52,532 nt of DNA from Saprospiraceae bacterium (lineage in GTDB: Bacteria; Bacteroidota; Bacteroidia; Chitinophagales; Saprospiraceae), in NCBI GenBank assembly GCA_015490175.1, contig WFYJ01000287.1, positions 1-52,532 of the forward strand, read 5' to 3'. The translations under genes were made by a program, and so were the position numbers. How positions within the stretch are numbered: position 1 is the stretch's first letter; every line of letters starts with the position of its first letter. The notes beneath the pieces were generated by a model. That model was not told the origin of the DNA, did not search any database, and saw only the letters and a list, made by a program, of their open reading frames with translations. Shown here in pieces: positions 1 through 52,532 of this stretch.

Positions 1-2
1 CC

Positions 3-287
3 CAGAGCCCTTCCGATAAGTGGATGATCGGCCGCAATAGTAGAGATAAGGGTTCCGTTCATTCCGACATCTGGAAGGGCACCGCCGTCGAATTGGCATC
101 CACTCATTGGATTGCAGTACATCCCAGCGTTGGATGGTGGAGAGAAAGAGCCCATTTGAAAAAGGTGAATAAATGCACAAGGTATTCATTGATTGTAAGC
201 ATCGACACCCCAGAGCAGGAGGTGGATATTTACACGCCCGTTTACACTCGGATTAAAAACCGTGTACCTGTTCCGATAAGTGCATGA
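3..287 (+). CDS. C-terminal fragment of a probable subtilisin-like (S8) peptidase, 5' end outside window
   Basis: The frame is open from the window start to TGA at 285-287. The tail reads RYSLIVSIDTPEQEVDIYTP followed by VYTRIK, and upstream has GSVHSDIWKGTAVELA and VGWWRERAHLK. From memory this resembles the C-terminal domain of large subtilase-family proteins that are often encoded beside an AAA ATPase in defence-type loci. The catalytic Asp/His/Ser part would lie upstream, so enzyme activity cannot be seen here. It is followed by hsdR on the same strand, which fits a defence island. An internal ATG at 24 could also begin an unrelated small ORF, so the family call is tentative. Confidence 0.4.
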   Translation, partial: QSPSDKWMIGRNSRDKGSVHSDIWKGTAVELASTHWIAVHPSVGWWRERAHLKKVNKCTRYSLIVSIDTPEQEVDIYTPVYTRIKNRVPVPISA

Positions 288-288
288 T
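11..288. repeat. 18-bp direct repeat pair about 260 bp apart
   Basis: The word TTCCGATAAGTGSATGAT occurs at 11-28 (S = G) and 271-288 (S = C), 17 of 18 identical. The two copies bracket the probable subtilase tail. In the appropriate frames both would encode SDKxMI. The origin is unknown; duplication of a short coding segment or an insertion footprint are both possible. Confidence 0.6.
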
Positions 289-403
289 ATTGAAGAAATA
301 CACCTATCCGATGGATGTGTTTCCGGCATTCTGGGATAAACTTTCGGCACTGGCCTACATGAACACTATCGGCCTGCTGCGGCGGTTAAAGGTTGTGTTT
401 TGA
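284..403 (+). pseudogene. Small ORF fragment (39 aa), possible degenerate PIN/DUF4411-like remnant
   Basis: ATG at 284 opens 39 codons containing YPMDVFPAFWDKLSALAY and ends in TGA at 401-403, overlapping the TTG start of hsdR (TTGA). The YPMDVFPxFWxxL word resembles the N-terminal region of DUF4411 PIN-like proteins, but the preceding acidic catalytic segment and everything after about residue 39 are missing. The frame is closed by a stop at 254-256, so it is not a fusion with the upstream gene. It may equally be a chance ORF. Confidence 0.2.
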
Positions 404-3400
404 AAAAATCAGATATGCCAGACAAGCGCCATTCATCCCATTACAAGCCCATCGTAGAAAACCCCCATTCCACCGTAGTAGCGGAATACACGCCCATCTA
501 TGCAGCCGAACAGAGCTACCAGAGTGAGGCCCATCTTGAAACAGCCTTTATCGAGCAACTCAAAGCGCAGGGCTATGAATATTTACCCATAAAGGGCGAA
601 GAAGACCTTATCCAGAACCTGCGGCGGCAGTTGGAAAAGCTCAACGACATTACGTTTTCCGAAGAAGAATGGCGGCGCTTTTTCAAGGCCTGTCTGGCCA
701 ATCCCAATGAGGGCATCGAAGAGAAAACCCGCACCATCCAGGAAGACCATATCAAAATCCTGGAACGAGACGACGGCACGACCAAAAACATCTACCTCAT
801 CGACAAGAAAAACATCCACCGCAACACCTTGCAGGTCATCAACCAATACGGCACCGCGCAGGGCCGCCACCCGAACCGCTACGATGTCACTATCCTGGTC
901 AACGGCCTGCCGCTGGTGCACGTAGAATTGAAGCGGCGGGGCGTGGCCCTGCGAGAAGCCTTCAACCAGATTGCCCGCTATCAACGGGAGAGCTTCTGGG
1001 CCGGCAGCGGACTGTTTGAATACGTGCAGGTGTTTGTGATTTCCAACGGCACGCACACCAAGTATTACAGCAACACCACGCGCCGCGAACACATCCGCGA
1101 GCAAGGAAAAAAAGTTCGAAAAGGCAAACGCACTAGCAACAGCTTCAAATTCACCTCATGGTGGGCCGATGCCAAAAACCAGCCCATTACCGACCTGATG
1201 GATTTCACCCAGACATTTTTTGTAAAAAACACCCTGTTGAATATTCTGACGCGGTATTGCGTGTTTACCTCTGAACGTCAATTACTGGTGATGCGGCCCT
1301 ATCAGATCGCTGCCACTGAACGCATCATTAACCGCATCGAGATCAGCACCAACCACAAGCAGGTGGGCACCTGCAAAGCCGGCGGCTACATTTGGCACGC
1401 TACAGGCTCGGGCAAGACCCTCACCAGCTTCAAAACCGCTCTGTTGGCCACCCACCTTCCCGACATCGACAAAGTGCTGTTCGTGGTCGATCGTAAAGAC
1501 CTCGACTACCAGACGATGCGCGAATACGACAAATTCCAGAAGGGCGCCGCCAACAGCAACACCAGTACCCGCATCCTCAAACAGCAACTCGAAGACCCCA
1601 AAGCCCGCATCATCATTACCACCATCCAGAAACTGGACCGGTTTATCAAAAAAAACAAAGGGCATTCGGTTTTCAACCAACATATCGTCATCATCTTTGA
1701 CGAGTGTCACCGCTCGCAATTTGGGCAGATGCATCGGGCCATCACCAGAGCATTCAAGCGCTATCACCTTTTCGGCTTTACCGGCACGCCTATTTTCGCA
1801 CAAAACGCCGCCTCGCGGGAGGGCATCCGCTGGACCACAGAACAAATCGTCGGCGACCGGCTGCATGCCTACACCATCGTGGACGCCATCCGTGACGGGA
1901 ACGTATTGCCCTTCAAAGTGGACTACGTTTCCACGATGCGGGAAAAAGAGCAAATCGACGATGAACAGGTGGCCGCCATCAACAGGGAAAGCGCCTTGCT
2001 TGCCCCGCAAAGAATACAAAACGTCGTCCGCTATATCCTCGAACACTTCGACCAGAAAACCCGGCGCAATACCTATTACCGCCTGCATGAAAGACGGCTG
2101 CGCGGCTTTAATTCCATTCTGGCCGTGGCTTCCATCGATGCCGCCAAACGCTATTACAGCGAGTTTCAAAGGCAAATGGAAAGCCTGCCATCCGATAAGC
2201 GGCTGAAAGTAGCCTTGATTTACAGTTTTGGCCAGAACGAAGACATCGACGGGCTGGTCGATGAAAATCCGGAAGACACCACAGGCCTCGATCAGCCTTC
2301 CCGGGATTTCCTCGAACGGGCTATCCAGGACTACAACCGGATGTTTGGCACCGACTACGACACCAGTCCGGAAAAGTTTCAGAACTACTATAAGGACGTC
2401 AGCCAACGGGTCAAAGACCGGGAGGTGGACCTTTTGATCGTCGTCAATATGTTTCTGACCGGCTTCGATGCCACTACGCTGAACACGCTCTGGGTCGATA
2501 AAAACCTGCGCTATCACGGTTTGGTGCAGGCTTTTTCCCGCACCAACCGCATCCTCAACAGCGTCAAGACGCATGGCAACATCGTTTGCTTCCGCAATCT
2601 GGAAGAAGCCACCAATCGGGCTTTTGCCCTGTTTGGTGACAAAGAGGCAGTAAGTGTAGTTTTCATGCGGACCTTCGACGAATACTACGAAGGCTACACC
2701 AAAAACGGAAAACCTGTTCTTGGTTACCGCACACTCATCCAACAGCTATTGGATGACTTTCCGCTGGGTCAGCCTATCGCAGGAGAGGAGGCCAAACGGG
2801 ACTTCGTCGTACTTTATGGCCAGATCCTTCGGATGAAAAACATCCTTTCCACTTTCGACGATTTTGAAGGCAAGGAAATCCTCACGCCCCGCCAATGGCA
2901 AGACTATCAAAGCATCTACCTGGATCTCTATCAGGAATTTCGCAAATCATCCGAAGCCGAGCAAGAAGACATTCGCGACGATCTGGTGTTTGAGATGGAG
3001 CTGGTCAAACAAGCCGAGATCAACGTTGACCACATCCTGATGCTGATAGAAAAATATCGTCAGGAACAAAAAACCACCGAAGAAATCCAAACCGAAGTAG
3101 GCCGCGTCGTCCAGGCATCCGTAACGCTGCGAAACAAAAAAGATCTCATTATGCAGTTCATCGCCTCGCTCGACCCGGGGGCAAACGTGATCGATCGATG
3201 GGAGACTTTTATCCAGGGTAAAAAGAAAGAGGAATTAGACCAAATCATCGAACGGGAAAATCTGAACCCGCAACACACCTATGCCTTTATTCAGCGGGCT
3301 TTCGAGGATGGGTATATTGAAGAGCTTGGAACAGACATCACCCGCATCCTGCCACCGGTGAGCCGCTTTTCACCTGACACCGACTATTCCTGTTTGCGGG

Positions 3401-3468
3401 AAAGGATCATCGACGCCCTTAAAGCATTTTTCGACCGCTTTTATGTCCTTTCGGGAAAGGAATTGTAG
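400..3468 (+). CDS. hsdR: Type I restriction enzyme R (motor/nuclease) subunit HsdR
   Basis: ATP-dependent translocase and endonuclease subunit of a type I restriction-modification complex, acting with HsdM and HsdS on unmodified foreign DNA. The 1022-residue protein has an N-terminal nuclease domain with D161 (RYDVTILV) and E176-x-K178 (HVELKRRG), Walker A HATGSGKT around 333-340, DECH at about 434, and GFTGTPIF at about 458, the usual SF2 motor order, then the C-terminal helical region. Start is TTG at 400; an ATG five codons later (415) is the alternative. No hsdM or hsdS lies downstream, so they must be upstream of the window if present. The base composition looks less GC-rich than the housekeeping genes that follow, suggesting acquisition by transfer. 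Confidence 0.95.
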   Translation: MKKSDMPDKRHSSHYKPIVENPHSTVVAEYTPIYAAEQSYQSEAHLETAFIEQLKAQGYEYLPIKGEEDLIQNLRRQLEKLNDITFSEEEWRRFFKACLANPNEGIEEKTRTIQEDHIKILERDDGTTKNIYLIDKKNIHRNTLQVINQYGTAQGRHPNRYDVTILVNGLPLVHVELKRRGVALREAFNQIARYQRESFWAGSGLFEYVQVFVISNGTHTKYYSNTTRREHIREQGKKVRKGKRTSNSFKFTSWWADAKNQPITDLMDFTQTFFVKNTLLNILTRYCVFTSERQLLVMRPYQIAATERIINRIEISTNHKQVGTCKAGGYIWHATGSGKTLTSFKTALLATHLPDIDKVLFVVDRKDLDYQTMREYDKFQKGAANSNTSTRILKQQLEDPKARIIITTIQKLDRFIKKNKGHSVFNQHIVIIFDECHRSQFGQMHRAITRAFKRYHLFGFTGTPIFAQNAASREGIRWTTEQIVGDRLHAYTIVDAIRDGNVLPFKVDYVSTMREKEQIDDEQVAAINRESALLAPQRIQNVVRYILEHFDQKTRRNTYYRLHERRLRGFNSILAVASIDAAKRYYSEFQRQMESLPSDKRLKVALIYSFGQNEDIDGLVDENPEDTTGLDQPSRDFLERAIQDYNRMFGTDYDTSPEKFQNYYKDVSQRVKDREVDLLIVVNMFLTGFDATTLNTLWVDKNLRYHGLVQAFSRTNRILNSVKTHGNIVCFRNLEEATNRAFALFGDKEAVSVVFMRTFDEYYEGYTKNGKPVLGYRTLIQQLLDDFPLGQPIAGEEAKRDFVVLYGQILRMKNILSTFDDFEGKEILTPRQWQDYQSIYLDLYQEFRKSSEAEQEDIRDDLVFEMELVKQAEINVDHILMLIEKYRQEQKTTEEIQTEVGRVVQASVTLRNKKDLIMQFIASLDPGANVIDRWETFIQGKKKEELDQIIERENLNPQHTYAFIQRAFEDGYIEELGTDITRILPPVSRFSPDTDYSCLRERIIDALKAFFDRFYVLSGKEL

Positions 3469-3587
3469 GCATCCTGGATGCCATTGACAGGTTGAGACCG
3501 CGCAGGAGCGGTGTTGGGATGGTCAGCCCGGAGTGGCCGGTTTCGACAGAAGCAACAAAGAAACTTGAGGCGAAAAATTCCATCCTC

Positions 3588-3637
3588 CGTTGACCATCGT
3601 CAGCAATTTCCACACTCAACTTGCACTGAGTATTTTT
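3588..3637 (+). repeat. Degenerate right end of the dispersed inverted-repeat element
   Basis: The segment GTTGACCATCGTCAGCAATT and what follows, ending near CACTGAGTAT, matches the right end of the elements at 7523-7550 and 26981-27008 with several changes. No matching left end is seen nearby. It lies just upstream of the amidohydrolase start. Confidence 0.5.
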
Positions 3638-3658
3638 CAAACCAAAATCACCCGACAC

Positions 3659-4993
3659 ATGAAAATGAAGTGGTTACCTGTGCTGTGTCTCGTGCTGACG
3701 GCATTTGCTGCAAAGGCACAGCAAGCAGAGATCAAGGCCCTGGTAGGGGGCACCCTGATCGATGGTTATGGCGGCAGGCCTTTGCGCAACAGCGTCATCA
3801 TCATCGAAGGGGAGCGCATTGCGGCCATCGGCCAGGTGGGGCAGATCGAAATTCCCGAAGGCGCCGAAATCATCAGTACCGAGGGGATGAGCGTGCTGCC
3901 CGGCCTGTGGGACATGCACGTCCATCTCATGATCAACGGCCATGCCGATTACAGCCACTGGGACAAGACCTATCCGCCTCTGTTTCGCGATGTGATTATG
4001 CCGGCTTCCGCCAAACAGCTCCTCCACGCCGGCGTGACCAGCGCCCGCGATCTGGGCGCCCCTCTGGAAGACATCATCGCCGTGCGCGACGCCATCAACA
4101 GAGGCGAACTGGAAGGGCCGACGCTCTACGTGTCGGGGCCCTTCATTCAGCACGAGCCGTATCCGGGCACCGAGCTGTTCCGGTGGGGCGTGAACGGTCC
4201 TGAGGATGCGCGCGTCAAGGTGCGCAAGCTCGCCGAGGCGGGCGTCGATTGCATCAAGCTCATCGATCAGGACCAGATGACGATGGAGGAGGTGTATGCC
4301 GTGGTGGACGAGGCGCACAAACACGGCCTGCCGGTAGTGGCCCATTCGCATCGGCCCGAAGAGGTGCGGCGCGGCCTGCTGGCCGGAGTGGACTGCTTCG
4401 AGCATACGGGCCATGCCACTGCGCCCGAGTATCCCGAAGACGTCATGCGCATGATCAAGGAACGCACGGCCAGCGGCAAGAAGCTGTTCTGGACGCCTAC
4501 GATTGAAGGACTGTGGAACTACGAATATCTGCGCGACAATCCCGAAGAGCTCGACAACGACTGCTGGCATGAGGGTTTGCCCGACAGTATCATCCAGGAC
4601 ATCCGGCAGTCGTGGGCCCATCCCGAGCGCTTGCCTTATTTCCAGATCACGCCTTACCGCAAGCCGACCCTGCGCCGCAAGTTCGAGCAACTGGCCAACT
4701 CGGGCGTCGTTCTGCTCGTGGGCACCGACAGCGGCATCCCCATGAAGTTTCACTGCCAGAGCACCTGGCATGAGCTCGACGTCTGGGTCAACGAGCTGGG
4801 CTACGATCCCATGTTGGCCATTCGGGCGGCCACCTACTGGCCGGCCGTGGCCATGGGTGTGGAAAAGGACTATGGCACCATCGCCGAGGGCAAGTATGCC
4901 GACATCATCGCCGTGAAAGGGGATGTGCTCAGGCATATCGCCCTGCTTCAGGATGTGGATATCGTCATCAAGCACGGACGACGCGTGAAGTGA
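3659..4993 (+). CDS. Exported metal-dependent amidohydrolase
   Basis: Hydrolase of the amidohydrolase (TIM-barrel) superfamily, of the imidazolonepropionase/Xaa-Pro dipeptidase-like branch; the natural substrate cannot be read from the sequence. Metal ligands are in the expected order: H87 and H89 in DMHVHL, K200 in CIKLID, H229 in AHSHRP, H249 in FEHTGH and D357 in VGTDSG. A signal peptide (MKMKWLPVLCLVLTAFAAKA) supports the ATG at 3659; longer in-frame starts run into the repeat and are unlikely. At 444 residues it is of normal length. It is monocistronic, convergent with the following lipoprotein gene, with a hairpin between them. Confidence 0.9.
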   Translation: MKMKWLPVLCLVLTAFAAKAQQAEIKALVGGTLIDGYGGRPLRNSVIIIEGERIAAIGQVGQIEIPEGAEIISTEGMSVLPGLWDMHVHLMINGHADYSHWDKTYPPLFRDVIMPASAKQLLHAGVTSARDLGAPLEDIIAVRDAINRGELEGPTLYVSGPFIQHEPYPGTELFRWGVNGPEDARVKVRKLAEAGVDCIKLIDQDQMTMEEVYAVVDEAHKHGLPVVAHSHRPEEVRRGLLAGVDCFEHTGHATAPEYPEDVMRMIKERTASGKKLFWTPTIEGLWNYEYLRDNPEELDNDCWHEGLPDSIIQDIRQSWAHPERLPYFQITPYRKPTLRRKFEQLANSGVVLLVGTDSGIPMKFHCQSTWHELDVWVNELGYDPMLAIRAATYWPAVAMGVEKDYGTIAEGKYADIIAVKGDVLRHIALLQDVDIVIKHGRRVK

Positions 4994-5011
4994 CGTGGAC
5001 TGGGCAAACGT

Positions 5012-5058
5012 AGCGCGCAGGGCGGCGCCAATAGTCGGGGCGTCGCCTTGCGCTTTTT
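5012..5058 (+). terminator. Probable intrinsic terminator after the amidohydrolase
   Basis: AGCGCGCAGGGCGGCGCC (5012-5029) can pair, with mismatches, with GGCGTCGCCTTGCGCT (5039-5054), followed by a T run at 5054-5058. It overlaps the stop codon of the convergent minus-strand gene. Confidence 0.55.
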
Positions 5059-5851
5059 ACCACAGCAACCCGGTGCGCACCACTCCTTCGAGTTCCTGCC
5101 GGTCGATCAGGAATTCCGTGGGCCCCAGGGCGTATGGGGCGATTTCATAGGGGTTGTAATACAGGTACAGGCCATCGGGCCGGACGTAGAAGTTTTGCGG
5201 AAGCTGGAAGGCGCCATCCTGGAAATAGCCTGCTTCTTGCAGTGGCTCATCGGCAGGCAGGCTGCGCGCCTGGCGAAACATGCGTTCCACGAGGGCCTCC
5301 AGCCCTTTTTCGTCGCGGATAATGTCTTTCCATTCGAGCTTGTGGCCATCGCTTTTTGCGAAAGCGAGCAGCGTCACCCAGCTGTTGGGATGCGCACCGC
5401 CCGTGTATGCGTAGGTGCGCACGCCTACCGACCAGACCTTGTCGGTTTCGTAGTCGAGCGAAGCGATGGTTTCCAGCTCCCAGCGTTCGGCCAGGGCGGG
5501 ATCGGTGTATTGCTGGAACGTCTGGATGAAAGCGCGTGCCTCGTCGGCGGGCGTCTGTGGCCCGGCAGAGTCGGTGTCGGAAAAGAACTCGTAGTGCTGG
5601 TAGCGCGCCAGCGTGTCGGCGATGCGGCGAACCACGGCCTCGGGTGCACCGGTGGGGTGTAGCCATATCAGGCGCACGTGCGCGCAGGGGGCGGTGCCGA
5701 GGGTGTCGCATCGTCCCCACGACACCTCGGTGGTGTCGGCGACGAAGCGGATGCGGGTTGTTGCCGCCTCATCGGGTTCGTGGTCGTCGGCACAGGAGTA
5801 CCACAGCATGGCCACGAGGGCAAGGATGGACAGGGGGAAAGGTGCGCTCAT
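5057..5851 (-). CDS. Lipoprotein of the DUF3298/DUF4163 (RsiV-like) type
   Basis: The 264-residue protein begins with a lipoprotein signal ending in LWYSC (Cys about 20), so it should be anchored in a membrane facing the periplasm. The middle contains VRTYAYTGGAHPNSWV, the characteristic word of DUF4163/DUF3298 proteins, a fold shared by RsiV anti-sigma proteins and PdaC-type deacetylase accessory domains; no enzyme residues are evident. It is read away from the M23 peptidase gene on the same strand, but an intrinsic terminator separates the two, so it is probably its own unit. An internal TTTTGCGAAAGC copy lies at 5354-5365. Confidence 0.8.
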   Translation of the reverse strand: MSAPFPLSILALVAMLWYSCADDHEPDEAATTRIRFVADTTEVSWGRCDTLGTAPCAHVRLIWLHPTGAPEAVVRRIADTLARYQHYEFFSDTDSAGPQTPADEARAFIQTFQQYTDPALAERWELETIASLDYETDKVWSVGVRTYAYTGGAHPNSWVTLLAFAKSDGHKLEWKDIIRDEKGLEALVERMFRQARSLPADEPLQEAGYFQDGAFQLPQNFYVRPDGLYLYYNPYEIAPYALGPTEFLIDRQELEGVVRTGLLW

Positions 5852-5872
5852 GGATAGTCTTCATTTGGTATG

Positions 5873-5908
5873 CAAAAGAAAAGAGACTTTCCGCAGGGGG
5901 AAAGCCTC
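5873..5908 (-). terminator. Intrinsic terminator for the M23 peptidase gene
   Basis: On the minus strand GAGGCTTTCC (5908-5899) pairs with GGAAAGTCTC (5892-5883), with one G-T pair and a CCCTGC loop, and is followed by TTTTCTTTTG (5882-5873). Confidence 0.8.
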
Positions 5909-5918
5909 TTCCTGTTTT

Positions 5919-5931
5919 TTTGCCGAAAGGC
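5919..5931 (+). repeat. GAAA-hairpin motif, class I (TTTGCCGAAAGGC)
   Basis: Exact copy in the gap between two minus-strand genes, preceded by a T run. It is separate from the terminator hairpin beside it. Confidence 0.85.
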
Positions 5932-5936
5932 AGAGA

Positions 5937-6920
5937 TCAGTCGAACGACTGGTTGGCTCTGGAGGCCTGGCGTACCAGCTCGGCATATTCTTCCGGCGTC
6001 AGGCCGTCCATCACGTAGTCGATGGGGTTCACTTTCTTTCCTTTGTACCAGACTTCGTAGTGGCAGTGGGGCGCCGTGGAGGTGCCCGTGCTGCCGATCA
6101 GACCGATTTGCTGGCCCTTTTTCACCTTCTGGCCTACCTTGACATCGATGCGGCTCATGTGGCCGTAGAGCGTCTTGTAGCCGTAGCCATGGTCGATGAT
6201 GACGTGCTTGCCATAGCCGCGGTTGCTGTGCTTGACGGCCACCACCACGCCGTCGCCCGTAGCCTGGATGGGCGTGCCGCGCGGGGCGCTGAAGTCGATG
6301 CCGGTGTGCATCTTGCGCACTTTGTAGATGGGGTGGATGCGGTAGCCGAAGCCGGAGAGAACGCGAATGTCGTGCCTGAGCTTGTCTTCGCGTACAGGCT
6401 TGATGGAAGGAATGGATGCCAGCATCTTGGCTTTTTCCCTGGCCATGGCTTCGATCTCGTCGAGCGATTTGGACTGGAGGACGAGCTGGCGCTTGAGCTT
6501 GTCGGCGCGTGCTTTCACCTCGGCAAGCAGCTTGCCCGATTCCTTGAGGTTGCGCAGCTCGGCATAGCGCTCGTGGCCGCCTACGCCGCCTTCCCACACG
6601 GCTTCGTCGATGGGATCCATCTCGAGAATCATGCGGTGCACGTAGCGGTCGCGCTCTTGCAGGTTGGCCAGCGTCTTGCTCATCAGGTCGAAAGCCTGGT
6701 TGAGCTCGGCGTATTCGGCCTTCATGACTTCGATCTCGCGTTGCAGCATCTGTTCCCGCGGTGAGGGGAAGACGCGCCACACGAGCAAGGTGAACAAAAA
6801 GCCTGCAACCACCGCAGCACACAGAAAGCCGAACACGTGCAGCAGGCGTTCTTTCCAGGTTACTTCAACTTTTTCGTAACGCAGCGTCTGCGTGTTGAAG
6901 TAAAATTTTTCTCTTCTCAT
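5937..6920 (-). CDS. M23-family peptidoglycan endopeptidase, membrane-anchored
   Basis: Zinc metallopeptidase that cleaves peptidoglycan cross-bridges, or a degenerate activator of such enzymes. The 327-residue protein has a short cytoplasmic N-terminus, one membrane helix (about 27-48), a coiled-coil stretch (about 55-175) and a C-terminal M23/LytM domain. Zinc ligands are visible: H205 and D209 in MHTGIDFS, H285 and H287 in APHCHYEV, so the enzyme should be active. The gene lies divergently beside alaS, an arrangement I recall from other Bacteroidota. A good promoter lies at 7013-7043 and a terminator follows at 5873-5908. Confidence 0.92.
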   Translation of the reverse strand: MRREKFYFNTQTLRYEKVEVTWKERLLHVFGFLCAAVVAGFLFTLLVWRVFPSPREQMLQREIEVMKAEYAELNQAFDLMSKTLANLQERDRYVHRMILEMDPIDEAVWEGGVGGHERYAELRNLKESGKLLAEVKARADKLKRQLVLQSKSLDEIEAMAREKAKMLASIPSIKPVREDKLRHDIRVLSGFGYRIHPIYKVRKMHTGIDFSAPRGTPIQATGDGVVVAVKHSNRGYGKHVIIDHGYGYKTLYGHMSRIDVKVGQKVKKGQQIGLIGSTGTSTAPHCHYEVWYKGKKVNPIDYVMDGLTPEEYAELVRQASRANQSFD

Positions 6921-7012
6921 ACGGTCGTTGGTTGTTGGCCCAAATACTGCACCGAGGGCTTTCGTCTTCTCGTGTAGTCAGTTGTTTGTGGTGCAGTATC
7001 CCTCCCTTGCGC

Positions 7013-7043
7013 CAAAATTAGTGCCTGTTTCCTTTTTGTCAAA
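7013..7043 (-). promoter_or_regulatory. Bacteroidota-type promoter of the M23 peptidase gene
   Basis: On the minus strand TTTG (7043-7040), 19 bases, then TAATTTTG (7020-7013), fitting the TTTG-N17-23-TAnnTTTG consensus. The predicted leader is about 85 bases. Confidence 0.6.
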
Positions 7044-7061
7044 AAAGTGACAGAAAAAAGT

Positions 7062-7075
7062 TTTGCGCAAGCAAA
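7062..7075 (+). repeat. Hairpin motif variant with GCAA loop
   Basis: TTTGC-GCAA-GCAAA, a perfect stem-loop with a GNRA-type loop, in the gap between the M23 gene and alaS. The same word occurs inverted at 37823-37836. Confidence 0.6.
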
Positions 7076-7292
7076 CAATTTCAATATAAAAATTTGCAAT
7101 CTGTTGCTTGCGGCCCTGTTCGGGCAACTCCTCATGAGCATGTTCGTTGGGCGGGGGCAAGAACCAACCGGAAGTTGCGCAGTATTCGTGCAGGTGGTTG
7201 TTTTTCATCCCCATCGAAAAGCGCATCTTTGCGGCGTTTTCGACGCGCAAAGGTACAAAACGACCCATTGATATGTTTCTTTCCGTCAATAT

Positions 7293-7550
7293 TTATACTC
7301 AATCAAAGTGGTTTGGGAAATCCTGTTGCAATGGTTGAGGGTGTAGCGTTGAGGGTTTAGAGTTTAAAGTTTAAAGTTTAAAGTTTAAAGTTTAAAGTTT
7401 TTCTTGTTGATTATCAGCTTTTTGTCAAATCCTCAAATCCTCAGTTCCTCGATTGCTCAATCAAACTCGATTGCTCAATCAAAAATGTCCATCGTCTGGC
7501 GTCCATTGACTATCGTCAATAATTCCCAAACCGAATTGCGTTGAGTATAA
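7293..7550. mobile_element. MITE-like element with about 28-bp terminal inverted repeats
   Basis: The left end TTATACTCAA-N7-GGTTTGGGAA (7293-7319) is mirrored by TTCCCAAACC-N8-TTGAGTATAA (7523-7550). The interior has no ORF; it holds a GTTGAGGG stretch, an AGTTTAA tandem array (7361-7400) and CTCGATTGCTCAATCAA duplications. Related ends occur at 3588, 24030 and 26883-27033. This explains most of the 724-base gap before alaS. No transposase is in the window, so mobility is inferred only from the structure. Confidence 0.6.
7361..7400 (+). repeat. Tandem AGTTTAA array
   Basis: Nearly six head-to-tail copies of the 7-mer AGTTTAA. Shorter arrays of the same unit occur at about 24096-24113 and, inverted, at 32810-32850. 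Confidence 0.9.
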
Positions 7551-7563
7551 TAGATATTGACAT

Positions 7564-7587
7564 TTGGCCACAAGAAACTGTGGCCAA
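7564..7587 (+). promoter_or_regulatory. Stem-loop in the alaS upstream region
   Basis: TTGGCCACA and TGTGGCCAA form a perfect 9-bp stem with a 6-base loop, ending 57 bases before the alaS ATG. No T run follows, so it is not a terminator; a role as operator or leader structure is only a guess. Confidence 0.45.
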
Positions 7588-7644
7588 CCCCTCGCCCGGG
7601 TGGGTGTTTTGATGAAAATGCATTGCAAATCAGAGGATCCTGAT

Positions 7645-10287
7645 ATGAAAGACTCGCGAACGATTCGGCAGACATTTCTGGACTTTTTTGCCGCCAAGGG
7701 GCACAAGATCGTGCCTTCGGCCCCGATCGTGAACAAGGACGACCCCACGCTCATGTTCACCAACGCGGGCATGAACCAGTTCAAGGACTATTTCCTCGGC
7801 ACGCGCGAGCCGGAATATCGGCGCGTGGCCGACACGCAGAAGTGCCTGCGCGTCAGCGGCAAGCACAACGACCTGGAAGAGGTGGGCCGCGACGGTTACC
7901 ACCACACCATGTTCGAGATGCTGGGCAACTGGTCTTTTGGCGACTACTTCAAGAAGGAAGCCATCGCCTGGGCTTGGGAACTGCTCACGGAGGTGTACGG
8001 CATCGACAGGGATCGCCTTTACGTGACGGTCTTCGAGGGGGCGCCCGACGAGGGCCTCGAACGCGACGACGAATCGGCCGACATCTGGAAGCGGTACGTG
8101 CCTGCCGAGCGCATCCTTTATTTCGGCAAGAAAGACAACTTCTGGGAGATGGGCGACCAGGGCCCGTGTGGTCCCTGTTCGGAAATACACGTGGATCTGC
8201 GCTCCGACGAGGAGCGGCAACGCTGCGACGCGCGCGAGCTGGTCAATGCCGACGATCCGCAGGTCATCGAGCTGTGGAACCTGGTATTCATCCAGTTCAA
8301 CCGCAAGGCCGATGGCACGCTGGAGCCGCTGCCGGCCCGCCACGTCGATACGGGTATGGGTTTCGAGCGCCTGTGCATGGTGTTGCAGGGCAAACTGTCG
8401 AGCTACGATACCGACGTGTTTGCCCCGCTCATTCGCGCCATCGAGCAGGCTTCGGGCAAGACCTACACGGCCAGCTATGCACCCGATGCCCATACCGACA
8501 TTGCCATGCGCGTGGTGGCCGACCACATCCGCGCCGTCTCGTTTGCCATTGCCGACGGTCAGTTGCCCGGCAACACCGGGGCCGGTTACGTCATCCGCCG
8601 CATCTTGCGGCGCGCCGTGCGCTACTATTACAGCTTCCTCGACATCAGACAGCCTTTCCTGTGCAAGCTGGTGCCCGTGCTGGCCGACCAGTTCGACGGC
8701 GTCTTCCCTGAGCTCAGGGCTCAGCAGGAGCAGGTGGCCCGCGTGATCGAGGGCGAGGAAAAGGCCTTCCTCAACACGCTCGAAAACGGCTTGCGCCGCT
8801 TCGACACGCTCGAAGTCAAAGACGGCGTCATTTCGGGCCAGGATGCCTTCGAGCTTTACGACACCTACGGCTTCCCCATCGATCTGACGCGCCTCATCGC
8901 TGAGGAACGCGGGCTGAGGGTCGATGAGGCGGGCTTTGAAAAGGCACTCCAGCAGCAAAAGGAACGCTCGCGGGCCGCTGCGCAAAAAACGGTCGGCGAC
9001 TGGACGGTACTTGCCGAGGTGGACGACGTGGCCTTCGTCGGCTACGACACCCTCACGGTCGACGACGCGCGCATCGTGCGCTACCGCACCGTCAAGACCA
9101 GGAAAGGAGTGGAATACCACGTGGTGCTTGACAAGACGCCTTTCTATGCCGAGAGCGGCGGCCAGCGCGGCGATCGCGGCTGGCTGACCGTGGGCGATGA
9201 GCGCATCCGCGTGCGCGACACCCAGAAAGAAAACGACCTCATCGTCCACATCGTCGAGCGCCTTCCGGCAAATCCCGAAGCCCGCGTGCGTGCCGAAGTG
9301 GACGCCCGGCGCCGCCAGGCCACCTCGGCCAACCATTCGGCCACGCACCTGATGCACGCAGCCCTGCACCGCGTGCTCGGCAGCCATGCCCTGCAGAAGG
9401 GCCAGGACGTGGACGACCGCCGCATCCGTTTCGACTTCGCGCATTTCCAGAAGCTGACCAAAGAGGAGATCGCCGAGATCGAGCGCATCGTCAATGAGAA
9501 AATCCGCGCGGACATCCCGCTCGAAGAAGCGCGCGACATCCCCATCGAGGAGGCGAAAAAGGCCGGCGCCATGATGCTCTTCGGTGAAAAATACGGCGAG
9601 CGCGTGCGCATGATCACTTTCGATCCCGAGTTTTCGCGCGAGCTGTGCGGCGGCACGCACGTGCCTTCCACCGGCCGCATCGGGCTGTTCAAGATCGTGG
9701 GCGAAACGAGTGTGGCTGCGGGCATCCGCCGTATCGAGGCCGTGACGGCCGAAAATGCCGAGCAATGGCTCAAAGAGCAGCTCGACGAGCTGCAGCAGGT
9801 GCGTGCCCTCTTCAAGAATCCGAAACGACTGGTCCAGCAGGTCGAAGCCGTGCTCGAAGAGAACCGCAAGCTGCGCAAGGAGGTCGAACAACTGCAGGCA
9901 GCCCGCGCCACGGCACTCAAGGGCGAGCTCAAGCAGCAGGCCGTCCAGGTCAACGGTTACCACCTGCTCGTGGCGCGCGTGCCGCTCGACGACGGCAACG
10001 CCCTCAAGACGCTGGCCCATCAGCTCGAAAAAGAGCTGGCGCCTGCCGTCATCGTGCTGGGCGCCGTGGTGAAGAACAAGCCGCAACTGCTCGTGCTCAT
10101 CAGCCGCAACCTGACGGAGCAGTATCCCACGCTGCATGCCGGCCAACTGGTGCGCGAGCTGGCTGCCTTCATCAAGGGGGGCGGCGGCGGACAACCCTTC
10201 CTCGCTACGGCCGGTGGCAAGGATGTGAGCGGCCTCGACCAGGCACTCGAAGCAGCGCGCAAGAAGCTGGAAAGGGCGGCCTCCTGA
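7645..10287 (+). CDS. alaS: Alanine-tRNA ligase
   Basis: Cytosolic class II enzyme charging tRNA-Ala. The 880-residue protein has the full family layout: catalytic domain (TNAGMNQFKDYFLGT; HHTMFEMLGNWSFGDYFKKE; GFERLCMVLQG), the editing/zinc domain with HSATHLMHAALHR and ELCGGTHV, and a C-terminal coiled coil and oligomerisation domain ending in GGGGGQPFLATAGG. I chose the ATG at 7645 (MKDSRTIRQTFLDFF) because the family normally begins there; the in-frame extension to 7564 crosses a stem-loop and repeat edge. The gene is monocistronic and convergent with the lipoprotein operon, with a strong shared terminator. Confidence 0.98.
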   Translation: MKDSRTIRQTFLDFFAAKGHKIVPSAPIVNKDDPTLMFTNAGMNQFKDYFLGTREPEYRRVADTQKCLRVSGKHNDLEEVGRDGYHHTMFEMLGNWSFGDYFKKEAIAWAWELLTEVYGIDRDRLYVTVFEGAPDEGLERDDESADIWKRYVPAERILYFGKKDNFWEMGDQGPCGPCSEIHVDLRSDEERQRCDARELVNADDPQVIELWNLVFIQFNRKADGTLEPLPARHVDTGMGFERLCMVLQGKLSSYDTDVFAPLIRAIEQASGKTYTASYAPDAHTDIAMRVVADHIRAVSFAIADGQLPGNTGAGYVIRRILRRAVRYYYSFLDIRQPFLCKLVPVLADQFDGVFPELRAQQEQVARVIEGEEKAFLNTLENGLRRFDTLEVKDGVISGQDAFELYDTYGFPIDLTRLIAEERGLRVDEAGFEKALQQQKERSRAAAQKTVGDWTVLAEVDDVAFVGYDTLTVDDARIVRYRTVKTRKGVEYHVVLDKTPFYAESGGQRGDRGWLTVGDERIRVRDTQKENDLIVHIVERLPANPEARVRAEVDARRRQATSANHSATHLMHAALHRVLGSHALQKGQDVDDRRIRFDFAHFQKLTKEEIAEIERIVNEKIRADIPLEEARDIPIEEAKKAGAMMLFGEKYGERVRMITFDPEFSRELCGGTHVPSTGRIGLFKIVGETSVAAGIRRIEAVTAENAEQWLKEQLDELQQVRALFKNPKRLVQQVEAVLEENRKLRKEVEQLQAARATALKGELKQQAVQVNGYHLLVARVPLDDGNALKTLAHQLEKELAPAVIVLGAVVKNKPQLLVLISRNLTEQYPTLHAGQLVRELAAFIKGGGGGQPFLATAGGKDVSGLDQALEAARKKLERAAS

Positions 10288-10310
10288 AACAGCCGGCAAT
10301 GAAAAAAGTC

Positions 10311-10347
10311 AGGGCCATGTGCACCGCGCACATGGCCCTTGTTTCTT
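10311..10347. terminator. Bidirectional terminator between alaS and the sigma-factor operon
   Basis: AGGGCCATGTGC (10311-10322) pairs perfectly with GCACATGGCCCT (10328-10339) around a 5-base loop. TGTTTCTTT follows on the plus strand, and an A run (10302-10307) precedes, giving a T run on the minus strand. Confidence 0.85.
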
Positions 10348-10375
10348 TGGCGGCGAGGCCGGATCCTGTGGCCGC

Positions 10376-11539
10376 TCATTCCAGGCGGGCCACGGCGATA
10401 TGGGCCGAATGGAGCACCACCTGCCGGCTGTGGCCCAACGCGTCGTACACCACCACCTTTCCAGTCAGGCTCATCTCTGTGGTCGGCATGCCCTGATCGT
10501 TGTCGAGATAAGGTTGCGCACCCGATATCCAGAGCACGGCATCGTCGGGCTGGGGACCCAGCGTGGTGGAGTAGAGCGTACCCGCATCATCCACGTACCA
10601 CACTTCGACCAACCCGACACCATCGCTGAAGGGTACCTCGTCGAACCATATCGTGTCGATGCCGGGCGTGCTCGTAAAGCGGGCCAGGCAGAAGGAAGGC
10701 TCATCACTGCTCTGTATGTCAAGCACCTCGATGCAGAGGGATGCATACACCTGCGCCAGCGTATCCTCGATGTGGACGCACTGAACGCCCTCGTCCAGTA
10801 CGATGTTGAAGGGGCCGACGAGGCCGTTGCTCCACATGAAGGCATTGCCCGGCGGGGTGCCGGGGTGCCAGCCGGCCTCCAACTGCCAGGCGCCCGAAGG
10901 CTGTTGGCTGAGCGATACCTGCAAGCCCACGCTGTCGGCCAGAGTCATCTGGGGCGATAGGCGCGTGGTGTAGGTGCTCTGGCAGCCGTTGATGTCGGTG
11001 GTCTCCAGGCTGATCTCGAGCAATTGGTTGCCCGAGGGGATCGGCAGTTCGAGCCGGGGTGTGGTGCGCACATACAGGTCTTCGTCGTTCACGATCCAGC
11101 GGTAGAGCACCGCCGGGCCGGTGGTGCGCGAGGCGGAGGCGTCGAGCCGCAAGACGGGTTGGAACTGGGGCGTGGCGGGCACACTCTCAGCGGAGGCATA
11201 CCAGGGCCCGACCCATTGCCATTCGGCGCCGGTGGCGGGCGCCGTTGGGCCATCCTTTCGGAAAACGAAGCCCAGTGCCGGCCCGCATTCCCTGTCGGGG
11301 CAGGCCAGCGGTGCGAGGGCGCCGCTGCGGCGTTCGCTGCCGCCTTCCACCCAGGCATCGGTATGCATGAACACGCTGTCGACCCCTGCAGCCAGCTCGA
11401 GCAGTACGCCTCCAATGTTTGCTTTCGCAAAAAAGCGGGGCGAGGCAGAGGTGGGCCCTTCCGGCAGTTCGACGGGTCGGCAGCCGACGATCGTCATAAG
11501 GGTTGCGCCAAGCGTCAGGATGAACGGACGAAGGGTCAT
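10376..11539 (-). CDS. Lipoprotein, last gene of the ECF sigma operon
   Basis: A 387-residue protein with a lipoprotein signal (LMTIVGC, Cys 20). The rest looks like beta-rich PKD/Ig-type extracellular modules: FQPVLRLDASASRTTGPAVL with a following YRW resembles a PKD repeat, and TTDINGCQSTYTT resembles the end of a SprB-type module. The start ATG overlaps the stop of the upstream gene by four bases (ATGA), so translation is probably coupled. It is the fourth gene after the T9SS protein, the sigma factor and the anti-sigma-like protein, and may be a surface or periplasmic partner of the regulatory pair. No enzymatic motif was recognised. A TTTGCTTTCGCAAA copy lies at 11418-11431. Confidence 0.8.
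   Translation of the reverse strand: MTLRPFILTLGATLMTIVGCRPVELPEGPTSASPRFFAKANIGGVLLELAAGVDSVFMHTDAWVEGGSERRSGALAPLACPDRECGPALGFVFRKDGPTAPATGAEWQWVGPWYASAESVPATPQFQPVLRLDASASRTTGPAVLYRWIVNDEDLYVRTTPRLELPIPSGNQLLEISLETTDINGCQSTYTTRLSPQMTLADSVGLQVSLSQQPSGAWQLEAGWHPGTPPGNAFMWSNGLVGPFNIVLDEGVQCVHIEDTLAQVYASLCIEVLDIQSSDEPSFCLARFTSTPGIDTIWFDEVPFSDGVGLVEVWYVDDAGTLYSTTLGPQPDDAVLWISGAQPYLDNDQGMPTTEMSLTGKVVVYDALGHSRQVVLHSAHIAVARLE
11418..11431 (-). repeat. GAAA-hairpin motif, class II (TTTGCGAAAGCAAA)
   Basis: Perfect 14-base hairpin word inside the lipoprotein gene, read there as FFAKAN. The same 14-mer is at 15997-16010 and 26841-26854. Confidence 0.8.
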
Positions 11540-12675
11540 TGGTCGGAGTTTTGTACGCGAAGTGATGAAGGCAGGCGAAGCCGGACACCCAGCCAGAGGC
11601 CATTCGGTGCCTGCCCGGGATCGCCATGGACGGCCCCTTGTCCGCGCAGGCCGACCTGTATCCAGGGCGTGAGGGCGTAGCCGTATTGTGCCTGCACCAG
11701 GCCGATGGCCTGCCATGGCGTGCGCGACCATCCTCGCTGCACGGTGTGCCAGCCGCCTGCGGGCGGTGCCCACTCCCATGAACGTTCGTCGAGGCGGCGC
11801 TGCTGCGCCAGCGGCACGAGAGCTCCCAGCCCCGCATACAGGCTGTGGCGGCCCCACTGGCGGCCTGCCCCCACGAAGAGCACGGTGCTGAGCTGGTTTT
11901 CTATGGTGAGACGATACTGCTTCACCGACACTCCGAAAGAATAGGCAGGCAGCGTACGCCAGGCCGGGTAGAGGTGCAGCGGCTCGTAGCGCACCAGCGC
12001 ACCTGTTGTCCATCGCCACTTGCCTGCCAGGCGCCCCTGGCGTTCGATGCCCGCCTGGATCCTGAGCCCCTGGCGCGTCCACCCGCCTTCGCCGATGAGG
12101 TGCCAGCGCAGGAATCGGCGGCCGAGCGCGGAGCGGCGGGCCTGACCCTGGAGCGTGGGAGTTGGCCGCAGCAGGTGCTGCAGCAGGGGCAGGGCCGCAA
12201 GCCGACGTGCAGACCGCGTCGTGTGGGCTTCCGCTTGTGCGCCTTCCTTTTCCGCGGGGGGCGCGGCTGGTATGGCCCGGGGGCTGCTCTGGGTCAATGC
12301 CGGCGCATGGTACCGCCGTGGGGGAGCGCCATGTGCTCGTCGTGGGGCAGGAGGCAGGTGGCCTGCCGCAGTGGCGGACAGCAGCTCTTTGTCCGATGGG
12401 GTGCTCGGGCTCGTGGGCGCCGTCGGCACCGGTATGGGCAGCGCGCCCACTGCTTGTGTGGAGGCGTCATTTGCCGAAAGGCGCAAGAGGCTCCAGCCCC
12501 ACCACACACAGATGCCTGCAGCCACGAGGCCGCCCAACCACCACCAGAGCCACAGCCTGCGCCGTCGCTTGCCGAACAGCTCGGCGGCTACTTCGTCCCA
12601 GCGCTCGGGTTCGTAGGGAAACTCGCGGTTTCCCAACTGCTCGCGGAAAAGCCTGTCTATATCGTGCTCAGCCAT
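11536..12675 (-). CDS. Membrane protein: anti-sigma-like N-terminus plus barrel-like C-terminal domain
   Basis: A 379-residue protein starting MAEHDIDRLFREQL. The first 45 residues form a short cytoplasmic acidic/helical segment ending in GKRRRR, followed by one Trp-rich membrane helix (about 46-68), a long Pro/Ala-rich linker (to about 170) and a C-terminal half of alternating strands (LSTVLFVGAGRQWG, SLYAGLGALVPL, YGYALTPWIQVGLRG) like an outer-membrane beta domain. The arrangement and its place directly after an ECF sigma gene suggest an anti-sigma factor that spans the periplasm. The ATG at 12675 overlaps the sigma gene by 8 bases; a longer start at 12708 would overlap more. No standard anti-sigma domain was recognised, so the role is inferred from context. 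Confidence 0.75.
   Translation of the reverse strand: MAEHDIDRLFREQLGNREFPYEPERWDEVAAELFGKRRRRLWLWWWLGGLVAAGICVWWGWSLLRLSANDASTQAVGALPIPVPTAPTSPSTPSDKELLSATAAGHLPPAPRRAHGAPPRRYHAPALTQSSPRAIPAAPPAEKEGAQAEAHTTRSARRLAALPLLQHLLRPTPTLQGQARRSALGRRFLRWHLIGEGGWTRQGLRIQAGIERQGRLAGKWRWTTGALVRYEPLHLYPAWRTLPAYSFGVSVKQYRLTIENQLSTVLFVGAGRQWGRHSLYAGLGALVPLAQQRRLDERSWEWAPPAGGWHTVQRGWSRTPWQAIGLVQAQYGYALTPWIQVGLRGQGAVHGDPGQAPNGLWLGVRLRLPSSLRVQNSDQ
12470..12482 (+). repeat. GAAA-hairpin motif, class I
   Basis: Exact TTTGCCGAAAGGC opposite the coding strand of the anti-sigma-like gene, where it is read as RLSAND, just after the membrane helix. Confidence 0.85.
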
Positions 12676-13219
12676 GATGCTTTTTTTTCGTGGTGGGTTG
12701 CAAACCAAGAATTTCGGCCAGTTTTTTTCGGGCTTCCATCAGATGCCAGCGCGAGGTGGCCGGACTCATGTCCAGCATCCTGGCGATCTCGGTGTGGTCG
12801 TAGCCGTCGATGGCGTACAGGTTGAACACCGTGCGCGTCATGGGCGGCAGTTGGTGCAGGGCCAGCTCGAGTCGTTCGGCTTCCATGCGATCGAGCGCCT
12901 CGTTGGGTACCGACCTGCTGCCCACATCGGCGGCCGACAGTTCGGCAAAGTGGTCGCGGCGACGACGCCACTCGTCGATCAGGTAGTTGATCGTCACTCT
13001 TTTCGTCCATGCCTCGAAGGGCACTTCCTCGCGGTACTTGTCGAGGTGCTGCACGATCTTCAGGAAGGCGCCATTGTGGGCGGCCCGCACCTCGTCCTCG
13101 CTGCGGCGGTAGCGCCGGCACAGGCCCATCACCAGGCTGAACGTCAGCCGGTGCAGGTGTTCCAGTGCGCGCCGGTCGTGGCGGCGGCAGCGGTCCAGAA
13201 GGCCTTCAGGTAGCTGCAT
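12668..13219 (-). CDS. ECF-type RNA polymerase sigma factor
   Basis: Directs RNA polymerase to a dedicated promoter set. Region 2 is visible in VPFEAWTKRVTINYLIDEWR and region 4 in LPPMTRTVFNLYAIDGY followed by DHTEIARMLDMSPATSRWHL, the helix-turn-helix that reads the -35 element. About 183 residues from the ATG at 13219 (MQLPEGLLDRCRRHD), typical for ECF factors; alternative starts are ATG 13246 and GTG 13273, which abuts the stop of the upstream gene. It is transcribed from the T9SS protein gene and overlaps the anti-sigma-like gene downstream. The usual logic would be release of sigma by the membrane partner after an envelope signal. No N-terminal regulatory domain is present. Confidence 0.93.
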   Translation of the reverse strand: MQLPEGLLDRCRRHDRRALEHLHRLTFSLVMGLCRRYRRSEDEVRAAHNGAFLKIVQHLDKYREEVPFEAWTKRVTINYLIDEWRRRRDHFAELSAADVGSRSVPNEALDRMEAERLELALHQLPPMTRTVFNLYAIDGYDHTEIARMLDMSPATSRWHLMEARKKLAEILGLQPTTKKKHHG

Positions 13220-13273
13220 GTGCTGGCCAATGGCGGCAGAGCCCATGGGAGGGCCCTGCCATGAGGTAATCAC

Positions 13274-15823
13274 TTATTGCTTCACGAAGCGCAGTGTGTG
13301 CACAAAGCCATCGGTGGCCGCCTGCAGGAAATAGATGCCTTTCGGCAAATGCTGTGCGGGCACGGTCCAGATTTGTTTGCCCGCAGGGGCAGCCATCTGC
13401 TGCTGCCACCTGAGGCGGCCCGTGGCGTCGAAGACCCGCAGCTGTACCGGGCCGGCCTGTGCCAGCGTTGCCTCCAGTCTCAACCTGCCCGAGGTGGGGT
13501 TTGGCGAAAGCCGGAGCTGGGCGACCCGCGCCACTTCGTCGGTTCCGGTAATGAAAGTGCCGTCGTCGCCCACTTCGAAGGCTACCTGGACGGTGGGCTG
13601 GTCGGGGCCGAGCGTGATCCACTGTCGGGCTTGCTCCCGGCCCGGAATTTCGAGTACCAGCTCGTAGGTGCCCCAGGGCAAGCCTTCGAAGCGGAAGTGG
13701 CCTGTGGCATCGGTAGCGCGCCATTGCAGCGGCTGGCCGGCAGCATCGTAGAGCAGCAGCGTCACTCCGGCCAGGGGGGCGTCGTGCTCTGGCTCGTCGC
13801 CCGGACGAAAGCCATCGGTAGCGCCGACGTAGCCTTCGATGGCGCCCGGCCCGTCGAGCGGCGTGGCCGCGAAGAGGTACACGTCATAGCTGTGCGATGG
13901 GCCGAAGGTCGGCACTTCGAACGTCGCTGCGTCCTGCCATTCCAGCGCATGGAAGTGATAGGTGGGCAAGAGCGTCGTGTCGTAGGGAATGACGCGCACG
14001 AGGTACAGGCCCCACGGCTGGTCGCCAAAGTCGTAGAAGGGTGCGTTCAGGGCCATGCTCAGGGCCACGGTATCGGTCCGCACGAGCGAGTCAAATTCGT
14101 TCCACTGCCACAGCTCTGCCCGGCCCGGAATGTAGATCGGCCAGCTGATGGAGTCGGCCGAGTACACCCAACCCTGTATGCCGAAGTTGATCTGGGGCAT
14201 ACCGGTGACGACGTTGTCGGTCGCAGTGCATCCGGTGGCATCGGTGATGGTGACGCTGACCTGGGCATTGCTGAGGAAAGGAATGAGCTGGGTGGTGTCG
14301 CCGGTGCTCCACAGATAAGCGAAGGGAGGTGAGCCTGCCGGGACGGCCTGCAGCCACAGCGCGCCCATGTCCTGTACCACTGCGATGTCGGCCCAGCAGT
14401 CGGGCAGCTCGAGCCAGGCGCAAGCCGTGTCGGTACAGCCGAAGAAGTCGGTGAGCACCACGCACCACTCGCCTTCCTGGTCGGCAAAAAGGTAAGCGCT
14501 CCCCTCGAATACTTCCCCATCCGGTGCGATCCATTCGAAGGTGTAGGGCGGCACGCCACCCGAGCCCATGGCCCACATCGAGGTGCCGTCCATATAGATG
14601 GTGTCGTTGACCGTCAGGCTCACGTGGCACGGCTCGGCCGGGGTCAGATCCCTGCAGGCCTCGGCCGCACAGCCCACGGCATCGGTCACGGTGACGCAAT
14701 AGATGCCGGGCGTGTCGGGGAAGATGATGTCCTCGGTCGAGCCCGTGTTCCACTGATAGCTGTAGGGCGGGAATCCGCTGGCGGCAGCAAACAGGCCATT
14801 GGTGGCGGGCGCCATCACCAGCTCGACGGTGCATGCCGCCAGGTCGATACAGTCGGTGGCCACGCAGCCATAGGATGAGGTGATGGTGACGCAGTAGCTG
14901 CTCTGGCTCGGGTCGATGGCGATCGAAGGGGTCGCGGCGCCATTGCTCCACAGGTAGGTGGTCAGGCCCGGACTGCCGCCCACCGTGGCATGGAGCCAGG
15001 TGCCGTTCTGCACCACCTCGATTTCTACCCAGCAACTGTCACTGTAGGCGCTCGGGTCGAACCACACGCAGGTGTCTGCCGTGCAGCCGGTGGCATCGGT
15101 GATGGTGAGGCAGTAGGTGCCCTGGCCATTGGGCATCAGCACGGGGCCGGTGGAGCCGTCGGACCACAGGTAGGCGACAGGCTCGGCGCCCCAGGCATTG
15201 GCGATGATGGCATCGGGCAGCACGTCGAGCTGGAGGCCGCAGTCGGTGCTGTCGGTGCCGATGGTATGGCAGGCCGTGGCCACGCACTCGATCGAGTCGG
15301 TGATGGTGACGCACCAGGTGCCTTCGCCCTGCACCGCGATGGAGGGGCTGACGTATCCGTTCGACCAGACATAGCTGAACGGCGGCGTGCCCTGCGGAAT
15401 GGCCGTGAGCGTGGTGGCCGTGCCGTCGGGTGTGGGCTGCGCTTCGATCGAGGCCGAGCACAGCGGCTGGGAGGGACAGGTGAAATCGGCGACGAGCTCG
15501 GTATGGTTGGGCCACCAGCTCAGCAATTGGAGGTTGGCGCCACCGGGGCCCCACGGACAATCCCATACCGTCACAAAGACAGTGCCCTGTGTCAGGTTTG
15601 CGGGCACTTCGATCCAGTCTTCGTAGTAGCCGTTGGCGTCGGTAGGCACTTCGTTGTAGTAGAAAAAGCCCATGAGCGAGTCGGTAAAGATGGCCACGGG
15701 CGTGCCCTCAACCGGCTCGCCGTCGTCGTAGAGCACGTGGCCCGAGACGTGGATGGTGAGGGTCTGGGCGGATGCCGCAAACAGTGTCGAGCACAGGATT
15801 AGCAGGAGTAAGGGGTATTTCAT
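13274..15823 (-). CDS. T9SS-exported protein with six SprB-like modules
   Basis: An 849-residue secreted protein. It has a signal peptide (MKYPLLLLILCSTLFAASAQ), a carboxypeptidase-regulatory-like domain (about 22-115), then six repeats of about 70 residues, each with a YxWSNG- or YLWSTG-type word and a Cys-containing end such as WCVTITDSIECVATACHT or YCVTVTDAVGCAAEACRD. A second regulatory-like/SdrD_B-type domain (AIEGYVGATDGFRPGDE) follows, and a type A T9SS sorting domain closes it (LSPNPTSGRL to HLPKGIYFLQA). It should be displayed or released at the cell surface. Being first in an operon with an ECF sigma factor is unusual for such cargo and may mean it is the sensed or regulated product. 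Confidence 0.9.
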   Translation of the reverse strand: MKYPLLLLILCSTLFAASAQTLTIHVSGHVLYDDGEPVEGTPVAIFTDSLMGFFYYNEVPTDANGYYEDWIEVPANLTQGTVFVTVWDCPWGPGGANLQLLSWWPNHTELVADFTCPSQPLCSASIEAQPTPDGTATTLTAIPQGTPPFSYVWSNGYVSPSIAVQGEGTWCVTITDSIECVATACHTIGTDSTDCGLQLDVLPDAIIANAWGAEPVAYLWSDGSTGPVLMPNGQGTYCLTITDATGCTADTCVWFDPSAYSDSCWVEIEVVQNGTWLHATVGGSPGLTTYLWSNGAATPSIAIDPSQSSYCVTITSSYGCVATDCIDLAACTVELVMAPATNGLFAAASGFPPYSYQWNTGSTEDIIFPDTPGIYCVTVTDAVGCAAEACRDLTPAEPCHVSLTVNDTIYMDGTSMWAMGSGGVPPYTFEWIAPDGEVFEGSAYLFADQEGEWCVVLTDFFGCTDTACAWLELPDCWADIAVVQDMGALWLQAVPAGSPPFAYLWSTGDTTQLIPFLSNAQVSVTITDATGCTATDNVVTGMPQINFGIQGWVYSADSISWPIYIPGRAELWQWNEFDSLVRTDTVALSMALNAPFYDFGDQPWGLYLVRVIPYDTTLLPTYHFHALEWQDAATFEVPTFGPSHSYDVYLFAATPLDGPGAIEGYVGATDGFRPGDEPEHDAPLAGVTLLLYDAAGQPLQWRATDATGHFRFEGLPWGTYELVLEIPGREQARQWITLGPDQPTVQVAFEVGDDGTFITGTDEVARVAQLRLSPNPTSGRLRLEATLAQAGPVQLRVFDATGRLRWQQQMAAPAGKQIWTVPAQHLPKGIYFLQAATDGFVHTLRFVKQ
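13337..13349 (-). repeat. GAAA-hairpin motif, class I
   Basis: Minus-strand copy within the sorting domain, read as HLPKGI. Here the protein motif LPKG could itself explain the word. Confidence 0.7.
13501..13513 (+). repeat. GAAA-hairpin motif, class III (TTTGGCGAAAGCC)
   Basis: Stem swapped to GGC/GCC with the same GAAA loop, opposite the codons for LSPN in the sorting domain. Confidence 0.6.
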
Positions 15824-15921
15824 CTGGCTGGTTTTTGATTGAAGATAAGGATGCGTGAAAAACCCTGGTTACCTGCCTTCACGGCAAAACAGACCGCTGC
15901 GTTGGGTCGGGAAGGGCATTA

Positions 15922-15934
15922 TTTGCCGAAAGGC
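15922..15934 (+). repeat. GAAA-hairpin motif, class I
   Basis: Exact copy in the 217-base divergent gap between the T9SS operon and smc, 63 bases upstream of a class II copy. Confidence 0.85.
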
Positions 15935-15996
15935 GCAAACTCTTGCAGCTCTTGGCCATCGGAATGCGGGCCGGGTAATTGGCGGGCGGGCTGTAT

Positions 15997-16010
15997 TTTG
16001 CGAAAGCAAA
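15997..16010 (+). repeat. GAAA-hairpin motif, class II (TTTGCGAAAGCAAA)
   Basis: Perfect hairpin word 30 bases upstream of the smc ATG. Its TTTG lies 26 bases before the -7 box, a little far for a -33 element. Confidence 0.8.
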
Positions 16011-16026
16011 AAAAGGCGCAACGGAA

Positions 16027-16034
16027 TATCTTTG
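16027..16034 (+). promoter_or_regulatory. -7 box of smc (TATCTTTG)
   Basis: Matches TAnnTTTG exactly and ends six bases before the ATG, which predicts a leaderless or nearly leaderless transcript. Confidence 0.5.
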
Positions 16035-16040
16035 CCGGCC

Positions 16041-19000
16041 ATGCGACTGAAGACAATAGAGATCAAGGGGTTCAAATCGTTCGCCAACGAGACGGTCATC
16101 CACTTCGACGGCGACGTGATCGGCATCGTGGGGCCGAACGGCTCGGGCAAGTCCAACATCGTGGATGCGGTGCGCTGGGTGCTGGGCGAGCAGAAGACGC
16201 GCGAGCTGCGCCTCGACCAGATGTCGAGCGTGATCTTCAACGGCACCAAAAAGCGGCGGCCGGGCGGCATGGCCCAGGTGACGCTCACCTTCGACAACAC
16301 CAAAAACATCCTGCCCACCGAGTATCAGACCGTCAGCATTACGCGCACGCTGTATCGCAGCGGCGAGAGCGAGTATCGGCTCAACGGCGTGGTGTGCCGC
16401 CGCAAGGACATCACCAACCTGCTGATGGACACCGGCATCGGTTCCAACTCGTATGCCATCATCGCCCTTTCGATGGTTGATGACATCCTGGCCGACAAGG
16501 ACAACGCGCGCCAGCGCATGTTCGAGCAGGCCGCCGGCATCAGCAAGTACAAGGTGCGCAAGCGCGAGACACTCAGCAAGCTCAACCAGACCACGGCCGA
16601 CCTGGACCGCGTCGAAGACCTGCTCTACGAGATCGAGAGCAACCTCAAGACGCTGGAGAAGCAGGCACGCCGCACGCGCCGCTACTTCGAGCTCAAAGAC
16701 CAGTACAAGACGCTGAGCCTCGAGCTGGCGGCCTGGCGCACGGCCGGCCTGAAGCGCAAGTTCAAATCGCTGGCCGGCTCGGTGCAGCAGCAGGAAGATG
16801 CCTTTCGGCAAATTGAGATCGAGATCCGGCAGGCCGAGGCGGCCCTCGAGGCCGAGCGCAAGGCCAACCTCGACAAGGAGCAACTGCTCTCGACGCGCCA
16901 GCGCGAGCTCAACAGCCTCACCGGGCGCATACGCGGCATGGAGGCCGACAAGCGGATGCTGCAGCAGCAGGCCCGCTTTGCCGAAGAGACGCGCGAGAAG
17001 ACGGCCCGCCAGATCGAAGAGGCCAAGAGCCGGTTGGCGCGCCTCGAGGAGCAGGTGGCTTCGCTGCGCGAGCGCCTTGTGGAGGAGAAGCGCCTCGAGG
17101 CCGAGCTCGAAGAGCAGCTCGATGCCGCCGAAGCGGCCCTGCAGGCCAAACGGTCGGAGCACGGCTCGCTCAAGGCCGATCTCGATGCCGTGCTCGAGCA
17201 GCAGCAGGAGCTGGAGCGGCGCCTGTTCGAGAAAGAGAAGCAAAAGGCCGTCTGGCAAAACCAGTTGCAGAGCCTCGAACAGGAGGCGCAGCGTTTGGCG
17301 GAAGCCGAAGCGAAAAGCAAGGGCGAGGCCGCCCGCCTCCGGGAGCAGCTCGCCGGCCTGAAGGCCGAAGAGGAAAAAGTGCGGGCCGAGCTGGAGCAAT
17401 TGGAAAAGGCCGAAGCCGACCGACAGAAAGCCATCGAAGAGACGCGCCGAAAGATGGAAGCGCTCGAAGAGGAGCGCAGCGCCATCAACCGGCGGCTCGA
17501 TGCCAAACGCAACGAGTTGCAGCTCATGCGCTCGATGGTCGAGAACCTCGAGGGCTTTCCCGAGAGCATCCGCTTCCTGAGCGGCAAAAAGGAATGGGCC
17601 CGTCAGGCGCACCTGCTCACCGACCTGATCTACGTGGAGGAAAGCTATCGGGTGGCCATCGAGAACTACCTCGACCCCTGGCTCAACTACTATGTGGTGC
17701 CCGACATCGAGGCGGCCCGCCAGGCCATTCGCCTGCTGCACAGCGCCCAGAAGGGCAAGGCCCATTTTTTCCTGCTCGACGCCTTTGCCGATTACGAGCC
17801 GCCCATGCGCATGCTGCCCGCCGGCACGCGCCCCGCCATTGATCTGGTGCAATGCGACCCGGCCTATCGCAAGCTGGTGGCCTTCCTGCTGGATGGCGTG
17901 GTGGTGGCCAGCGAGGGCGCGCTCGACATCCCGCTCGACGAGCCCGACCTTGTCCTGCTCGCTGCCGACGGCACCTTCATCCGCCGCCGCCACAGCATTT
18001 CGGGTGGCAGCATCGGCCTGTTCGAAGGCAAGAAAATCGGTCGCCAGAAGAACATCGAGATGCTGGAGAAGGCCATCCGCAAGCTGCAGCAGCAGGAACA
18101 GCAACTCTCGACCGAATACTTCGCCCTGAAGAAGCATCTGGCGACGTTGCGCCAGAAAGATCTGCAACAGGAGATCCGCCAGTTGCAAGCGCGCCTCAAC
18201 CGGCTGGTCAACGAGCGCGCTACGGCGGCGGCGCGCCTCGAGCAGTTCGAGGCCTCCCTTTCGGGAAACAGCGCCCGCCTCGAAGAAATCGCCGCAGGCC
18301 GCGCCGAGCTGGAGCAGGGCATGCAGCAGCTCAAAGGCGAACTCAAGGCGCTCGAACAGCAGTTGCGCACCCTGCGCCGGCAGATCAGCCGGGCCGACGA
18401 GTCGTATCGGAGCGTGGCCGAGTCCTTGAGCGAGGCCAGCGCCCGCTTCAACCAGGCCAACATCGAGTTCATCAAGCAGCAAAACAAGGTGGGTGCCCTG
18501 CAAAAGGAGTTGGCATTTGCCGAAAGGCAGATGGACGAAATACGTGCCCGCCTGCAGCGCGACCAGCGCGCCCTCGAGGAAGCCGTCGCCCAGTACGATG
18601 AGACGCAAGCCGAGATCGAAAAGCTCGATGCGCAGTTGCTCGAAGCCTACGCCCGACGCGACGAGCAGCAGGCCCTCCTCACCGAAGCGGAAAAAGCCTA
18701 CTTCGAAGCGCGCGGCGGCATCAACGAGCTCGAAGACCGCCTGCGCAAGCTCAACCGCAAGCGCCAGGACCTGCAGTCGCTCATCAACGACCTGAAAGAC
18801 AAACGCACCGAGGTGCAGCTCCAGCTGCAGACCGTCAACGAGCGCCTGCGCGTAGAGTTCAACGTCTCGGTCAACGAGCTGCCCGACCCGCCCGACGAGG
18901 CCGACCCGGCGCGCCTGGCGGAGCTGGAGGCCAAAGTGAGCAAGCTCAAAAACAGGCTCGACAACTACGGCGAGATCAACCCCATGGCCGTAGAGGCTTA

Positions 19001-19607
19001 CGAGGAAATGCAGGAGCGCTACGAAACCATCAAGAGCCAGCGCGACGACATCCTCAAGGCCAAGGAAGACCTCATGGAGACCATCAAAGAGATCGAGGAG
19101 ACGGCCACCACGCAGTTCCTCGACGCCTTCGAGAAGGTACGCCTGCACTTCATCGAGGTGTTCCGCAGCCTCTTCAGCGAAGGCGACACCGCCGACCTGA
19201 TCCTCCTGAACCCCGACGATCCGCTCAACTCGAAGATCGAGATCGTGGCCAAACCCAAGGGCAAACGGCCCCAGACCATCTCGCAGCTGTCGGGCGGTGA
19301 AAAGACGCTGACGGCTACGGCCCTGCTCTTCGCCCTCTACCTGCTCAAGCCTGCGCCCTTCTGCATCTTCGACGAGGTGGACGCCCCGCTCGACGACGTC
19401 AACATCGAGAAGTTCAACCGCATCATCAAGAAGTTCTCGAAAGCCTCGCAGTTCATCATCGTCACGCACAACAAGCTCACCATGGCCGCCGTCGACATCA
19501 TCTACGGCGTCTATATGCCCGAGGAGGGCGTCTCGGCCGTCACGCCCGTGGACTTCCGCCAGCTCGAAGCCGGCCCCATCCTCGAGGCGGTGAGCCCGGA
19601 GGAGTGA
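16041..19607 (+). CDS. smc: Chromosome segregation ATPase SMC
   Basis: Condensin-like ATPase that organises and separates the chromosome, working as a dimer with ScpA and ScpB (not in this window). The 1188-residue protein has Walker A GPNGSGKSNIVDAV near the N-terminus, two very long coiled coils rich in Glu/Arg/Ala/Leu/Gln, a hinge domain in the centre (about 510-660), the ABC signature LSGGEKTLTATALL and Walker B APFCIFDEVDAPLDD at the C-terminus. The start MRLKTIEIKGFKSF at 16041 is the family N-terminus; in-frame extension back to 15855 crosses both hairpin motifs and is not plausible. Two exact class I motifs lie inside the gene in different reading frames. Confidence 0.98.
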   Translation: MRLKTIEIKGFKSFANETVIHFDGDVIGIVGPNGSGKSNIVDAVRWVLGEQKTRELRLDQMSSVIFNGTKKRRPGGMAQVTLTFDNTKNILPTEYQTVSITRTLYRSGESEYRLNGVVCRRKDITNLLMDTGIGSNSYAIIALSMVDDILADKDNARQRMFEQAAGISKYKVRKRETLSKLNQTTADLDRVEDLLYEIESNLKTLEKQARRTRRYFELKDQYKTLSLELAAWRTAGLKRKFKSLAGSVQQQEDAFRQIEIEIRQAEAALEAERKANLDKEQLLSTRQRELNSLTGRIRGMEADKRMLQQQARFAEETREKTARQIEEAKSRLARLEEQVASLRERLVEEKRLEAELEEQLDAAEAALQAKRSEHGSLKADLDAVLEQQQELERRLFEKEKQKAVWQNQLQSLEQEAQRLAEAEAKSKGEAARLREQLAGLKAEEEKVRAELEQLEKAEADRQKAIEETRRKMEALEEERSAINRRLDAKRNELQLMRSMVENLEGFPESIRFLSGKKEWARQAHLLTDLIYVEESYRVAIENYLDPWLNYYVVPDIEAARQAIRLLHSAQKGKAHFFLLDAFADYEPPMRMLPAGTRPAIDLVQCDPAYRKLVAFLLDGVVVASEGALDIPLDEPDLVLLAADGTFIRRRHSISGGSIGLFEGKKIGRQKNIEMLEKAIRKLQQQEQQLSTEYFALKKHLATLRQKDLQQEIRQLQARLNRLVNERATAAARLEQFEASLSGNSARLEEIAAGRAELEQGMQQLKGELKALEQQLRTLRRQISRADESYRSVAESLSEASARFNQANIEFIKQQNKVGALQKELAFAERQMDEIRARLQRDQRALEEAVAQYDETQAEIEKLDAQLLEAYARRDEQQALLTEAEKAYFEARGGINELEDRLRKLNRKRQDLQSLINDLKDKRTEVQLQLQTVNERLRVEFNVSVNELPDPPDEADPARLAELEAKVSKLKNRLDNYGEINPMAVEAYEEMQERYETIKSQRDDILKAKEDLMETIKEIEETATTQFLDAFEKVRLHFIEVFRSLFSEGDTADLILLNPDDPLNSKIEIVAKPKGKRPQTISQLSGGEKTLTATALLFALYLLKPAPFCIFDEVDAPLDDVNIEKFNRIIKKFSKASQFIIVTHNKLTMAAVDIIYGVYMPEEGVSAVTPVDFRQLEAGPILEAVSPEE
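16800..16812 (-). repeat. GAAA-hairpin motif, class I
   Basis: Minus-strand copy within smc coiled coil, read as AFRQI. Confidence 0.85.
18516..18528 (+). repeat. GAAA-hairpin motif, class I
   Basis: Plus-strand copy within smc, read as FAERQ, a different frame and orientation from the copy at 16800. Confidence 0.85.
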
Positions 19608-19655
19608 GCGGGGAAAGTGAGGGATCCTGCGGGGAACGCTTCTGCAAGGAACCGG

Positions 19656-20330
19656 TTATCCATCTCGGTGGCGGACGATCTCCTGCAATGCTTGCCTGAG
19701 GGAATGCTCGAATTCCTGAAATGCAGACAGTGCCTTCAGGGCCTCGATGCGCACCTTGCTTCCGGCAGATTCGTACAGGAAACTGATTTCAAGCATCCTT
19801 TTTCGCTGGCGTCTGCTGCGGTGGGCGTTGGCCTCGCGAATTATTTGTTCGAGTCGTTGTTTGGGATCGGCAATGGACTCTATTTCGCCAGGTCCTGGCA
19901 GATTGACGTGCTCCGGTTTGCCCCCAAGGCCTTTCAGCTCTTCTGTCAGCCATTGGTTGTCGGCCAGCATCCAGGCTTCGGTTTCTTTGGTTTCTTTAAC
20001 CGGAATCAGGGGGACGAAGTGGAATTCCACGGTTCGGAATTGCTCGTCCTGAAAGACCTTGTTGAAATGGTTTTGCCTGACTTCATCAAAAGAGGGCGTG
20101 CCGTCGCGGTGAAGGATCAGCATGTGGTATCCTTTCAATTGGTTGCACAGGGAATGCACCTTTTGGAGGTAACTATCGCCCTCTGTCTGAAATTCGTCCA
20201 CCACCAGCACCTCCCATTCCTCATCAGCGAGCGTGTGCAACAGACGCGTGATGAGGCGCTCTATCAAAGGCCTGAAGAACCGCCAGTCGGTAGGGCCTTC
20301 TCCGTGAAATGCTATGGCCAGCGTGTTCAT
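19656..20330 (-). CDS. DUF4276-type TOPRIM-like protein, partner of AAA ATPase
   Basis: A 224-residue protein beginning MNTLAIAFHGEGPTDWRFFR. The EGPTD word and a following YHMLILHRDGTPSFDEV segment fit the acidic Glu and Asp positions of TOPRIM-like folds and resemble DUF4276 proteins. TOPRIM domains cut or rejoin nucleic acids in OLD nucleases and RloB- and PARIS-type systems, so a nuclease effector role is plausible but inferred. Its ATG overlaps the stop of the ATPase gene by four bases (ATGA), so the two are co-translated. No membrane segments. It ends 48 bases from smc, convergent. Confidence 0.75.
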   Translation of the reverse strand: MNTLAIAFHGEGPTDWRFFRPLIERLITRLLHTLADEEWEVLVVDEFQTEGDSYLQKVHSLCNQLKGYHMLILHRDGTPSFDEVRQNHFNKVFQDEQFRTVEFHFVPLIPVKETKETEAWMLADNQWLTEELKGLGGKPEHVNLPGPGEIESIADPKQRLEQIIREANAHRSRRQRKRMLEISFLYESAGSKVRIEALKALSAFQEFEHSLRQALQEIVRHRDG

Positions 20331-21718
20331 TCTACAGGTTCAGGTGTCTTTTGATACATGAGAAACTCTTTCACGCGCTGCAGGGAGATTTTTTTCTCGG
20401 GTGGTGTGAGCCCGGGAATCTCTTCGTTGGGATCCAGGGAGACGGGCAACATACGCGTGCGGTACCAGGTGGCGTGGTGCTTCGGGTCTGCCACCGGTCG
20501 GATTTCGGCAAAGTAGCATTGGCCCTGGAATTCCCCTCTTCTCAATGCCAGGGAAAACTCTGCGAGCAGAATGGGCGAATGGGTATTGGCCAGCACCTGG
20601 CGCAGGCGAAATGCGCGAGATGCCGGTTCTTGCCTGAAGTCGGTAGTCAGGTCGGTGAGCAGTGCCACCGTGTCCTTCAGTCGGGTGGGGTGCACGCCGT
20701 TCTCCGGCTCTTCGAGGCACAGGGTGCCGCTCCAGTCGTCATCTTCCGACAGGGCGGCAAGGACCAGCAGCCGAAGCGTGCCCTCTGACAATACACCGGC
20801 CGACCATTCCTGCCCTGCAGTCGTTTCTGCCTTGATGACGAATTGCTTGCGCTCATCATCTCTGTCCACGAAAACGCGTTTGATGTAGGGCACAAAGCGC
20901 CGCAGCTTGGAGCTTATGTGCAGCAGAGCATCCGGATCCTTCTCCTGAAGCCCTTGCAGCATGCCGGCAAGGTTTTCTCCATGTGGTCCCAGATGTTGAG
21001 GACCCAGCATTTTGGTGGGTTCGCGCATCTGTGTGGGCTGCAGGTGCAGCTCGCGCCAGCTCAACATTTCTTTTTTGGCGGCGTAGGCATGTGGAAACTC
21101 CGTGCCGCTGATTCCGCTCAATACGGAGCGTTCCAGCTCTTTGACAGGGGTAGGACGCCCGCCCCGAATGCCGTCTTGCCGGACAAAAATGGTGGGTATG
21201 CCATCTTTTACTTCGGTGTAGAGATAAGGTTTATACGTGTTCTTCGGCTTGGGCGCGCTCCAGTATTTTTTGTTTTTCCCGACGGTTTTTTTGAACCATT
21301 CATCCTCCTTGGGCCGGATGGGGAGGAGTGCTTCTCTGGTGACCAGCAGCTTTTCCAGCCCGTTGCCTGCCTTGCGGCACTCGATTTCGATCTCGTACCT
21401 GAGGCGCAGGTGCCTCAATTGGCTTTCGTTGCCCCAATCGTCGCGGATTACCGGGTTGACGAACATTTCTACGGCAAAGCGCATGTGAGAGGCACTCTTG
21501 CCGCGTGCAAACTGGGTGAACAGCTCTTCTGGTTCGCCGCGTTGGCGGGCAAATGCTTGCCGCAAATCGCTTTCTGCAATGGCCGACAGCAACATCAGCG
21601 CGTCGAAGAGGTTGCTCTTGCCCGAGGCATTGGCTCCGGCAATCAGGGTGAAAGGGGCAAGCTCCAACTTGAAGTCTCGGAATGACTTGAAGCCATCGAT
21701 TTCGATTCGGGTGATCAT
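20327..21718 (-). CDS. AAA (OLD/SMC-like ABC) ATPase of a two-gene candidate defence module
   Basis: A 463-residue ATPase starting MITRIEIDGFKSFRDF. Walker A is LIAGANASGKSNLFDAL; the ABC-like signature is GVLSEGTLRLL, Walker B is TLCLEEPENGVHPTRL, and a VLANTHSPILL segment follows, as in AAA_21/OLD-type ATPases. There is no C-terminal TOPRIM domain: the TOPRIM-like part is the separate downstream gene, so the pair looks like a split OLD or a PARIS/RloAB-like system. I would expect a DNA-end or phage-signal sensor that licenses the partner. The start at 21718 is chosen for the conserved N-terminus; an in-frame extension to 21826 crosses the divergent promoter region. Confidence 0.88.
   Translation of the reverse strand: MITRIEIDGFKSFRDFKLELAPFTLIAGANASGKSNLFDALMLLSAIAESDLRQAFARQRGEPEELFTQFARGKSASHMRFAVEMFVNPVIRDDWGNESQLRHLRLRYEIEIECRKAGNGLEKLLVTREALLPIRPKEDEWFKKTVGKNKKYWSAPKPKNTYKPYLYTEVKDGIPTIFVRQDGIRGGRPTPVKELERSVLSGISGTEFPHAYAAKKEMLSWRELHLQPTQMREPTKMLGPQHLGPHGENLAGMLQGLQEKDPDALLHISSKLRRFVPYIKRVFVDRDDERKQFVIKAETTAGQEWSAGVLSEGTLRLLVLAALSEDDDWSGTLCLEEPENGVHPTRLKDTVALLTDLTTDFRQEPASRAFRLRQVLANTHSPILLAEFSLALRRGEFQGQCYFAEIRPVADPKHHATWYRTRMLPVSLDPNEEIPGLTPPEKKISLQRVKEFLMYQKTPEPVE
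20503..20512 (-). repeat. Partial hairpin word (TTTGCCGAAA)
   Basis: Ten-base left part of the class I motif without the closing GGC, inside the ATPase gene. Confidence 0.4.
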
Positions 21719-21784
21719 GAGTCCGGTGGTTGGCCGTGTTCCCCAATATAGGTTTTTTCTTTCTCCAGCCCAAAGATTGGCGAT

Positions 21785-21800
21785 ATTTGGAGCACCAAAT
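21785..21800. promoter_or_regulatory. Palindrome between divergent ATPase and nucleotidase genes
   Basis: ATTTGG-AGCA-CCAAAT is a perfect 6-bp inverted repeat, 25 bases upstream of the nucleotidase ATG. It could be an operator or a short leader hairpin. Confidence 0.35.
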
Positions 21801-21824
21801 GTTTCCTGCCAAAACCATCCCATC

Positions 21825-23447
21825 ATGTCGCTGCGCCATTTGCCTTTTTCGCTTTTGTTGTTGTTCCTTGTTTCCTGCTCCGTTCATCAGCGGCAGGCCG
21901 CTACGGCTACGGCGGAGCCACAGGTCCGCGAGACCGAGCGCGTTGCCGAAGAAGAAACTTACCTTGCTCCGCCTGTAGCTGCCGACGACGGCCGCATCGC
22001 GTTCCAGATCCTGCAGATCAATGACGTGTACGAGATTGCGCCGCTTCCGGGCGACAACCTGGGCGGCATGGCGCGCCTCAAGACGCTGTTCGACAGCCTG
22101 TACAACGAAAACCCCAACACCCTCTTCGTGGTGGCAGGCGATTTCCTGAGCCCGTCGCTGCTGGGCAGCCTCAAGGTCGATGGCGAACGCATCGCGGGGC
22201 GCCACATGGTCGAGGTGATGAACCATGCCGGTGTGGATGTGGTGGCTTTTGGCAACCACGAGTTCGACCTCAAGTATGCCGATTTGCAAAAGCGCATTGA
22301 CGAGTCGGAATTCGAGTGGCTGGCCACCAACGTGCTGCGCCGCGACGGCGACCGCCTGGTGCCCTTCCACGCCAACTTCGGCGATTTCGACTACTACCTG
22401 CCCGAGACCTACATCTGGGAGATCAGCGATGCCGATGGCACCGAGCTGAAGGTGGGCATCTTCAGCGCCGTGCTGCCGGCCAACCGGAAAGACTACGTCT
22501 TTTACGAAGACTTTTACGAGGAAGCCAAAAAGGCCTATCTGGAGCTCAACGCCAGATGCGATCTGGTGCTCGGCCTCACCCATCTCGACCTCGCCATGGA
22601 CCTGAAGCTGGCCAGTATGCTGCCCAACGTGCCCCTCATCATGGGCGGGCACGAGCACGAGCTGCACCACGACAGCGTGGGCAACGTGCACATCTTCAAG
22701 GCCGATGCCAACGCCAAAACGGCCTGGATCCATCAATTCGAGGTGGACAAAGCCCTCATCCCCGGCTACGTCGGCCGCAAGTCGTACGTGCGCCGCATTG
22801 ATCAGACGCTGAAGGCCGATCCCTACGTGGATGAGCTCGTGCAGAAGTGGCTCGGCATCCAGCAAAGTGTCATCCGCTCGGCCGGCGTCGATCCCGAGCG
22901 CGTGCTCATGGTGGCCCACGAGCCCCTCGACGGGCGCGAGGCCTCGGTGCGCAACCATTCCACCAACCTGACGCGCCTCATCACCTCGGCCATGGTGGCT
23001 GCCGCCAAAAAGCCGGTCGATGCCGCCATCCTCAACGGCGGCTCCATCCGCGTCGACGACCAGCTCAAGGGACCGATCACCGCCGTGGACATCTTTCGCA
23101 CGCTGCCTTTCGGCGGCAGCATCGTCGAAGTGGACCTGAAGGGCAGCCTCCTGCGGCGCGTCCTCGACCAGGGCTTGCAAAACAAGGGCAAGGGCGGCTA
23201 CCTGCACCGGGCCGGTATCGCCCGCAAGGACGGCCGCTGGTTCGTGGCCGACCAGCCGCTCGAGGACGAAGCCACCTACCACGTCATCGTGCCTTCCTTC
23301 CTGCTCACCGGCCTGGAGACGGGGCTCGGCTTTTTCACACCCGACAATCCCGACATCCTTGCTGTGGACGAGCCCGCTTCGCCCGACGATGTGCGCTCCG
23401 ACATCCGCAAGGCGGTGATCCATTATCTGACTTCGGTCAGGAAATAA
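21825..23447 (+). CDS. 5'-nucleotidase/UshA-like metallophosphoesterase lipoprotein
   Basis: Hydrolyses nucleotides or related phosphoesters in the periplasm. The 540-residue protein has a lipoprotein signal (LLLFLVSCS, Cys about 18), an N-terminal calcineurin-like domain with QINDVYE (first metal motif, Asp without the usual His two residues on), VVAGDFLSP, VAFGNHEFD and IMGGHEHEL, and a C-terminal nucleotidase domain with HSTNLTRLITSAM and AAILNGGSIR. The GNHEFD and GGHEHE metal motifs are intact. The ATG at 21825 is the first that gives a signal sequence. Downstream, the NadR-like gene is convergent with only 21 bases between. Confidence 0.92.
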   Translation: MSLRHLPFSLLLLFLVSCSVHQRQAATATAEPQVRETERVAEEETYLAPPVAADDGRIAFQILQINDVYEIAPLPGDNLGGMARLKTLFDSLYNENPNTLFVVAGDFLSPSLLGSLKVDGERIAGRHMVEVMNHAGVDVVAFGNHEFDLKYADLQKRIDESEFEWLATNVLRRDGDRLVPFHANFGDFDYYLPETYIWEISDADGTELKVGIFSAVLPANRKDYVFYEDFYEEAKKAYLELNARCDLVLGLTHLDLAMDLKLASMLPNVPLIMGGHEHELHHDSVGNVHIFKADANAKTAWIHQFEVDKALIPGYVGRKSYVRRIDQTLKADPYVDELVQKWLGIQQSVIRSAGVDPERVLMVAHEPLDGREASVRNHSTNLTRLITSAMVAAAKKPVDAAILNGGSIRVDDQLKGPITAVDIFRTLPFGGSIVEVDLKGSLLRRVLDQGLQNKGKGGYLHRAGIARKDGRWFVADQPLEDEATYHVIVPSFLLTGLETGLGFFTPDNPDILAVDEPASPDDVRSDIRKAVIHYLTSVRK

Positions 23448-23468
23448 CGGGGCGGAGACGCGGCCCAC

Positions 23469-24011
23469 CTATGTGGACGCAATTTTTCCGGCTTCGCGCA
23501 GCAGGGCGAGCGCCCTGCGGGTGCGCGCCTCGCCACTTCCTTCGACCACGCCATACGACACGCCCAGCCGCTCGAGCAGTTCCCGGTATCTGACAAAAAG
23601 CTGATCGCGGTCGTGCGGGTTTGCTCGCAGCGGATCGGGCTGCCACGGCAGATCGGGCGCACACAAGAGGTAGTAGTCGCCCCGATGGCGCCGCAGCAGC
23701 GCTTCGAGCCAGGCAGGAGGGGTGCCGAAGCGGTAATCCCACCACACCCGGATCACCTCGAGCGAGGTGTCGGCGAGGATCAGGTCTTCGGCCCCGGCTG
23801 CAGCCGCCAGCTCGAGCGCCGCCTGCCCGTGGGCGATGTGCGTCAGGTCGTCGAGCGTGTACGCGGGGCCGAAACGCTCGAGATACAGGCGGGCATATTC
23901 CGGCACTACGGGCGCCGACAGCTTTTCCGCAAGGGCCCGGCTCAGCGTCGTCTTGCCCGACGACTCGGGGCCGGTAATGACAATTTTCTTCGGGTGCGAT
24001 TTTGTCGGCAT
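23469..24011 (-). CDS. NadR-like AAA ATPase / nicotinamide riboside kinase-type protein
   Basis: A 180-residue P-loop protein with Walker A IVITGPESSGKTTLSRAL, then VPEYARLYLERFG and DLILADTSLEVIRVWWDYRFG, the pattern of AAA_28/NadR C-terminal kinase domains, which phosphorylate nicotinamide riboside in NAD salvage. The adenylyltransferase domain of full NadR is absent. The ATG at 24011 (MPTKSHPKK) is preferred; a start at 24059 would translate part of a dispersed repeat. The Arg-rich C-terminal region (RTRRALALLREAG) is usual. Confidence 0.85.
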   Translation of the reverse strand: MPTKSHPKKIVITGPESSGKTTLSRALAEKLSAPVVPEYARLYLERFGPAYTLDDLTHIAHGQAALELAAAAGAEDLILADTSLEVIRVWWDYRFGTPPAWLEALLRRHRGDYYLLCAPDLPWQPDPLRANPHDRDQLFVRYRELLERLGVSYGVVEGSGEARTRRALALLREAGKIAST

Positions 24012-24027
24012 GTGCGGATATTCCTGT

Positions 24028-24175
24028 CTATCAGAGTGGTTCGGGAAATCCCGTGGCAATGGTTGAGGGTGTAGTGTTGAGGGTTTAGGGTTTGGAGTTT
24101 AAAGTTTAAAGTTTTTCTTATTGACTACCAGCTTTTTGTCAAATCCTCGGTTCCTCGATTGCTCGATTCCTCATC
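24028..24175. repeat. Second copy of the dispersed intergenic repeat (left part)
   Basis: GTGGTTCGGGAAATCCCGTG onward follows the element at 7308-7466 closely: the GGCAATGGTTGAGGGTGTAG stretch, AGTTTAA units, and AGCTTTTTGTCAAATCCTCG. The right inverted end is missing, so this copy looks truncated. Confidence 0.7.
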
Positions 24176-24580
24176 CATTGAAACCGCAGCCTTCGGCCAC
24201 GGAGAGCCGCAGATGGACGCAGTTTGAACGCAGCTTTTGACCAGGTTGAGGGTTTATCATTTTTTCAAGTTGATTGTCAGGACATTGACTCAACCAGCCC
24301 CGCCCCGGGGCGCCTCAACATCGCTGGCGCAGCCAGCGCGTGTTCCGAACTGTCGGAATCTCAACATCCGCATAGCGGTCTCAACCCTGCTCAATCCTCG
24401 GTTCCTCGGTTCCTCACTCATTGCAACCGCAGCTTTCAGCCGCAGATGGACGCACTCGTCGCGCAGTTTGCACAATCGCTCACTTACTCACTCTCTCTTC
24501 ACTCCTTCACTCGCTCACTCCATCGCTATGGTCACTCCATCTCTCTTCTCTCCATCTCAAAAAAATCGTCCATCGTCAGA
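24176..24580. repeat. Repeat-filled gap: CCGCAG, CTCAACC, CACTCC and CCATCGTC words
   Basis: Two related blocks begin with CATTG(A/C)AACCGCAGC (24176 and 24418) and contain CCGCAGATGGACGCA. Between them are GGTTGAGGG and CTCAACC words, and after them a pyrimidine-rich run of CACTC/TCACTCC words (about 24476-24560) and CGTCCATCGTC. A third CCGCAG block is on the minus strand near 32697-32745. I see no gene or RNA here. Confidence 0.65.
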
Positions 24581-24588
24581 TAACTTTG
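24581..24588 (+). promoter_or_regulatory. -7 box (TAACTTTG) upstream of the 24657 gene
   Basis: Exact TAnnTTTG. No clear TTG lies 17-23 bases upstream. A class III hairpin lies between this box and the ATG. Confidence 0.4.
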
Positions 24589-24613
24589 CTTGCATTCGGG
24601 TGTTTGCTTTCGG

Positions 24614-24627
24614 TTGGCTTTCGCCAA
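24614..24627 (-). repeat. GAAA-hairpin motif, class III (TTGGCGAAAGCCAA)
   Basis: Perfect 5-bp stem with GAAA loop (TTTC on the plus strand) in the predicted leader of the next gene, 29 bases before its ATG. Confidence 0.65.
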
Positions 24628-24656
24628 AAATCGCAGCAGGACAAACGATCCGAAAA

Positions 24657-25244
24657 ATGCACGACCTCGAACCATTCTGGAACTGGCGCGACCGCTATAC
24701 GGCCGAGGAGGACGAGCGCTCGCCTTTTTACGGAAGGGAGTACAGCGAGTTTTACTTTTCGCAGCAAATCTACAACTACGTCATCCACCCGCAGTGGGAC
24801 GACTTTGGTTCCAAAACGCTGTACACCAAACTGCTGTGGGCCGACTACGAGGCCGGTTTCGCCATCCTCGAGATGTTGGGCGAGTGGAACGACTGTCTCT
24901 ACAACGACATCATGTTTCTGAAAAGGGAAGTCATCGACCCGCTGCAGGCCGAAGGCATTCACAAGTTTGTGCTCGTGTGCGAAAACGTGCTCAACTTCCA
25001 CGGGCTGGACACCGACTACTACGAGGAGTGGTTCGAGGAAGTGTCGGAAGCCGACGGCTGGGTCTGCTTCATCAACGTGTTGCCCCACGTCGAGGACGAG
25101 TTGAAGCAAACCCGCTTGCACGATTTCATCTACTTCGGCGGTGCACTCAACCACTTCAACTGGCGGCCGCTCAAGCCCGAATTCATCCTTTACGTACTCG
25201 AGGAATACCTCTCGGGCCGCAACCTGGCCTTGCCCGGCTTCTGA
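24657..25244 (+). CDS. Conserved hypothetical protein (195 aa)
   Basis: I do not recognise a family with a known function. The protein starts MHDLEPFWNWRDRY and is acidic and very rich in aromatic residues (YSEFYFSQQIYNYVIHPQWD, YFGGALNHFNWRPLKPEF), has no signal peptide and no membrane segment, and ends LSGRNLALPGF. The lack of low-complexity sequence and good codon structure support a real cytosolic gene. The ATG at 24657 is the first after a -7 box; longer in-frame starts run through the repeat block. The stop lies in a small inverted repeat (TGACGG/CCGTCA, 25242-25264) shared with the convergent lipoprotein gene. Confidence 0.75.
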   Translation: MHDLEPFWNWRDRYTAEEDERSPFYGREYSEFYFSQQIYNYVIHPQWDDFGSKTLYTKLLWADYEAGFAILEMLGEWNDCLYNDIMFLKREVIDPLQAEGIHKFVLVCENVLNFHGLDTDYYEEWFEEVSEADGWVCFINVLPHVEDELKQTRLHDFIYFGGALNHFNWRPLKPEFILYVLEEYLSGRNLALPGF

Positions 25245-25261
25245 CGGCTTTTCGACTTCCG

Positions 25262-26782
25262 TCAAAATTTCGCTTTCATGCCGGCGCGGATGCGCACGCC
25301 CTGAAAGAAGTTCATGCGCACGGGCACCTGGCCGCCATTGGTCGTGTTGAAGGAGGCTTCGAGGATCAGCATGCGGGCAGCCAGCAGGTGCTGCAGGCGC
25401 ATCCCTTCGACGGGCACGTAGGTCGTGGTTTCCCTTTTTTCGATCGGATAGCCGAACTCATTGACGTCGGCCGGCTCGATGAGGAAGGTGGCCGCGTCGA
25501 AGAGCGAGTCGAGCACGCCCTGCTCGTCGGCCAGATAGACCTGTACGGCCATGCCGATGGGCAGCTCGTTTTCGGCCACCAGCTTGATTTCGGCAGCCGT
25601 CATTTCGGTCAGGTTGCCCGGGTTGAAGTCGAAGGTGTCGGTGACGGCAAAGTCGGATGCCTGCCCGTACACCGGCAGCACCACCTCCACCTGAAAGCGG
25701 TAGTAGCTCGAGTCGGTGAGGAAACCGCGGATGGCCGTGTTGCTGTCGGGGTTGGTGAGCGCGTCGATGTCGTAGTCCACGGCCAGCGGGTTGGCGCCGA
25801 GGATTTCTGCGATGTTCGAGTTGTCTTTGTGCAAAACGATGGTCTGGGTCTTCACTTGGCCCACCTCGTCGAGGGTCGGATAGACGAAGTCGAGCCCGCC
25901 GTTGGTCAGCAGCGGGCTTTGCAACTGCAGCACCTGGCCGTCGAGCGTGTAGACGTCGAAAACGTTGACCACGCTGCGCGTGGGCAGGCCGAAGCTGTTG
26001 GTGACGTAGAGGTACACCCTGGGGTCGGCGAAATAGACGTTGCCGCGCCGCCATTTTTCGAGAAATTCGATTTCGATCGTGTCGCGGGCACCGTCGTACA
26101 GGTAATTGCCCAGGTAGCCCTGGATGTAGCTGAATTCCACATTTTGCAAAAGCAGGTAAAAGTCGGAGAGCGTGTCGCGCGTCATGTCGGGCAGGCGCAG
26201 GGCCTCGTAGCGCAGCCACATCCTGCCGTCGGCGTCGGGGGCGAGGCTGTAGCCGGCCAGGTCCACCTCGGGGTTGGGAAAGAGGGGCACGGGCGCGCCG
26301 CCCGAGGGCGGCAGCACGTGCTCCAGCACGAGCGGCTGGCCGTTCTTGCGCAGTTGGGGAAAGCTGACCGTCACCCGTACCGAGTCGGGATGCTTGCTGT
26401 TGAAGAAATACGTCAGCTTGCCCGTTTTGAACAGGGCCGAGTCCACCTCGAGGATGTCGTCGTAGCGGAAGGGCAGCTCGAACAGAGTGTCGGTCACGGG
26501 AATGGGCAACTGCAGCAGCGTAAGAGCGGGGGCCAGGGCGTCTCTGGTGGTGCGTTCGATGGTGTTGCCCCGGTAGCGGATGCGCAGCTCGCCCAATGAG
26601 TCGATTTCGAGCAGGCCCGTGTCGTCGAACGAATTGAGAAATTCCTCGATGGTCACCTCGCCGTGAAAAAGCGGAAAAGCGTATTCAGGCGCCAGGTCGG
26701 TGCGGGCGCGTTCCAGGTCCGACAGGTCGGTGCAGCCAAACAGGCCCGTCAGGGCCATCAGAAGCGGGAGCAGGTTTCTCAT
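25262..26782 (-). CDS. Large lipoprotein of unknown function
   Basis: A 506-residue protein with a lipoprotein signal (MALTGLFGCTD, Cys about 17). The remainder appears all-beta, with alternating hydrophobic strands and many Asp/Glu-rich turns (PEYAFPLFHGEVTIEEFLNS near the N-terminus; RMNFFQGVRIRAGMKAKF at the end). It is not a T9SS cargo: no sorting domain ends it. I recall similar orphan lipoproteins in other Bacteroidota but no assigned role. The start at 26782 gives the signal sequence; the longer frame back to 26890 crosses a hairpin motif and repeat edge. Confidence 0.8.
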   Translation of the reverse strand: MRNLLPLLMALTGLFGCTDLSDLERARTDLAPEYAFPLFHGEVTIEEFLNSFDDTGLLEIDSLGELRIRYRGNTIERTTRDALAPALTLLQLPIPVTDTLFELPFRYDDILEVDSALFKTGKLTYFFNSKHPDSVRVTVSFPQLRKNGQPLVLEHVLPPSGGAPVPLFPNPEVDLAGYSLAPDADGRMWLRYEALRLPDMTRDTLSDFYLLLQNVEFSYIQGYLGNYLYDGARDTIEIEFLEKWRRGNVYFADPRVYLYVTNSFGLPTRSVVNVFDVYTLDGQVLQLQSPLLTNGGLDFVYPTLDEVGQVKTQTIVLHKDNSNIAEILGANPLAVDYDIDALTNPDSNTAIRGFLTDSSYYRFQVEVVLPVYGQASDFAVTDTFDFNPGNLTEMTAAEIKLVAENELPIGMAVQVYLADEQGVLDSLFDAATFLIEPADVNEFGYPIEKRETTTYVPVEGMRLQHLLAARMLILEASFNTTNGGQVPVRMNFFQGVRIRAGMKAKF

Positions 26783-26840
26783 GCAGGTCTTTTTTCGCCG
26801 TGATGTCCCAAGATAGGGCAGGGCAGCATGCGCCGCCTGT

Positions 26841-26854
26841 TTTGCTTTCGCAAA
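26841..26854 (-). repeat. GAAA-hairpin motif, class II (TTTGCGAAAGCAAA)
   Basis: Third exact copy of the 14-base hairpin word, in the upstream region of the large lipoprotein gene; the flanks extend the stem to TTTTGC/GCAAAA. Confidence 0.8.
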
Positions 26855-26882
26855 ATGCCGGTTCTGACGGATGGTTGACCTT

Positions 26883-27008
26883 TTATACACGATTCAAAAT
26901 GGTTTGGGAAATCTGGCGTGCTGGTCAATCGTCCATCGTCCATGGTCTATTGTCCATCGTCCATTGACCATTGTCAAAAATTCCCAAACCGGATTGCGCT
27001 GAGTATAA
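26883..27008. mobile_element. Short MITE-like element (126 bp) with terminal inverted repeats
   Basis: Left end TTATACACGATTCAAAATGG followed by TTTGGGAA (26883-26910) mirrors TTCCCAAACCGGATTGCGCT followed by GAGTATAA (26981-27008). The interior is made of GTCCATCGTCCATTG words. It shares ends with the 7293-7550 element but has a shorter core. Confidence 0.6.
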
Positions 27009-27033
27009 ACTCGATTCAAAGTAGTTCGGGAAA
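27004..27033 (+). repeat. Solo left end of the MITE-like element
   Basis: TATAAACTCGATTCAAAGTA followed by GTTCGGGAA abuts the right end of the previous element and reads in the same direction as a left end. No partner end was found downstream. Confidence 0.5.
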
Positions 27034-27094
27034 CCTGGCAGTGCCGGTCAAGGGGCTTTGATGGGGCATCGGTAAAGGCCATTGAAAAATCAGA

Positions 27095-27250
27095 GCGGTC
27101 GCAACGAGGCAAAGACGCCAAGACGCCAAGACTTTCAATGTTTTTTATTGTAAATCAATTTGTTATCCACAATCTACAATGCCACGTCATCACGTCGTTA
27201 CGATGTCACGCCGTCACGATGTCACGTCGTCACGCCTTCCACGTGCCTTG
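27095..27250. repeat. Repeat-filled gap: GACGCCAAGACGCCAAG and ACGTCGTCACGATGTC words
   Basis: GCAAAGACGCCAAGACGCCA (from 27110) is followed by an AT-rich stretch and then about 70 bases of ACG(T/C)CGTCACG-type words. I see no gene or stable RNA. Confidence 0.6.
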
Positions 27251-27293
27251 CATTTTTCTTCATTCCCTCCCTTTTCATCAACTTTGGGCTTCA

Positions 27294-27306
27294 TTTGCCG
27301 AAAGGC
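27294..27306 (+). repeat. GAAA-hairpin motif, class I
   Basis: Exact copy 15 bases upstream of the cytidylyltransferase ATG. Confidence 0.85.
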
Positions 27307-27321
27307 GAAAAAACAAAGCCC

Positions 27322-28002
27322 ATGAAGCCGACCATTGTGGCCATCGTGCCGATGCGCCATTCGAGCGAGCGGGTGCCCGGCAAGAACTATCGTCCGTTTG
27401 CCGGCAGGCCCCTGTACCACCACATCGTGCGGGCGTTGCTGGCCGTGCCCGACATCGCGAAGGTGGTCATTGACACCGACAGCCCGACCATCATGGAAGA
27501 TGCGGCCAGGCATTTTCCCGAGGTGGTGCTGCTGGAGCGCCCCGAGCACCTGCGCGCCGGCGAAATCCCGATGAACGACGTGTTGCTGCACACCATCGGC
27601 CGGGTCGAAGCCGACTTCTACCTGCAGACGCACAGCACCAATCCACTGTTGTCGGCCGAAAGCATCGCCCGGGGCGTCCGGATTTTCCTGGAACAGTATC
27701 CCGTGTACGACTCGCTTTTCACGGTGACGCGCCTGCAGACGCGCCTGTGGGATCCGCTGGCACGCGCCATCAACCACAATCCGAATATCCTGCTGCGCAC
27801 GCAAGACCTGCCGCCGGTGTACGAGGAAAACTCGTGCATGTATCTGTTCACGCGCGAGATCCTCGAACGCAAGCACAACCGCATCGGCGACCGCCCGTAC
27901 CTGCTCGAAATCCCGCGCGACGAAGCACAGGACATCGACGAGGAAATCGACTTTCAGATTGCCGAGTTTTTGTTCAGGAAAAAATACGGAATGGTAGAGT
28001 GA
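27322..28002 (+). CDS. Acylneuraminate/KDO-type cytidylyltransferase
   Basis: Probably activates a nine- or eight-carbon sugar acid with CTP for surface glycan synthesis. The 226-residue protein begins TIVAIVPMRHSSERVPGKNY, the nucleotide-binding N-terminus (R-x-x-S-x-R-x-P-x-K-N) of NeuA/KdsB-like enzymes, followed by VIDTDSP and DFYLQTHSTNPLLSAESI, and IDEEIDFQIAEF near the end as in CMP-sialate synthetase family members. Other sugar genes are not next to it, so the substrate is open. Start ATG 27322; longer frames back to 27160 are repeat-derived. It is followed 82 bases later by the enoyl-CoA hydratase gene. Confidence 0.88.
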   Translation: MKPTIVAIVPMRHSSERVPGKNYRPFAGRPLYHHIVRALLAVPDIAKVVIDTDSPTIMEDAARHFPEVVLLERPEHLRAGEIPMNDVLLHTIGRVEADFYLQTHSTNPLLSAESIARGVRIFLEQYPVYDSLFTVTRLQTRLWDPLARAINHNPNILLRTQDLPPVYEENSCMYLFTREILERKHNRIGDRPYLLEIPRDEAQDIDEEIDFQIAEFLFRKKYGMVE

Positions 28003-28084
28003 GTGATGCGGTTGAGACTCGCGCGCTCGGAGCCTGAGCCTCGACTTTGCATTCATCGGATTCTTTCCGTCAAAAAACACAACC

Positions 28085-28867
28085 ATGACTTACGAAAACC
28101 TGCTTTTGACCGAAGCCGACGGCATCGTGACCGTGACGATCAACCGGCCCAAGGCGCTCAATGCGCTGAACCGTCGCACGATGCAGGAGCTGAACCACCT
28201 GTTCGGCACCGACCTGCCCGGCCGCGAGGGCCTGAAAGGCGTCATCGTCACGGGTGCGGGCGAGAAATCGTTCGTGGCCGGTGCCGACATCAAGGAGTTT
28301 CTCGACCTGGATGCTGCACAGGGCGAGGCGATGGCGCGCTATGGCCACGAGACCTTTTTCCTCATCGAGCGCTTTGCGCGGCCGGTGGTGGCTGCCGTCA
28401 ACGGCTTTGCCCTGGGTGGCGGCTGTGAGCTGGCCATGGCCTGCCACCTGCGGCTGGCGTCGCCCAATGCGCGCTTCGGGCAGCCCGAGGTCAACCTCGG
28501 CATCATTCCGGGCTACGGCGGCACCCAGCGCCTGATCCAGTACATCGGCAAGGGCAAGGCCATGGAGCTGCTGCTCACGGCCGACATGATCGACGCCGAG
28601 GAAGCGCACCGGCTGGGCCTGGTCAACCACGTGGTGCCGCAAGACCAGTTGCTGGCCAGGGCTGCCGAGCTCATCCAGAAGATCGCTGCCAAGGGTCCGT
28701 TGGCTGTCGCCAAAATCATCGAGCTGGTCAATGCCTTCTATCGCCACGACCTGGACGGCTTCGCCGAAGAGGTCAAGGCGTTTGGCTACACCACCGGCAC
28801 CGAGGATTTCCGGGAAGGGGCGCGTGCCTTCGTCGAGAAGCGCAAACCCGAATTCAAAGGCAAGTGA
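28085..28867 (+). CDS. Enoyl-CoA hydratase/isomerase (crotonase family)
   Basis: Adds water to trans-2-enoyl-CoA in fatty-acid breakdown or a related pathway. At 260 residues it has the standard length. The oxyanion-hole word SFVAGADIKEF and the two catalytic glutamates are present: E115 in GGGCELAMAC and E135 in QPEVNLGIIPGYGG, spaced 20 apart as in mitochondrial crotonase, so true hydratase activity is likely. Its stop overlaps the rimM start (TGATG), although the two functions are unrelated. Confidence 0.93.
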   Translation: MTYENLLLTEADGIVTVTINRPKALNALNRRTMQELNHLFGTDLPGREGLKGVIVTGAGEKSFVAGADIKEFLDLDAAQGEAMARYGHETFFLIERFARPVVAAVNGFALGGGCELAMACHLRLASPNARFGQPEVNLGIIPGYGGTQRLIQYIGKGKAMELLLTADMIDAEEAHRLGLVNHVVPQDQLLARAAELIQKIAAKGPLAVAKIIELVNAFYRHDLDGFAEEVKAFGYTTGTEDFREGARAFVEKRKPEFKGK

Positions 28868-29400
28868 TGGCACGTCCCGACCCGCTCGTACGCATCGGAC
28901 TGACGCGCAAGGCCCATGGCGTGCAGGGCGAGCTGCGCGTGGAGGTGGAGCCGCGCTACCTCGAAGACCTGCTGCACACGCCATTCATCTTTATCGAGTT
29001 GCCCGACGGCATGGTGCCCTTTGCCGTGGAAGAGGTGCGCATGGACCGCTGGCCCATCCTCAAGCTGGAGGGCGTGGACGTGCGCGACGAGGCCGTGCCG
29101 CTGACTTCGCGTCCGCTATGGCTCGCGGAAAAGCACATCCTGCCCGACGACCAGCGCCGGCTCGAGGTGGAAACGCTCGCCTGGGCCTGGGCTGAGGGCT
29201 ACACGCTGGTGGACTGCCGCGCCGGCGTGGTGGGCATCATCGAGGAGGTGCGCGAGTTTCCGCAGCAGGAGATGGCTGTGGTGCAATACGAAGGGCGCGA
29301 GCTGCTCATACCCCTGCACGAGGCCCTTATCGTCGAGGTGGACGACGAGCGGCGCGAGCTGGTGATGGATTTGCCGGAAGGCCTGCTCGAGCTGGGGTAG
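28867..29400 (+). CDS. rimM: Ribosome maturation factor RimM
   Basis: Binds ribosomal protein S19 and helps mature the 30S subunit head. The 177-residue protein has the N-terminal RimM domain (RIGLTRKAHGVQGELRVEVE) and the C-terminal PRC-barrel (LLIPLHEALIVEVDDERREL ending VMDLPEGLLEL). I use ATG 28867, which shares one base with the preceding stop; a GTG directly before it (28864) is the alternative. The usual rpsP and trmD neighbours are absent. A strong terminator follows. Confidence 0.95.
   Translation: MARPDPLVRIGLTRKAHGVQGELRVEVEPRYLEDLLHTPFIFIELPDGMVPFAVEEVRMDRWPILKLEGVDVRDEAVPLTSRPLWLAEKHILPDDQRRLEVETLAWAWAEGYTLVDCRAGVVGIIEEVREFPQQEMAVVQYEGRELLIPLHEALIVEVDDERRELVMDLPEGLLELG
29370..29382 (+). 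repeat. Hairpin motif variant with GGAA loop
   Basis: TTTGCC-GGAA-GGC at the end of rimM, encoding the conserved DLPEG, so the protein alone could explain it. Similar GGAA-loop words are at 9260-9273 (minus) and 31245-31257. Confidence 0.4.
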
Positions 29401-29424
29401 GGCGGCCTGCCGGCAAACAAAAAA

Positions 29425-29465
29425 TGCCCGGAAAGGACAACCCTGCCTTTCCGGGCAACGTTTTT
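29425..29465 (+). terminator. Intrinsic terminator after rimM
   Basis: TGCCCGGAAAGG (29425-29436) pairs perfectly with CCTTTCCGGGCA (29446-29457), then ACGTTTTT. Confidence 0.88.
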
Positions 29466-29531
29466 GATACGTCTCCGAGAGGGTGGGAAGGCGTCCTTTC
29501 CGCTTTTTGTCCCCAAAAAAAGAAGCATGTC

Positions 29532-30821
29532 ATGAAGAAGTTCGTCGTGTTGAGTCTGTTGCTGGCAGTATGCATTTTGCCCGCAAGGGCGGCCTACATG
29601 CTGTTGCCCATGGATGCCGAAAGCCAGACCGACCACCTGAAAGCGTACGGCATCACCTACTGGGTGCTCGAAAACGGCGTAGAGGCCTGGTGGCTGCTCA
29701 ACTATCGGGGGGGCAGCTTTGCCTTTCGGGCAAATCCCGTCTTCGAGAAGGAATGCAAGACGCGCGGGGTGAGCTACGAGATCCTGCCCGATGCGGCCTT
29801 CAACACCATCCTCGAAGAGATCGCCAACCCCGAGGTCAACATGGACGCCATCAAGCTCGAAAAGGCGCCGAAGATCGCCGTGTACACGCCGCCCGAAGGC
29901 TTCAAAAGCCAGCGCGGCGACCGCATCCAGCCCTGGGACGACGCCGTGACCCTGGTGCTCACCTATGCCGAAATCCCTTACGAGACCGTCTATGACGACG
30001 AGGTGTTGGCCGACAAGCTGGCGCAGTACGACTGGCTGCACCTGCACCACGAGGACTTCACCGGCCAGTTCGGGCGCTTCTACGCCAGCTATCACAACTA
30101 TCCGTGGTACAAGGAAAACGTGCGCTTGCTCACCGAGCTGGCCCACAAACACGGCTTCGAGAAGGTGTCGCAACTGAAGCTGGCCGTGGTCAAGAAAATC
30201 AGGGAGTACGTCATCGGCGGTGGTTTCATGTTTGCCATGTGCTCGGCAACGGATACCTACGACATCGCCCTGGCAGCCGACGGCGTGGACATCTGCGCCG
30301 AATACTACGACGGCGATCCCATGGACCCGCACGCACAGGAAAAACTCAACTACGACAATTGCTTGGCGTTCCGCGATTTTCAGCTCAGCATGAACCCGCT
30401 GGAGTACGAGTTTTCGAGCATAGACAACTCGCTGCACCGCAACATCCCGCCCGACCAGGACTACTTCACGCTGTTCGACTTTTCGGCCAAGTGGGATCCG
30501 GTGCCCACCATGCTTACCCAGTGCCACACCCGAACCATCAAGGGCTTCATGGGGCAGACCACGGCCTTCCGCAAGCAGTACCTCAAACCCAACGTGCTGG
30601 TGCTCGGCGAGACGCGCCCCCTCGACGAGGCACGCTACATCCACGGCGAGCTGGGCAAGGGCTTCTGGACGTTCTACGGCGGCCACGACCCCGAAGACTA
30701 CCGCCACTACGTCAACGATCCCGAAACCGACCTGAGCCTGCACCCCAATTCGCCGGGCTATCGCCTCATCCTCAACAATGTGCTCTTCCCCGCCGCGCGC
30801 AAAAAGAAGCGCAAGACGTGA
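29532..30821 (+). CDS. Exported conserved protein often labelled 'asparagine synthetase B'
   Basis: A 429-residue protein with a signal peptide (MKKFVVLSLLLAVCILPARA), so it acts outside the cytoplasm. The mature N-terminus AYMLLPMDAESQTDHLKAYG with ITYWVLENGVEAWWLLNYRG matches, from memory, a Bacteroidota family that databases call asparagine synthetase B. I see no N-terminal catalytic Cys and no PP-loop (SGGxDS) of real AsnB, so the name is doubtful. Later words such as WLHLHHEDFTGQFGRFYASY and GGGFMFAMCSATDTYDIAL recall a glutamine-amidotransferase-like fold with a Cys in GFMFAMCSA. Start ATG 29532; the terminator upstream makes it a separate unit from rimM. Confidence 0.8.
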   Translation: MKKFVVLSLLLAVCILPARAAYMLLPMDAESQTDHLKAYGITYWVLENGVEAWWLLNYRGGSFAFRANPVFEKECKTRGVSYEILPDAAFNTILEEIANPEVNMDAIKLEKAPKIAVYTPPEGFKSQRGDRIQPWDDAVTLVLTYAEIPYETVYDDEVLADKLAQYDWLHLHHEDFTGQFGRFYASYHNYPWYKENVRLLTELAHKHGFEKVSQLKLAVVKKIREYVIGGGFMFAMCSATDTYDIALAADGVDICAEYYDGDPMDPHAQEKLNYDNCLAFRDFQLSMNPLEYEFSSIDNSLHRNIPPDQDYFTLFDFSAKWDPVPTMLTQCHTRTIKGFMGQTTAFRKQYLKPNVLVLGETRPLDEARYIHGELGKGFWTFYGGHDPEDYRHYVNDPETDLSLHPNSPGYRLILNNVLFPAARKKKRKT

Positions 30822-30910
30822 GGGAGCGACAGAGGGAGGGAGTGATAGAGCGACAGAGTGATGGAGAGAGGCGTGAAGGAGTGAAGGAGTGAGGAGTGAT
30901 GGAGTGCGTT
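30822..30910 (+). repeat. Purine-rich GAGTGA/GACAGAG word repeat
   Basis: About 85 bases of GAGGGAG, GACAGAG, GAGTGATGGAG and GAAGGAGTG words directly after the stop codon. It is the reverse complement of the CACTCC-word tract at about 24476-24560. Confidence 0.7.
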
Positions 30911-31014
30911 GTGCCGCTTTGACCGATTTCACCGATTTGCCCGAGGTTTTTTGACCTTTCCGGCAAAATGACGTTGGAGGGCACCTGCCCGCATTGAACC
31001 CAAATGCATTTGAA

Positions 31015-31749
31015 ATGAAGCGATGGACCAACCTTTTTCTCGTGACGATGCTCGGCTTGCTGATGGGGCAGTCGTGCACGGAAAGTGCGAAAGAGCCAAT
31101 CGAGCCGGTGTTTGTCGCAAGTGCCCGCGAACCCGACAGTACGGGCATGTATCTGTGCGAGCTGTTCGTGCAGACGGGCGACTACCGCATCAAGCTGGAT
31201 GAGCTGGTGAATTGCGATACGGCCGGGGCCGCCACCGCACTCGATTTGCCGGAAGGCGCCATTGATGCTGCGGGCGGCTGGTGGGCCGGAGCAGGGGCCT
31301 GGTATGCGCTGGTGCCCGATTCGTCGGGCTGGGCCATCTATCAGCGGCTCGAAGACGAGATGTTGCCCGTGCGCGAATGGCGCCTCTTTGCCCGCCTCGA
31401 CTCCTCCGGCAAGCTGCTGCCGCCGCCTTTTCAAGCCAGCCGGCTGGCGGGCTTCTACGCGCGGCAGCGCGAAGAAGGGGGCGTCGAGGTGCTTTTCCTT
31501 GGCATGAACGGCGGCATGCTGGAAGCCAGGCTCTTCCGGCTCGACTCCTTGCCTGACAGGGAGGCGTTCCACGCGGCCATTGCACAGAGCAGAGCGGTGC
31601 CGCTGGGACTCGTAGAGCTGTACCCCTGGACCAACGAGTGCTACACTTCCATGGGGCCGTGCAAGGTGGAACAGATGCCTGACGGCAAATGGCGCATCGC
31701 GATCGAGACACCGGGCGGCGATTGGACCTACGAACCCGTCGCGCGGTAG
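31015..31749 (+). CDS. Lipoprotein of unknown function (244 aa)
   Basis: Begins MKRWTNLFLVTMLGLLMGQS and Cys at about 21, a lipoprotein signal. The mature part alternates short strands and turns, with four further cysteines (YLCELF, NCDT, ECYTSMGPCK) that could form disulfides. No family was recognised. The ATG at 31015 gives the best signal; a TTG seven codons earlier is possible. It is convergent with the following minus-strand gene with 21 bases between stops. Confidence 0.72.
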   Translation: MKRWTNLFLVTMLGLLMGQSCTESAKEPIEPVFVASAREPDSTGMYLCELFVQTGDYRIKLDELVNCDTAGAATALDLPEGAIDAAGGWWAGAGAWYALVPDSSGWAIYQRLEDEMLPVREWRLFARLDSSGKLLPPPFQASRLAGFYARQREEGGVEVLFLGMNGGMLEARLFRLDSLPDREAFHAAIAQSRAVPLGLVELYPWTNECYTSMGPCKVEQMPDGKWRIAIETPGGDWTYEPVAR

Positions 31750-31770
31750 CCATGAGGGCATTGGGAGGCT

Positions 31771-32331
31771 TCACTGCCACCGCCGCCAGATCTGCCAGTC
31801 GGGATATCCCTGCTTTTCGCGGGCGCGGCGCCGGCGTTCCCGCTTCTTCTGACGCTGCTTTTTCTGGAAGACATTGCCCTTGACGAATACGTAGCGCACC
31901 GACACGCCCGTCTGGGCGTAGAAGCCCTTTTCGCCCCCCGACAGGTTGATGGCCGGCTTGAAGTCCCAGCTCAGCGCCAGCCGTGCAATGGTGAACTCGG
32001 CCCCGCCGATCAGGGTGATGCCGGTGGGCGCTTTCCAGCCGGCATCGGAAGAGGTGCGGAATCCCTTGTGCAGGCCGGCACCGCCGTAGATGTTGAGGCG
32101 ACGGGACAGGATGGGCCGGTGTTGTTCGCCCAGGACTGTCAGCATCATTTCTTCGCGCTGCAGGCTCGACTGCAAGATGACTTCCACGGTAGTGTGTTCG
32201 AGCACCCGCTGCTGGAGCGTCAGCCCCCAGTCGGTGCCCATGCGCAGGCCGGCAGCCGTCGTGTACGACTGGCCCTGCAGCCGGCAAACGGCAAGCATGC
32301 CCAACAAGGCGATCAGCATTCGTCTCTTCAT
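31771..32331 (-). CDS. Small outer-membrane-like protein with a strongly basic C-terminal tail
   Basis: A 186-residue protein with a signal peptide (MLIALLGMLAVCRLQGQSYT) and alternating beta strands (LNIYGGAGLHKGF, ITLIGGAEFTIARLALSWDF, YAQTGVSVRYVF) typical of small 8-strand barrels in Bacteroidota. After the last strand comes an unusual tail of about 35 residues with KKQRQKKRERRRRAREKQ, ending DWQIWRRWQ. The start at 32331 gives the signal; the frame continues upstream to 32442 without a better start. Function unknown. Confidence 0.72.
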   Translation of the reverse strand: MKRRMLIALLGMLAVCRLQGQSYTTAAGLRMGTDWGLTLQQRVLEHTTVEVILQSSLQREEMMLTVLGEQHRPILSRRLNIYGGAGLHKGFRTSSDAGWKAPTGITLIGGAEFTIARLALSWDFKPAINLSGGEKGFYAQTGVSVRYVFVKGNVFQKKQRQKKRERRRRAREKQGYPDWQIWRRWQ

Positions 32332-32392
32332 GCCGCAAAAAACGCAATTGTCCGGCTCGTAGTATCCTTGGCATTGATCCTCGAGGGACTCA

Positions 32393-32405
32393 TTTGCCGA
32401 AAGGC
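32393..32405 (+). repeat. GAAA-hairpin motif, class I
   Basis: Exact copy 62 bases upstream of the minus-strand start at 32331, on the opposite strand to that gene. Confidence 0.85.
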
Positions 32406-32473
32406 CGGAAGAAGAAAATACTGGTAGTGTGTCCCCGATCAACTGATTTCAAACTGAAAAAAGTCCGTGACAA

Positions 32474-32622
32474 CCCCGACTTTGGTCGGGGCAAGCTGTG
32501 ACGCGTGACACGTGACGCGTGTACATTATAGGTAACATATTGATTTAAAATAAAAAACACATTGCGAATCGTTGCGTTCCCGATACTCGGGACAGGCTTT
32601 TGCGTCCCCGACTGGCGTCGGG
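32474..32622. repeat. Cluster of three REP-like CCCGA palindromes and an ACGCGTGACACGTGACGCG word
   Basis: CCCCGAC-TTTG-GTCGGGG (32474-32491), TCCCGA-TAC-TCGGGA (32578-32592) and CCCGAC-TGGC-GTCGGG (32607-32622) are perfect short hairpins sharing the same stem word. Between the first two is a GTGACGCGTG repeat and an AT-rich stretch. No gene is seen. Confidence 0.6.
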
Positions 32623-32654
32623 AACAAGTCGTTGCGCGAGAATTTGGTTTTTTT

Positions 32655-32850
32655 CAGGGGACTCAACCCTCAACCCTCAACCCTCAACATCCGGTAAAAA
32701 CTGCGCGCAAACTGCGTTTTCTGCGCCCGTAGGCTGCGGTTTCAATGGCTGAGAATTCGGGGAACCGAAGAATCGAGTATTTGACAAAATACTGATAATC
32801 AACAAGAAATACTTTAAACTTTAAACTTTAAACCCTAAACTTTAAACCTA
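32655..32850 (-). repeat. Inverted copy of the dispersed intergenic repeats
   Basis: Read on the minus strand: AGTTTAA/GGTTTAAAG units, TTCTTGTTGATTATCAG, TTTTGTCAAATACTCGATTC, a CATTGAAACCGCAGCC block, and GGTTGAGGGTTGAGGGTTGA. The order matches 7361-7450 and the CCGCAG blocks near 24176, so several words travel together. Confidence 0.7.
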
Positions 32851-32907
32851 AACACCTTTTCGGGATACACGATCATCTGTTCAAGACACCACCAAAATAC
32901 TTCCTGC

Positions 32908-33858
32908 ATGGCACTGCTGCGCATACACGTCCTCGACGGCCACACGGCCAACCCCGGCGATCTGAGCTGGGCCCCGCTCGAAGCCTTTGGCGAGGTGAAG
33001 GTCTGGCCGCGCACGCCGCCCGAGCAAGTGGTGGCGCGCGGTCGCGATGCCGATGTGCTGGTAGTGAACAAGGTGGTGCTGGGTGAAGCCGAACTGGCCC
33101 GACTGCCCCGCCTCAGACTGATCTGCGTGTCGGCCACGGGCACCAACAACATTGACCATGAGGCAGCAGGCCGACGCGGCATTCCGGTGAAAAACGTGGT
33201 GGGCTACAGCACGCCTTCGGTGGCGCAACACGTCTTCGCCCTGCTGCTCGCGCTGACCAACCGCGTGGCCGAACACAACGCCCGCGTGCAGGAAGGGGCG
33301 TGGAGTCGTTCGCCCGACTGGTGCTTTACCGTGGCCGCCATTCCCGAGCTGGCCGGCAAGCGGATGGGGCTGGTCGGCCTGGGCGCCATCGGCAGCAAGG
33401 TGGCGGCCATCGCCCGCGCCTTCGGCATGGAGGTCGTCGCCTACCGCAAACATCCCGAGCGGGGCGCGCCCGAAGGCGTGCGGCTGGCCGCGCTCGATGA
33501 GGTATTTCGCGAAAGCGATGTAGTCAGCCTGCACGTGCCGCTCACCGATGAGACCCGCCACCTGGTCAACGCCGACCGCCTGCGCCTCATGAAACCCGCC
33601 GCTTTTTTGATCAATACCGGTCGCGGGCCGCTTGTGGACGAAGCAGCTCTTGCCGCGGCCTTGCGTGCGGGCCGCCTGGCCGGCGCCGGCCTCGACGTGC
33701 TGACGGAAGAGCCGCCGCGCCATGGATCGCCGCTCATCGGCTTGCCCAACTGCATCATCACGCCGCACATGGCCTGGGCCACCCGCGAAGCGCGGCGGCG
33801 CCTCATCGAGGGCGTGGCGCGCAACATTGCCGAGTGGATGGAAGAGATAAAGCACTGA
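32908..33858 (+). CDS. D-isomer-specific 2-hydroxyacid dehydrogenase (glycerate dehydrogenase-like)
   Basis: NAD(P)-dependent reduction of a 2-oxoacid, probably hydroxypyruvate or glyoxylate. The 316-residue protein has the dinucleotide motif GLVGLGAIGSKVA, the catalytic Arg in INTGRGPLVDE, Glu in LDVLTEEPP and His in IITPHMAWAT, all in the family order. It has no ACT domain, so it is unlike long SerA proteins and nearer to HprA-type enzymes. It is monocistronic; upstream is a 576-base repeat-rich gap. Confidence 0.93.
   Translation: MALLRIHVLDGHTANPGDLSWAPLEAFGEVKVWPRTPPEQVVARGRDADVLVVNKVVLGEAELARLPRLRLICVSATGTNNIDHEAAGRRGIPVKNVVGYSTPSVAQHVFALLLALTNRVAEHNARVQEGAWSRSPDWCFTVAAIPELAGKRMGLVGLGAIGSKVAAIARAFGMEVVAYRKHPERGAPEGVRLAALDEVFRESDVVSLHVPLTDETRHLVNADRLRLMKPAAFLINTGRGPLVDEAALAAALRAGRLAGAGLDVLTEEPPRHGSPLIGLPNCIITPHMAWATREARRRLIEGVARNIAEWMEEIKH
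33505..33517 (+). repeat. GAAA-hairpin motif, class IV (TTTCGCGAAAGCG)
   Basis: Stem CGC/GCG with GAAA loop inside the dehydrogenase gene (VFRESD). Further copies are at 40686-40698 and 49714-49726. Confidence 0.55.
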
Positions 33859-33868
33859 CCGGCGCGTG

Positions 33869-33900
33869 AAAAAGGGCGGCCCCTGTGAAAGAGCCGCCCT
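33869..33900 (-). terminator. Intrinsic terminator for the Kbp-like gene
   Basis: AGGGCGGC (33873-33880) and GCCGCCCT (33893-33900) form the stem; an A run at 33869-33873 gives the T run on the minus strand. It lies between convergent genes. Confidence 0.8.
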
Positions 33901-33926
33901 CGGGTGCATGTTTGTTCAGTGTCCCT

Positions 33927-34412
33927 TTACTGCTGGCCTTCCAGCGGCGGAATGCGCAGTACCTGACCCGGGTAGATCAGATCCGGATCCTTGAGCATCG
34001 GCTTGTTGGCTTCGAAGATGATCGGATACTTCATCGGGTCGCCGTAAAACTGCCTGGCGATCTTCGAGAGCGAATCGCCTTTCTGTACCGTGTAAAACTG
34101 TGCTTCGGGTGCGGGAGCCACTACTTCGAGGCATTCCTCTACTATGGCCACACCTTCCACGTTGCCCATGAGCAGCACGATTTTTTCCTTGACGTCCTGC
34201 GATTCCACCTCACCGGAGATGAACACCTTGTCGTCGTCCACATCAACCACGAGGTCTTTGACTTCGAACCCGTGCTCCTCGATCTCTTTGCGCAGCAGCT
34301 CGGCGAGTTCCTGGTTGGCCTTGGCCTTTTCTTCGGGCGTCGGTGCAGCGGGTTGCTTTTTGGTGCTCAGCAGGCCTTTGCCCGCTTCTTTCAGAAATGA
34401 GAACAGTCCCAT
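33927..34412 (-). CDS. BON-LysM protein, Kbp/YgaU-like
   Basis: A 161-residue protein starting MGLFSFLKEAGKGLL, close to the N-terminus of E. coli Kbp (YgaU), a potassium-binding stress protein. It has a BON domain (about 40-105: GFEVKDLVVDVDDDKVFISG) and a C-terminal LysM domain (FYTVQKGDSLSKIARQFYGD to YPGQVLRIPPL). Like Kbp it lacks a signal peptide, so it is probably cytosolic. The start at 34412 matches the family; a longer frame to 34544 is not supported. It is divergent from secDF. Confidence 0.9.
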   Translation of the reverse strand: MGLFSFLKEAGKGLLSTKKQPAAPTPEEKAKANQELAELLRKEIEEHGFEVKDLVVDVDDDKVFISGEVESQDVKEKIVLLMGNVEGVAIVEECLEVVAPAPEAQFYTVQKGDSLSKIARQFYGDPMKYPIIFEANKPMLKDPDLIYPGQVLRIPPLEGQQ

Positions 34413-34558
34413 GTTTCGAATTGAGTTTTGGTTGAAAAAGAGAAGATTTGCTTCGATTCCTTCGGGCGGCATCGCCTGTCCGGTTCGGTATTGATACGTG
34501 GCACAAGGTACGGGAGTCACAACTTTTTTTCGCTGCTCGGTCAAGTTGCGAAAACGTG

Positions 34559-34566
34559 TATATTTG
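34559..34566 (+). promoter_or_regulatory. -7 box of secDF (TATATTTG)
   Basis: Exact TAnnTTTG match giving a leader of about 140 bases. The nearest TTG upstream (34546) is too close to be a normal -33 element. Confidence 0.45.
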
Positions 34567-34572
34567 CGGGGT

Positions 34573-34609
34573 TTTCGGCCCGGGGCGTCATTCCGTGCCG
34601 AAATTTTTT
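34573..34609 (+). promoter_or_regulatory. Terminator-like hairpin in the secDF leader, possible attenuator
   Basis: TTTCGGC (34573-34579) pairs with GCCGAAA (34597-34603), which is followed directly by TTTTTT (34604-34609). The same GCCGAAA can instead pair with TTTCGGC at 34625-34631, part of a class I motif, so two exclusive folds exist. No plus-strand gene upstream needs a terminator here. Confidence 0.4.
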
Positions 34610-34621
34610 ATTGGCAGGCTT

Positions 34622-34634
34622 GCCTTTCGGCAAA
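34622..34634 (-). repeat. GAAA-hairpin motif, class I
   Basis: Minus-strand orientation copy in the secDF leader, 78 bases before the ATG. Confidence 0.85.
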
Positions 34635-34712
34635 AAACGCCTCCATCTCGCAAGTTACAATTAGTTGGAAACCAGCCAGGCACATATCCAGCAAGTTAAA
34701 CAAGTCTGAATC

Positions 34713-37700
34713 ATGCAAGGAAAAGGAATTGTCAAGTTTTTTCTCGTGGTGATGATCCTCGTCACCCTGTATCAGTTTCTGCTGATACTGCCCGCCCGCA
34801 AGGTGGAAAAAGCTGCGGAGGCGTATGCCGAGCAGGTGGCAGAGAGGGTGAGCGATCCCGAGCAAAAAACGGAAGTATACAAGGCTGCGCGTACGGCATA
34901 TCTCGACTCGATGTCGTCGGAAGTGGTATTTCGCATTCCGCTCATCAAGGATTTCACCTATCAGGAGCTCAAGGGACAGCAACTGGCGCTGGGCCTCGAC
35001 CTCAAGGGCGGCATGAGCGTCGTGTTGCAGGTGGACCTGCGCGACTTCATTCTGGCGCTGGCCAACAACAGCGACGATCCCGACTTCCGCAAGGCCCTCG
35101 ACCTGGCCAGTGAAAAGCTGAAGAACTCGCAGTCGGACTTCGTGACGCTGTTTGGCCAGGCCTGGAAAGAGGTGGCACCCGACAAGCCCCTCAACTCGAT
35201 CTTCCGCCGCAACGAGTCGCTCGCCGATCAGATCAACGCCAACACTCCTGACGATGAAGTGCTGCGCGTGCTGCGCCAGAAGGCCGACGAGACGGTCGAG
35301 CTGACCTACAAGCTGCTCAAGGAGCGCATCGACAAGCTGGGCGTGACCCAGCCCAACGTCTCGCTCGACAAGGCACGCGACCTCATCGTGGTGGAGCTGC
35401 CCGGCGTGGACAACCCCGAGCGGGCCCGCCAGTTCCTTCAGGCTGCCGCCAAACTCGAATTCTGGAACGTCTATCGCATCACCGACCCCGGCATCGTTGA
35501 CGCTTTCGTGCGCGCCAACGAAAAGCTGCGCCGCATGGAAGCCGGCCAGGAGTCGGAAGCCGATACGGCGCGCTCGTTCGAGCTGCGCTACACCTACGGC
35601 ACCGACTCGCTGGGCAACGTGGACAGCTCGGTCGTGCTGAGCGTCGATACCATCTTCACCGGCGAAGCGGCTTCGGCCAACCAGGGGCCCCTGTTCGACA
35701 TCTTCCAGCTCAACGCCGACGGCGCGCGCGGCCTGGCCGTCATGGGTACGGCCCGCAAGAACCAGCGCGCGCGCGTGCTCGAGCTGCTCCACAAGCCCGG
35801 CGTGCGCGAGCTGTTCCCCAAAGACGTCAAGTTCCTCTGGTCGCGCAAACCGATCAAGGATCCGAAAACGGGTGAGCTGACCGACCTGTACGAGCTGTAT
35901 GCCATCAAGATGGAGCGCGGCACCACCCACGCCCCGCTCGAAGGCGACCACGTAACCAACGCCATTGCCACGCCCGACCCCAATACGGGCGAGATGAAGG
36001 TCAGCCTCTCGATGGACGATGCCGGCGCCCGCAAGTGGGGCCAGATGACGACCAAGGCGGCCCAGGACAACAACCGCGAGATCGCCATCGTGCTCGACGA
36101 CGAAGTAGTGTCGGCCCCTCGCGTGATCAACCCCATCCTTTCGGGCGACTCGGAAATCACGGGCAACTTCACGACACAGGAGGCAAAAGACCTGGCCAAT
36201 ATCTTGCAGGTGGGCAAGCTGCCGGCACGCACCCAGATCATCCAGGAAGCCATCGTCGGGCCGTCGCTGGGGGCCGAGAACATCAGCCGAAGCCTCAAGG
36301 CCCTCATCGCCGGTTTCCTTATCGTGGTGCTCTTCATGGTGGCCTACTACGGTGGTGCCGGCTTGGTTTCGATCGTGGCACTGATCGCCAACGTGTTCTT
36401 CATTCTCGGCGCGCTGGCCTCGTACGGCACCGTGCTCACGCTGCCCGGTATCGCCGGTATCATCCTGACCATCGGTATGGCCGTAGACGCCAACGTGATC
36501 ATCTACGAGCGCGTGCGCGAGGAGCTGCGTGCCGGCAAGACGCTGGCGCTGGCCATCGCCGACGGCTTCAGGTACTCCTACTCGGCCATCATCGACGCCA
36601 ACGTCACGACCATTCTTACGGCGATTATCCTGGCATACTTCGGTCTGGGGCCCATCAAGGGCTTTGCCGTCGTGCTGATCATCGGCGTGCTCAGCTCGCT
36701 GTTCACGGCCGTGTTGCTGACGCGTCTGCTCATCGACTGGTGGGTAGGCAAGGGCAATAACCTGACCTTCTGGACGGGCTGGTCGAAAGACATGTTCGCC
36801 AACCTCAACTTCGACTGGGTGGGCAAGCGCCGTCTGGCATATGCCGTCTCGGGTACGCTGATCGTGGCCGGCCTCATTTCGATGTTCACGCGCGGATTTG
36901 ACTTCGGCGTGGACTTCAAGGGCGGCTACTCGTTCAACGTCGAGTTCGCAGGCGATGCGCCCTCGGCCGATGAGCTGCGCACCACGCTCGACGCCGCCTT
37001 CGAAGGCCATACGCCCGTGGTCAAGGCCGTTGATACCAGAAACACCTTCAACATCGTGACCGACTACCTGGTGGACAGCGATGACGACGACGCACAGAAC
37101 CAGGTCATCGCCAAACTGTACGAAGGCCTCCAACAACTGGGCGCCGTCAACACCTCGCTCGAAAACTTCAGCCATGCCGATGCCGTCGGCGTGACGCACA
37201 TCACCTCGTTCAGCAAGGTAGGGCCCACCATTGCCGACGATATCAAGAACTCGGCATGGGAAGCCACCATCTTCGCCCTGCTGGTCATCTTCCTGTACAT
37301 CTTCCTGCGCTTCAGCAAGTGGCAGTACTCGCTGGGCGCCGTGGCCGCCCTGTTCCACGACGTGCTCATCACGCTGGGCATGTTCTCGCTGCTGCACGGC
37401 ATCGTGCCCTGGACGCTCGAAATAGACCAGGCTTTTGTGGCGGCCATCCTCACGGTGGTCGGTTATTCGATCAACGACACCGTGGTCGTATTCGACCGCA
37501 TTCGCGAGTTCTTCAGCCTGTACAGCGACAAGAGCAAGGACGAAATCATCAACGACGCCATCAACAACACCTTCAGCCGGACCATCATCACCTCGCTCAC
37601 CACGCTGTTCGTGGTGGCCCTGCTGTTCTTCTTTGGCGGCACCAGCATCAAGGGCTTTGCCTTTGCCCTCATGATCGGCATCATCGTCGGTACCTACTCG

Positions 37701-37808
37701 TCGATCTTCATCGCTACGCCGGTGATGAGCGACCTGAGCGGCGACATCCGCGTGGGAGCCAAAAAGCAAAAGTCTTCGTTCTCGAAGGCAGCCGCCAGGG
37801 CGCGTTGA
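34713..37808 (+). CDS. secDF: Fused protein translocase subunit SecDF
   Basis: Inner-membrane subunit that uses the proton gradient to pull proteins through SecYEG. SecD and SecF are one 1031-residue chain, as usual in Bacteroidota. The SecD half has the first helix (VKFFLVVMILVTLYQFLL), GLDLKGGMSVVLQV, a large periplasmic domain with EITGNFTTQEAKDLA, and six-helix channel motifs (GIILTIGMAVDANVIIYERV). The SecF half starts near residue 690 (FDWVGKRRLAYAVSG), with DFGVDFKGGYSFNVEF, TVVGYSINDTVVVFDRIRE and NNTFSRTIITSLTTLF. The start MQGKGIVKFF is the family N-terminus. T9SS cargo in this genome depends on Sec for the first membrane step. Confidence 0.97.
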   Translation: MQGKGIVKFFLVVMILVTLYQFLLILPARKVEKAAEAYAEQVAERVSDPEQKTEVYKAARTAYLDSMSSEVVFRIPLIKDFTYQELKGQQLALGLDLKGGMSVVLQVDLRDFILALANNSDDPDFRKALDLASEKLKNSQSDFVTLFGQAWKEVAPDKPLNSIFRRNESLADQINANTPDDEVLRVLRQKADETVELTYKLLKERIDKLGVTQPNVSLDKARDLIVVELPGVDNPERARQFLQAAAKLEFWNVYRITDPGIVDAFVRANEKLRRMEAGQESEADTARSFELRYTYGTDSLGNVDSSVVLSVDTIFTGEAASANQGPLFDIFQLNADGARGLAVMGTARKNQRARVLELLHKPGVRELFPKDVKFLWSRKPIKDPKTGELTDLYELYAIKMERGTTHAPLEGDHVTNAIATPDPNTGEMKVSLSMDDAGARKWGQMTTKAAQDNNREIAIVLDDEVVSAPRVINPILSGDSEITGNFTTQEAKDLANILQVGKLPARTQIIQEAIVGPSLGAENISRSLKALIAGFLIVVLFMVAYYGGAGLVSIVALIANVFFILGALASYGTVLTLPGIAGIILTIGMAVDANVIIYERVREELRAGKTLALAIADGFRYSYSAIIDANVTTILTAIILAYFGLGPIKGFAVVLIIGVLSSLFTAVLLTRLLIDWWVGKGNNLTFWTGWSKDMFANLNFDWVGKRRLAYAVSGTLIVAGLISMFTRGFDFGVDFKGGYSFNVEFAGDAPSADELRTTLDAAFEGHTPVVKAVDTRNTFNIVTDYLVDSDDDDAQNQVIAKLYEGLQQLGAVNTSLENFSHADAVGVTHITSFSKVGPTIADDIKNSAWEATIFALLVIFLYIFLRFSKWQYSLGAVAALFHDVLITLGMFSLLHGIVPWTLEIDQAFVAAILTVVGYSINDTVVVFDRIREFFSLYSDKSKDEIINDAINNTFSRTIITSLTTLFVVALLFFFGGTSIKGFAFALMIGIIVGTYSSIFIATPVMSDLSGDIRVGAKKQKSSFSKAAARAR

Positions 37809-37822
37809 TGTGGCGTGTTCCG

Positions 37823-37836
37823 TTTGCTTGCGCAAA
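37823..37836 (-). repeat. Hairpin motif variant with GCAA loop
   Basis: TTTGC-TTGC-GCAAA on the plus strand, the inverse of the word at 7062-7075, just before the secDF terminator stem. Confidence 0.55.
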
Positions 37837-37875
37837 AGGCCGGCACCCTCCACGGGGGCCGGCCTTCTGCTTTTT
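37836..37875 (+). terminator. Intrinsic terminator after secDF
   Basis: AAGGCCGGC (37836-37844) pairs with GCCGGCCTT (37858-37866), followed by CTGCTTTTT. The T run is also the left flank of a class I motif at 37873. Confidence 0.8.
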
Positions 37876-37885
37876 GCCGAAAGGC
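37873..37885 (+). repeat. GAAA-hairpin motif, class I
   Basis: Exact copy overlapping the T run of the secDF terminator. Confidence 0.85.
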
Positions 37886-37956
37886 ATCCATTTGCCCGAC
37901 CAGGTGTTTGAAAATTGCGAGTTTTACACTGAATATGAGTGCAAGAGCGCTGAAGT

Positions 37957-39288
37957 ATGGTTGGAAAACGACTGGAGGAACTGCTCGCGGAAATCGATGA
38001 GCTGAAAAGCACAGCAGCACGCGAGGGAGCGCCCGACCGGCAACAGGAAGACCGGTTCTGGAAAAAGATCCGTTTGGAATGGAATTACCACTCCAATCAC
38101 ATCGAGGGAAATACCCTTACCTACGAGGGAACGGAACTGGTGCTCTTTTTCGGTCGGACCCCTTCCGAGGCAACTTCTCTGCGCGATGTGGAACAAATGA
38201 AAGCCCATGATGTGGCCATTGCACTCGTGCGTCAGTGGGCAGCCGACAAGGACTTTTTTTTGACGGAAAAACACATGCGCGAACTCAACAAGATATTGTT
38301 GAGAGAACCTTTTTACACAGACGCACTGACGCCAGAGGGCCAACCGACGCGCAAAAAGGTCGTACCCGGGAAATACAAAAGCACACCCAATCACGTCCGT
38401 TTGCCGAACGGCGAAATTTTCCGCTTTGCCGAACCGGAAGAAGTGGGGCCGATGATGAAGGAGCTGCTGGAATGGTACCACGAGCAGGGAATGATGCTTC
38501 ATCCTCTTGAGACAGCGGCCATCTTGCACTATCGACTGGTGCGCATTCACCCTTTTGACGATGGCAATGGCCGGGTGGCAAGGCTGCTGATGAATTACCA
38601 TCTGATGCGATCGGGGTATCCACCTGCCATCATCAAATCGGAAGAAAAACGGCGCTACCTCGACGCGCTCCACGAGGCTGATTCGGGCAATCTCGGGGCT
38701 TTCGTGGCTTTCATCGCTCGGGCATCGAAGTGGTCGCTGGAATTGTGGCTCAGAGCCGTCAGGGGCGAGCGCATCGGTGAGCCGGGCGACTGGCGAAAAG
38801 AGCTCGAATTGTTGAAGCGCAGTTTGCAAGGTGAAAAAGAGAGGACCTTGCGTACGCCGGCCCTGGTGCTCGAACGCGTGCGAGACAGCATCGCGCCTCT
38901 GATCGAAGAATTGCAAGCCGCACTCAAGGATTTCGATGCCTTCTTTCTGAAAAGCAGCGAATGGTTGAAGCTGGACGGGTCGGTGGCAGCGCTTTCCGAT
39001 CTGGAGGAGCAGGTGCGTGAAAAACCGTCCTTTCGCAACCTCGCCTGGGCCAAATCATGGGAAAACTTCAGGTACAAGACGGTGGGTCCCTTTACCCTTT
39101 CGGCCGAGGTAGTGGTAGCCTTTGAAGAAACAATTTACAGCGTGCGTTTGGTCGGACACACGGAGGTGCGTTTGCCCGCAAAGCTTTTTGACGAACCGCT
39201 CACCTCGGCAGAAATCCAACGCTTTGTTGATGACGTGGCCTCGGCCCTCATGCTGCAAATACGGACGAGAACCACCGAGGAGCAGTGA
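37957..39288 (+). CDS. Fic-domain protein (AMPylase type) with N-terminal inhibitory motif
   Basis: Probably transfers AMP, or another nucleotide moiety, to target proteins. The 443-residue protein has the catalytic motif HPFDDGNGRVARLL (H198) and, early, SNHIEGNT with S46 and E50, the (S/T)xxxE(G/N) inhibitory helix of class II Fic proteins that blocks ATP until released. A helical C-terminal region (about 265-440) follows. It stands alone with no antitoxin beside it, consistent with self-inhibition. Composition is somewhat less GC-rich than its neighbours. The target is unknown; a role in toxin-like or defence regulation is possible. Confidence 0.92.
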   Translation: MVGKRLEELLAEIDELKSTAAREGAPDRQQEDRFWKKIRLEWNYHSNHIEGNTLTYEGTELVLFFGRTPSEATSLRDVEQMKAHDVAIALVRQWAADKDFFLTEKHMRELNKILLREPFYTDALTPEGQPTRKKVVPGKYKSTPNHVRLPNGEIFRFAEPEEVGPMMKELLEWYHEQGMMLHPLETAAILHYRLVRIHPFDDGNGRVARLLMNYHLMRSGYPPAIIKSEEKRRYLDALHEADSGNLGAFVAFIARASKWSLELWLRAVRGERIGEPGDWRKELELLKRSLQGEKERTLRTPALVLERVRDSIAPLIEELQAALKDFDAFFLKSSEWLKLDGSVAALSDLEEQVREKPSFRNLAWAKSWENFRYKTVGPFTLSAEVVVAFEETIYSVRLVGHTEVRLPAKLFDEPLTSAEIQRFVDDVASALMLQIRTRTTEEQ

Positions 39289-39291
39289 GCA

Positions 39292-39307
39292 TTTGCCGAA
39301 AGGCAAA
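39292..39307 (+). repeat. GAAA-hairpin motif, class I, with full TTTGCC/GGCAAA stem
   Basis: TTTGCCGAAAGGCAAA, a perfect 6-bp stem and GAAA loop, four bases after the Fic stop codon. No T run follows. Confidence 0.88.
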
Positions 39308-39380
39308 CAAATCAACTGTCGGGCGGGCACAGACGGTCTTTTTGACCTAAATTGGGCATCGAACCATTCGCCTGTCGTAT

Positions 39381-42300
39381 ATGGTCCGACCTGTCCGATT
39401 GCTGCTGGCGCTGCTGGCCTGGTTGTCGGGGGTGCCGCCCGCCCATGCCACCCACATCGTGGGCGGCGAGCTGAGCTACACCTGCCTGGGGGGCAACCAG
39501 TACCAGATCCGGCTCACCATCTTTCGCGACTGCTACAACGGCGACCCGCAGGCCTGGTTCGACGATCCCGCCTCCATCGGCATCTTCAATGCCCAGAATG
39601 AGCTGGTGGACGAGATCCTCATCCCCTGGGACGAGATGCGCAACGACACGCTCGATCCCGTACTGAGCGACGAGTGCTTCGTGGCGCCGCCCGACGTGTG
39701 CGTGCACACCACCACCTACACCACGACCGTCGTGCTGCCGCCCGTGGCCGGCGGCTACGTGCTGGCTTATCAGCGCTGCTGCCGCAACGGCACCATCTCC
39801 AACATCGTCGATCCGCTGGCCGTAGGCGCCACCTACACGGTCACCATTTCCGAAAAGGCGCTGCTCGAGTGCAATTCGAGTCCCCAGTTCAATGCCTGGC
39901 CGCCCCTCTACATCTGCGTCAACGAACCCATCTGGTTCGATCAGTCGGCCGTCGATGCCGATGGCGATTCGCTGGTGTATCGGCTGTGCACGCCGCTGGC
40001 CGGCGCCAGCCAGGCCGACCCCATGCCGCAACCGCCGGCACCGCCGCCCTACGAGCCCGTGCCCTGGCTCGACCCTCCCTACAACGAAGACAACATGCTC
40101 AACGGCCTGCCCGGCGGCGAGCCGCTGGCCATTGACCCGCACACCGGCCTGCTGACCGGCCTGCCCAACACCATCGGCCAGTTCGTGGTGGGCATCTGCG
40201 TGGAAGAGTACCGCGACGGGCAGCTCATCGGCACCACGCGGCGCGACTTCCAGTACAACGTGGGCGAATGCGGGCAAGCCACGGCCGCCTTTTTTGCGCC
40301 CGAGGTGGTGTGCGGTGCGCTCGAGGTGGCGTTCGACAACCAGAGCCTCTTTGCCGACCAGTTCGCGTGGATCGTCAGCCAGGGCGGCACCGTACTTGGC
40401 ACCAGTACCGAGGCGGAACCCGTGTGGTCTTTTCCCGATACGGGCTGGTATGAAGTGACGCTCATCGCCGCTTCGGGCATGGCCTGCGCCGACACCTTCT
40501 CGCGCAGCATCCACCTGCTGCCGCAAAGCCTCTTTCCCAACTTCACGTTCAGCTTTGCGGAGTGCTCCGACAGCATGGTGGTGCAGATCCACGACCTGAC
40601 CTTCGACACGCTCTTTGCGCCGGCGGCATGGCTGTGGCTGCTCGGGTCCGACACGCTTTCGACGGTCCAGGAACCGGAGCTCGTTTTTCGCGAAAGCGGA
40701 AACTGGTGGCTGACGCTGCAGGTCACCAACACCGAAGGTTGCACCGAACAGGTGACGCAACTCATCCCCGTCGATCTCATCGAATTCGAGCTGGCAAGCG
40801 ACAGCCTTTCGGTCTGCGCCGGCAGTGCCGTGGCGCTCAATCCCGCCTACGATCCCTTGCTGCATTACGTCTGGAGCCCCGGCGCTTCGATCGACGACAG
40901 CCTTTCGGCAAATCCCGTCGCCACGCCCGACACGTCCACGCTGTACACCGTCACCATCACCGACAACGGCGCCCTCTGTGCCATCGAGCGGCAGGTGTGG
41001 GTCGAGGTCCGGCCGCTGCCAGCGCTGGATGTCCCCGATACGCTGGCTACCTGCAATGACACCGTCTGGCTGTCGGCCGTCCTGGCCGAGGGGGTGCCGG
41101 AATGGTCGGCCACCGGCGATTTTCAGGATGTCATCGCAGCCGATTCAATTCTCGTAGCCGCCACTGGTGATCCGCGCTGGTACGTGCGCGCCACCGACGC
41201 AAATGGATGTCAGGCGTTCGACTCGGTACAGGTGCACTTTGCAGGCATCGAGGCGGCCTGGCAGGCCCCACAGGTAGTCTGCCCTGGCGATACGGCCGTG
41301 GCCGCGCTCTGGCCGGCCGATACGGCGGGAGTATCGGTCACCTTCACCGGGGCAGGGTGGAGTAGTGGCGGGCCGTTCACTGCCTGGCTCACCACTCCCG
41401 ATGCCGGTTGGCACGGCCTTTCGGCAAATGCCGCCAACGCCGCCGGCTGCACCTGGACCGACACCATCGCCGTCTTCGTGGCCGATACCACCGACCAGGC
41501 GCCGCTGGCCGACTGGCAGCCCTGCAGCGGCACCACGGTGGCCTTCACCCTCGACGGGCCCAATGCCGCCATCGCCTGGTGGCTCTTCGGCGATCCCGAC
41601 GCGCCGGGTGCCGGAGCCTCGGGCAGCCCCGTGAGCTGGGATTACGGCGCGCCCGGCACCTACCTGGCCGTGCTCATGTTTGGCGACAGCCTGGCCTGCC
41701 TCGAACCCGTGCCCGTGCTCGTGCAGCTCGACGAGCCGGGCGTGTGGCCCGCTATCGACGCGTCGCTGGTGGCCTGCGACAGCCTCGCCACCGGTCTGTT
41801 TGTCAATGCCACCTGGACCGGGCAGCACATCGAGCAATTGGTCTGGCTTTCGCCAAATGACACCCTGCAGCAAAGCGATAGCCTGCTCGTCCATTGGACC
41901 GAACCCGACACCCTGACCGTGGGCCTCGTCGTCCTGACGGCGGAAGGCTGTCGCGATACGGCATGGACGACGCTCGTCGCCGATCCCATTGCACCGCCCC
42001 TGCCCGATTCGGTGGGCGTATGTGCGTTTCCCGCGGCCCTCGGGCTCGATTTGCCGCAAGGCTATGCCTGGATGTGGATGCCGGCCGACCAGGTGGTCAA
42101 TCCCGCCGCTGCCGATCCGGTGGTGCTGGCGCCCGGCCGGTACACGGCCGCCATTCAGTCGCTGGCGGTGCCGCAGTGCCGGATCGCCGACACGGTGGCC
42201 GCTCACCTTTTGCCGGCCGTTCAGGTGCAGTTGCCGCCCGACACCTCTGTGTGTGGAGGTGCCGTCGCACTCGAAGCGATGACCAACGTGCCGGCTTCGG

Positions 42301-43217
42301 TGGCGTGGTACGTCTGGCCCGACACCCTCACGCCCGCCGCCACGGGCCCTGCATGGACGTTCGACCCCGACAGCACGACGACGCTCGTCGCTGTGGCTAC
42401 GGCTGAGGGCTATTGCCCCGGACGCGACACCGTGCAGGTGAGCGACGAGGCATTGCACCTGACGTGGCACGATCAGTACCTGATGTGCCCGGGCGATACC
42501 ATCGTCATCGGCGTCAACAATTCCGACACGGGCGCCTGGAGCATCCACTGGCAGCCCGAGCTATTCATCCTTTCCGAACCCGATGCGCCGATGATCGTCG
42601 TGAGCCCGGATGAGCCGATGCTCTACCAGTTCATGGCCGAAAACGCCGCCGGCTGCACGGCCTCGGGCTTTGTGGACGTGCAGGTGGCGCCGCCACCGCA
42701 GGCACAGCTCACCTTCTTTCCCTCCACGGTCTATGCCGGCGAGGAAGTGCTCGTGACCCTGGACATGACATCGCTGCAATCGGTCGAGTGGCAGACCGTA
42801 CCGCCCGTGCCGCTGACCGATGCCGGCCCCGGCCAGGTACGCGCCACGCTCGACAGCACGACGACCTTTACCGCAGTGGCTACGGATTTCCGTGGCTGCA
42901 CCGGCACCTGGTCCGTCACGGTGCCCGTCATTGGCGACTGCGCCGAGCCCTTCGTCTTCGTGCCCAATGCGTTTACACCCAACGGCGACGGCCTCAACGA
43001 CGAATTCCGGGTGTTCGGGCCCGTGGTGGAGGTGGTGCTGGTGGTGTACGACCGATGGGGAGAGGAAGTATTCCGTTCGGAAGATCCGAATACAGGGTGG
43101 GATGGCACCTGGAAGGGGAAACGCCTGCCGCCGGATGTGTATGCCTGGCAGGCGTGGGTGCGCTGTCCGGGCGGGCGCACGGCTACGCTGAAGGGCAATG
43201 TGACGTTGTTGTGGTGA
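39381..43217 (+). CDS. Giant secreted protein with PKD-like repeats and CHU_C (gliding-type) C-terminus
   Basis: A 1278-residue surface protein. It has a signal peptide (RLLLALLAWLSGVPPAHA), an N-terminal conserved domain (ATHIVGGELSYTCLGGNQYQ, YQRCCRNGTISNI, ISEKALLECNSSPQFN) found in many Saprospiria surface proteins, then a long series of PKD/Ig-like beta modules rich in Asp, Thr and Cys, and at the C-terminus FVPNAFTPNGDGLNDEFRVF, YDRWGEEVF and GTWKGKRLPPDVYAWQA, the CHU_C type B sorting domain recognised by T9SS. It should be displayed on the cell surface or released; adhesion is a guess. Two class I motifs (40900, 41416) lie in frame as LSAN. Confidence 0.93.
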   Translation: MVRPVRLLLALLAWLSGVPPAHATHIVGGELSYTCLGGNQYQIRLTIFRDCYNGDPQAWFDDPASIGIFNAQNELVDEILIPWDEMRNDTLDPVLSDECFVAPPDVCVHTTTYTTTVVLPPVAGGYVLAYQRCCRNGTISNIVDPLAVGATYTVTISEKALLECNSSPQFNAWPPLYICVNEPIWFDQSAVDADGDSLVYRLCTPLAGASQADPMPQPPAPPPYEPVPWLDPPYNEDNMLNGLPGGEPLAIDPHTGLLTGLPNTIGQFVVGICVEEYRDGQLIGTTRRDFQYNVGECGQATAAFFAPEVVCGALEVAFDNQSLFADQFAWIVSQGGTVLGTSTEAEPVWSFPDTGWYEVTLIAASGMACADTFSRSIHLLPQSLFPNFTFSFAECSDSMVVQIHDLTFDTLFAPAAWLWLLGSDTLSTVQEPELVFRESGNWWLTLQVTNTEGCTEQVTQLIPVDLIEFELASDSLSVCAGSAVALNPAYDPLLHYVWSPGASIDDSLSANPVATPDTSTLYTVTITDNGALCAIERQVWVEVRPLPALDVPDTLATCNDTVWLSAVLAEGVPEWSATGDFQDVIAADSILVAATGDPRWYVRATDANGCQAFDSVQVHFAGIEAAWQAPQVVCPGDTAVAALWPADTAGVSVTFTGAGWSSGGPFTAWLTTPDAGWHGLSANAANAAGCTWTDTIAVFVADTTDQAPLADWQPCSGTTVAFTLDGPNAAIAWWLFGDPDAPGAGASGSPVSWDYGAPGTYLAVLMFGDSLACLEPVPVLVQLDEPGVWPAIDASLVACDSLATGLFVNATWTGQHIEQLVWLSPNDTLQQSDSLLVHWTEPDTLTVGLVVLTAEGCRDTAWTTLVADPIAPPLPDSVGVCAFPAALGLDLPQGYAWMWMPADQVVNPAAADPVVLAPGRYTAAIQSLAVPQCRIADTVAAHLLPAVQVQLPPDTSVCGGAVALEAMTNVPASVAWYVWPDTLTPAATGPAWTFDPDSTTTLVAVATAEGYCPGRDTVQVSDEALHLTWHDQYLMCPGDTIVIGVNNSDTGAWSIHWQPELFILSEPDAPMIVVSPDEPMLYQFMAENAAGCTASGFVDVQVAPPPQAQLTFFPSTVYAGEEVLVTLDMTSLQSVEWQTVPPVPLTDAGPGQVRATLDSTTTFTAVATDFRGCTGTWSVTVPVIGDCAEPFVFVPNAFTPNGDGLNDEFRVFGPVVEVVLVVYDRWGEEVFRSEDPNTGWDGTWKGKRLPPDVYAWQAWVRCPGGRTATLKGNVTLLW
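40686..40698 (+). repeat. GAAA-hairpin motif, class IV
   Basis: TTTCGCGAAAGCG inside the giant surface protein gene (VFRESG). Confidence 0.5.
40900..40912 (-). repeat. GAAA-hairpin motif, class I
   Basis: Minus-strand copy read in the gene as SLSANP. Confidence 0.85.
41416..41428 (-). repeat. GAAA-hairpin motif, class I
   Basis: Minus-strand copy read as GLSANA. Confidence 0.85.
41844..41857 (-). repeat. GAAA-hairpin motif, class III
   Basis: TGGCTTTCGCCAAA on the plus strand, in the giant surface protein gene (WLSPND). Confidence 0.55.
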
Positions 43218-43250
43218 AGCACACCTGTCAGACCCTCCGGAAAAACGAAA

Positions 43251-43291
43251 CGAGACGTTTGCTATCCTGTGCGGGTTCGGCAAACGTCTCG
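43251..43291. terminator. Bidirectional terminator between the giant protein gene and the small exported protein
   Basis: CGAGACGTTTGC (43251-43262) pairs perfectly with GCAAACGTCTCG (43280-43291). GAAA/TTTC words outside extend it; T-rich sequence follows on the plus strand. Confidence 0.75.
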
Positions 43292-43330
43292 TCCTGTTTC
43301 GGTTTGGGCGTGGCAGGCATTACGGCATGC

Positions 43331-43699
43331 TCACAGCCCCACCTCTACATCCTTGCGCCAGATGCGGGTGTAGCTGTGCAGTTCGACCGTGTAGTGCCCG
43401 GAACCGATCTTGCCGAAGTCGATCTCGTAAATGGCATTGACGGGCAGGTCCCACAGCTCGTCGCGATAGACGATCTTGCCCGTGGGATCGGTGATGATGA
43501 TCTCTTTCAGATTCTCTTTGATGAGCTCGAAATCAATGTAATAGACATTGTTCTCGTGGTCCACAAAAAAAGACCAATCGTCATTGGTCAGTTCCTTGAG
43601 CAGAGGAGCCGAGTCGTCGGTGTGGGCGGACGTCTGGGCCAGCGCCCCACCCGCCAGGCTGAAGAGCAAGACACCGAGCATTACGCATTTTTTCATCAT
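43331..43699 (-). CDS. Small exported protein with a sorting-domain-like beta fold
   Basis: A 122-residue protein starting MMKKCVMLGVLLFSLAGGAL, a signal peptide ending near LAQ. The mature part (NVYYIDFELIKENLKEIIIT, DPTGKIVYRDE, IGSGHYTVELHS) resembles the beta sandwich of T9SS sorting domains or DUF3244 proteins, but is too short to be cargo plus tail. It may be a stand-alone adaptor or structural protein. Two adjacent ATGs (43699, 43696) are possible starts. Confidence 0.72.
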   Translation of the reverse strand: MMKKCVMLGVLLFSLAGGALAQTSAHTDDSAPLLKELTNDDWSFFVDHENNVYYIDFELIKENLKEIIITDPTGKIVYRDELWDLPVNAIYEIDFGKIGSGHYTVELHSYTRIWRKDVEVGL

Positions 43700-43739
43700 C
43701 GGGATCAAATTTGTTGGGTACACTTTCTGGAAACGGCGT

Positions 43740-43747
43740 CAAAAATA
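43740..43747 (-). promoter_or_regulatory. -7 box (TATTTTTG) of the small exported protein gene
   Basis: Exact TAnnTTTG on the minus strand, 41 bases upstream of the start. The -33 element is not clear. Confidence 0.4.
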
Positions 43748-43901
43748 GGCCATTCGATCAAAAAATCGTTCACGAAGTTTCCTTTCCACAGAAAAAAATA
43801 TCAACTGCCAGACAAAAGGCGCAAGTGCATTCGGCTTTTGGGTTCTCGCCCGGGCCGAACGGGCCATTTGGCCCGATGAAAGAAACGTCCGGGCTGCCGG
43901 C

Positions 43902-44540
43902 TTATTGTCGCGCGGCCCGGCTTTGCATGTCGGCCCGAAGTACCTCGCGGATGTTCTGCCACATGGGCTGGAGGGTGTGCCATGCCGCTTCGATGGCCAT
44001 CCAGCGGGCCGACTCGATGTCCTCTTCGTGCTGCAGGTGCAGCTCCGTGGTGGGTGTCCACATGCGGTACCACCACGTTTTCTTGAGGATGCGTTTGCGA
44101 GGCAAGCGATAAGTGTGCCAGGTATGCGTGAGCAGGCCGTCGAGGCGGCAGGCAAGTCCGGTTTCTTCGGCCACCTCGCGCAGGGCGGCCTGTTCGGGCG
44201 TTTCGCCCTTGTCAATTTTGCCTTTCGGCAAATCCCACATACCGCGTCGAAAGATGAAAAGCACTTCCTGCGGCACCTGCTCGTAGTGCACCACGCCACC
44301 CGCCGCTTCGACCAGGTGGAAGAGCGATCGGAAGTCGGCCCAGAGCCGCTCCGGGTCGGCATGGCGCAGGATCACGGCCTCGTAGCGCCGGCTTTTTTCC
44401 ATCAGGTCCACGTAGGCAAGCAGGTGTTTGGGCTTGCCCGGATACTGCGTGTCGAGCTGTGGCCTGCCCTGCCATTCCGGGAGGTCTTCAGCCGGCGATG
44501 CCAGCACCAGCGGGCGGTCGTTGATGTAGATTTTGTACAT
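43902..44540 (-). CDS. NUDIX hydrolase
   Basis: Cleaves a nucleoside diphosphate linked to another group; the substrate is unknown. The 212-residue protein carries a complete Nudix box, GKIDKGETPEQAALREVAEE followed by TGL (G-x5-E-x7-R-E-x2-E-E-x-G). The N-terminal about 110 residues (MYKIYINDRPLVLAS) form an extra domain seen in Bacteroidota homologues located next to pyrE. It is divergent from pyrE with only 22 bases between starts, so the two share a control region. A class I motif sits in the Nudix approach (DLPKGK). Confidence 0.93.
   Translation of the reverse strand: MYKIYINDRPLVLASPAEDLPEWQGRPQLDTQYPGKPKHLLAYVDLMEKSRRYEAVILRHADPERLWADFRSLFHLVEAAGGVVHYEQVPQEVLFIFRRGMWDLPKGKIDKGETPEQAALREVAEETGLACRLDGLLTHTWHTYRLPRKRILKKTWWYRMWTPTTELHLQHEEDIESARWMAIEAAWHTLQPMWQNIREVLRADMQSRAARQ
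44217..44232 (-). repeat. GAAA-hairpin motif, class I, full stem
   Basis: Sixteen-base perfect hairpin TTTGCCTTTCGGCAAA on the plus strand, read as DLPKGK in the NUDIX gene. Confidence 0.8.
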
Positions 44541-44543
44541 TTG
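44536..44543 (+). promoter_or_regulatory. -7 box of pyrE (TACATTTG)
   Basis: Exact TAnnTTTG ending 19 bases before the pyrE ATG; it overlaps the start codon of the divergent NUDIX gene. Confidence 0.45.
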
Positions 44544-44562
44544 GCCCTTCAATTTTTGTGAA

Positions 44563-45198
44563 ATGAATGCAGCGCGGCAACTGGCCAGATATCTGTTGCA
44601 AATAAAGGCAATCCAACTGGAGCCCGAGGAACCCTTTACCTGGGCTTCGGGCTGGAAATCGCCCATCTACTGCGACAACCGCCTGGCGCTGTCCTTTCCC
44701 GAGGTGCGCACCTTCATCAAAGAGCAGTTTGCCGAAAAGGCCGGTCGCTTCGAGCCCTTCGATGCGGTGGCCGGAGTGGCTACGGCCGGGATCCCGCATG
44801 GCGCGTTGCTGGCCGATCGGCTGGACAAGCCGTTCATTTACGTGCGCAGCAAGCCCAAGGCGCATGGCCGGCAGAATCGGATCGAGGGGCAGTTGGAGGC
44901 CGGGCAGCGCGTGCTCGTCATCGAAGACCTGATCTCGACGGGAGGCAGCGTGCTCAAGGCCGTAGAAGCCCTGCGTGCCGCCGGTGCCGAAGTGGCAGGC
45001 GTTTTGGCCATCTTTACCTATGGTTTTGCGCAAGCGGAAGAGGCATTTGCCCGAGCAGAAATCAATTGGGGCACGCTGACCAACTACCAGACCCTGCTGG
45101 AGGAGGCGGTGGCGGCCCACTACCTCGACGAGCGCTGGCTGGCCACCCTCGATGCCTGGCGCCGCGACCCGGCCCGCTGGATGCAATCGGTTGGATAA
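44563..45198 (+). CDS. pyrE: Orotate phosphoribosyltransferase
   Basis: Joins orotate to PRPP in de novo UMP synthesis. The 211-residue protein has the PRPP-binding loop VLVIEDLISTGGSVLK and the N-terminal orotate region FTWASGWKSPIYCDNRLALS. Start MNAARQLARYLL at 44563; an upstream ATG at 44533 would overlap the NUDIX gene. It is followed 23 bases later by the M42 peptidase, probably in the same transcript. Confidence 0.97.
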   Translation: MNAARQLARYLLQIKAIQLEPEEPFTWASGWKSPIYCDNRLALSFPEVRTFIKEQFAEKAGRFEPFDAVAGVATAGIPHGALLADRLDKPFIYVRSKPKAHGRQNRIEGQLEAGQRVLVIEDLISTGGSVLKAVEALRAAGAEVAGVLAIFTYGFAQAEEAFARAEINWGTLTNYQTLLEEAVAAHYLDERWLATLDAWRRDPARWMQSVG

Positions 45199-45221
45199 TC
45201 CAAAAACCTGCAACTATACCC

Positions 45222-46298
45222 ATGTCGATCATCAACAAGGAGGCTGAAGCCTTTCTCTACCGCTACCTGAACAACGCCTCGCCCACGGGCCACGAAGCCG
45301 AAGGGCAAAAGATCTGGCTCGATTACCTGAAACCTTACGTGGACGAGGTGGACGGCGACGCCTACGGCACGGCCTTTGGCGTGATCAACCCGGGGAAAGA
45401 CTACCGCGTGGTCATCGAGGCACATGCCGACGAGATCAGTTGGTTCGTCCACTACATCTCCGACGACGGCTTCATTTACGTGGCCCGCAACGGCGGCTCC
45501 GACCCACAGATCGCCCCGTCCAAACGCGTACTCATCCACACGGCAAAGGGCGTGGTGAAGGGCGTCTTCGGCTGGCCGGCCATCCACACGCGCCGTAGCG
45601 ACAACAAGCTGTCGCCCTCGCTCGACAATATCTTCATCGACGTGGGCGCCAACGACCGCGACGAGGTGTTGGCCATGGGGATCCACGTGGGCTGCGTCAT
45701 CACCTTCGAAGACGAACTCATCACCCTGAACGATCGCTACTACTGTGGGCGTGCCCTGGACAACCGCATGGGAGGCTTCTGCATCGCTCAAGTGGCGCGC
45801 CTCATCCGCGAACAGCAGATCGAGCTGCCCTGGTCGCTCTATATCGTCAACTCGGTGCAGGAGGAAGTGGGCCTGCGCGGCGCCGGCATGATCGCCCACA
45901 CCATCAAGCCGCATGCCGCCCTGGTGACCGACGTGACCCACGACACCGGCACCCCCCTCATCGACAAGAAAAAGCACGGCGACGTGAGCTGTGGCAAGGG
46001 GCCAAGCATCACCTATGCCCCTGCCGTGCACAACAAACTGTTGCAGCTCGTCGTCGAGGCCGCCGCCGCCGCCGACATACCTTTGCAGCGCGAGGTAGCC
46101 AGCCGCGCTACCGGCACCGATACCGACGCCTTCGCTTACTCCGAAGGGGGCGTGCCCTCGGTACTCATCTCGCTGCCGCTGCGCTACATGCACACCACCG
46201 TCGAGATGGCGCACAAAGACGACATCGAGCACGTGGTGCTGCTCCTGCTCGAAACCCTCAAGCGCATTGAATACGGCCAGAGCTTCCGGTATTTCTGA
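45222..46298 (+). CDS. M42-family aminopeptidase/endoglucanase-like metalloprotein
   Basis: Cytosolic two-metal peptidase that trims amino-terminal residues. The 358-residue protein has the metal ligands in family order: H68 in IEAHADEI, Asp in GRALDNRMG, the Glu pair in VQEEVGLRGA, Asp in LVTDVTHDTG and His in MHTTVEMAHKDD. Length and motifs match active M42 enzymes. The ATG at 45222 follows the pyrE stop closely; in-frame extension into pyrE is not supported. Its last 32 bases overlap the next gene if that gene starts at TTG 46267. Confidence 0.93.
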   Translation: MSIINKEAEAFLYRYLNNASPTGHEAEGQKIWLDYLKPYVDEVDGDAYGTAFGVINPGKDYRVVIEAHADEISWFVHYISDDGFIYVARNGGSDPQIAPSKRVLIHTAKGVVKGVFGWPAIHTRRSDNKLSPSLDNIFIDVGANDRDEVLAMGIHVGCVITFEDELITLNDRYYCGRALDNRMGGFCIAQVARLIREQQIELPWSLYIVNSVQEEVGLRGAGMIAHTIKPHAALVTDVTHDTGTPLIDKKKHGDVSCGKGPSITYAPAVHNKLLQLVVEAAAAADIPLQREVASRATGTDTDAFAYSEGGVPSVLISLPLRYMHTTVEMAHKDDIEHVVLLLLETLKRIEYGQSFRYF

Positions 46299-47166
46299 TC
46301 GCCTGCGCGATCTGTGGCTCCAGTTCGTCGATCTCGTATTCTACAGCAACCTCTGGATTGCTGTAGGAGCCGCTGCCATGTATGCCCAGACCATGCTCTT
46401 GCTCACCGGGCGCGTGGTCTGGACCCACGGCCTGGCATTTGTCTTCTTCGGCACGTTGAGCCTGTATGCCCTGCATCGCGTCATCGGCCTGCGCAAGGTC
46501 ATGGCTTTTGCCGACAAGGGGCGATACAAGGTCATTTACGAGCACCGCAGCCACATCGTCCTGTACGGTCTTGTGGCCATGGTAGCCGGTGCCTGGCACT
46601 TTTTTCAGCTTCCGCAAAAAATGCAACTCTGGATCCTGCCGGCCGCCCTGCTGGCAGGAGCCTACGTGCTGCCCCTTGGAAAGGGCGGCCGACGCCTGCG
46701 CGATTTTGGCGCCATCAAGATCTTCATGATTGCGCTCGTGTTTGCCTGGCTGACCGTCTGGCTGCCCGCACTCGAAGCGGGCATGCAGGGCCACATCGCC
46801 ACCTGGATCATGCTTCCCGAGCGCTTCGCCTTCCTCTTCGCCATCACCGTGCCGTTCGACATCCGCGATCGCGAGGTGGATCTGCGCAACGACGTGCGCA
46901 CGCTGCCCGTGCTGATGGGCGAGCGCACCAGCCTTTGGCTGGCCGAAGGCGCGTTGGGCCTCGTGGCCGTATGTGTGGCGCTCAATGCCCTGATTGGTTG
47001 CTACCCCGAAGGCGTCGTCATCGGTATGGCCGTATCCGTGGCCACCACCGCATGGTGGGTCTGGCTTTCGCCAAAAAAGACCCACGACTACTACTTCACC
47101 GGCCTGCTCGATGGCACCATGTTGCTGCAGTTCCTGTTGGTCCAGGCAGGATGGCATCTGTCCTGA
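46267..47166 (+). CDS. UbiA-like membrane prenyltransferase homologue with degenerate first motif
   Basis: A 299-residue membrane protein with about eight helices (LWIAVGAAAMYAQTMLL, SHIVLYGLVAMVAGAWHFFQ, WVWLSPKKTHDYYFTG). The second UbiA-type acidic motif is visible in PFDIRDREVDLRNDV, but the first, normally NDxxDxxxD, appears as LYALHRVIGLRK without its aspartates. Bacteroidota carry such divergent UbiA relatives of unknown substrate; activity is uncertain. No ATG fits, so TTG 46267, overlapping the M42 gene by 32 bases, is the best start seen. Possible last gene of the pyrE transcript. Confidence 0.75.
   Translation: MNTARASGISDRLRDLWLQFVDLVFYSNLWIAVGAAAMYAQTMLLLTGRVVWTHGLAFVFFGTLSLYALHRVIGLRKVMAFADKGRYKVIYEHRSHIVLYGLVAMVAGAWHFFQLPQKMQLWILPAALLAGAYVLPLGKGGRRLRDFGAIKIFMIALVFAWLTVWLPALEAGMQGHIATWIMLPERFAFLFAITVPFDIRDREVDLRNDVRTLPVLMGERTSLWLAEGALGLVAVCVALNALIGCYPEGVVIGMAVSVATTAWWVWLSPKKTHDYYFTGLLDGTMLLQFLLVQAGWHLS
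47062..47076 (-). repeat. GAAA-hairpin motif, class III
   Basis: TGGCTTTCGCCAAAA on the plus strand near the 3' end of the UbiA-like gene (WLSPKK). Confidence 0.55.
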
Positions 47167-47175
47167 ACTGCCCTC

Positions 47176-47206
47176 TTGCGCGTCTGTCCACGGCCGGTTA
47201 TCTTTG
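47176..47206 (+). promoter_or_regulatory. Promoter of the M43 protease gene (TTG-N20-TATCTTTG)
   Basis: TTG at 47176-47178, 20 bases, TATCTTTG at 47199-47206: a full match to the Bacteroidota consensus. The ATG at 47211 is only four bases after the box, predicting a leaderless message. Confidence 0.6.
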
Positions 47207-47210
47207 GCGT

Positions 47211-48365
47211 ATGCGTGGTGCAACGATCTTGTTTGTCATTGTCCTTCAATTCCTTGTCGGTTTGAGCTGCCATGCCCAGCGCTGCGGCTTCACGGGTGGG
47301 CGCGTGCCCGTTTCGCCCATTCAGGAACTTGTACCCGAAGACGAGATCGTCATTCCGGTGGTGGTCCACATCGTCTGGCAGCAGCCCGAGGAAAACATCC
47401 CCGACGAGCGCGTATTCTCGCAGATCGAGGCGCTCAACGAGGCTTTTGCCGCCGAACACATCCCTGAAGGGCTGGTGCCCAACCTGTTTCAGCCCTTCAT
47501 CACCGATACGGGCATCCGCTTCTGCCTGGCTACGCGCGACCCTCAGGGCAACCCCACCACCGGCATCGAGCGCCGCCACACGCCGCTCACCATTGCGCCG
47601 GGTGGCACCAAGGAACTGCATTACACCGCTCTGGGCGGCCTCGACGCCTGGGATCCCGACCGCTACCTCAACATCTGGGTGACGCGCTTTGCCGGCGGCA
47701 TCACCGGCACGGCGGCATTTCCCGAAGAGGGACCCAAAGAAGAAGATGGCGTGGAGGTGCATTACGAGTTTTTCGGAAAGGGCGCCACGCCCCCCTACGA
47801 CCGCGGCATCACCACCGTACACGAGGCAGGCCATTGGCTGGGACTCATCCATCCCTGGGGGCCGGCCGACCCCACCTGCGACGAGGACGACGGCCTCGAC
47901 GACACGCCCCTGTCTGATGTGACCTACCAGGGCGAATGCCCCTTCTGGCTGGTCTTCAGTTGCGGCACCCCCGACATGAGCATGAACTTCATGTACTACA
48001 CCGACGACGCCTGCATGGCCATGTTCACGCCGCAGCAGCGCGACCTGATGTGGGCCACCCTCAACGGCCCGCGCAGTGCGCTCAAGACCAGCGAGGGCTG
48101 TGCGTTCACGCCCGTCCATGCCGACGAAGTGGAGCGGCAGCCCCTGCGACTCTGGCCCAACCCCAACGCGGGCATCTTCTGGCTCGACGCTGCCGGCGGT
48201 ATCGAGATCGAAGTTTACGACCTGGCGGGGCGCCTTGTGGAGCGCCTTTCGGCAAATGGCGCCCGTGCGGCCGTCCGTCACGATTTGCCGCAAGGCATCT
48301 GGATGGTGGTGCTGCGCCGCGACGGACGCATCGTCGGGCGCCAGCGGATGTCAGTGGTGCGGTGA
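47211..48365 (+). CDS. Secreted M43 (cytophagalysin-type) metalloprotease with T9SS sorting domain
   Basis: Extracellular zinc endopeptidase. The 384-residue protein has a signal peptide (ATILFVIVLQFLVGLSCHAQ), a catalytic domain with HEAGHWLGLIH (H204, E205, H208, H214; HExxHxxGxxH) and a Met-turn region MSMNFMYYTDDACMAMF typical of M43 enzymes, and a type A T9SS C-terminus (LWPNPNAGIFWLD, YDLAGRLVERLSAN, DLPQGIWMVVL). The ATG at 47211 is chosen for the signal peptide and promoter. Its last 15 bases overlap, tail to tail, the convergent lipoprotein gene. A class I motif at 48244 and a GCAA variant at 48284 lie in the sorting domain. Confidence 0.93.
   Translation: MRGATILFVIVLQFLVGLSCHAQRCGFTGGRVPVSPIQELVPEDEIVIPVVVHIVWQQPEENIPDERVFSQIEALNEAFAAEHIPEGLVPNLFQPFITDTGIRFCLATRDPQGNPTTGIERRHTPLTIAPGGTKELHYTALGGLDAWDPDRYLNIWVTRFAGGITGTAAFPEEGPKEEDGVEVHYEFFGKGATPPYDRGITTVHEAGHWLGLIHPWGPADPTCDEDDGLDDTPLSDVTYQGECPFWLVFSCGTPDMSMNFMYYTDDACMAMFTPQQRDLMWATLNGPRSALKTSEGCAFTPVHADEVERQPLRLWPNPNAGIFWLDAAGGIEIEVYDLAGRLVERLSANGARAAVRHDLPQGIWMVVLRRDGRIVGRQRMSVVR
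48244..48256 (-). repeat. GAAA-hairpin motif, class I
   Basis: Minus-strand copy read as RLSANG in the protease sorting domain. Confidence 0.85.
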
Positions 48366-48752
48366 GGGACTCGTTTTGCGAAAGCGAATGAGGCGCTCTT
48401 TGTCGTCGTCGGTGCGCATCTGCACTACCAGCGAGTCTTCGGTCAGCACGGGCACGCGCACGACGCGTTCCAGCGTCGTGTCGGCATGTGTGGTGTCGCG
48501 CGTGTAGAGCAGGTCGCCCTGCAGCTCGTAGTAGCCTGCTTCGCGGTAGTTGAGCGTGCTGTGGTAGCGGTAGTGACCGGCCTCGTCGAAGGCCAGCCCG
48601 ATCTCGGCGGCGTTGACGGGCAGCGTGTCGCCTTCTTCGAGCACGACGAGTGCCTGCCACTGTCCCACCAGCATGCGTTCGGGAAAAAGCCGGTCGCAGC
48701 CAGACCACCACAGCGCGCCGGCGACGAGCAGGAGGATGACTCGGAAACTCAT
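48351..48752 (-). CDS. Lipocalin-like lipoprotein
   Basis: A 133-residue protein with a lipoprotein signal (LLLVAGALWWSGC, Cys about 19). LVGQWQALVVLEEGDTLPVN and HYRYHSTLNYREAGYYELQG fit the small lipocalin-like domains common in Bacteroidota (a W in the first strand, then alternating strands). The ligand is unknown. The gene overlaps the M43 protease gene by 15 bases at the 3' ends; the overlap contains no terminator, so the transcripts may run into each other. Confidence 0.78.
   Translation of the reverse strand: MSFRVILLLVAGALWWSGCDRLFPERMLVGQWQALVVLEEGDTLPVNAAEIGLAFDEAGHYRYHSTLNYREAGYYELQGDLLYTRDTTHADTTLERVVRVPVLTEDSLVVQMRTDDDKERLIRFRKTSPSPHH
48375..48385 (+). repeat. GAAA-hairpin motif, class II (short)
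   Basis: TTTGCGAAAGC near the 3' end of the lipocalin-like gene, opposite codons for FRK. Confidence 0.5.
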
Positions 48753-48839
48753 GGTTTGCTTCGTTTGGGGGCGTCCTTGAACAGGTGATTCCACATTCCG
48801 AAATAAAGCCACTGAGCCACCTGAAAAAAGCCCCGTCAC

Positions 48840-49000
48840 TATTCAGTCACACAGAGTATCCACAGAGAAGGCACTGATTTTCACAGAGTCACAAAAAAAA
48901 AGCGTGCCATCTGTGTCGGAAAGTTTGTGTTTTTAAAATATTGATTTTCAAGTATTTGCAAAAACGCTCAACGCTCAACGCTCAACACTCAACGCTACAC
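48840..49000. repeat. Repeat-rich gap: CACAGAG words and ACGCTCA tandem array
   Basis: The 303-base gap between the lipoprotein and NhaD genes holds CACAGAGTATCCACAGAG and TTTCACAGAGTCAC (48848-48891) and, further on, four to five tandem ACGCTCA/ACACTCA units (48964-48997). No gene is seen. Confidence 0.65.
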
Positions 49001-49055
49001 CTTTTTTCAGCGCGCTCATTCCTCGCTTCCTCGATTTGTCGCTTCCTCTTCGCCA

Positions 49056-50384
49056 TTACCCGATCACGGCCGTAACGCCGAGGAACGTCAGGGCGCCGGC
49101 CACGAAGCCCAGGGCAGCCAGCCAGGTGATGTTTTTCAGGTACCAGATGAAGTTGATGCGCTCCATGCCCATGGCGGCTACACCGGCTGCCGACCCGATG
49201 ATCAGCATGCTGCCACCCGTACCGGCGGCGTAGGCGATGAAGTGCCAGAGCGGATCGTCGATGGGCTGCGTGTACATGCCCATGGTGGCCGCTACCAGCG
49301 GCACGTTGTCCACGATGGCCGAGAGCACGCCGAGCAACATGACCACGATGTTCTGGTTGGGCACGGCCTCCTGCAGGAGCTCGGCGAGGTACATGAGAAA
49401 GCCCACCGTGTGGCCGTTGTGGCTGACGGCCACCGACTCGAGGCCGCCCACCGCCAGCAAGATGCCCAGGAAAAAGGTAATGCTCGACAGCTCGACGCGC
49501 GACAGGGCTTTGTGGGCCGAATACATGTGTCGGCGCTCCTCGCTGAAGTCTTCTTCCGGGTGAATGTATTCCGAAACCATCCACACGAAGCCCAGTGCGA
49601 GCATCATGCCCACGTAGGGCGGCAGATGGGTGATCGTCTTGAAGATGGGCACGAACACCAGCGCGCCGATACCGACCCACAGCATCGTCTGGCTCGACAG
49701 CAGCAGTTCCTTGTTTCGCGAAAGCGAATCGTCTTTTGCCAGCTTGATGGGCCCGCGGAAGGGCTTCATGAACGAAGCCACCAGCGCCGGCACGGCGATA
49801 CATGCGATCGAGGGCAGCACGAGGTGTTCGATCAGGCCCAGCGTGCTCACTTTCTTGCCGATCCAGAGCATGGTCGTGGTCACGTCGCCGATGGGCGACC
49901 AGGCACCGCCCGCGTTGGCCCCGATGACGGCCATGCTGACGAACCACAACCGCTCCTCGCGGTCGGGCACGAGGCGGCGCAACAACGATACCAGCACGAT
50001 GGTGGCGGCCAGGTTGTCGAGGGTGGCCGACAGGAAAAACGACAGCACGCACAGCAGCCACATCAGCCGGGTCTTGCTCGTGGTCGTGATGCGGTTGGTG
50101 ATCACGGCAAAACCGCGGTGCAGGTCCACCAGCTCCACGATCGTCATGGCACCCAGCAGGAAGAACAGAATCTCGGCCGTCTTGCCGGTATGGTGCAGCA
50201 ATACCGGATCGAGCGAGGAGATCTGGTGCAGGTGATCCACCACGGGCAGGCCACTGAGCGAGATGAGCGCCCAGATGAGCGCACCCATGAGCAGGGCCGG
50301 TACCGATTTGTCGAGCCGCAGGGGATGCTCGAATACGATGAGCAGGTAACCGATGACGAAAGTGGCAACAATGGCGGTGAGCAT
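49056..50384 (-). CDS. nhaD: NhaD-type sodium/proton antiporter
   Basis: Inner-membrane exchanger that expels Na+ in return for protons. The 442-residue protein has about a dozen hydrophobic helices. Family features include LFFLLGAMTIVELVDLHRGF, SATLDNLAATIVLVSLLRRL, GANAGGAWSPIGDVTTTMLW and SAIVDNVPLVAATMGMY, the paired DNLxA and DNVPL words being typical of ion-transporter superfamily NhaD proteins. It suits a marine or saline organism. Start ATG 50384; a -7 box lies at 50429-50436. Confidence 0.95.
   Translation of the reverse strand: MLTAIVATFVIGYLLIVFEHPLRLDKSVPALLMGALIWALISLSGLPVVDHLHQISSLDPVLLHHTGKTAEILFFLLGAMTIVELVDLHRGFAVITNRITTTSKTRLMWLLCVLSFFLSATLDNLAATIVLVSLLRRLVPDREERLWFVSMAVIGANAGGAWSPIGDVTTTMLWIGKKVSTLGLIEHLVLPSIACIAVPALVASFMKPFRGPIKLAKDDSLSRNKELLLSSQTMLWVGIGALVFVPIFKTITHLPPYVGMMLALGFVWMVSEYIHPEEDFSEERRHMYSAHKALSRVELSSITFFLGILLAVGGLESVAVSHNGHTVGFLMYLAELLQEAVPNQNIVVMLLGVLSAIVDNVPLVAATMGMYTQPIDDPLWHFIAYAAGTGGSMLIIGSAAGVAAMGMERINFIWYLKNITWLAALGFVAGALTFLGVTAVIG
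49714..49726 (+). repeat. GAAA-hairpin motif, class IV
   Basis: TTTCGCGAAAGCG opposite codons for DSLSRN in nhaD. Confidence 0.5.
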
Positions 50385-50428
50385 GGATTTTCGAATTGTT
50401 TCTGAAAGAAAATTTCGGCAAACGGCGG

Positions 50429-50436
50429 CAAAAATA
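50429..50436 (-). promoter_or_regulatory. -7 box of nhaD (TATTTTTG)
   Basis: Exact TAnnTTTG on the minus strand, 44 bases before the start. A TTTGCCGAAA ten-base hairpin word (50413-50422) lies between box and gene. Confidence 0.4.
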
Positions 50437-50534
50437 GCCGAAAAATCTGTTCGCGGCCCCCAGAATGAAATTTGGTCTCAGGTGAAAGCCTTCAGCCTTG
50501 CCGCCGGCGGGCAACCATTGCATCTAAAAGCCCG

Positions 50535-50561
50535 TTGTTGCGGGTAGAAGCCTTATTTTTG
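50535..50561 (+). promoter_or_regulatory. Probable dus promoter
   Basis: TTG (50535-50537), 16 bases, TATTTTTG (50554-50561), one base short of the usual spacing. The predicted start site is about 30 bases before the ATG. Confidence 0.45.
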
Positions 50562-50575
50562 CATGCTTTTTTGAC

Positions 50576-50589
50576 TGGCTTTCGCCAAA
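50576..50589 (-). repeat. GAAA-hairpin motif, class III
   Basis: TGGCTTTCGCCAAA on the plus strand in the dus leader, nine bases before the ATG. Confidence 0.6.
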
Positions 50590-50598
50590 CGCGACCCA

Positions 50599-51624
50599 AT
50601 GGTACGTATCGGTACGCTCGAACTCGGCGATTTTCCACTCCTGCTCGCACCCATGGAGGACGTGAGCGATCCGCCCTTCCGTGCGCTGTGCAAGCGCCAC
50701 GGCGCCGATATGATGTACACCGAATTCATCTCGGTTGAAGGGCTCATTCGCGATGCCGAAAAAAGCGTCAAAAAGCTCGATATCTACGACGAAGAGCGGC
50801 CCATTGGCATCCAGATTTTCGGTGCCGAGCTCGACTCCATGGTACGTGCCGCCGATATCGTCGAGGAGGCCCGGCCCGAGGTGCTCGACATCAACTTCGG
50901 TTGTCCCGTCAAAAAGGTGGTGTGCAAGATGGCCGGTGCGGGCATCCTGCGCGACATTCCGCGCATGGTTCGGCTGACCGAGGCCATCGTCAAGCGCACG
51001 AGCCTGCCCGTCACCGTCAAGACGCGGCTGGGCTGGGACGAAAACAGCATCTACATCGAAGAGGTGGCCGAACGCCTGCAGGATGTCGGCATCAAGGCCC
51101 TGACCATCCACGCGCGCACGCGCAAGCAGATGTACAAGGGCCAGGCCGACTGGTCGTGGATCGCGAAGGTGAAGGAAAACCCGCGCATCCACATCCCCAT
51201 TTTCGGCAACGGCGACATCGACAGCCCGCAAAAGGCGCTCGAATATCGCCGCAAATACGGTGTGGACGGCATCATGATCGGGCGGGCAGCTATCGGCTAT
51301 CCCTGGATTTTCCGGGAGATCAAGCACTACTTCGCCACGGGCGAGCTGCTGCCGCCACCCACCGTCGCCGAGCGCGTGGCAGCGGCGCGCGAGCACCTGC
51401 GTCGCTCGCTCGAGTGGAAAGGCCCCAGGTTGGGCGTGCTCGAGATGCGGCGCCATTACACCAACTATTTTCGTGGCTTGCCCCACGTCAAGGTCTTCCG
51501 CACGCGCCTCGTCACCGAAGACGATCCCGACGTGCTCTTTGCCATCCTCGACGAGCTGGAAGCTCATTACACCGACCTGGAGGCACAGGGAGCGCTGCTC
51601 CTGCAAACCACCCAAAACGCCTGA
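50599..51624 (+). CDS. dus: tRNA-dihydrouridine synthase (DusB-like)
   Basis: FMN enzyme that reduces specific uridines in tRNA. The 341-residue protein begins with LGDFPLLLAPMEDVSDPPFR, has the catalytic cysteine C102 in DINFGCPVKKV, the substrate/FMN words TVKTRLGWDE, LTIHARTRKQMYKG and PIFGNGDIDS, and GRAAIGYPWIFREI. The pattern is closest to DusB. The next gene begins two bases after its stop, so the two tRNA genes form an operon. Confidence 0.95.
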   Translation: MVRIGTLELGDFPLLLAPMEDVSDPPFRALCKRHGADMMYTEFISVEGLIRDAEKSVKKLDIYDEERPIGIQIFGAELDSMVRAADIVEEARPEVLDINFGCPVKKVVCKMAGAGILRDIPRMVRLTEAIVKRTSLPVTVKTRLGWDENSIYIEEVAERLQDVGIKALTIHARTRKQMYKGQADWSWIAKVKENPRIHIPIFGNGDIDSPQKALEYRRKYGVDGIMIGRAAIGYPWIFREIKHYFATGELLPPPTVAERVAAAREHLRRSLEWKGPRLGVLEMRRHYTNYFRGLPHVKVFRTRLVTEDDPDVLFAILDELEAHYTDLEAQGALLLQTTQNA

Positions 51625-51626
51625 TC

Positions 51627-52532
51627 GTGATTTTTGACATCAAGCCACACGAGAGAAAACTGTTCCGCATCATCAGCGAGGCTGCACGCGAGATGGGCGT
51701 GCCGGCCTGGGTAGTGGGCGGCTATGTGCGCGACCGGCTGCTGCATCGCCCCTCCAAAGACATGGACATCGTCTGCGTGGGCGACGGCATCGAGCTGGCC
51801 CATCGCGTGGCCCGCCGCTTGCGGCCCGTGCCTCGCGTGACAGTGTACAAGCGGTTTGGCACGGCCATGCTGCGCCACAAGGGCATGGAGATCGAATTCG
51901 TAGGGGCACGCAAGGAGAGCTATCGCGCCGACTCGCGCAAGCCCAACGTGGTGCCCGGCACCCTCGAAGACGATCAGTTGCGGCGCGACTTCACGATCAA
52001 TGCCCTGGCGGTGAGCCTGAACGAGGCCGACTACGGCACCATCATCGACCCGTTCAATGGGCTGAAAGACCTCGAAAACAGGATCATCCGCACGCCTGCC
52101 GACCCCGACAAGACGTTCAGCGACGACCCCCTGCGCATGCTGCGCGCCATCCGCTTCGCCACCCGGTTGAAGTTCACCATCGAGCCGCGCACCTTCGAGG
52201 GCATCAGGGCCAACCGCGCGCGCATCCGCATCGTGTCGATGGAGCGCATCTCCACCGAGCTGAACAAGATCATCGAAGCAGAAAAGCCCTCCATCGGCTT
52301 CCTGCTGCTCGACGAGGCGGGCCTGCTCGAACTCATCCTGCCCGAGCTGGCCGCCCTCAAGGGCGTGGAATACGTCGACAACAAGGGACACAAAGACAAT
52401 TTCCGACACACGCTCCAGGTGCTCGACAACGTAGCGCGTCGCTCCAATAGCCTCTGGCTGCGCTGGGCGGCCCTGCTGCACGACATCGGAAAGGCGCCCA
52501 CCAAGCGCTTTGAGAAAGGCAAAGGCTGGACG
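51627..52532 (+). CDS. tRNA nucleotidyltransferase / poly(A) polymerase family protein, 3' end outside window
   Basis: Adds or repairs the CCA end of tRNA (or adds poly-A; the family cannot be split from this part). The frame starts at GTG 51627, two bases after the dus stop, and stays open for 302 codons to the window end. WVVGGYVRDRLLHRPSKDMD is the class II nucleotidyltransferase core with its DxD metal pair, then DQLRRDFTINALAVSL and DPLRMLRAIRFATRL, and an HD domain begins in RWAALLHDIGKAPTKRF, as in HD-containing Bacteroidota enzymes. A later ATG (51693) would cut off the N-terminal helix. Confidence 0.93.
   Translation, partial: MIFDIKPHERKLFRIISEAAREMGVPAWVVGGYVRDRLLHRPSKDMDIVCVGDGIELAHRVARRLRPVPRVTVYKRFGTAMLRHKGMEIEFVGARKESYRADSRKPNVVPGTLEDDQLRRDFTINALAVSLNEADYGTIIDPFNGLKDLENRIIRTPADPDKTFSDDPLRMLRAIRFATRLKFTIEPRTFEGIRANRARIRIVSMERISTELNKIIEAEKPSIGFLLLDEAGLLELILPELAALKGVEYVDNKGHKDNFRHTLQVLDNVARRSNSLWLRWAALLHDIGKAPTKRFEKGKGWT

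Follow-up and report, generated by a model that had tools for sequence, protein, structure and literature searches.

What does a gene for an exported surface adhesin have to do with the sigma factor encoded directly behind it? In the 52,532-nucleotide stretch of a Saprospiraceae bacterium analysed here (contig WFYJ01000287.1 of assembly GCA_015490175.1; "the window"), genes for a type IX secretion system (T9SS) adhesin, an ECF sigma factor, a Dma-like protein and a lipoprotein follow one another in this order on the minus strand (Table 1). They constitute one operon, the layout of which recurs among relatives. The original prediction, made from the letters of the window, had likewise placed all four in a single operon with the surface protein gene ahead of the sigma gene; genes and order were confirmed, and a predicted promoter precedes and a predicted terminator follows them. 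It had also described the genes as abutting or overlapping, which stands in part. The stop of the sigma gene overlaps the start of the Dma-like gene by 8 nt (12668–12675), and the stop of the latter overlaps the lipoprotein start by 4 nt (11536–11539). Abutment of adhesin and sigma at 13274/13273, however, holds only if the less likely GTG at 13273 is the sigma start. The ATG at 13219 is the likelier start because a close homologue in locus L015 begins at the residue equivalent to Met19; it leaves a gap of 54 nt, and cargo–sigma gaps in relatives measure 36–179 nt in 34 of 41 cases. The region contains four terminator-like sites, compared with 2.8 expected in shuffled sequences, and the one at the operon end (10311–10339) has the longest stem.

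Table 1. Features of the operon and its flanks (positions in the window)
Feature	Position	Strand	Remarks
ECF-type promoter CCCAAC-N17-CGTG	15880..15906	-	3' end 57 nt from adhesin start codon
T9SS-sorted surface adhesin, 849 aa	13274..15823	-	signal peptide, modules, CarboxypepD_reg domain, sorting tail
Six Cys-rich SprB-like modules, ~residues 122-545	14189..15460	-	outer bounds by eye from consensus
T9SS type A sorting tail, residues 773-849	13277..13507	-	TIGR04183, 51.6 bits
ECF sigma factor, 183 aa (201 aa if GTG at 13273)	12668..13219	-	likelier ATG start
Dma-like dual-membrane anti-sigma candidate, 379 aa	11536..12675	-	AlphaFold2 fold
Cytoplasmic N-terminal segment, residues 1-40	12556..12675	-	D..F....L...F......W-like motif, RRRR at end
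Membrane helix, ~residues 41-62 (bounds by eye)	12490..12555	-	model helix 23-73 and sequence
Disordered tether, residues 75-186, 17% Pro	12118..12453	-	AlphaFold2 model
10-strand outer-membrane-type beta-barrel, residues 190-369	11569..12108	-	fold prediction
Lipoprotein, 387 aa, lipobox TIVGC (Cys20)	10376..11539	-	all-beta, SprB/PKD-like middle
Intrinsic terminator (predicted)	10311..10339	-	operon end; 13 pairs then GACTTTTTTC

A survey of gene order, which the original prediction had suggested as a check, showed that the layout recurs. Of 59 sigma–Dma–lipoprotein sets that could be tested, 41 have a T9SS cargo gene immediately upstream, as compared to 1 of 18 sigma loci that lack the lipoprotein (Fisher p=1.2e-6, indicative only because the sets are related by descent). 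This count leaves out seven sets at contig edges and eleven loci in which no sigma gene was found (L066, L133, L139, L140, L143, L144, L147, L148, L159, L167 and L168); in all of the latter except L168, less than about 1.6 kb of contig lies upstream. Two odd loci were kept: the lipoprotein of L064 has just 213 aa, and that of L068 runs off the end of its contig. Of the upstream proteins scored with the tail model, 38 had also served as its seed; TIGR04183, which matches all 41 upstream tails (E≤0.01), and a held-out set served as checks. With rules fixed before the test, cargo was found upstream in 22 of 34 testable held-out loci (four loci without sigma and one at an edge being left out), and the Dma-like gene lay between lipoprotein and sigma in 35/35 lipoprotein loci with a sigma. 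Since many held-out genomes come from genera already sampled, these are new loci rather than independent lineages. The gene arrangement is far above chance. That the neighbours are unrelated genes adjacent by coincidence has a negligible probability, as we found no point in its favour, and both the recurrence in the family and in the held-out loci and the overlapping starts, framed by promoter and terminator, contradict it. "No cargo", defined as none within 700 nt upstream, was scored in 18/59 sets and in 12/34 held-out loci; among the loci so scored, a T9SS-tailed frame occurs 1069 nt upstream in L155 and 2–6 kb upstream in L164, L160, L153 and L136.

The individual products largely carry the identities first proposed for them. 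The C-terminus of the adhesin matches TIGR04183 (E=6.7e-14; 51.6 bits, cut-off 23) and PF18962, identifying it as a T9SS cargo; the genome yields 84 TIGR04183 matches, 80 of them above cut-off, a count of sorting tails. The six SprB-like modules that had been read from the sequence correspond to six [YF]xW..G cores at residues 151, 218, 290, 356, 429 and 503, though Pfam SprB scores two stretches only; the N-terminal segment appears transthyretin-like by eye. Cargos of the relatives' sets belong to one homologous family. The sigma factor matches Sigma70_r2 and Sigma70_r4_2 of Pfam and, in NCBIfam, TIGR02937 (superfamily) above and NF058625 below cut-off. In the tree, from which one short sigma (L137) was omitted, 64 of 65 sets have their sigma in a single clade (support 97/85). 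The last gene codes for a lipoprotein, as had been proposed, with its lipobox in place.

Dma proteins are dual membrane-spanning anti-sigma factors (Dma/Das) that operate with ECF21 sigma factors in Bacteroides thetaiotaomicron (PMC13088901). The 379-aa protein has the predicted architecture of this published class, to which it is likened by fold prediction and gene context. In the AlphaFold2 model, helices at residues 5–15 and 23–73 are followed by disorder at 75–186 (pLDDT<50 almost throughout) and ten strands at 190–369. The protein contains a single hydrophobic stretch, with positive charges on its N-side and a conserved, putatively cytoplasmic motif ahead of it, and its gene overlaps that of an ECF sigma factor. 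Cytoplasmic segment, single helix, Pro-rich linker and barrel had all been anticipated, and the model agrees on the four; a soluble C-terminal half without a barrel, which the original prediction had named as grounds for refutation, did not emerge. Were the C-terminal half instead a soluble, lipocalin-like periplasmic barrel, the protein would not span both membranes. This is very unlikely: sequence searches gave the window's protein no convincing Pfam or NCBIfam match (best E 0.02–0.05, far below cut-off), so that its barrel is visible in the fold prediction only, but the top structural matches, which are tied, are the outer-membrane barrels NspA (Z 13.9; 142 aligned, 3.0 Å) and OmpA (Z 13.8; 131 aligned, 2.9 Å), and among 22 relatives PF13568 is matched by nine and PF13505 by seven (E≤0.01). 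A model of the N-terminal part of the Dma-like protein matches 99 of 345 genomes in a sample of the phylum.

Of the 84 sets that could be tested, 61, the window's included, have the motif CCAAC-N17-CGT where the operon begins, and the other 23 lack it in its exact form. In the held-out loci it was found at 27/30 operon starts, namely 16/18 with and 11/12 without cargo, against shuffle means of 0.11 and 0.14, respectively, and no match to the reverse complement in either group. An earlier count had given N17 in 25/35 and spacers of 14–18 in 29/35. Bases outside the pattern are conserved as well (n=61): a C just before it in 56, a C just after CCAAC in 52, a G after CGT in 48, and each letter of TGAA in 42–44. 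Only two of 63 cargo–sigma gaps contain such a promoter. Given its place at the operon start, self-regulation of the operon is strongly implied by the predicted promoter. Some of the counted sites look weak, for example that of L269.

We consider it probable that the operon is an autoregulated trans-envelope switch governing surface display of the adhesin, some details of which we infer. Gene order, recurrence and promoter motif in this reading were computed; fold, topology and terminator are predictions. The N-terminus of the Dma-like protein would, by analogy with its class, hold the sigma factor at the inner membrane, while the predicted tether crosses the periplasm and the barrel sits in the outer membrane. 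Barrel and co-encoded lipoprotein, the latter assumed to be surface-exposed, may form a sensing head, and its perturbation might release the sigma factor, which would transcribe the whole operon from CCCAAC-N17-CGTG, with the adhesin gene ahead of those for sigma, anti-sigma and lipoprotein. The main output of the switch would be the adhesin. Since about one third of otherwise complete sets have no linked cargo, the data suggest that it is an output rather than an obligatory input.

The original prediction had suggested export feedback, in which the barrel–lipoprotein head reads T9SS passage or surface occupancy of the adhesin and tunes the sigma factor. Cargo from one homologous family as the first gene behind the sigma factor's likely own promoter would fit this idea, and a precedent is the CTD protein PorA upstream of PorXY-SigP in Porphyromonas gingivalis (PMC7712824). 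Lipoprotein and adhesin moreover share SprB/PKD-like modules, and in a single-sequence search of the window's genome (E≤0.01) the operon's own cargo was the only other match of the lipoprotein, though a search of that genome with the lipoprotein profile yields 12 (E≤1e-6). The idea nevertheless seems rather unlikely, because about a third of the sets keep sigma, Dma, lipoprotein and often the promoter without a linked cargo, and because specific pairing was weak: when 41 lipoproteins were scored against 41 cargos, the own cargo was best in only 3/41, and specific pairing was rejected. A permutation test on summed scores gave p=0.0016, a value not used because related genomes confound it. The shared modules, the lipobox and the location in the adhesin's operon would also suit a lipoprotein that is a co-regulated anchor or assembly partner of the adhesin and not part of a sensor. 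We regard this as unlikely: the lipoprotein also occurs in sets without linked cargo and therefore seems to follow sigma and Dma rather than the cargo, albeit with a bias, as those sets were found through the lipoprotein. Its own model (mean pLDDT 75.8, alignment of 13 rows) had no convincing relative in a fold comparison (best Z 6.8; 132 aligned, 4.6 Å).

A more elaborate version, which we hold to be doubtful, makes the cassette a dedicated surface-display controller, comparable for the T9SS to the export checkpoints of flagella. The barrel–lipoprotein head would register that the adhesin has arrived or occupies its site and would feed this back to the sigma factor; in lineages without the linked adhesin, the place behind the sigma factor's promoter would belong to a small RNA of some 110–200 nt that carries repeated CCG(A/T)TTAC elements and ends in a terminator, so that one switch could serve an adhesin in some lineages and a regulatory RNA in others. 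A terminator-like element was found within 260 nt behind 30 of 87 distinct promoter sites; since 18.8% of random places have one too, the scan carries little weight by itself. Complementarity of the putative small RNA to its own sigma start, judged by eye, spans 10 nt in L060, 9 in L124 and 7 in L261, with none in L138; as it is not conserved, it was rejected.

The trans-envelope switch that we favour has several partial counterparts. In FecI-FecR-FecA, an outer-membrane signal reaches an ECF sigma factor via an inner-membrane anti-sigma factor, with two proteins and a TonB-dependent receptor; the route would be alike here, but one protein with its own barrel would take their place. A FecR domain in the anti-sigma factor, the mark of FecIR systems, was absent from the Pfam hits of 22 Dma-like members (E≤0.01). 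The Dma proteins of B. thetaiotaomicron share, according to PMC13088901, the N-terminal anti-sigma segment (a candidate here), one membrane helix, a disordered tether, a C-terminal barrel and a sigma gene adjacent in the operon. Deletion of dma2 there places genes of the dma2 operon among the most upregulated; the signals are not known, and the roles described concern vesiculation and polysaccharide loci or glycan use. The window's operon differs in opening with a T9SS adhesin and closing with a dedicated lipoprotein of ~380 aa. PorA-PorXY-SigP likewise links a CTD-bearing surface protein to an autoregulating ECF sigma factor, but it employs a two-component system and controls T9SS machinery genes, porA (PGN_0123) and sigP (PGN_0274) lie far apart by gene number, and the sections of PMC7712824 consulted describe no dual-membrane anti-sigma factor. 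SM6 (CGT-box) promoters of Flavobacterium psychrophilum share the ECF-type -10 CGT box, and an ECF/anti-sigma pair is among their targets along with T9SS components; in the sections of PMC9723704 consulted the latter are parts of the machinery, and no cargo–sigma–Dma operon is described there. The cassette links Dma-type architecture to one defined surface output, and its promoter is simple enough for a reporter, which should make the signal sensed by a two-membrane anti-sigma factor experimentally accessible. It may provide a route for controlling individual T9SS cargos separately from PorXY-SigP, and the layout hints at a way for such cells to adjust their surface display.

Beyond the cassette, CCCAAC-N17-CGTG occurs at 37 sites in the window's genome, as against 19 for a reversed control, and a motif this short is not specific by itself; of the 37, only the site at 15880–15906 was accepted. 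A longer pattern had matches in 51 of 150 family genomes, its reversed control also being frequent. Some sites at non-cassette loci lie inside genes, and L245 and L250 could be fragments of cassettes that were split; among the genes behind 20 such loci, labelled by eye, are T9SS-like proteins and lipoproteins.

All four genes of the original prediction, encoding a T9SS-sorted surface protein (cargo or adhesin), an ECF sigma factor, a 379-aa protein and a lipoprotein, are present as minus-strand reading frames at the predicted places (see table), and the six SprB-like modules claimed for the cargo were recovered as six [YF]xW..G cores. The claim that the genes abut or overlap holds for the sigma/379-aa (8 nt) and 379-aa/lipoprotein (4 nt) junctions; the GTG start of the sigma gene is doubtful, as a close homologue in locus L015 favours the ATG alternative. 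The scanned region contains four terminator-like sites, versus 2.8 in shuffled sequences. An SMC-like gene neighbouring the cassette in the window and in L015, and a RarA-like ATPase gene on the opposite strand near it in the loci L022, L023, L060, L062 and L064, both named by eye, make its setting look chromosomal rather than mobile. The window has another T9SS sorting tail at 48150-48332, which closes the frame 46314-48365 (+).

Features of the operon in the window, and candidate small RNAs and promoter copies in fetched loci (L-handles)
Feature	Position	Strand	Evidence or remark
ECF-type promoter motif	15880-15906	-	57 nt from adhesin ATG
T9SS cargo, 849 aa	13274-15823	-	sorting tail type A (TIGR04183, E=6.7e-14); CarboxypepD_reg and SprB matches
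ECF sigma	12668-13273 from GTG; ATG alternative at 13219	-	reading frame
Dma-like protein	11536-12675	-	reading frame
Lipoprotein	10376-11539	-	reading frame; lipobox TIVGC
Terminator, 13 pairs	10311-10339	-	3' of lipoprotein gene
Candidate small RNA	L060:7988-8127	-	between ECF promoter and sigma
Candidate small RNA	L124:4641-4782	-	between ECF promoter and sigma
Candidate small RNA	L138:4694-4848	-	between ECF promoter and sigma
Candidate small RNA	L261:4767-4907	-	between ECF promoter and sigma
Candidate small RNA	L136:6824-6924	+	covariance-model match, E=0.0018; promoter match to sigma, no linked adhesin
Candidate small RNA	L164:6713-6882	+	covariance-model match, E=9e-4; promoter match to sigma, no linked adhesin
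Promoter and segment copies	L231:3639-3751 and 3810-3922	-	genome G126
Promoter and segment copy	L233:240-355	+	genome G126
Promoter and segment copy	L234:190-302	+	genome G126
Promoter and segment copy	L235:219-331	+	genome G126

Pfam and NCBIfam searches of the 379-aa protein gave no convincing match. Its AlphaFold2 model (22-row alignment; mean pLDDT 71.5, pTM 0.51) comprises helices at 5-15 and 23-73, disorder at 75-186 and ten strands at 190-369, so that the barrel anticipated for the C-terminal half is indeed predicted; ten-residue block means of pLDDT over 191-370 were 81-97, except for 64-73 at 231-250. Foldseek's own top matches were OmpA entries (E about 1e-5), and the top matches of a second look were outer-membrane barrels, NspA and OmpA scoring equally well (Z 13.9 and 13.8). 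Barrel families were detected among the 22 relatives (PF13568 in nine, PF13505 in seven; E<=0.01), and a model of the N-terminal part alone matched 99 of 345 genomes across a phylum sample (E<=0.001). Dual membrane-spanning anti-sigma (Dma) proteins are described in PMC13088901 as an anti-sigma segment, membrane helix, disordered tether and barrel next to an ECF21 sigma gene. The 379-aa protein resembles these in architecture and is likely the anti-sigma factor of the operon's sigma. None of the papers seen in the open-licence literature on T9SS, ECF sigma/anti-sigma, Dma and SprB (subscription papers lying mostly outside this scope) describes the operon, and we regard it as a new arrangement of the putative Dma kind, likened by layout to that of Bacteroides thetaiotaomicron.

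A lipoprotein profile (13-row alignment) matched 101 of 398 genomes of the family, assumed to be Saprospiraceae, at E<=1e-25 and 16 of 298 genomes of an order-wide sample, all 16 from the same family and the other 282 only partly listed by make-up. At E<=1e-6, 247 of 248 genomes matched, owing to the likeness of the middle module to SprB repeats; therefore, only matches spanning most of the lipoprotein were taken further. The first survey yielded 66 sigma-Dma-lipoprotein sets, seven at contig edges, and the gene order proposed for survey recurred in 41 of the 59 testable ones, a cargo counting as linked when a gene for a T9SS-tailed protein lay immediately upstream in the same orientation, no more than 700 nt away. 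All 41 upstream tails match TIGR04183 (E<=0.01); the 35 cargos not cut by a contig end carry Por_Secre_tail (35/35), CarboxypepD_reg (27/35) and SprB (21/35) domains. Related sigma loci lacking the lipoprotein have a cargo in only one of 18 cases (Fisher p=1.2e-6, a value that ignores kinship). With 84 T9SS tails in the 4.14 Mb of the window's genome, a chance T9SS-tailed neighbour is estimated at a few per cent. Among the best 12 sigma matches (window included; genome G000 to contig G014:C65), a sample less tied to the lipoprotein by ascertainment, 11 have the lipoprotein and nine a cargo. In a held-out test with criteria fixed beforehand (39 new loci, 38 genomes; four loci without sigma on the stretch and one at an edge excluded), a Dma gene was present in 35/35 loci having sigma and a cargo upstream in 22/34; many of the genomes come from genera represented in the first set, making this a test of new loci rather than of independent lineages.

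A phylogeny of 83 sigmas places 64 of the 65 lipoprotein-set rows in one clade (support 97/85); the exception, L169_108, sits outside on a long branch, and all 17 rows with neither lipoprotein nor cargo also lie outside the clade. Inside it lies the sigma of L025, from an order-level relative (G038) with adhesin, sigma and Dma genes, the same promoter and no lipoprotein detected, which may represent the state before the lipoprotein joined the cassette.

The promoter motif upstream of cargo starts was first recognised by eye. Matches to CCAAC-N14-18-CGT occur at 29 of the 35 cargo starts (mean of shuffles 0.81; reverse complement 2), at the sigma starts of 9 of 19 cargo-less sets (0.20; 0) and in 4 of 18 lipoprotein-less loci (0.51; 0). 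With the spacer fixed at 17, the held-out loci gave 16 of 18 testable cargo starts (0.11; 0) and, where no cargo is linked, 11 of 12 sigma starts (0.14; 0); in the pooled sets the motif precedes 61 of 84 operon starts, and 2 of the 63 gaps between cargo and sigma contain it. Its consensus reads aCCCAACC-N16-CGTgtat-n5-tgaaa. The AAC/CGT combination is typical of ECF promoters. A CGT box is reported for flavobacterial ECF promoters (PMC9723704). The sigma probably drives transcription of its own operon, beginning with the adhesin, and the single promoter before and single terminator after the operon fit this. In locus L128 of genome G060, the sigma gene is preceded by two T9SS-tailed genes in tandem, apparently with one promoter match for each (G060:C201:10537 and 13115).

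The Dma-like protein would then restrain this sigma, with the lipoprotein as part of the sensing head. For the lipoprotein, this role fits better than that of an adhesin anchor, since it is kept with sigma and Dma where the cargo is unlinked (18/59 sets in the first survey, 12/34 held-out), a preference to be read with care because these loci were themselves found through the lipoprotein. The original prediction suggested that the operon might act as a trans-envelope signalling unit responding to export of the surface protein. Such feedback from adhesin export or surface occupancy to sigma has a conceptual precedent in PorA (PMC7712824), and the SprB-like middle of the lipoprotein leaves room for it; when the lipoprotein was used as single-sequence query of its own genome (E<=0.01), the only other match was the operon's own cargo, although the lipoprotein profile has 12 matches in that genome. 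About a third of the sets lack a linked cargo, a count that covers linked cargos only, and the linked adhesin is therefore more likely an output than an obligatory input; the feedback reading appears rather unlikely. A decayed adhesin-tail remnant, recognised by eye upstream of sigma in L145 (5700-7300, +), has an intact relative in L151 of the same genus; the adhesin has thus been lost in at least one set.

A candidate small RNA follows the same ECF promoter in several sets that have no linked adhesin. In L060, L124, L138 and L261, from four genomes of one genus, the segment has conserved blocks, an element resembling CCG(A/T)TTAC in four to six copies (0.4-0.6 on average in shuffled sequences) and a strong GC-rich terminator 179-192 nt past the -10 box. 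RNAalifold predicts 24 pairs (covariation term +0.31), one with a two-sided compensatory change and four broken in one sequence, and the structure is therefore supported mainly by sequence conservation. A covariance model built from the four, whose E-values are rough, found two further loci, L164 (matched again as L200) and L136, the next matches having E values of 0.24 and above. No Rfam family reached threshold at the candidate loci scanned (all except L164), and the sole match of the G126 segments was far below it. G126 has a set (L232; sigma, Dma-like frame and lipoprotein by eye) with no adhesin between promoter and sigma, and five further copies of the ECF promoter in trans. Behind each of them is a segment of 113-116 nt carrying its own terminator; these segments share the core GAAAGCAAGAAAAAA, and their terminator stems differ between loci.
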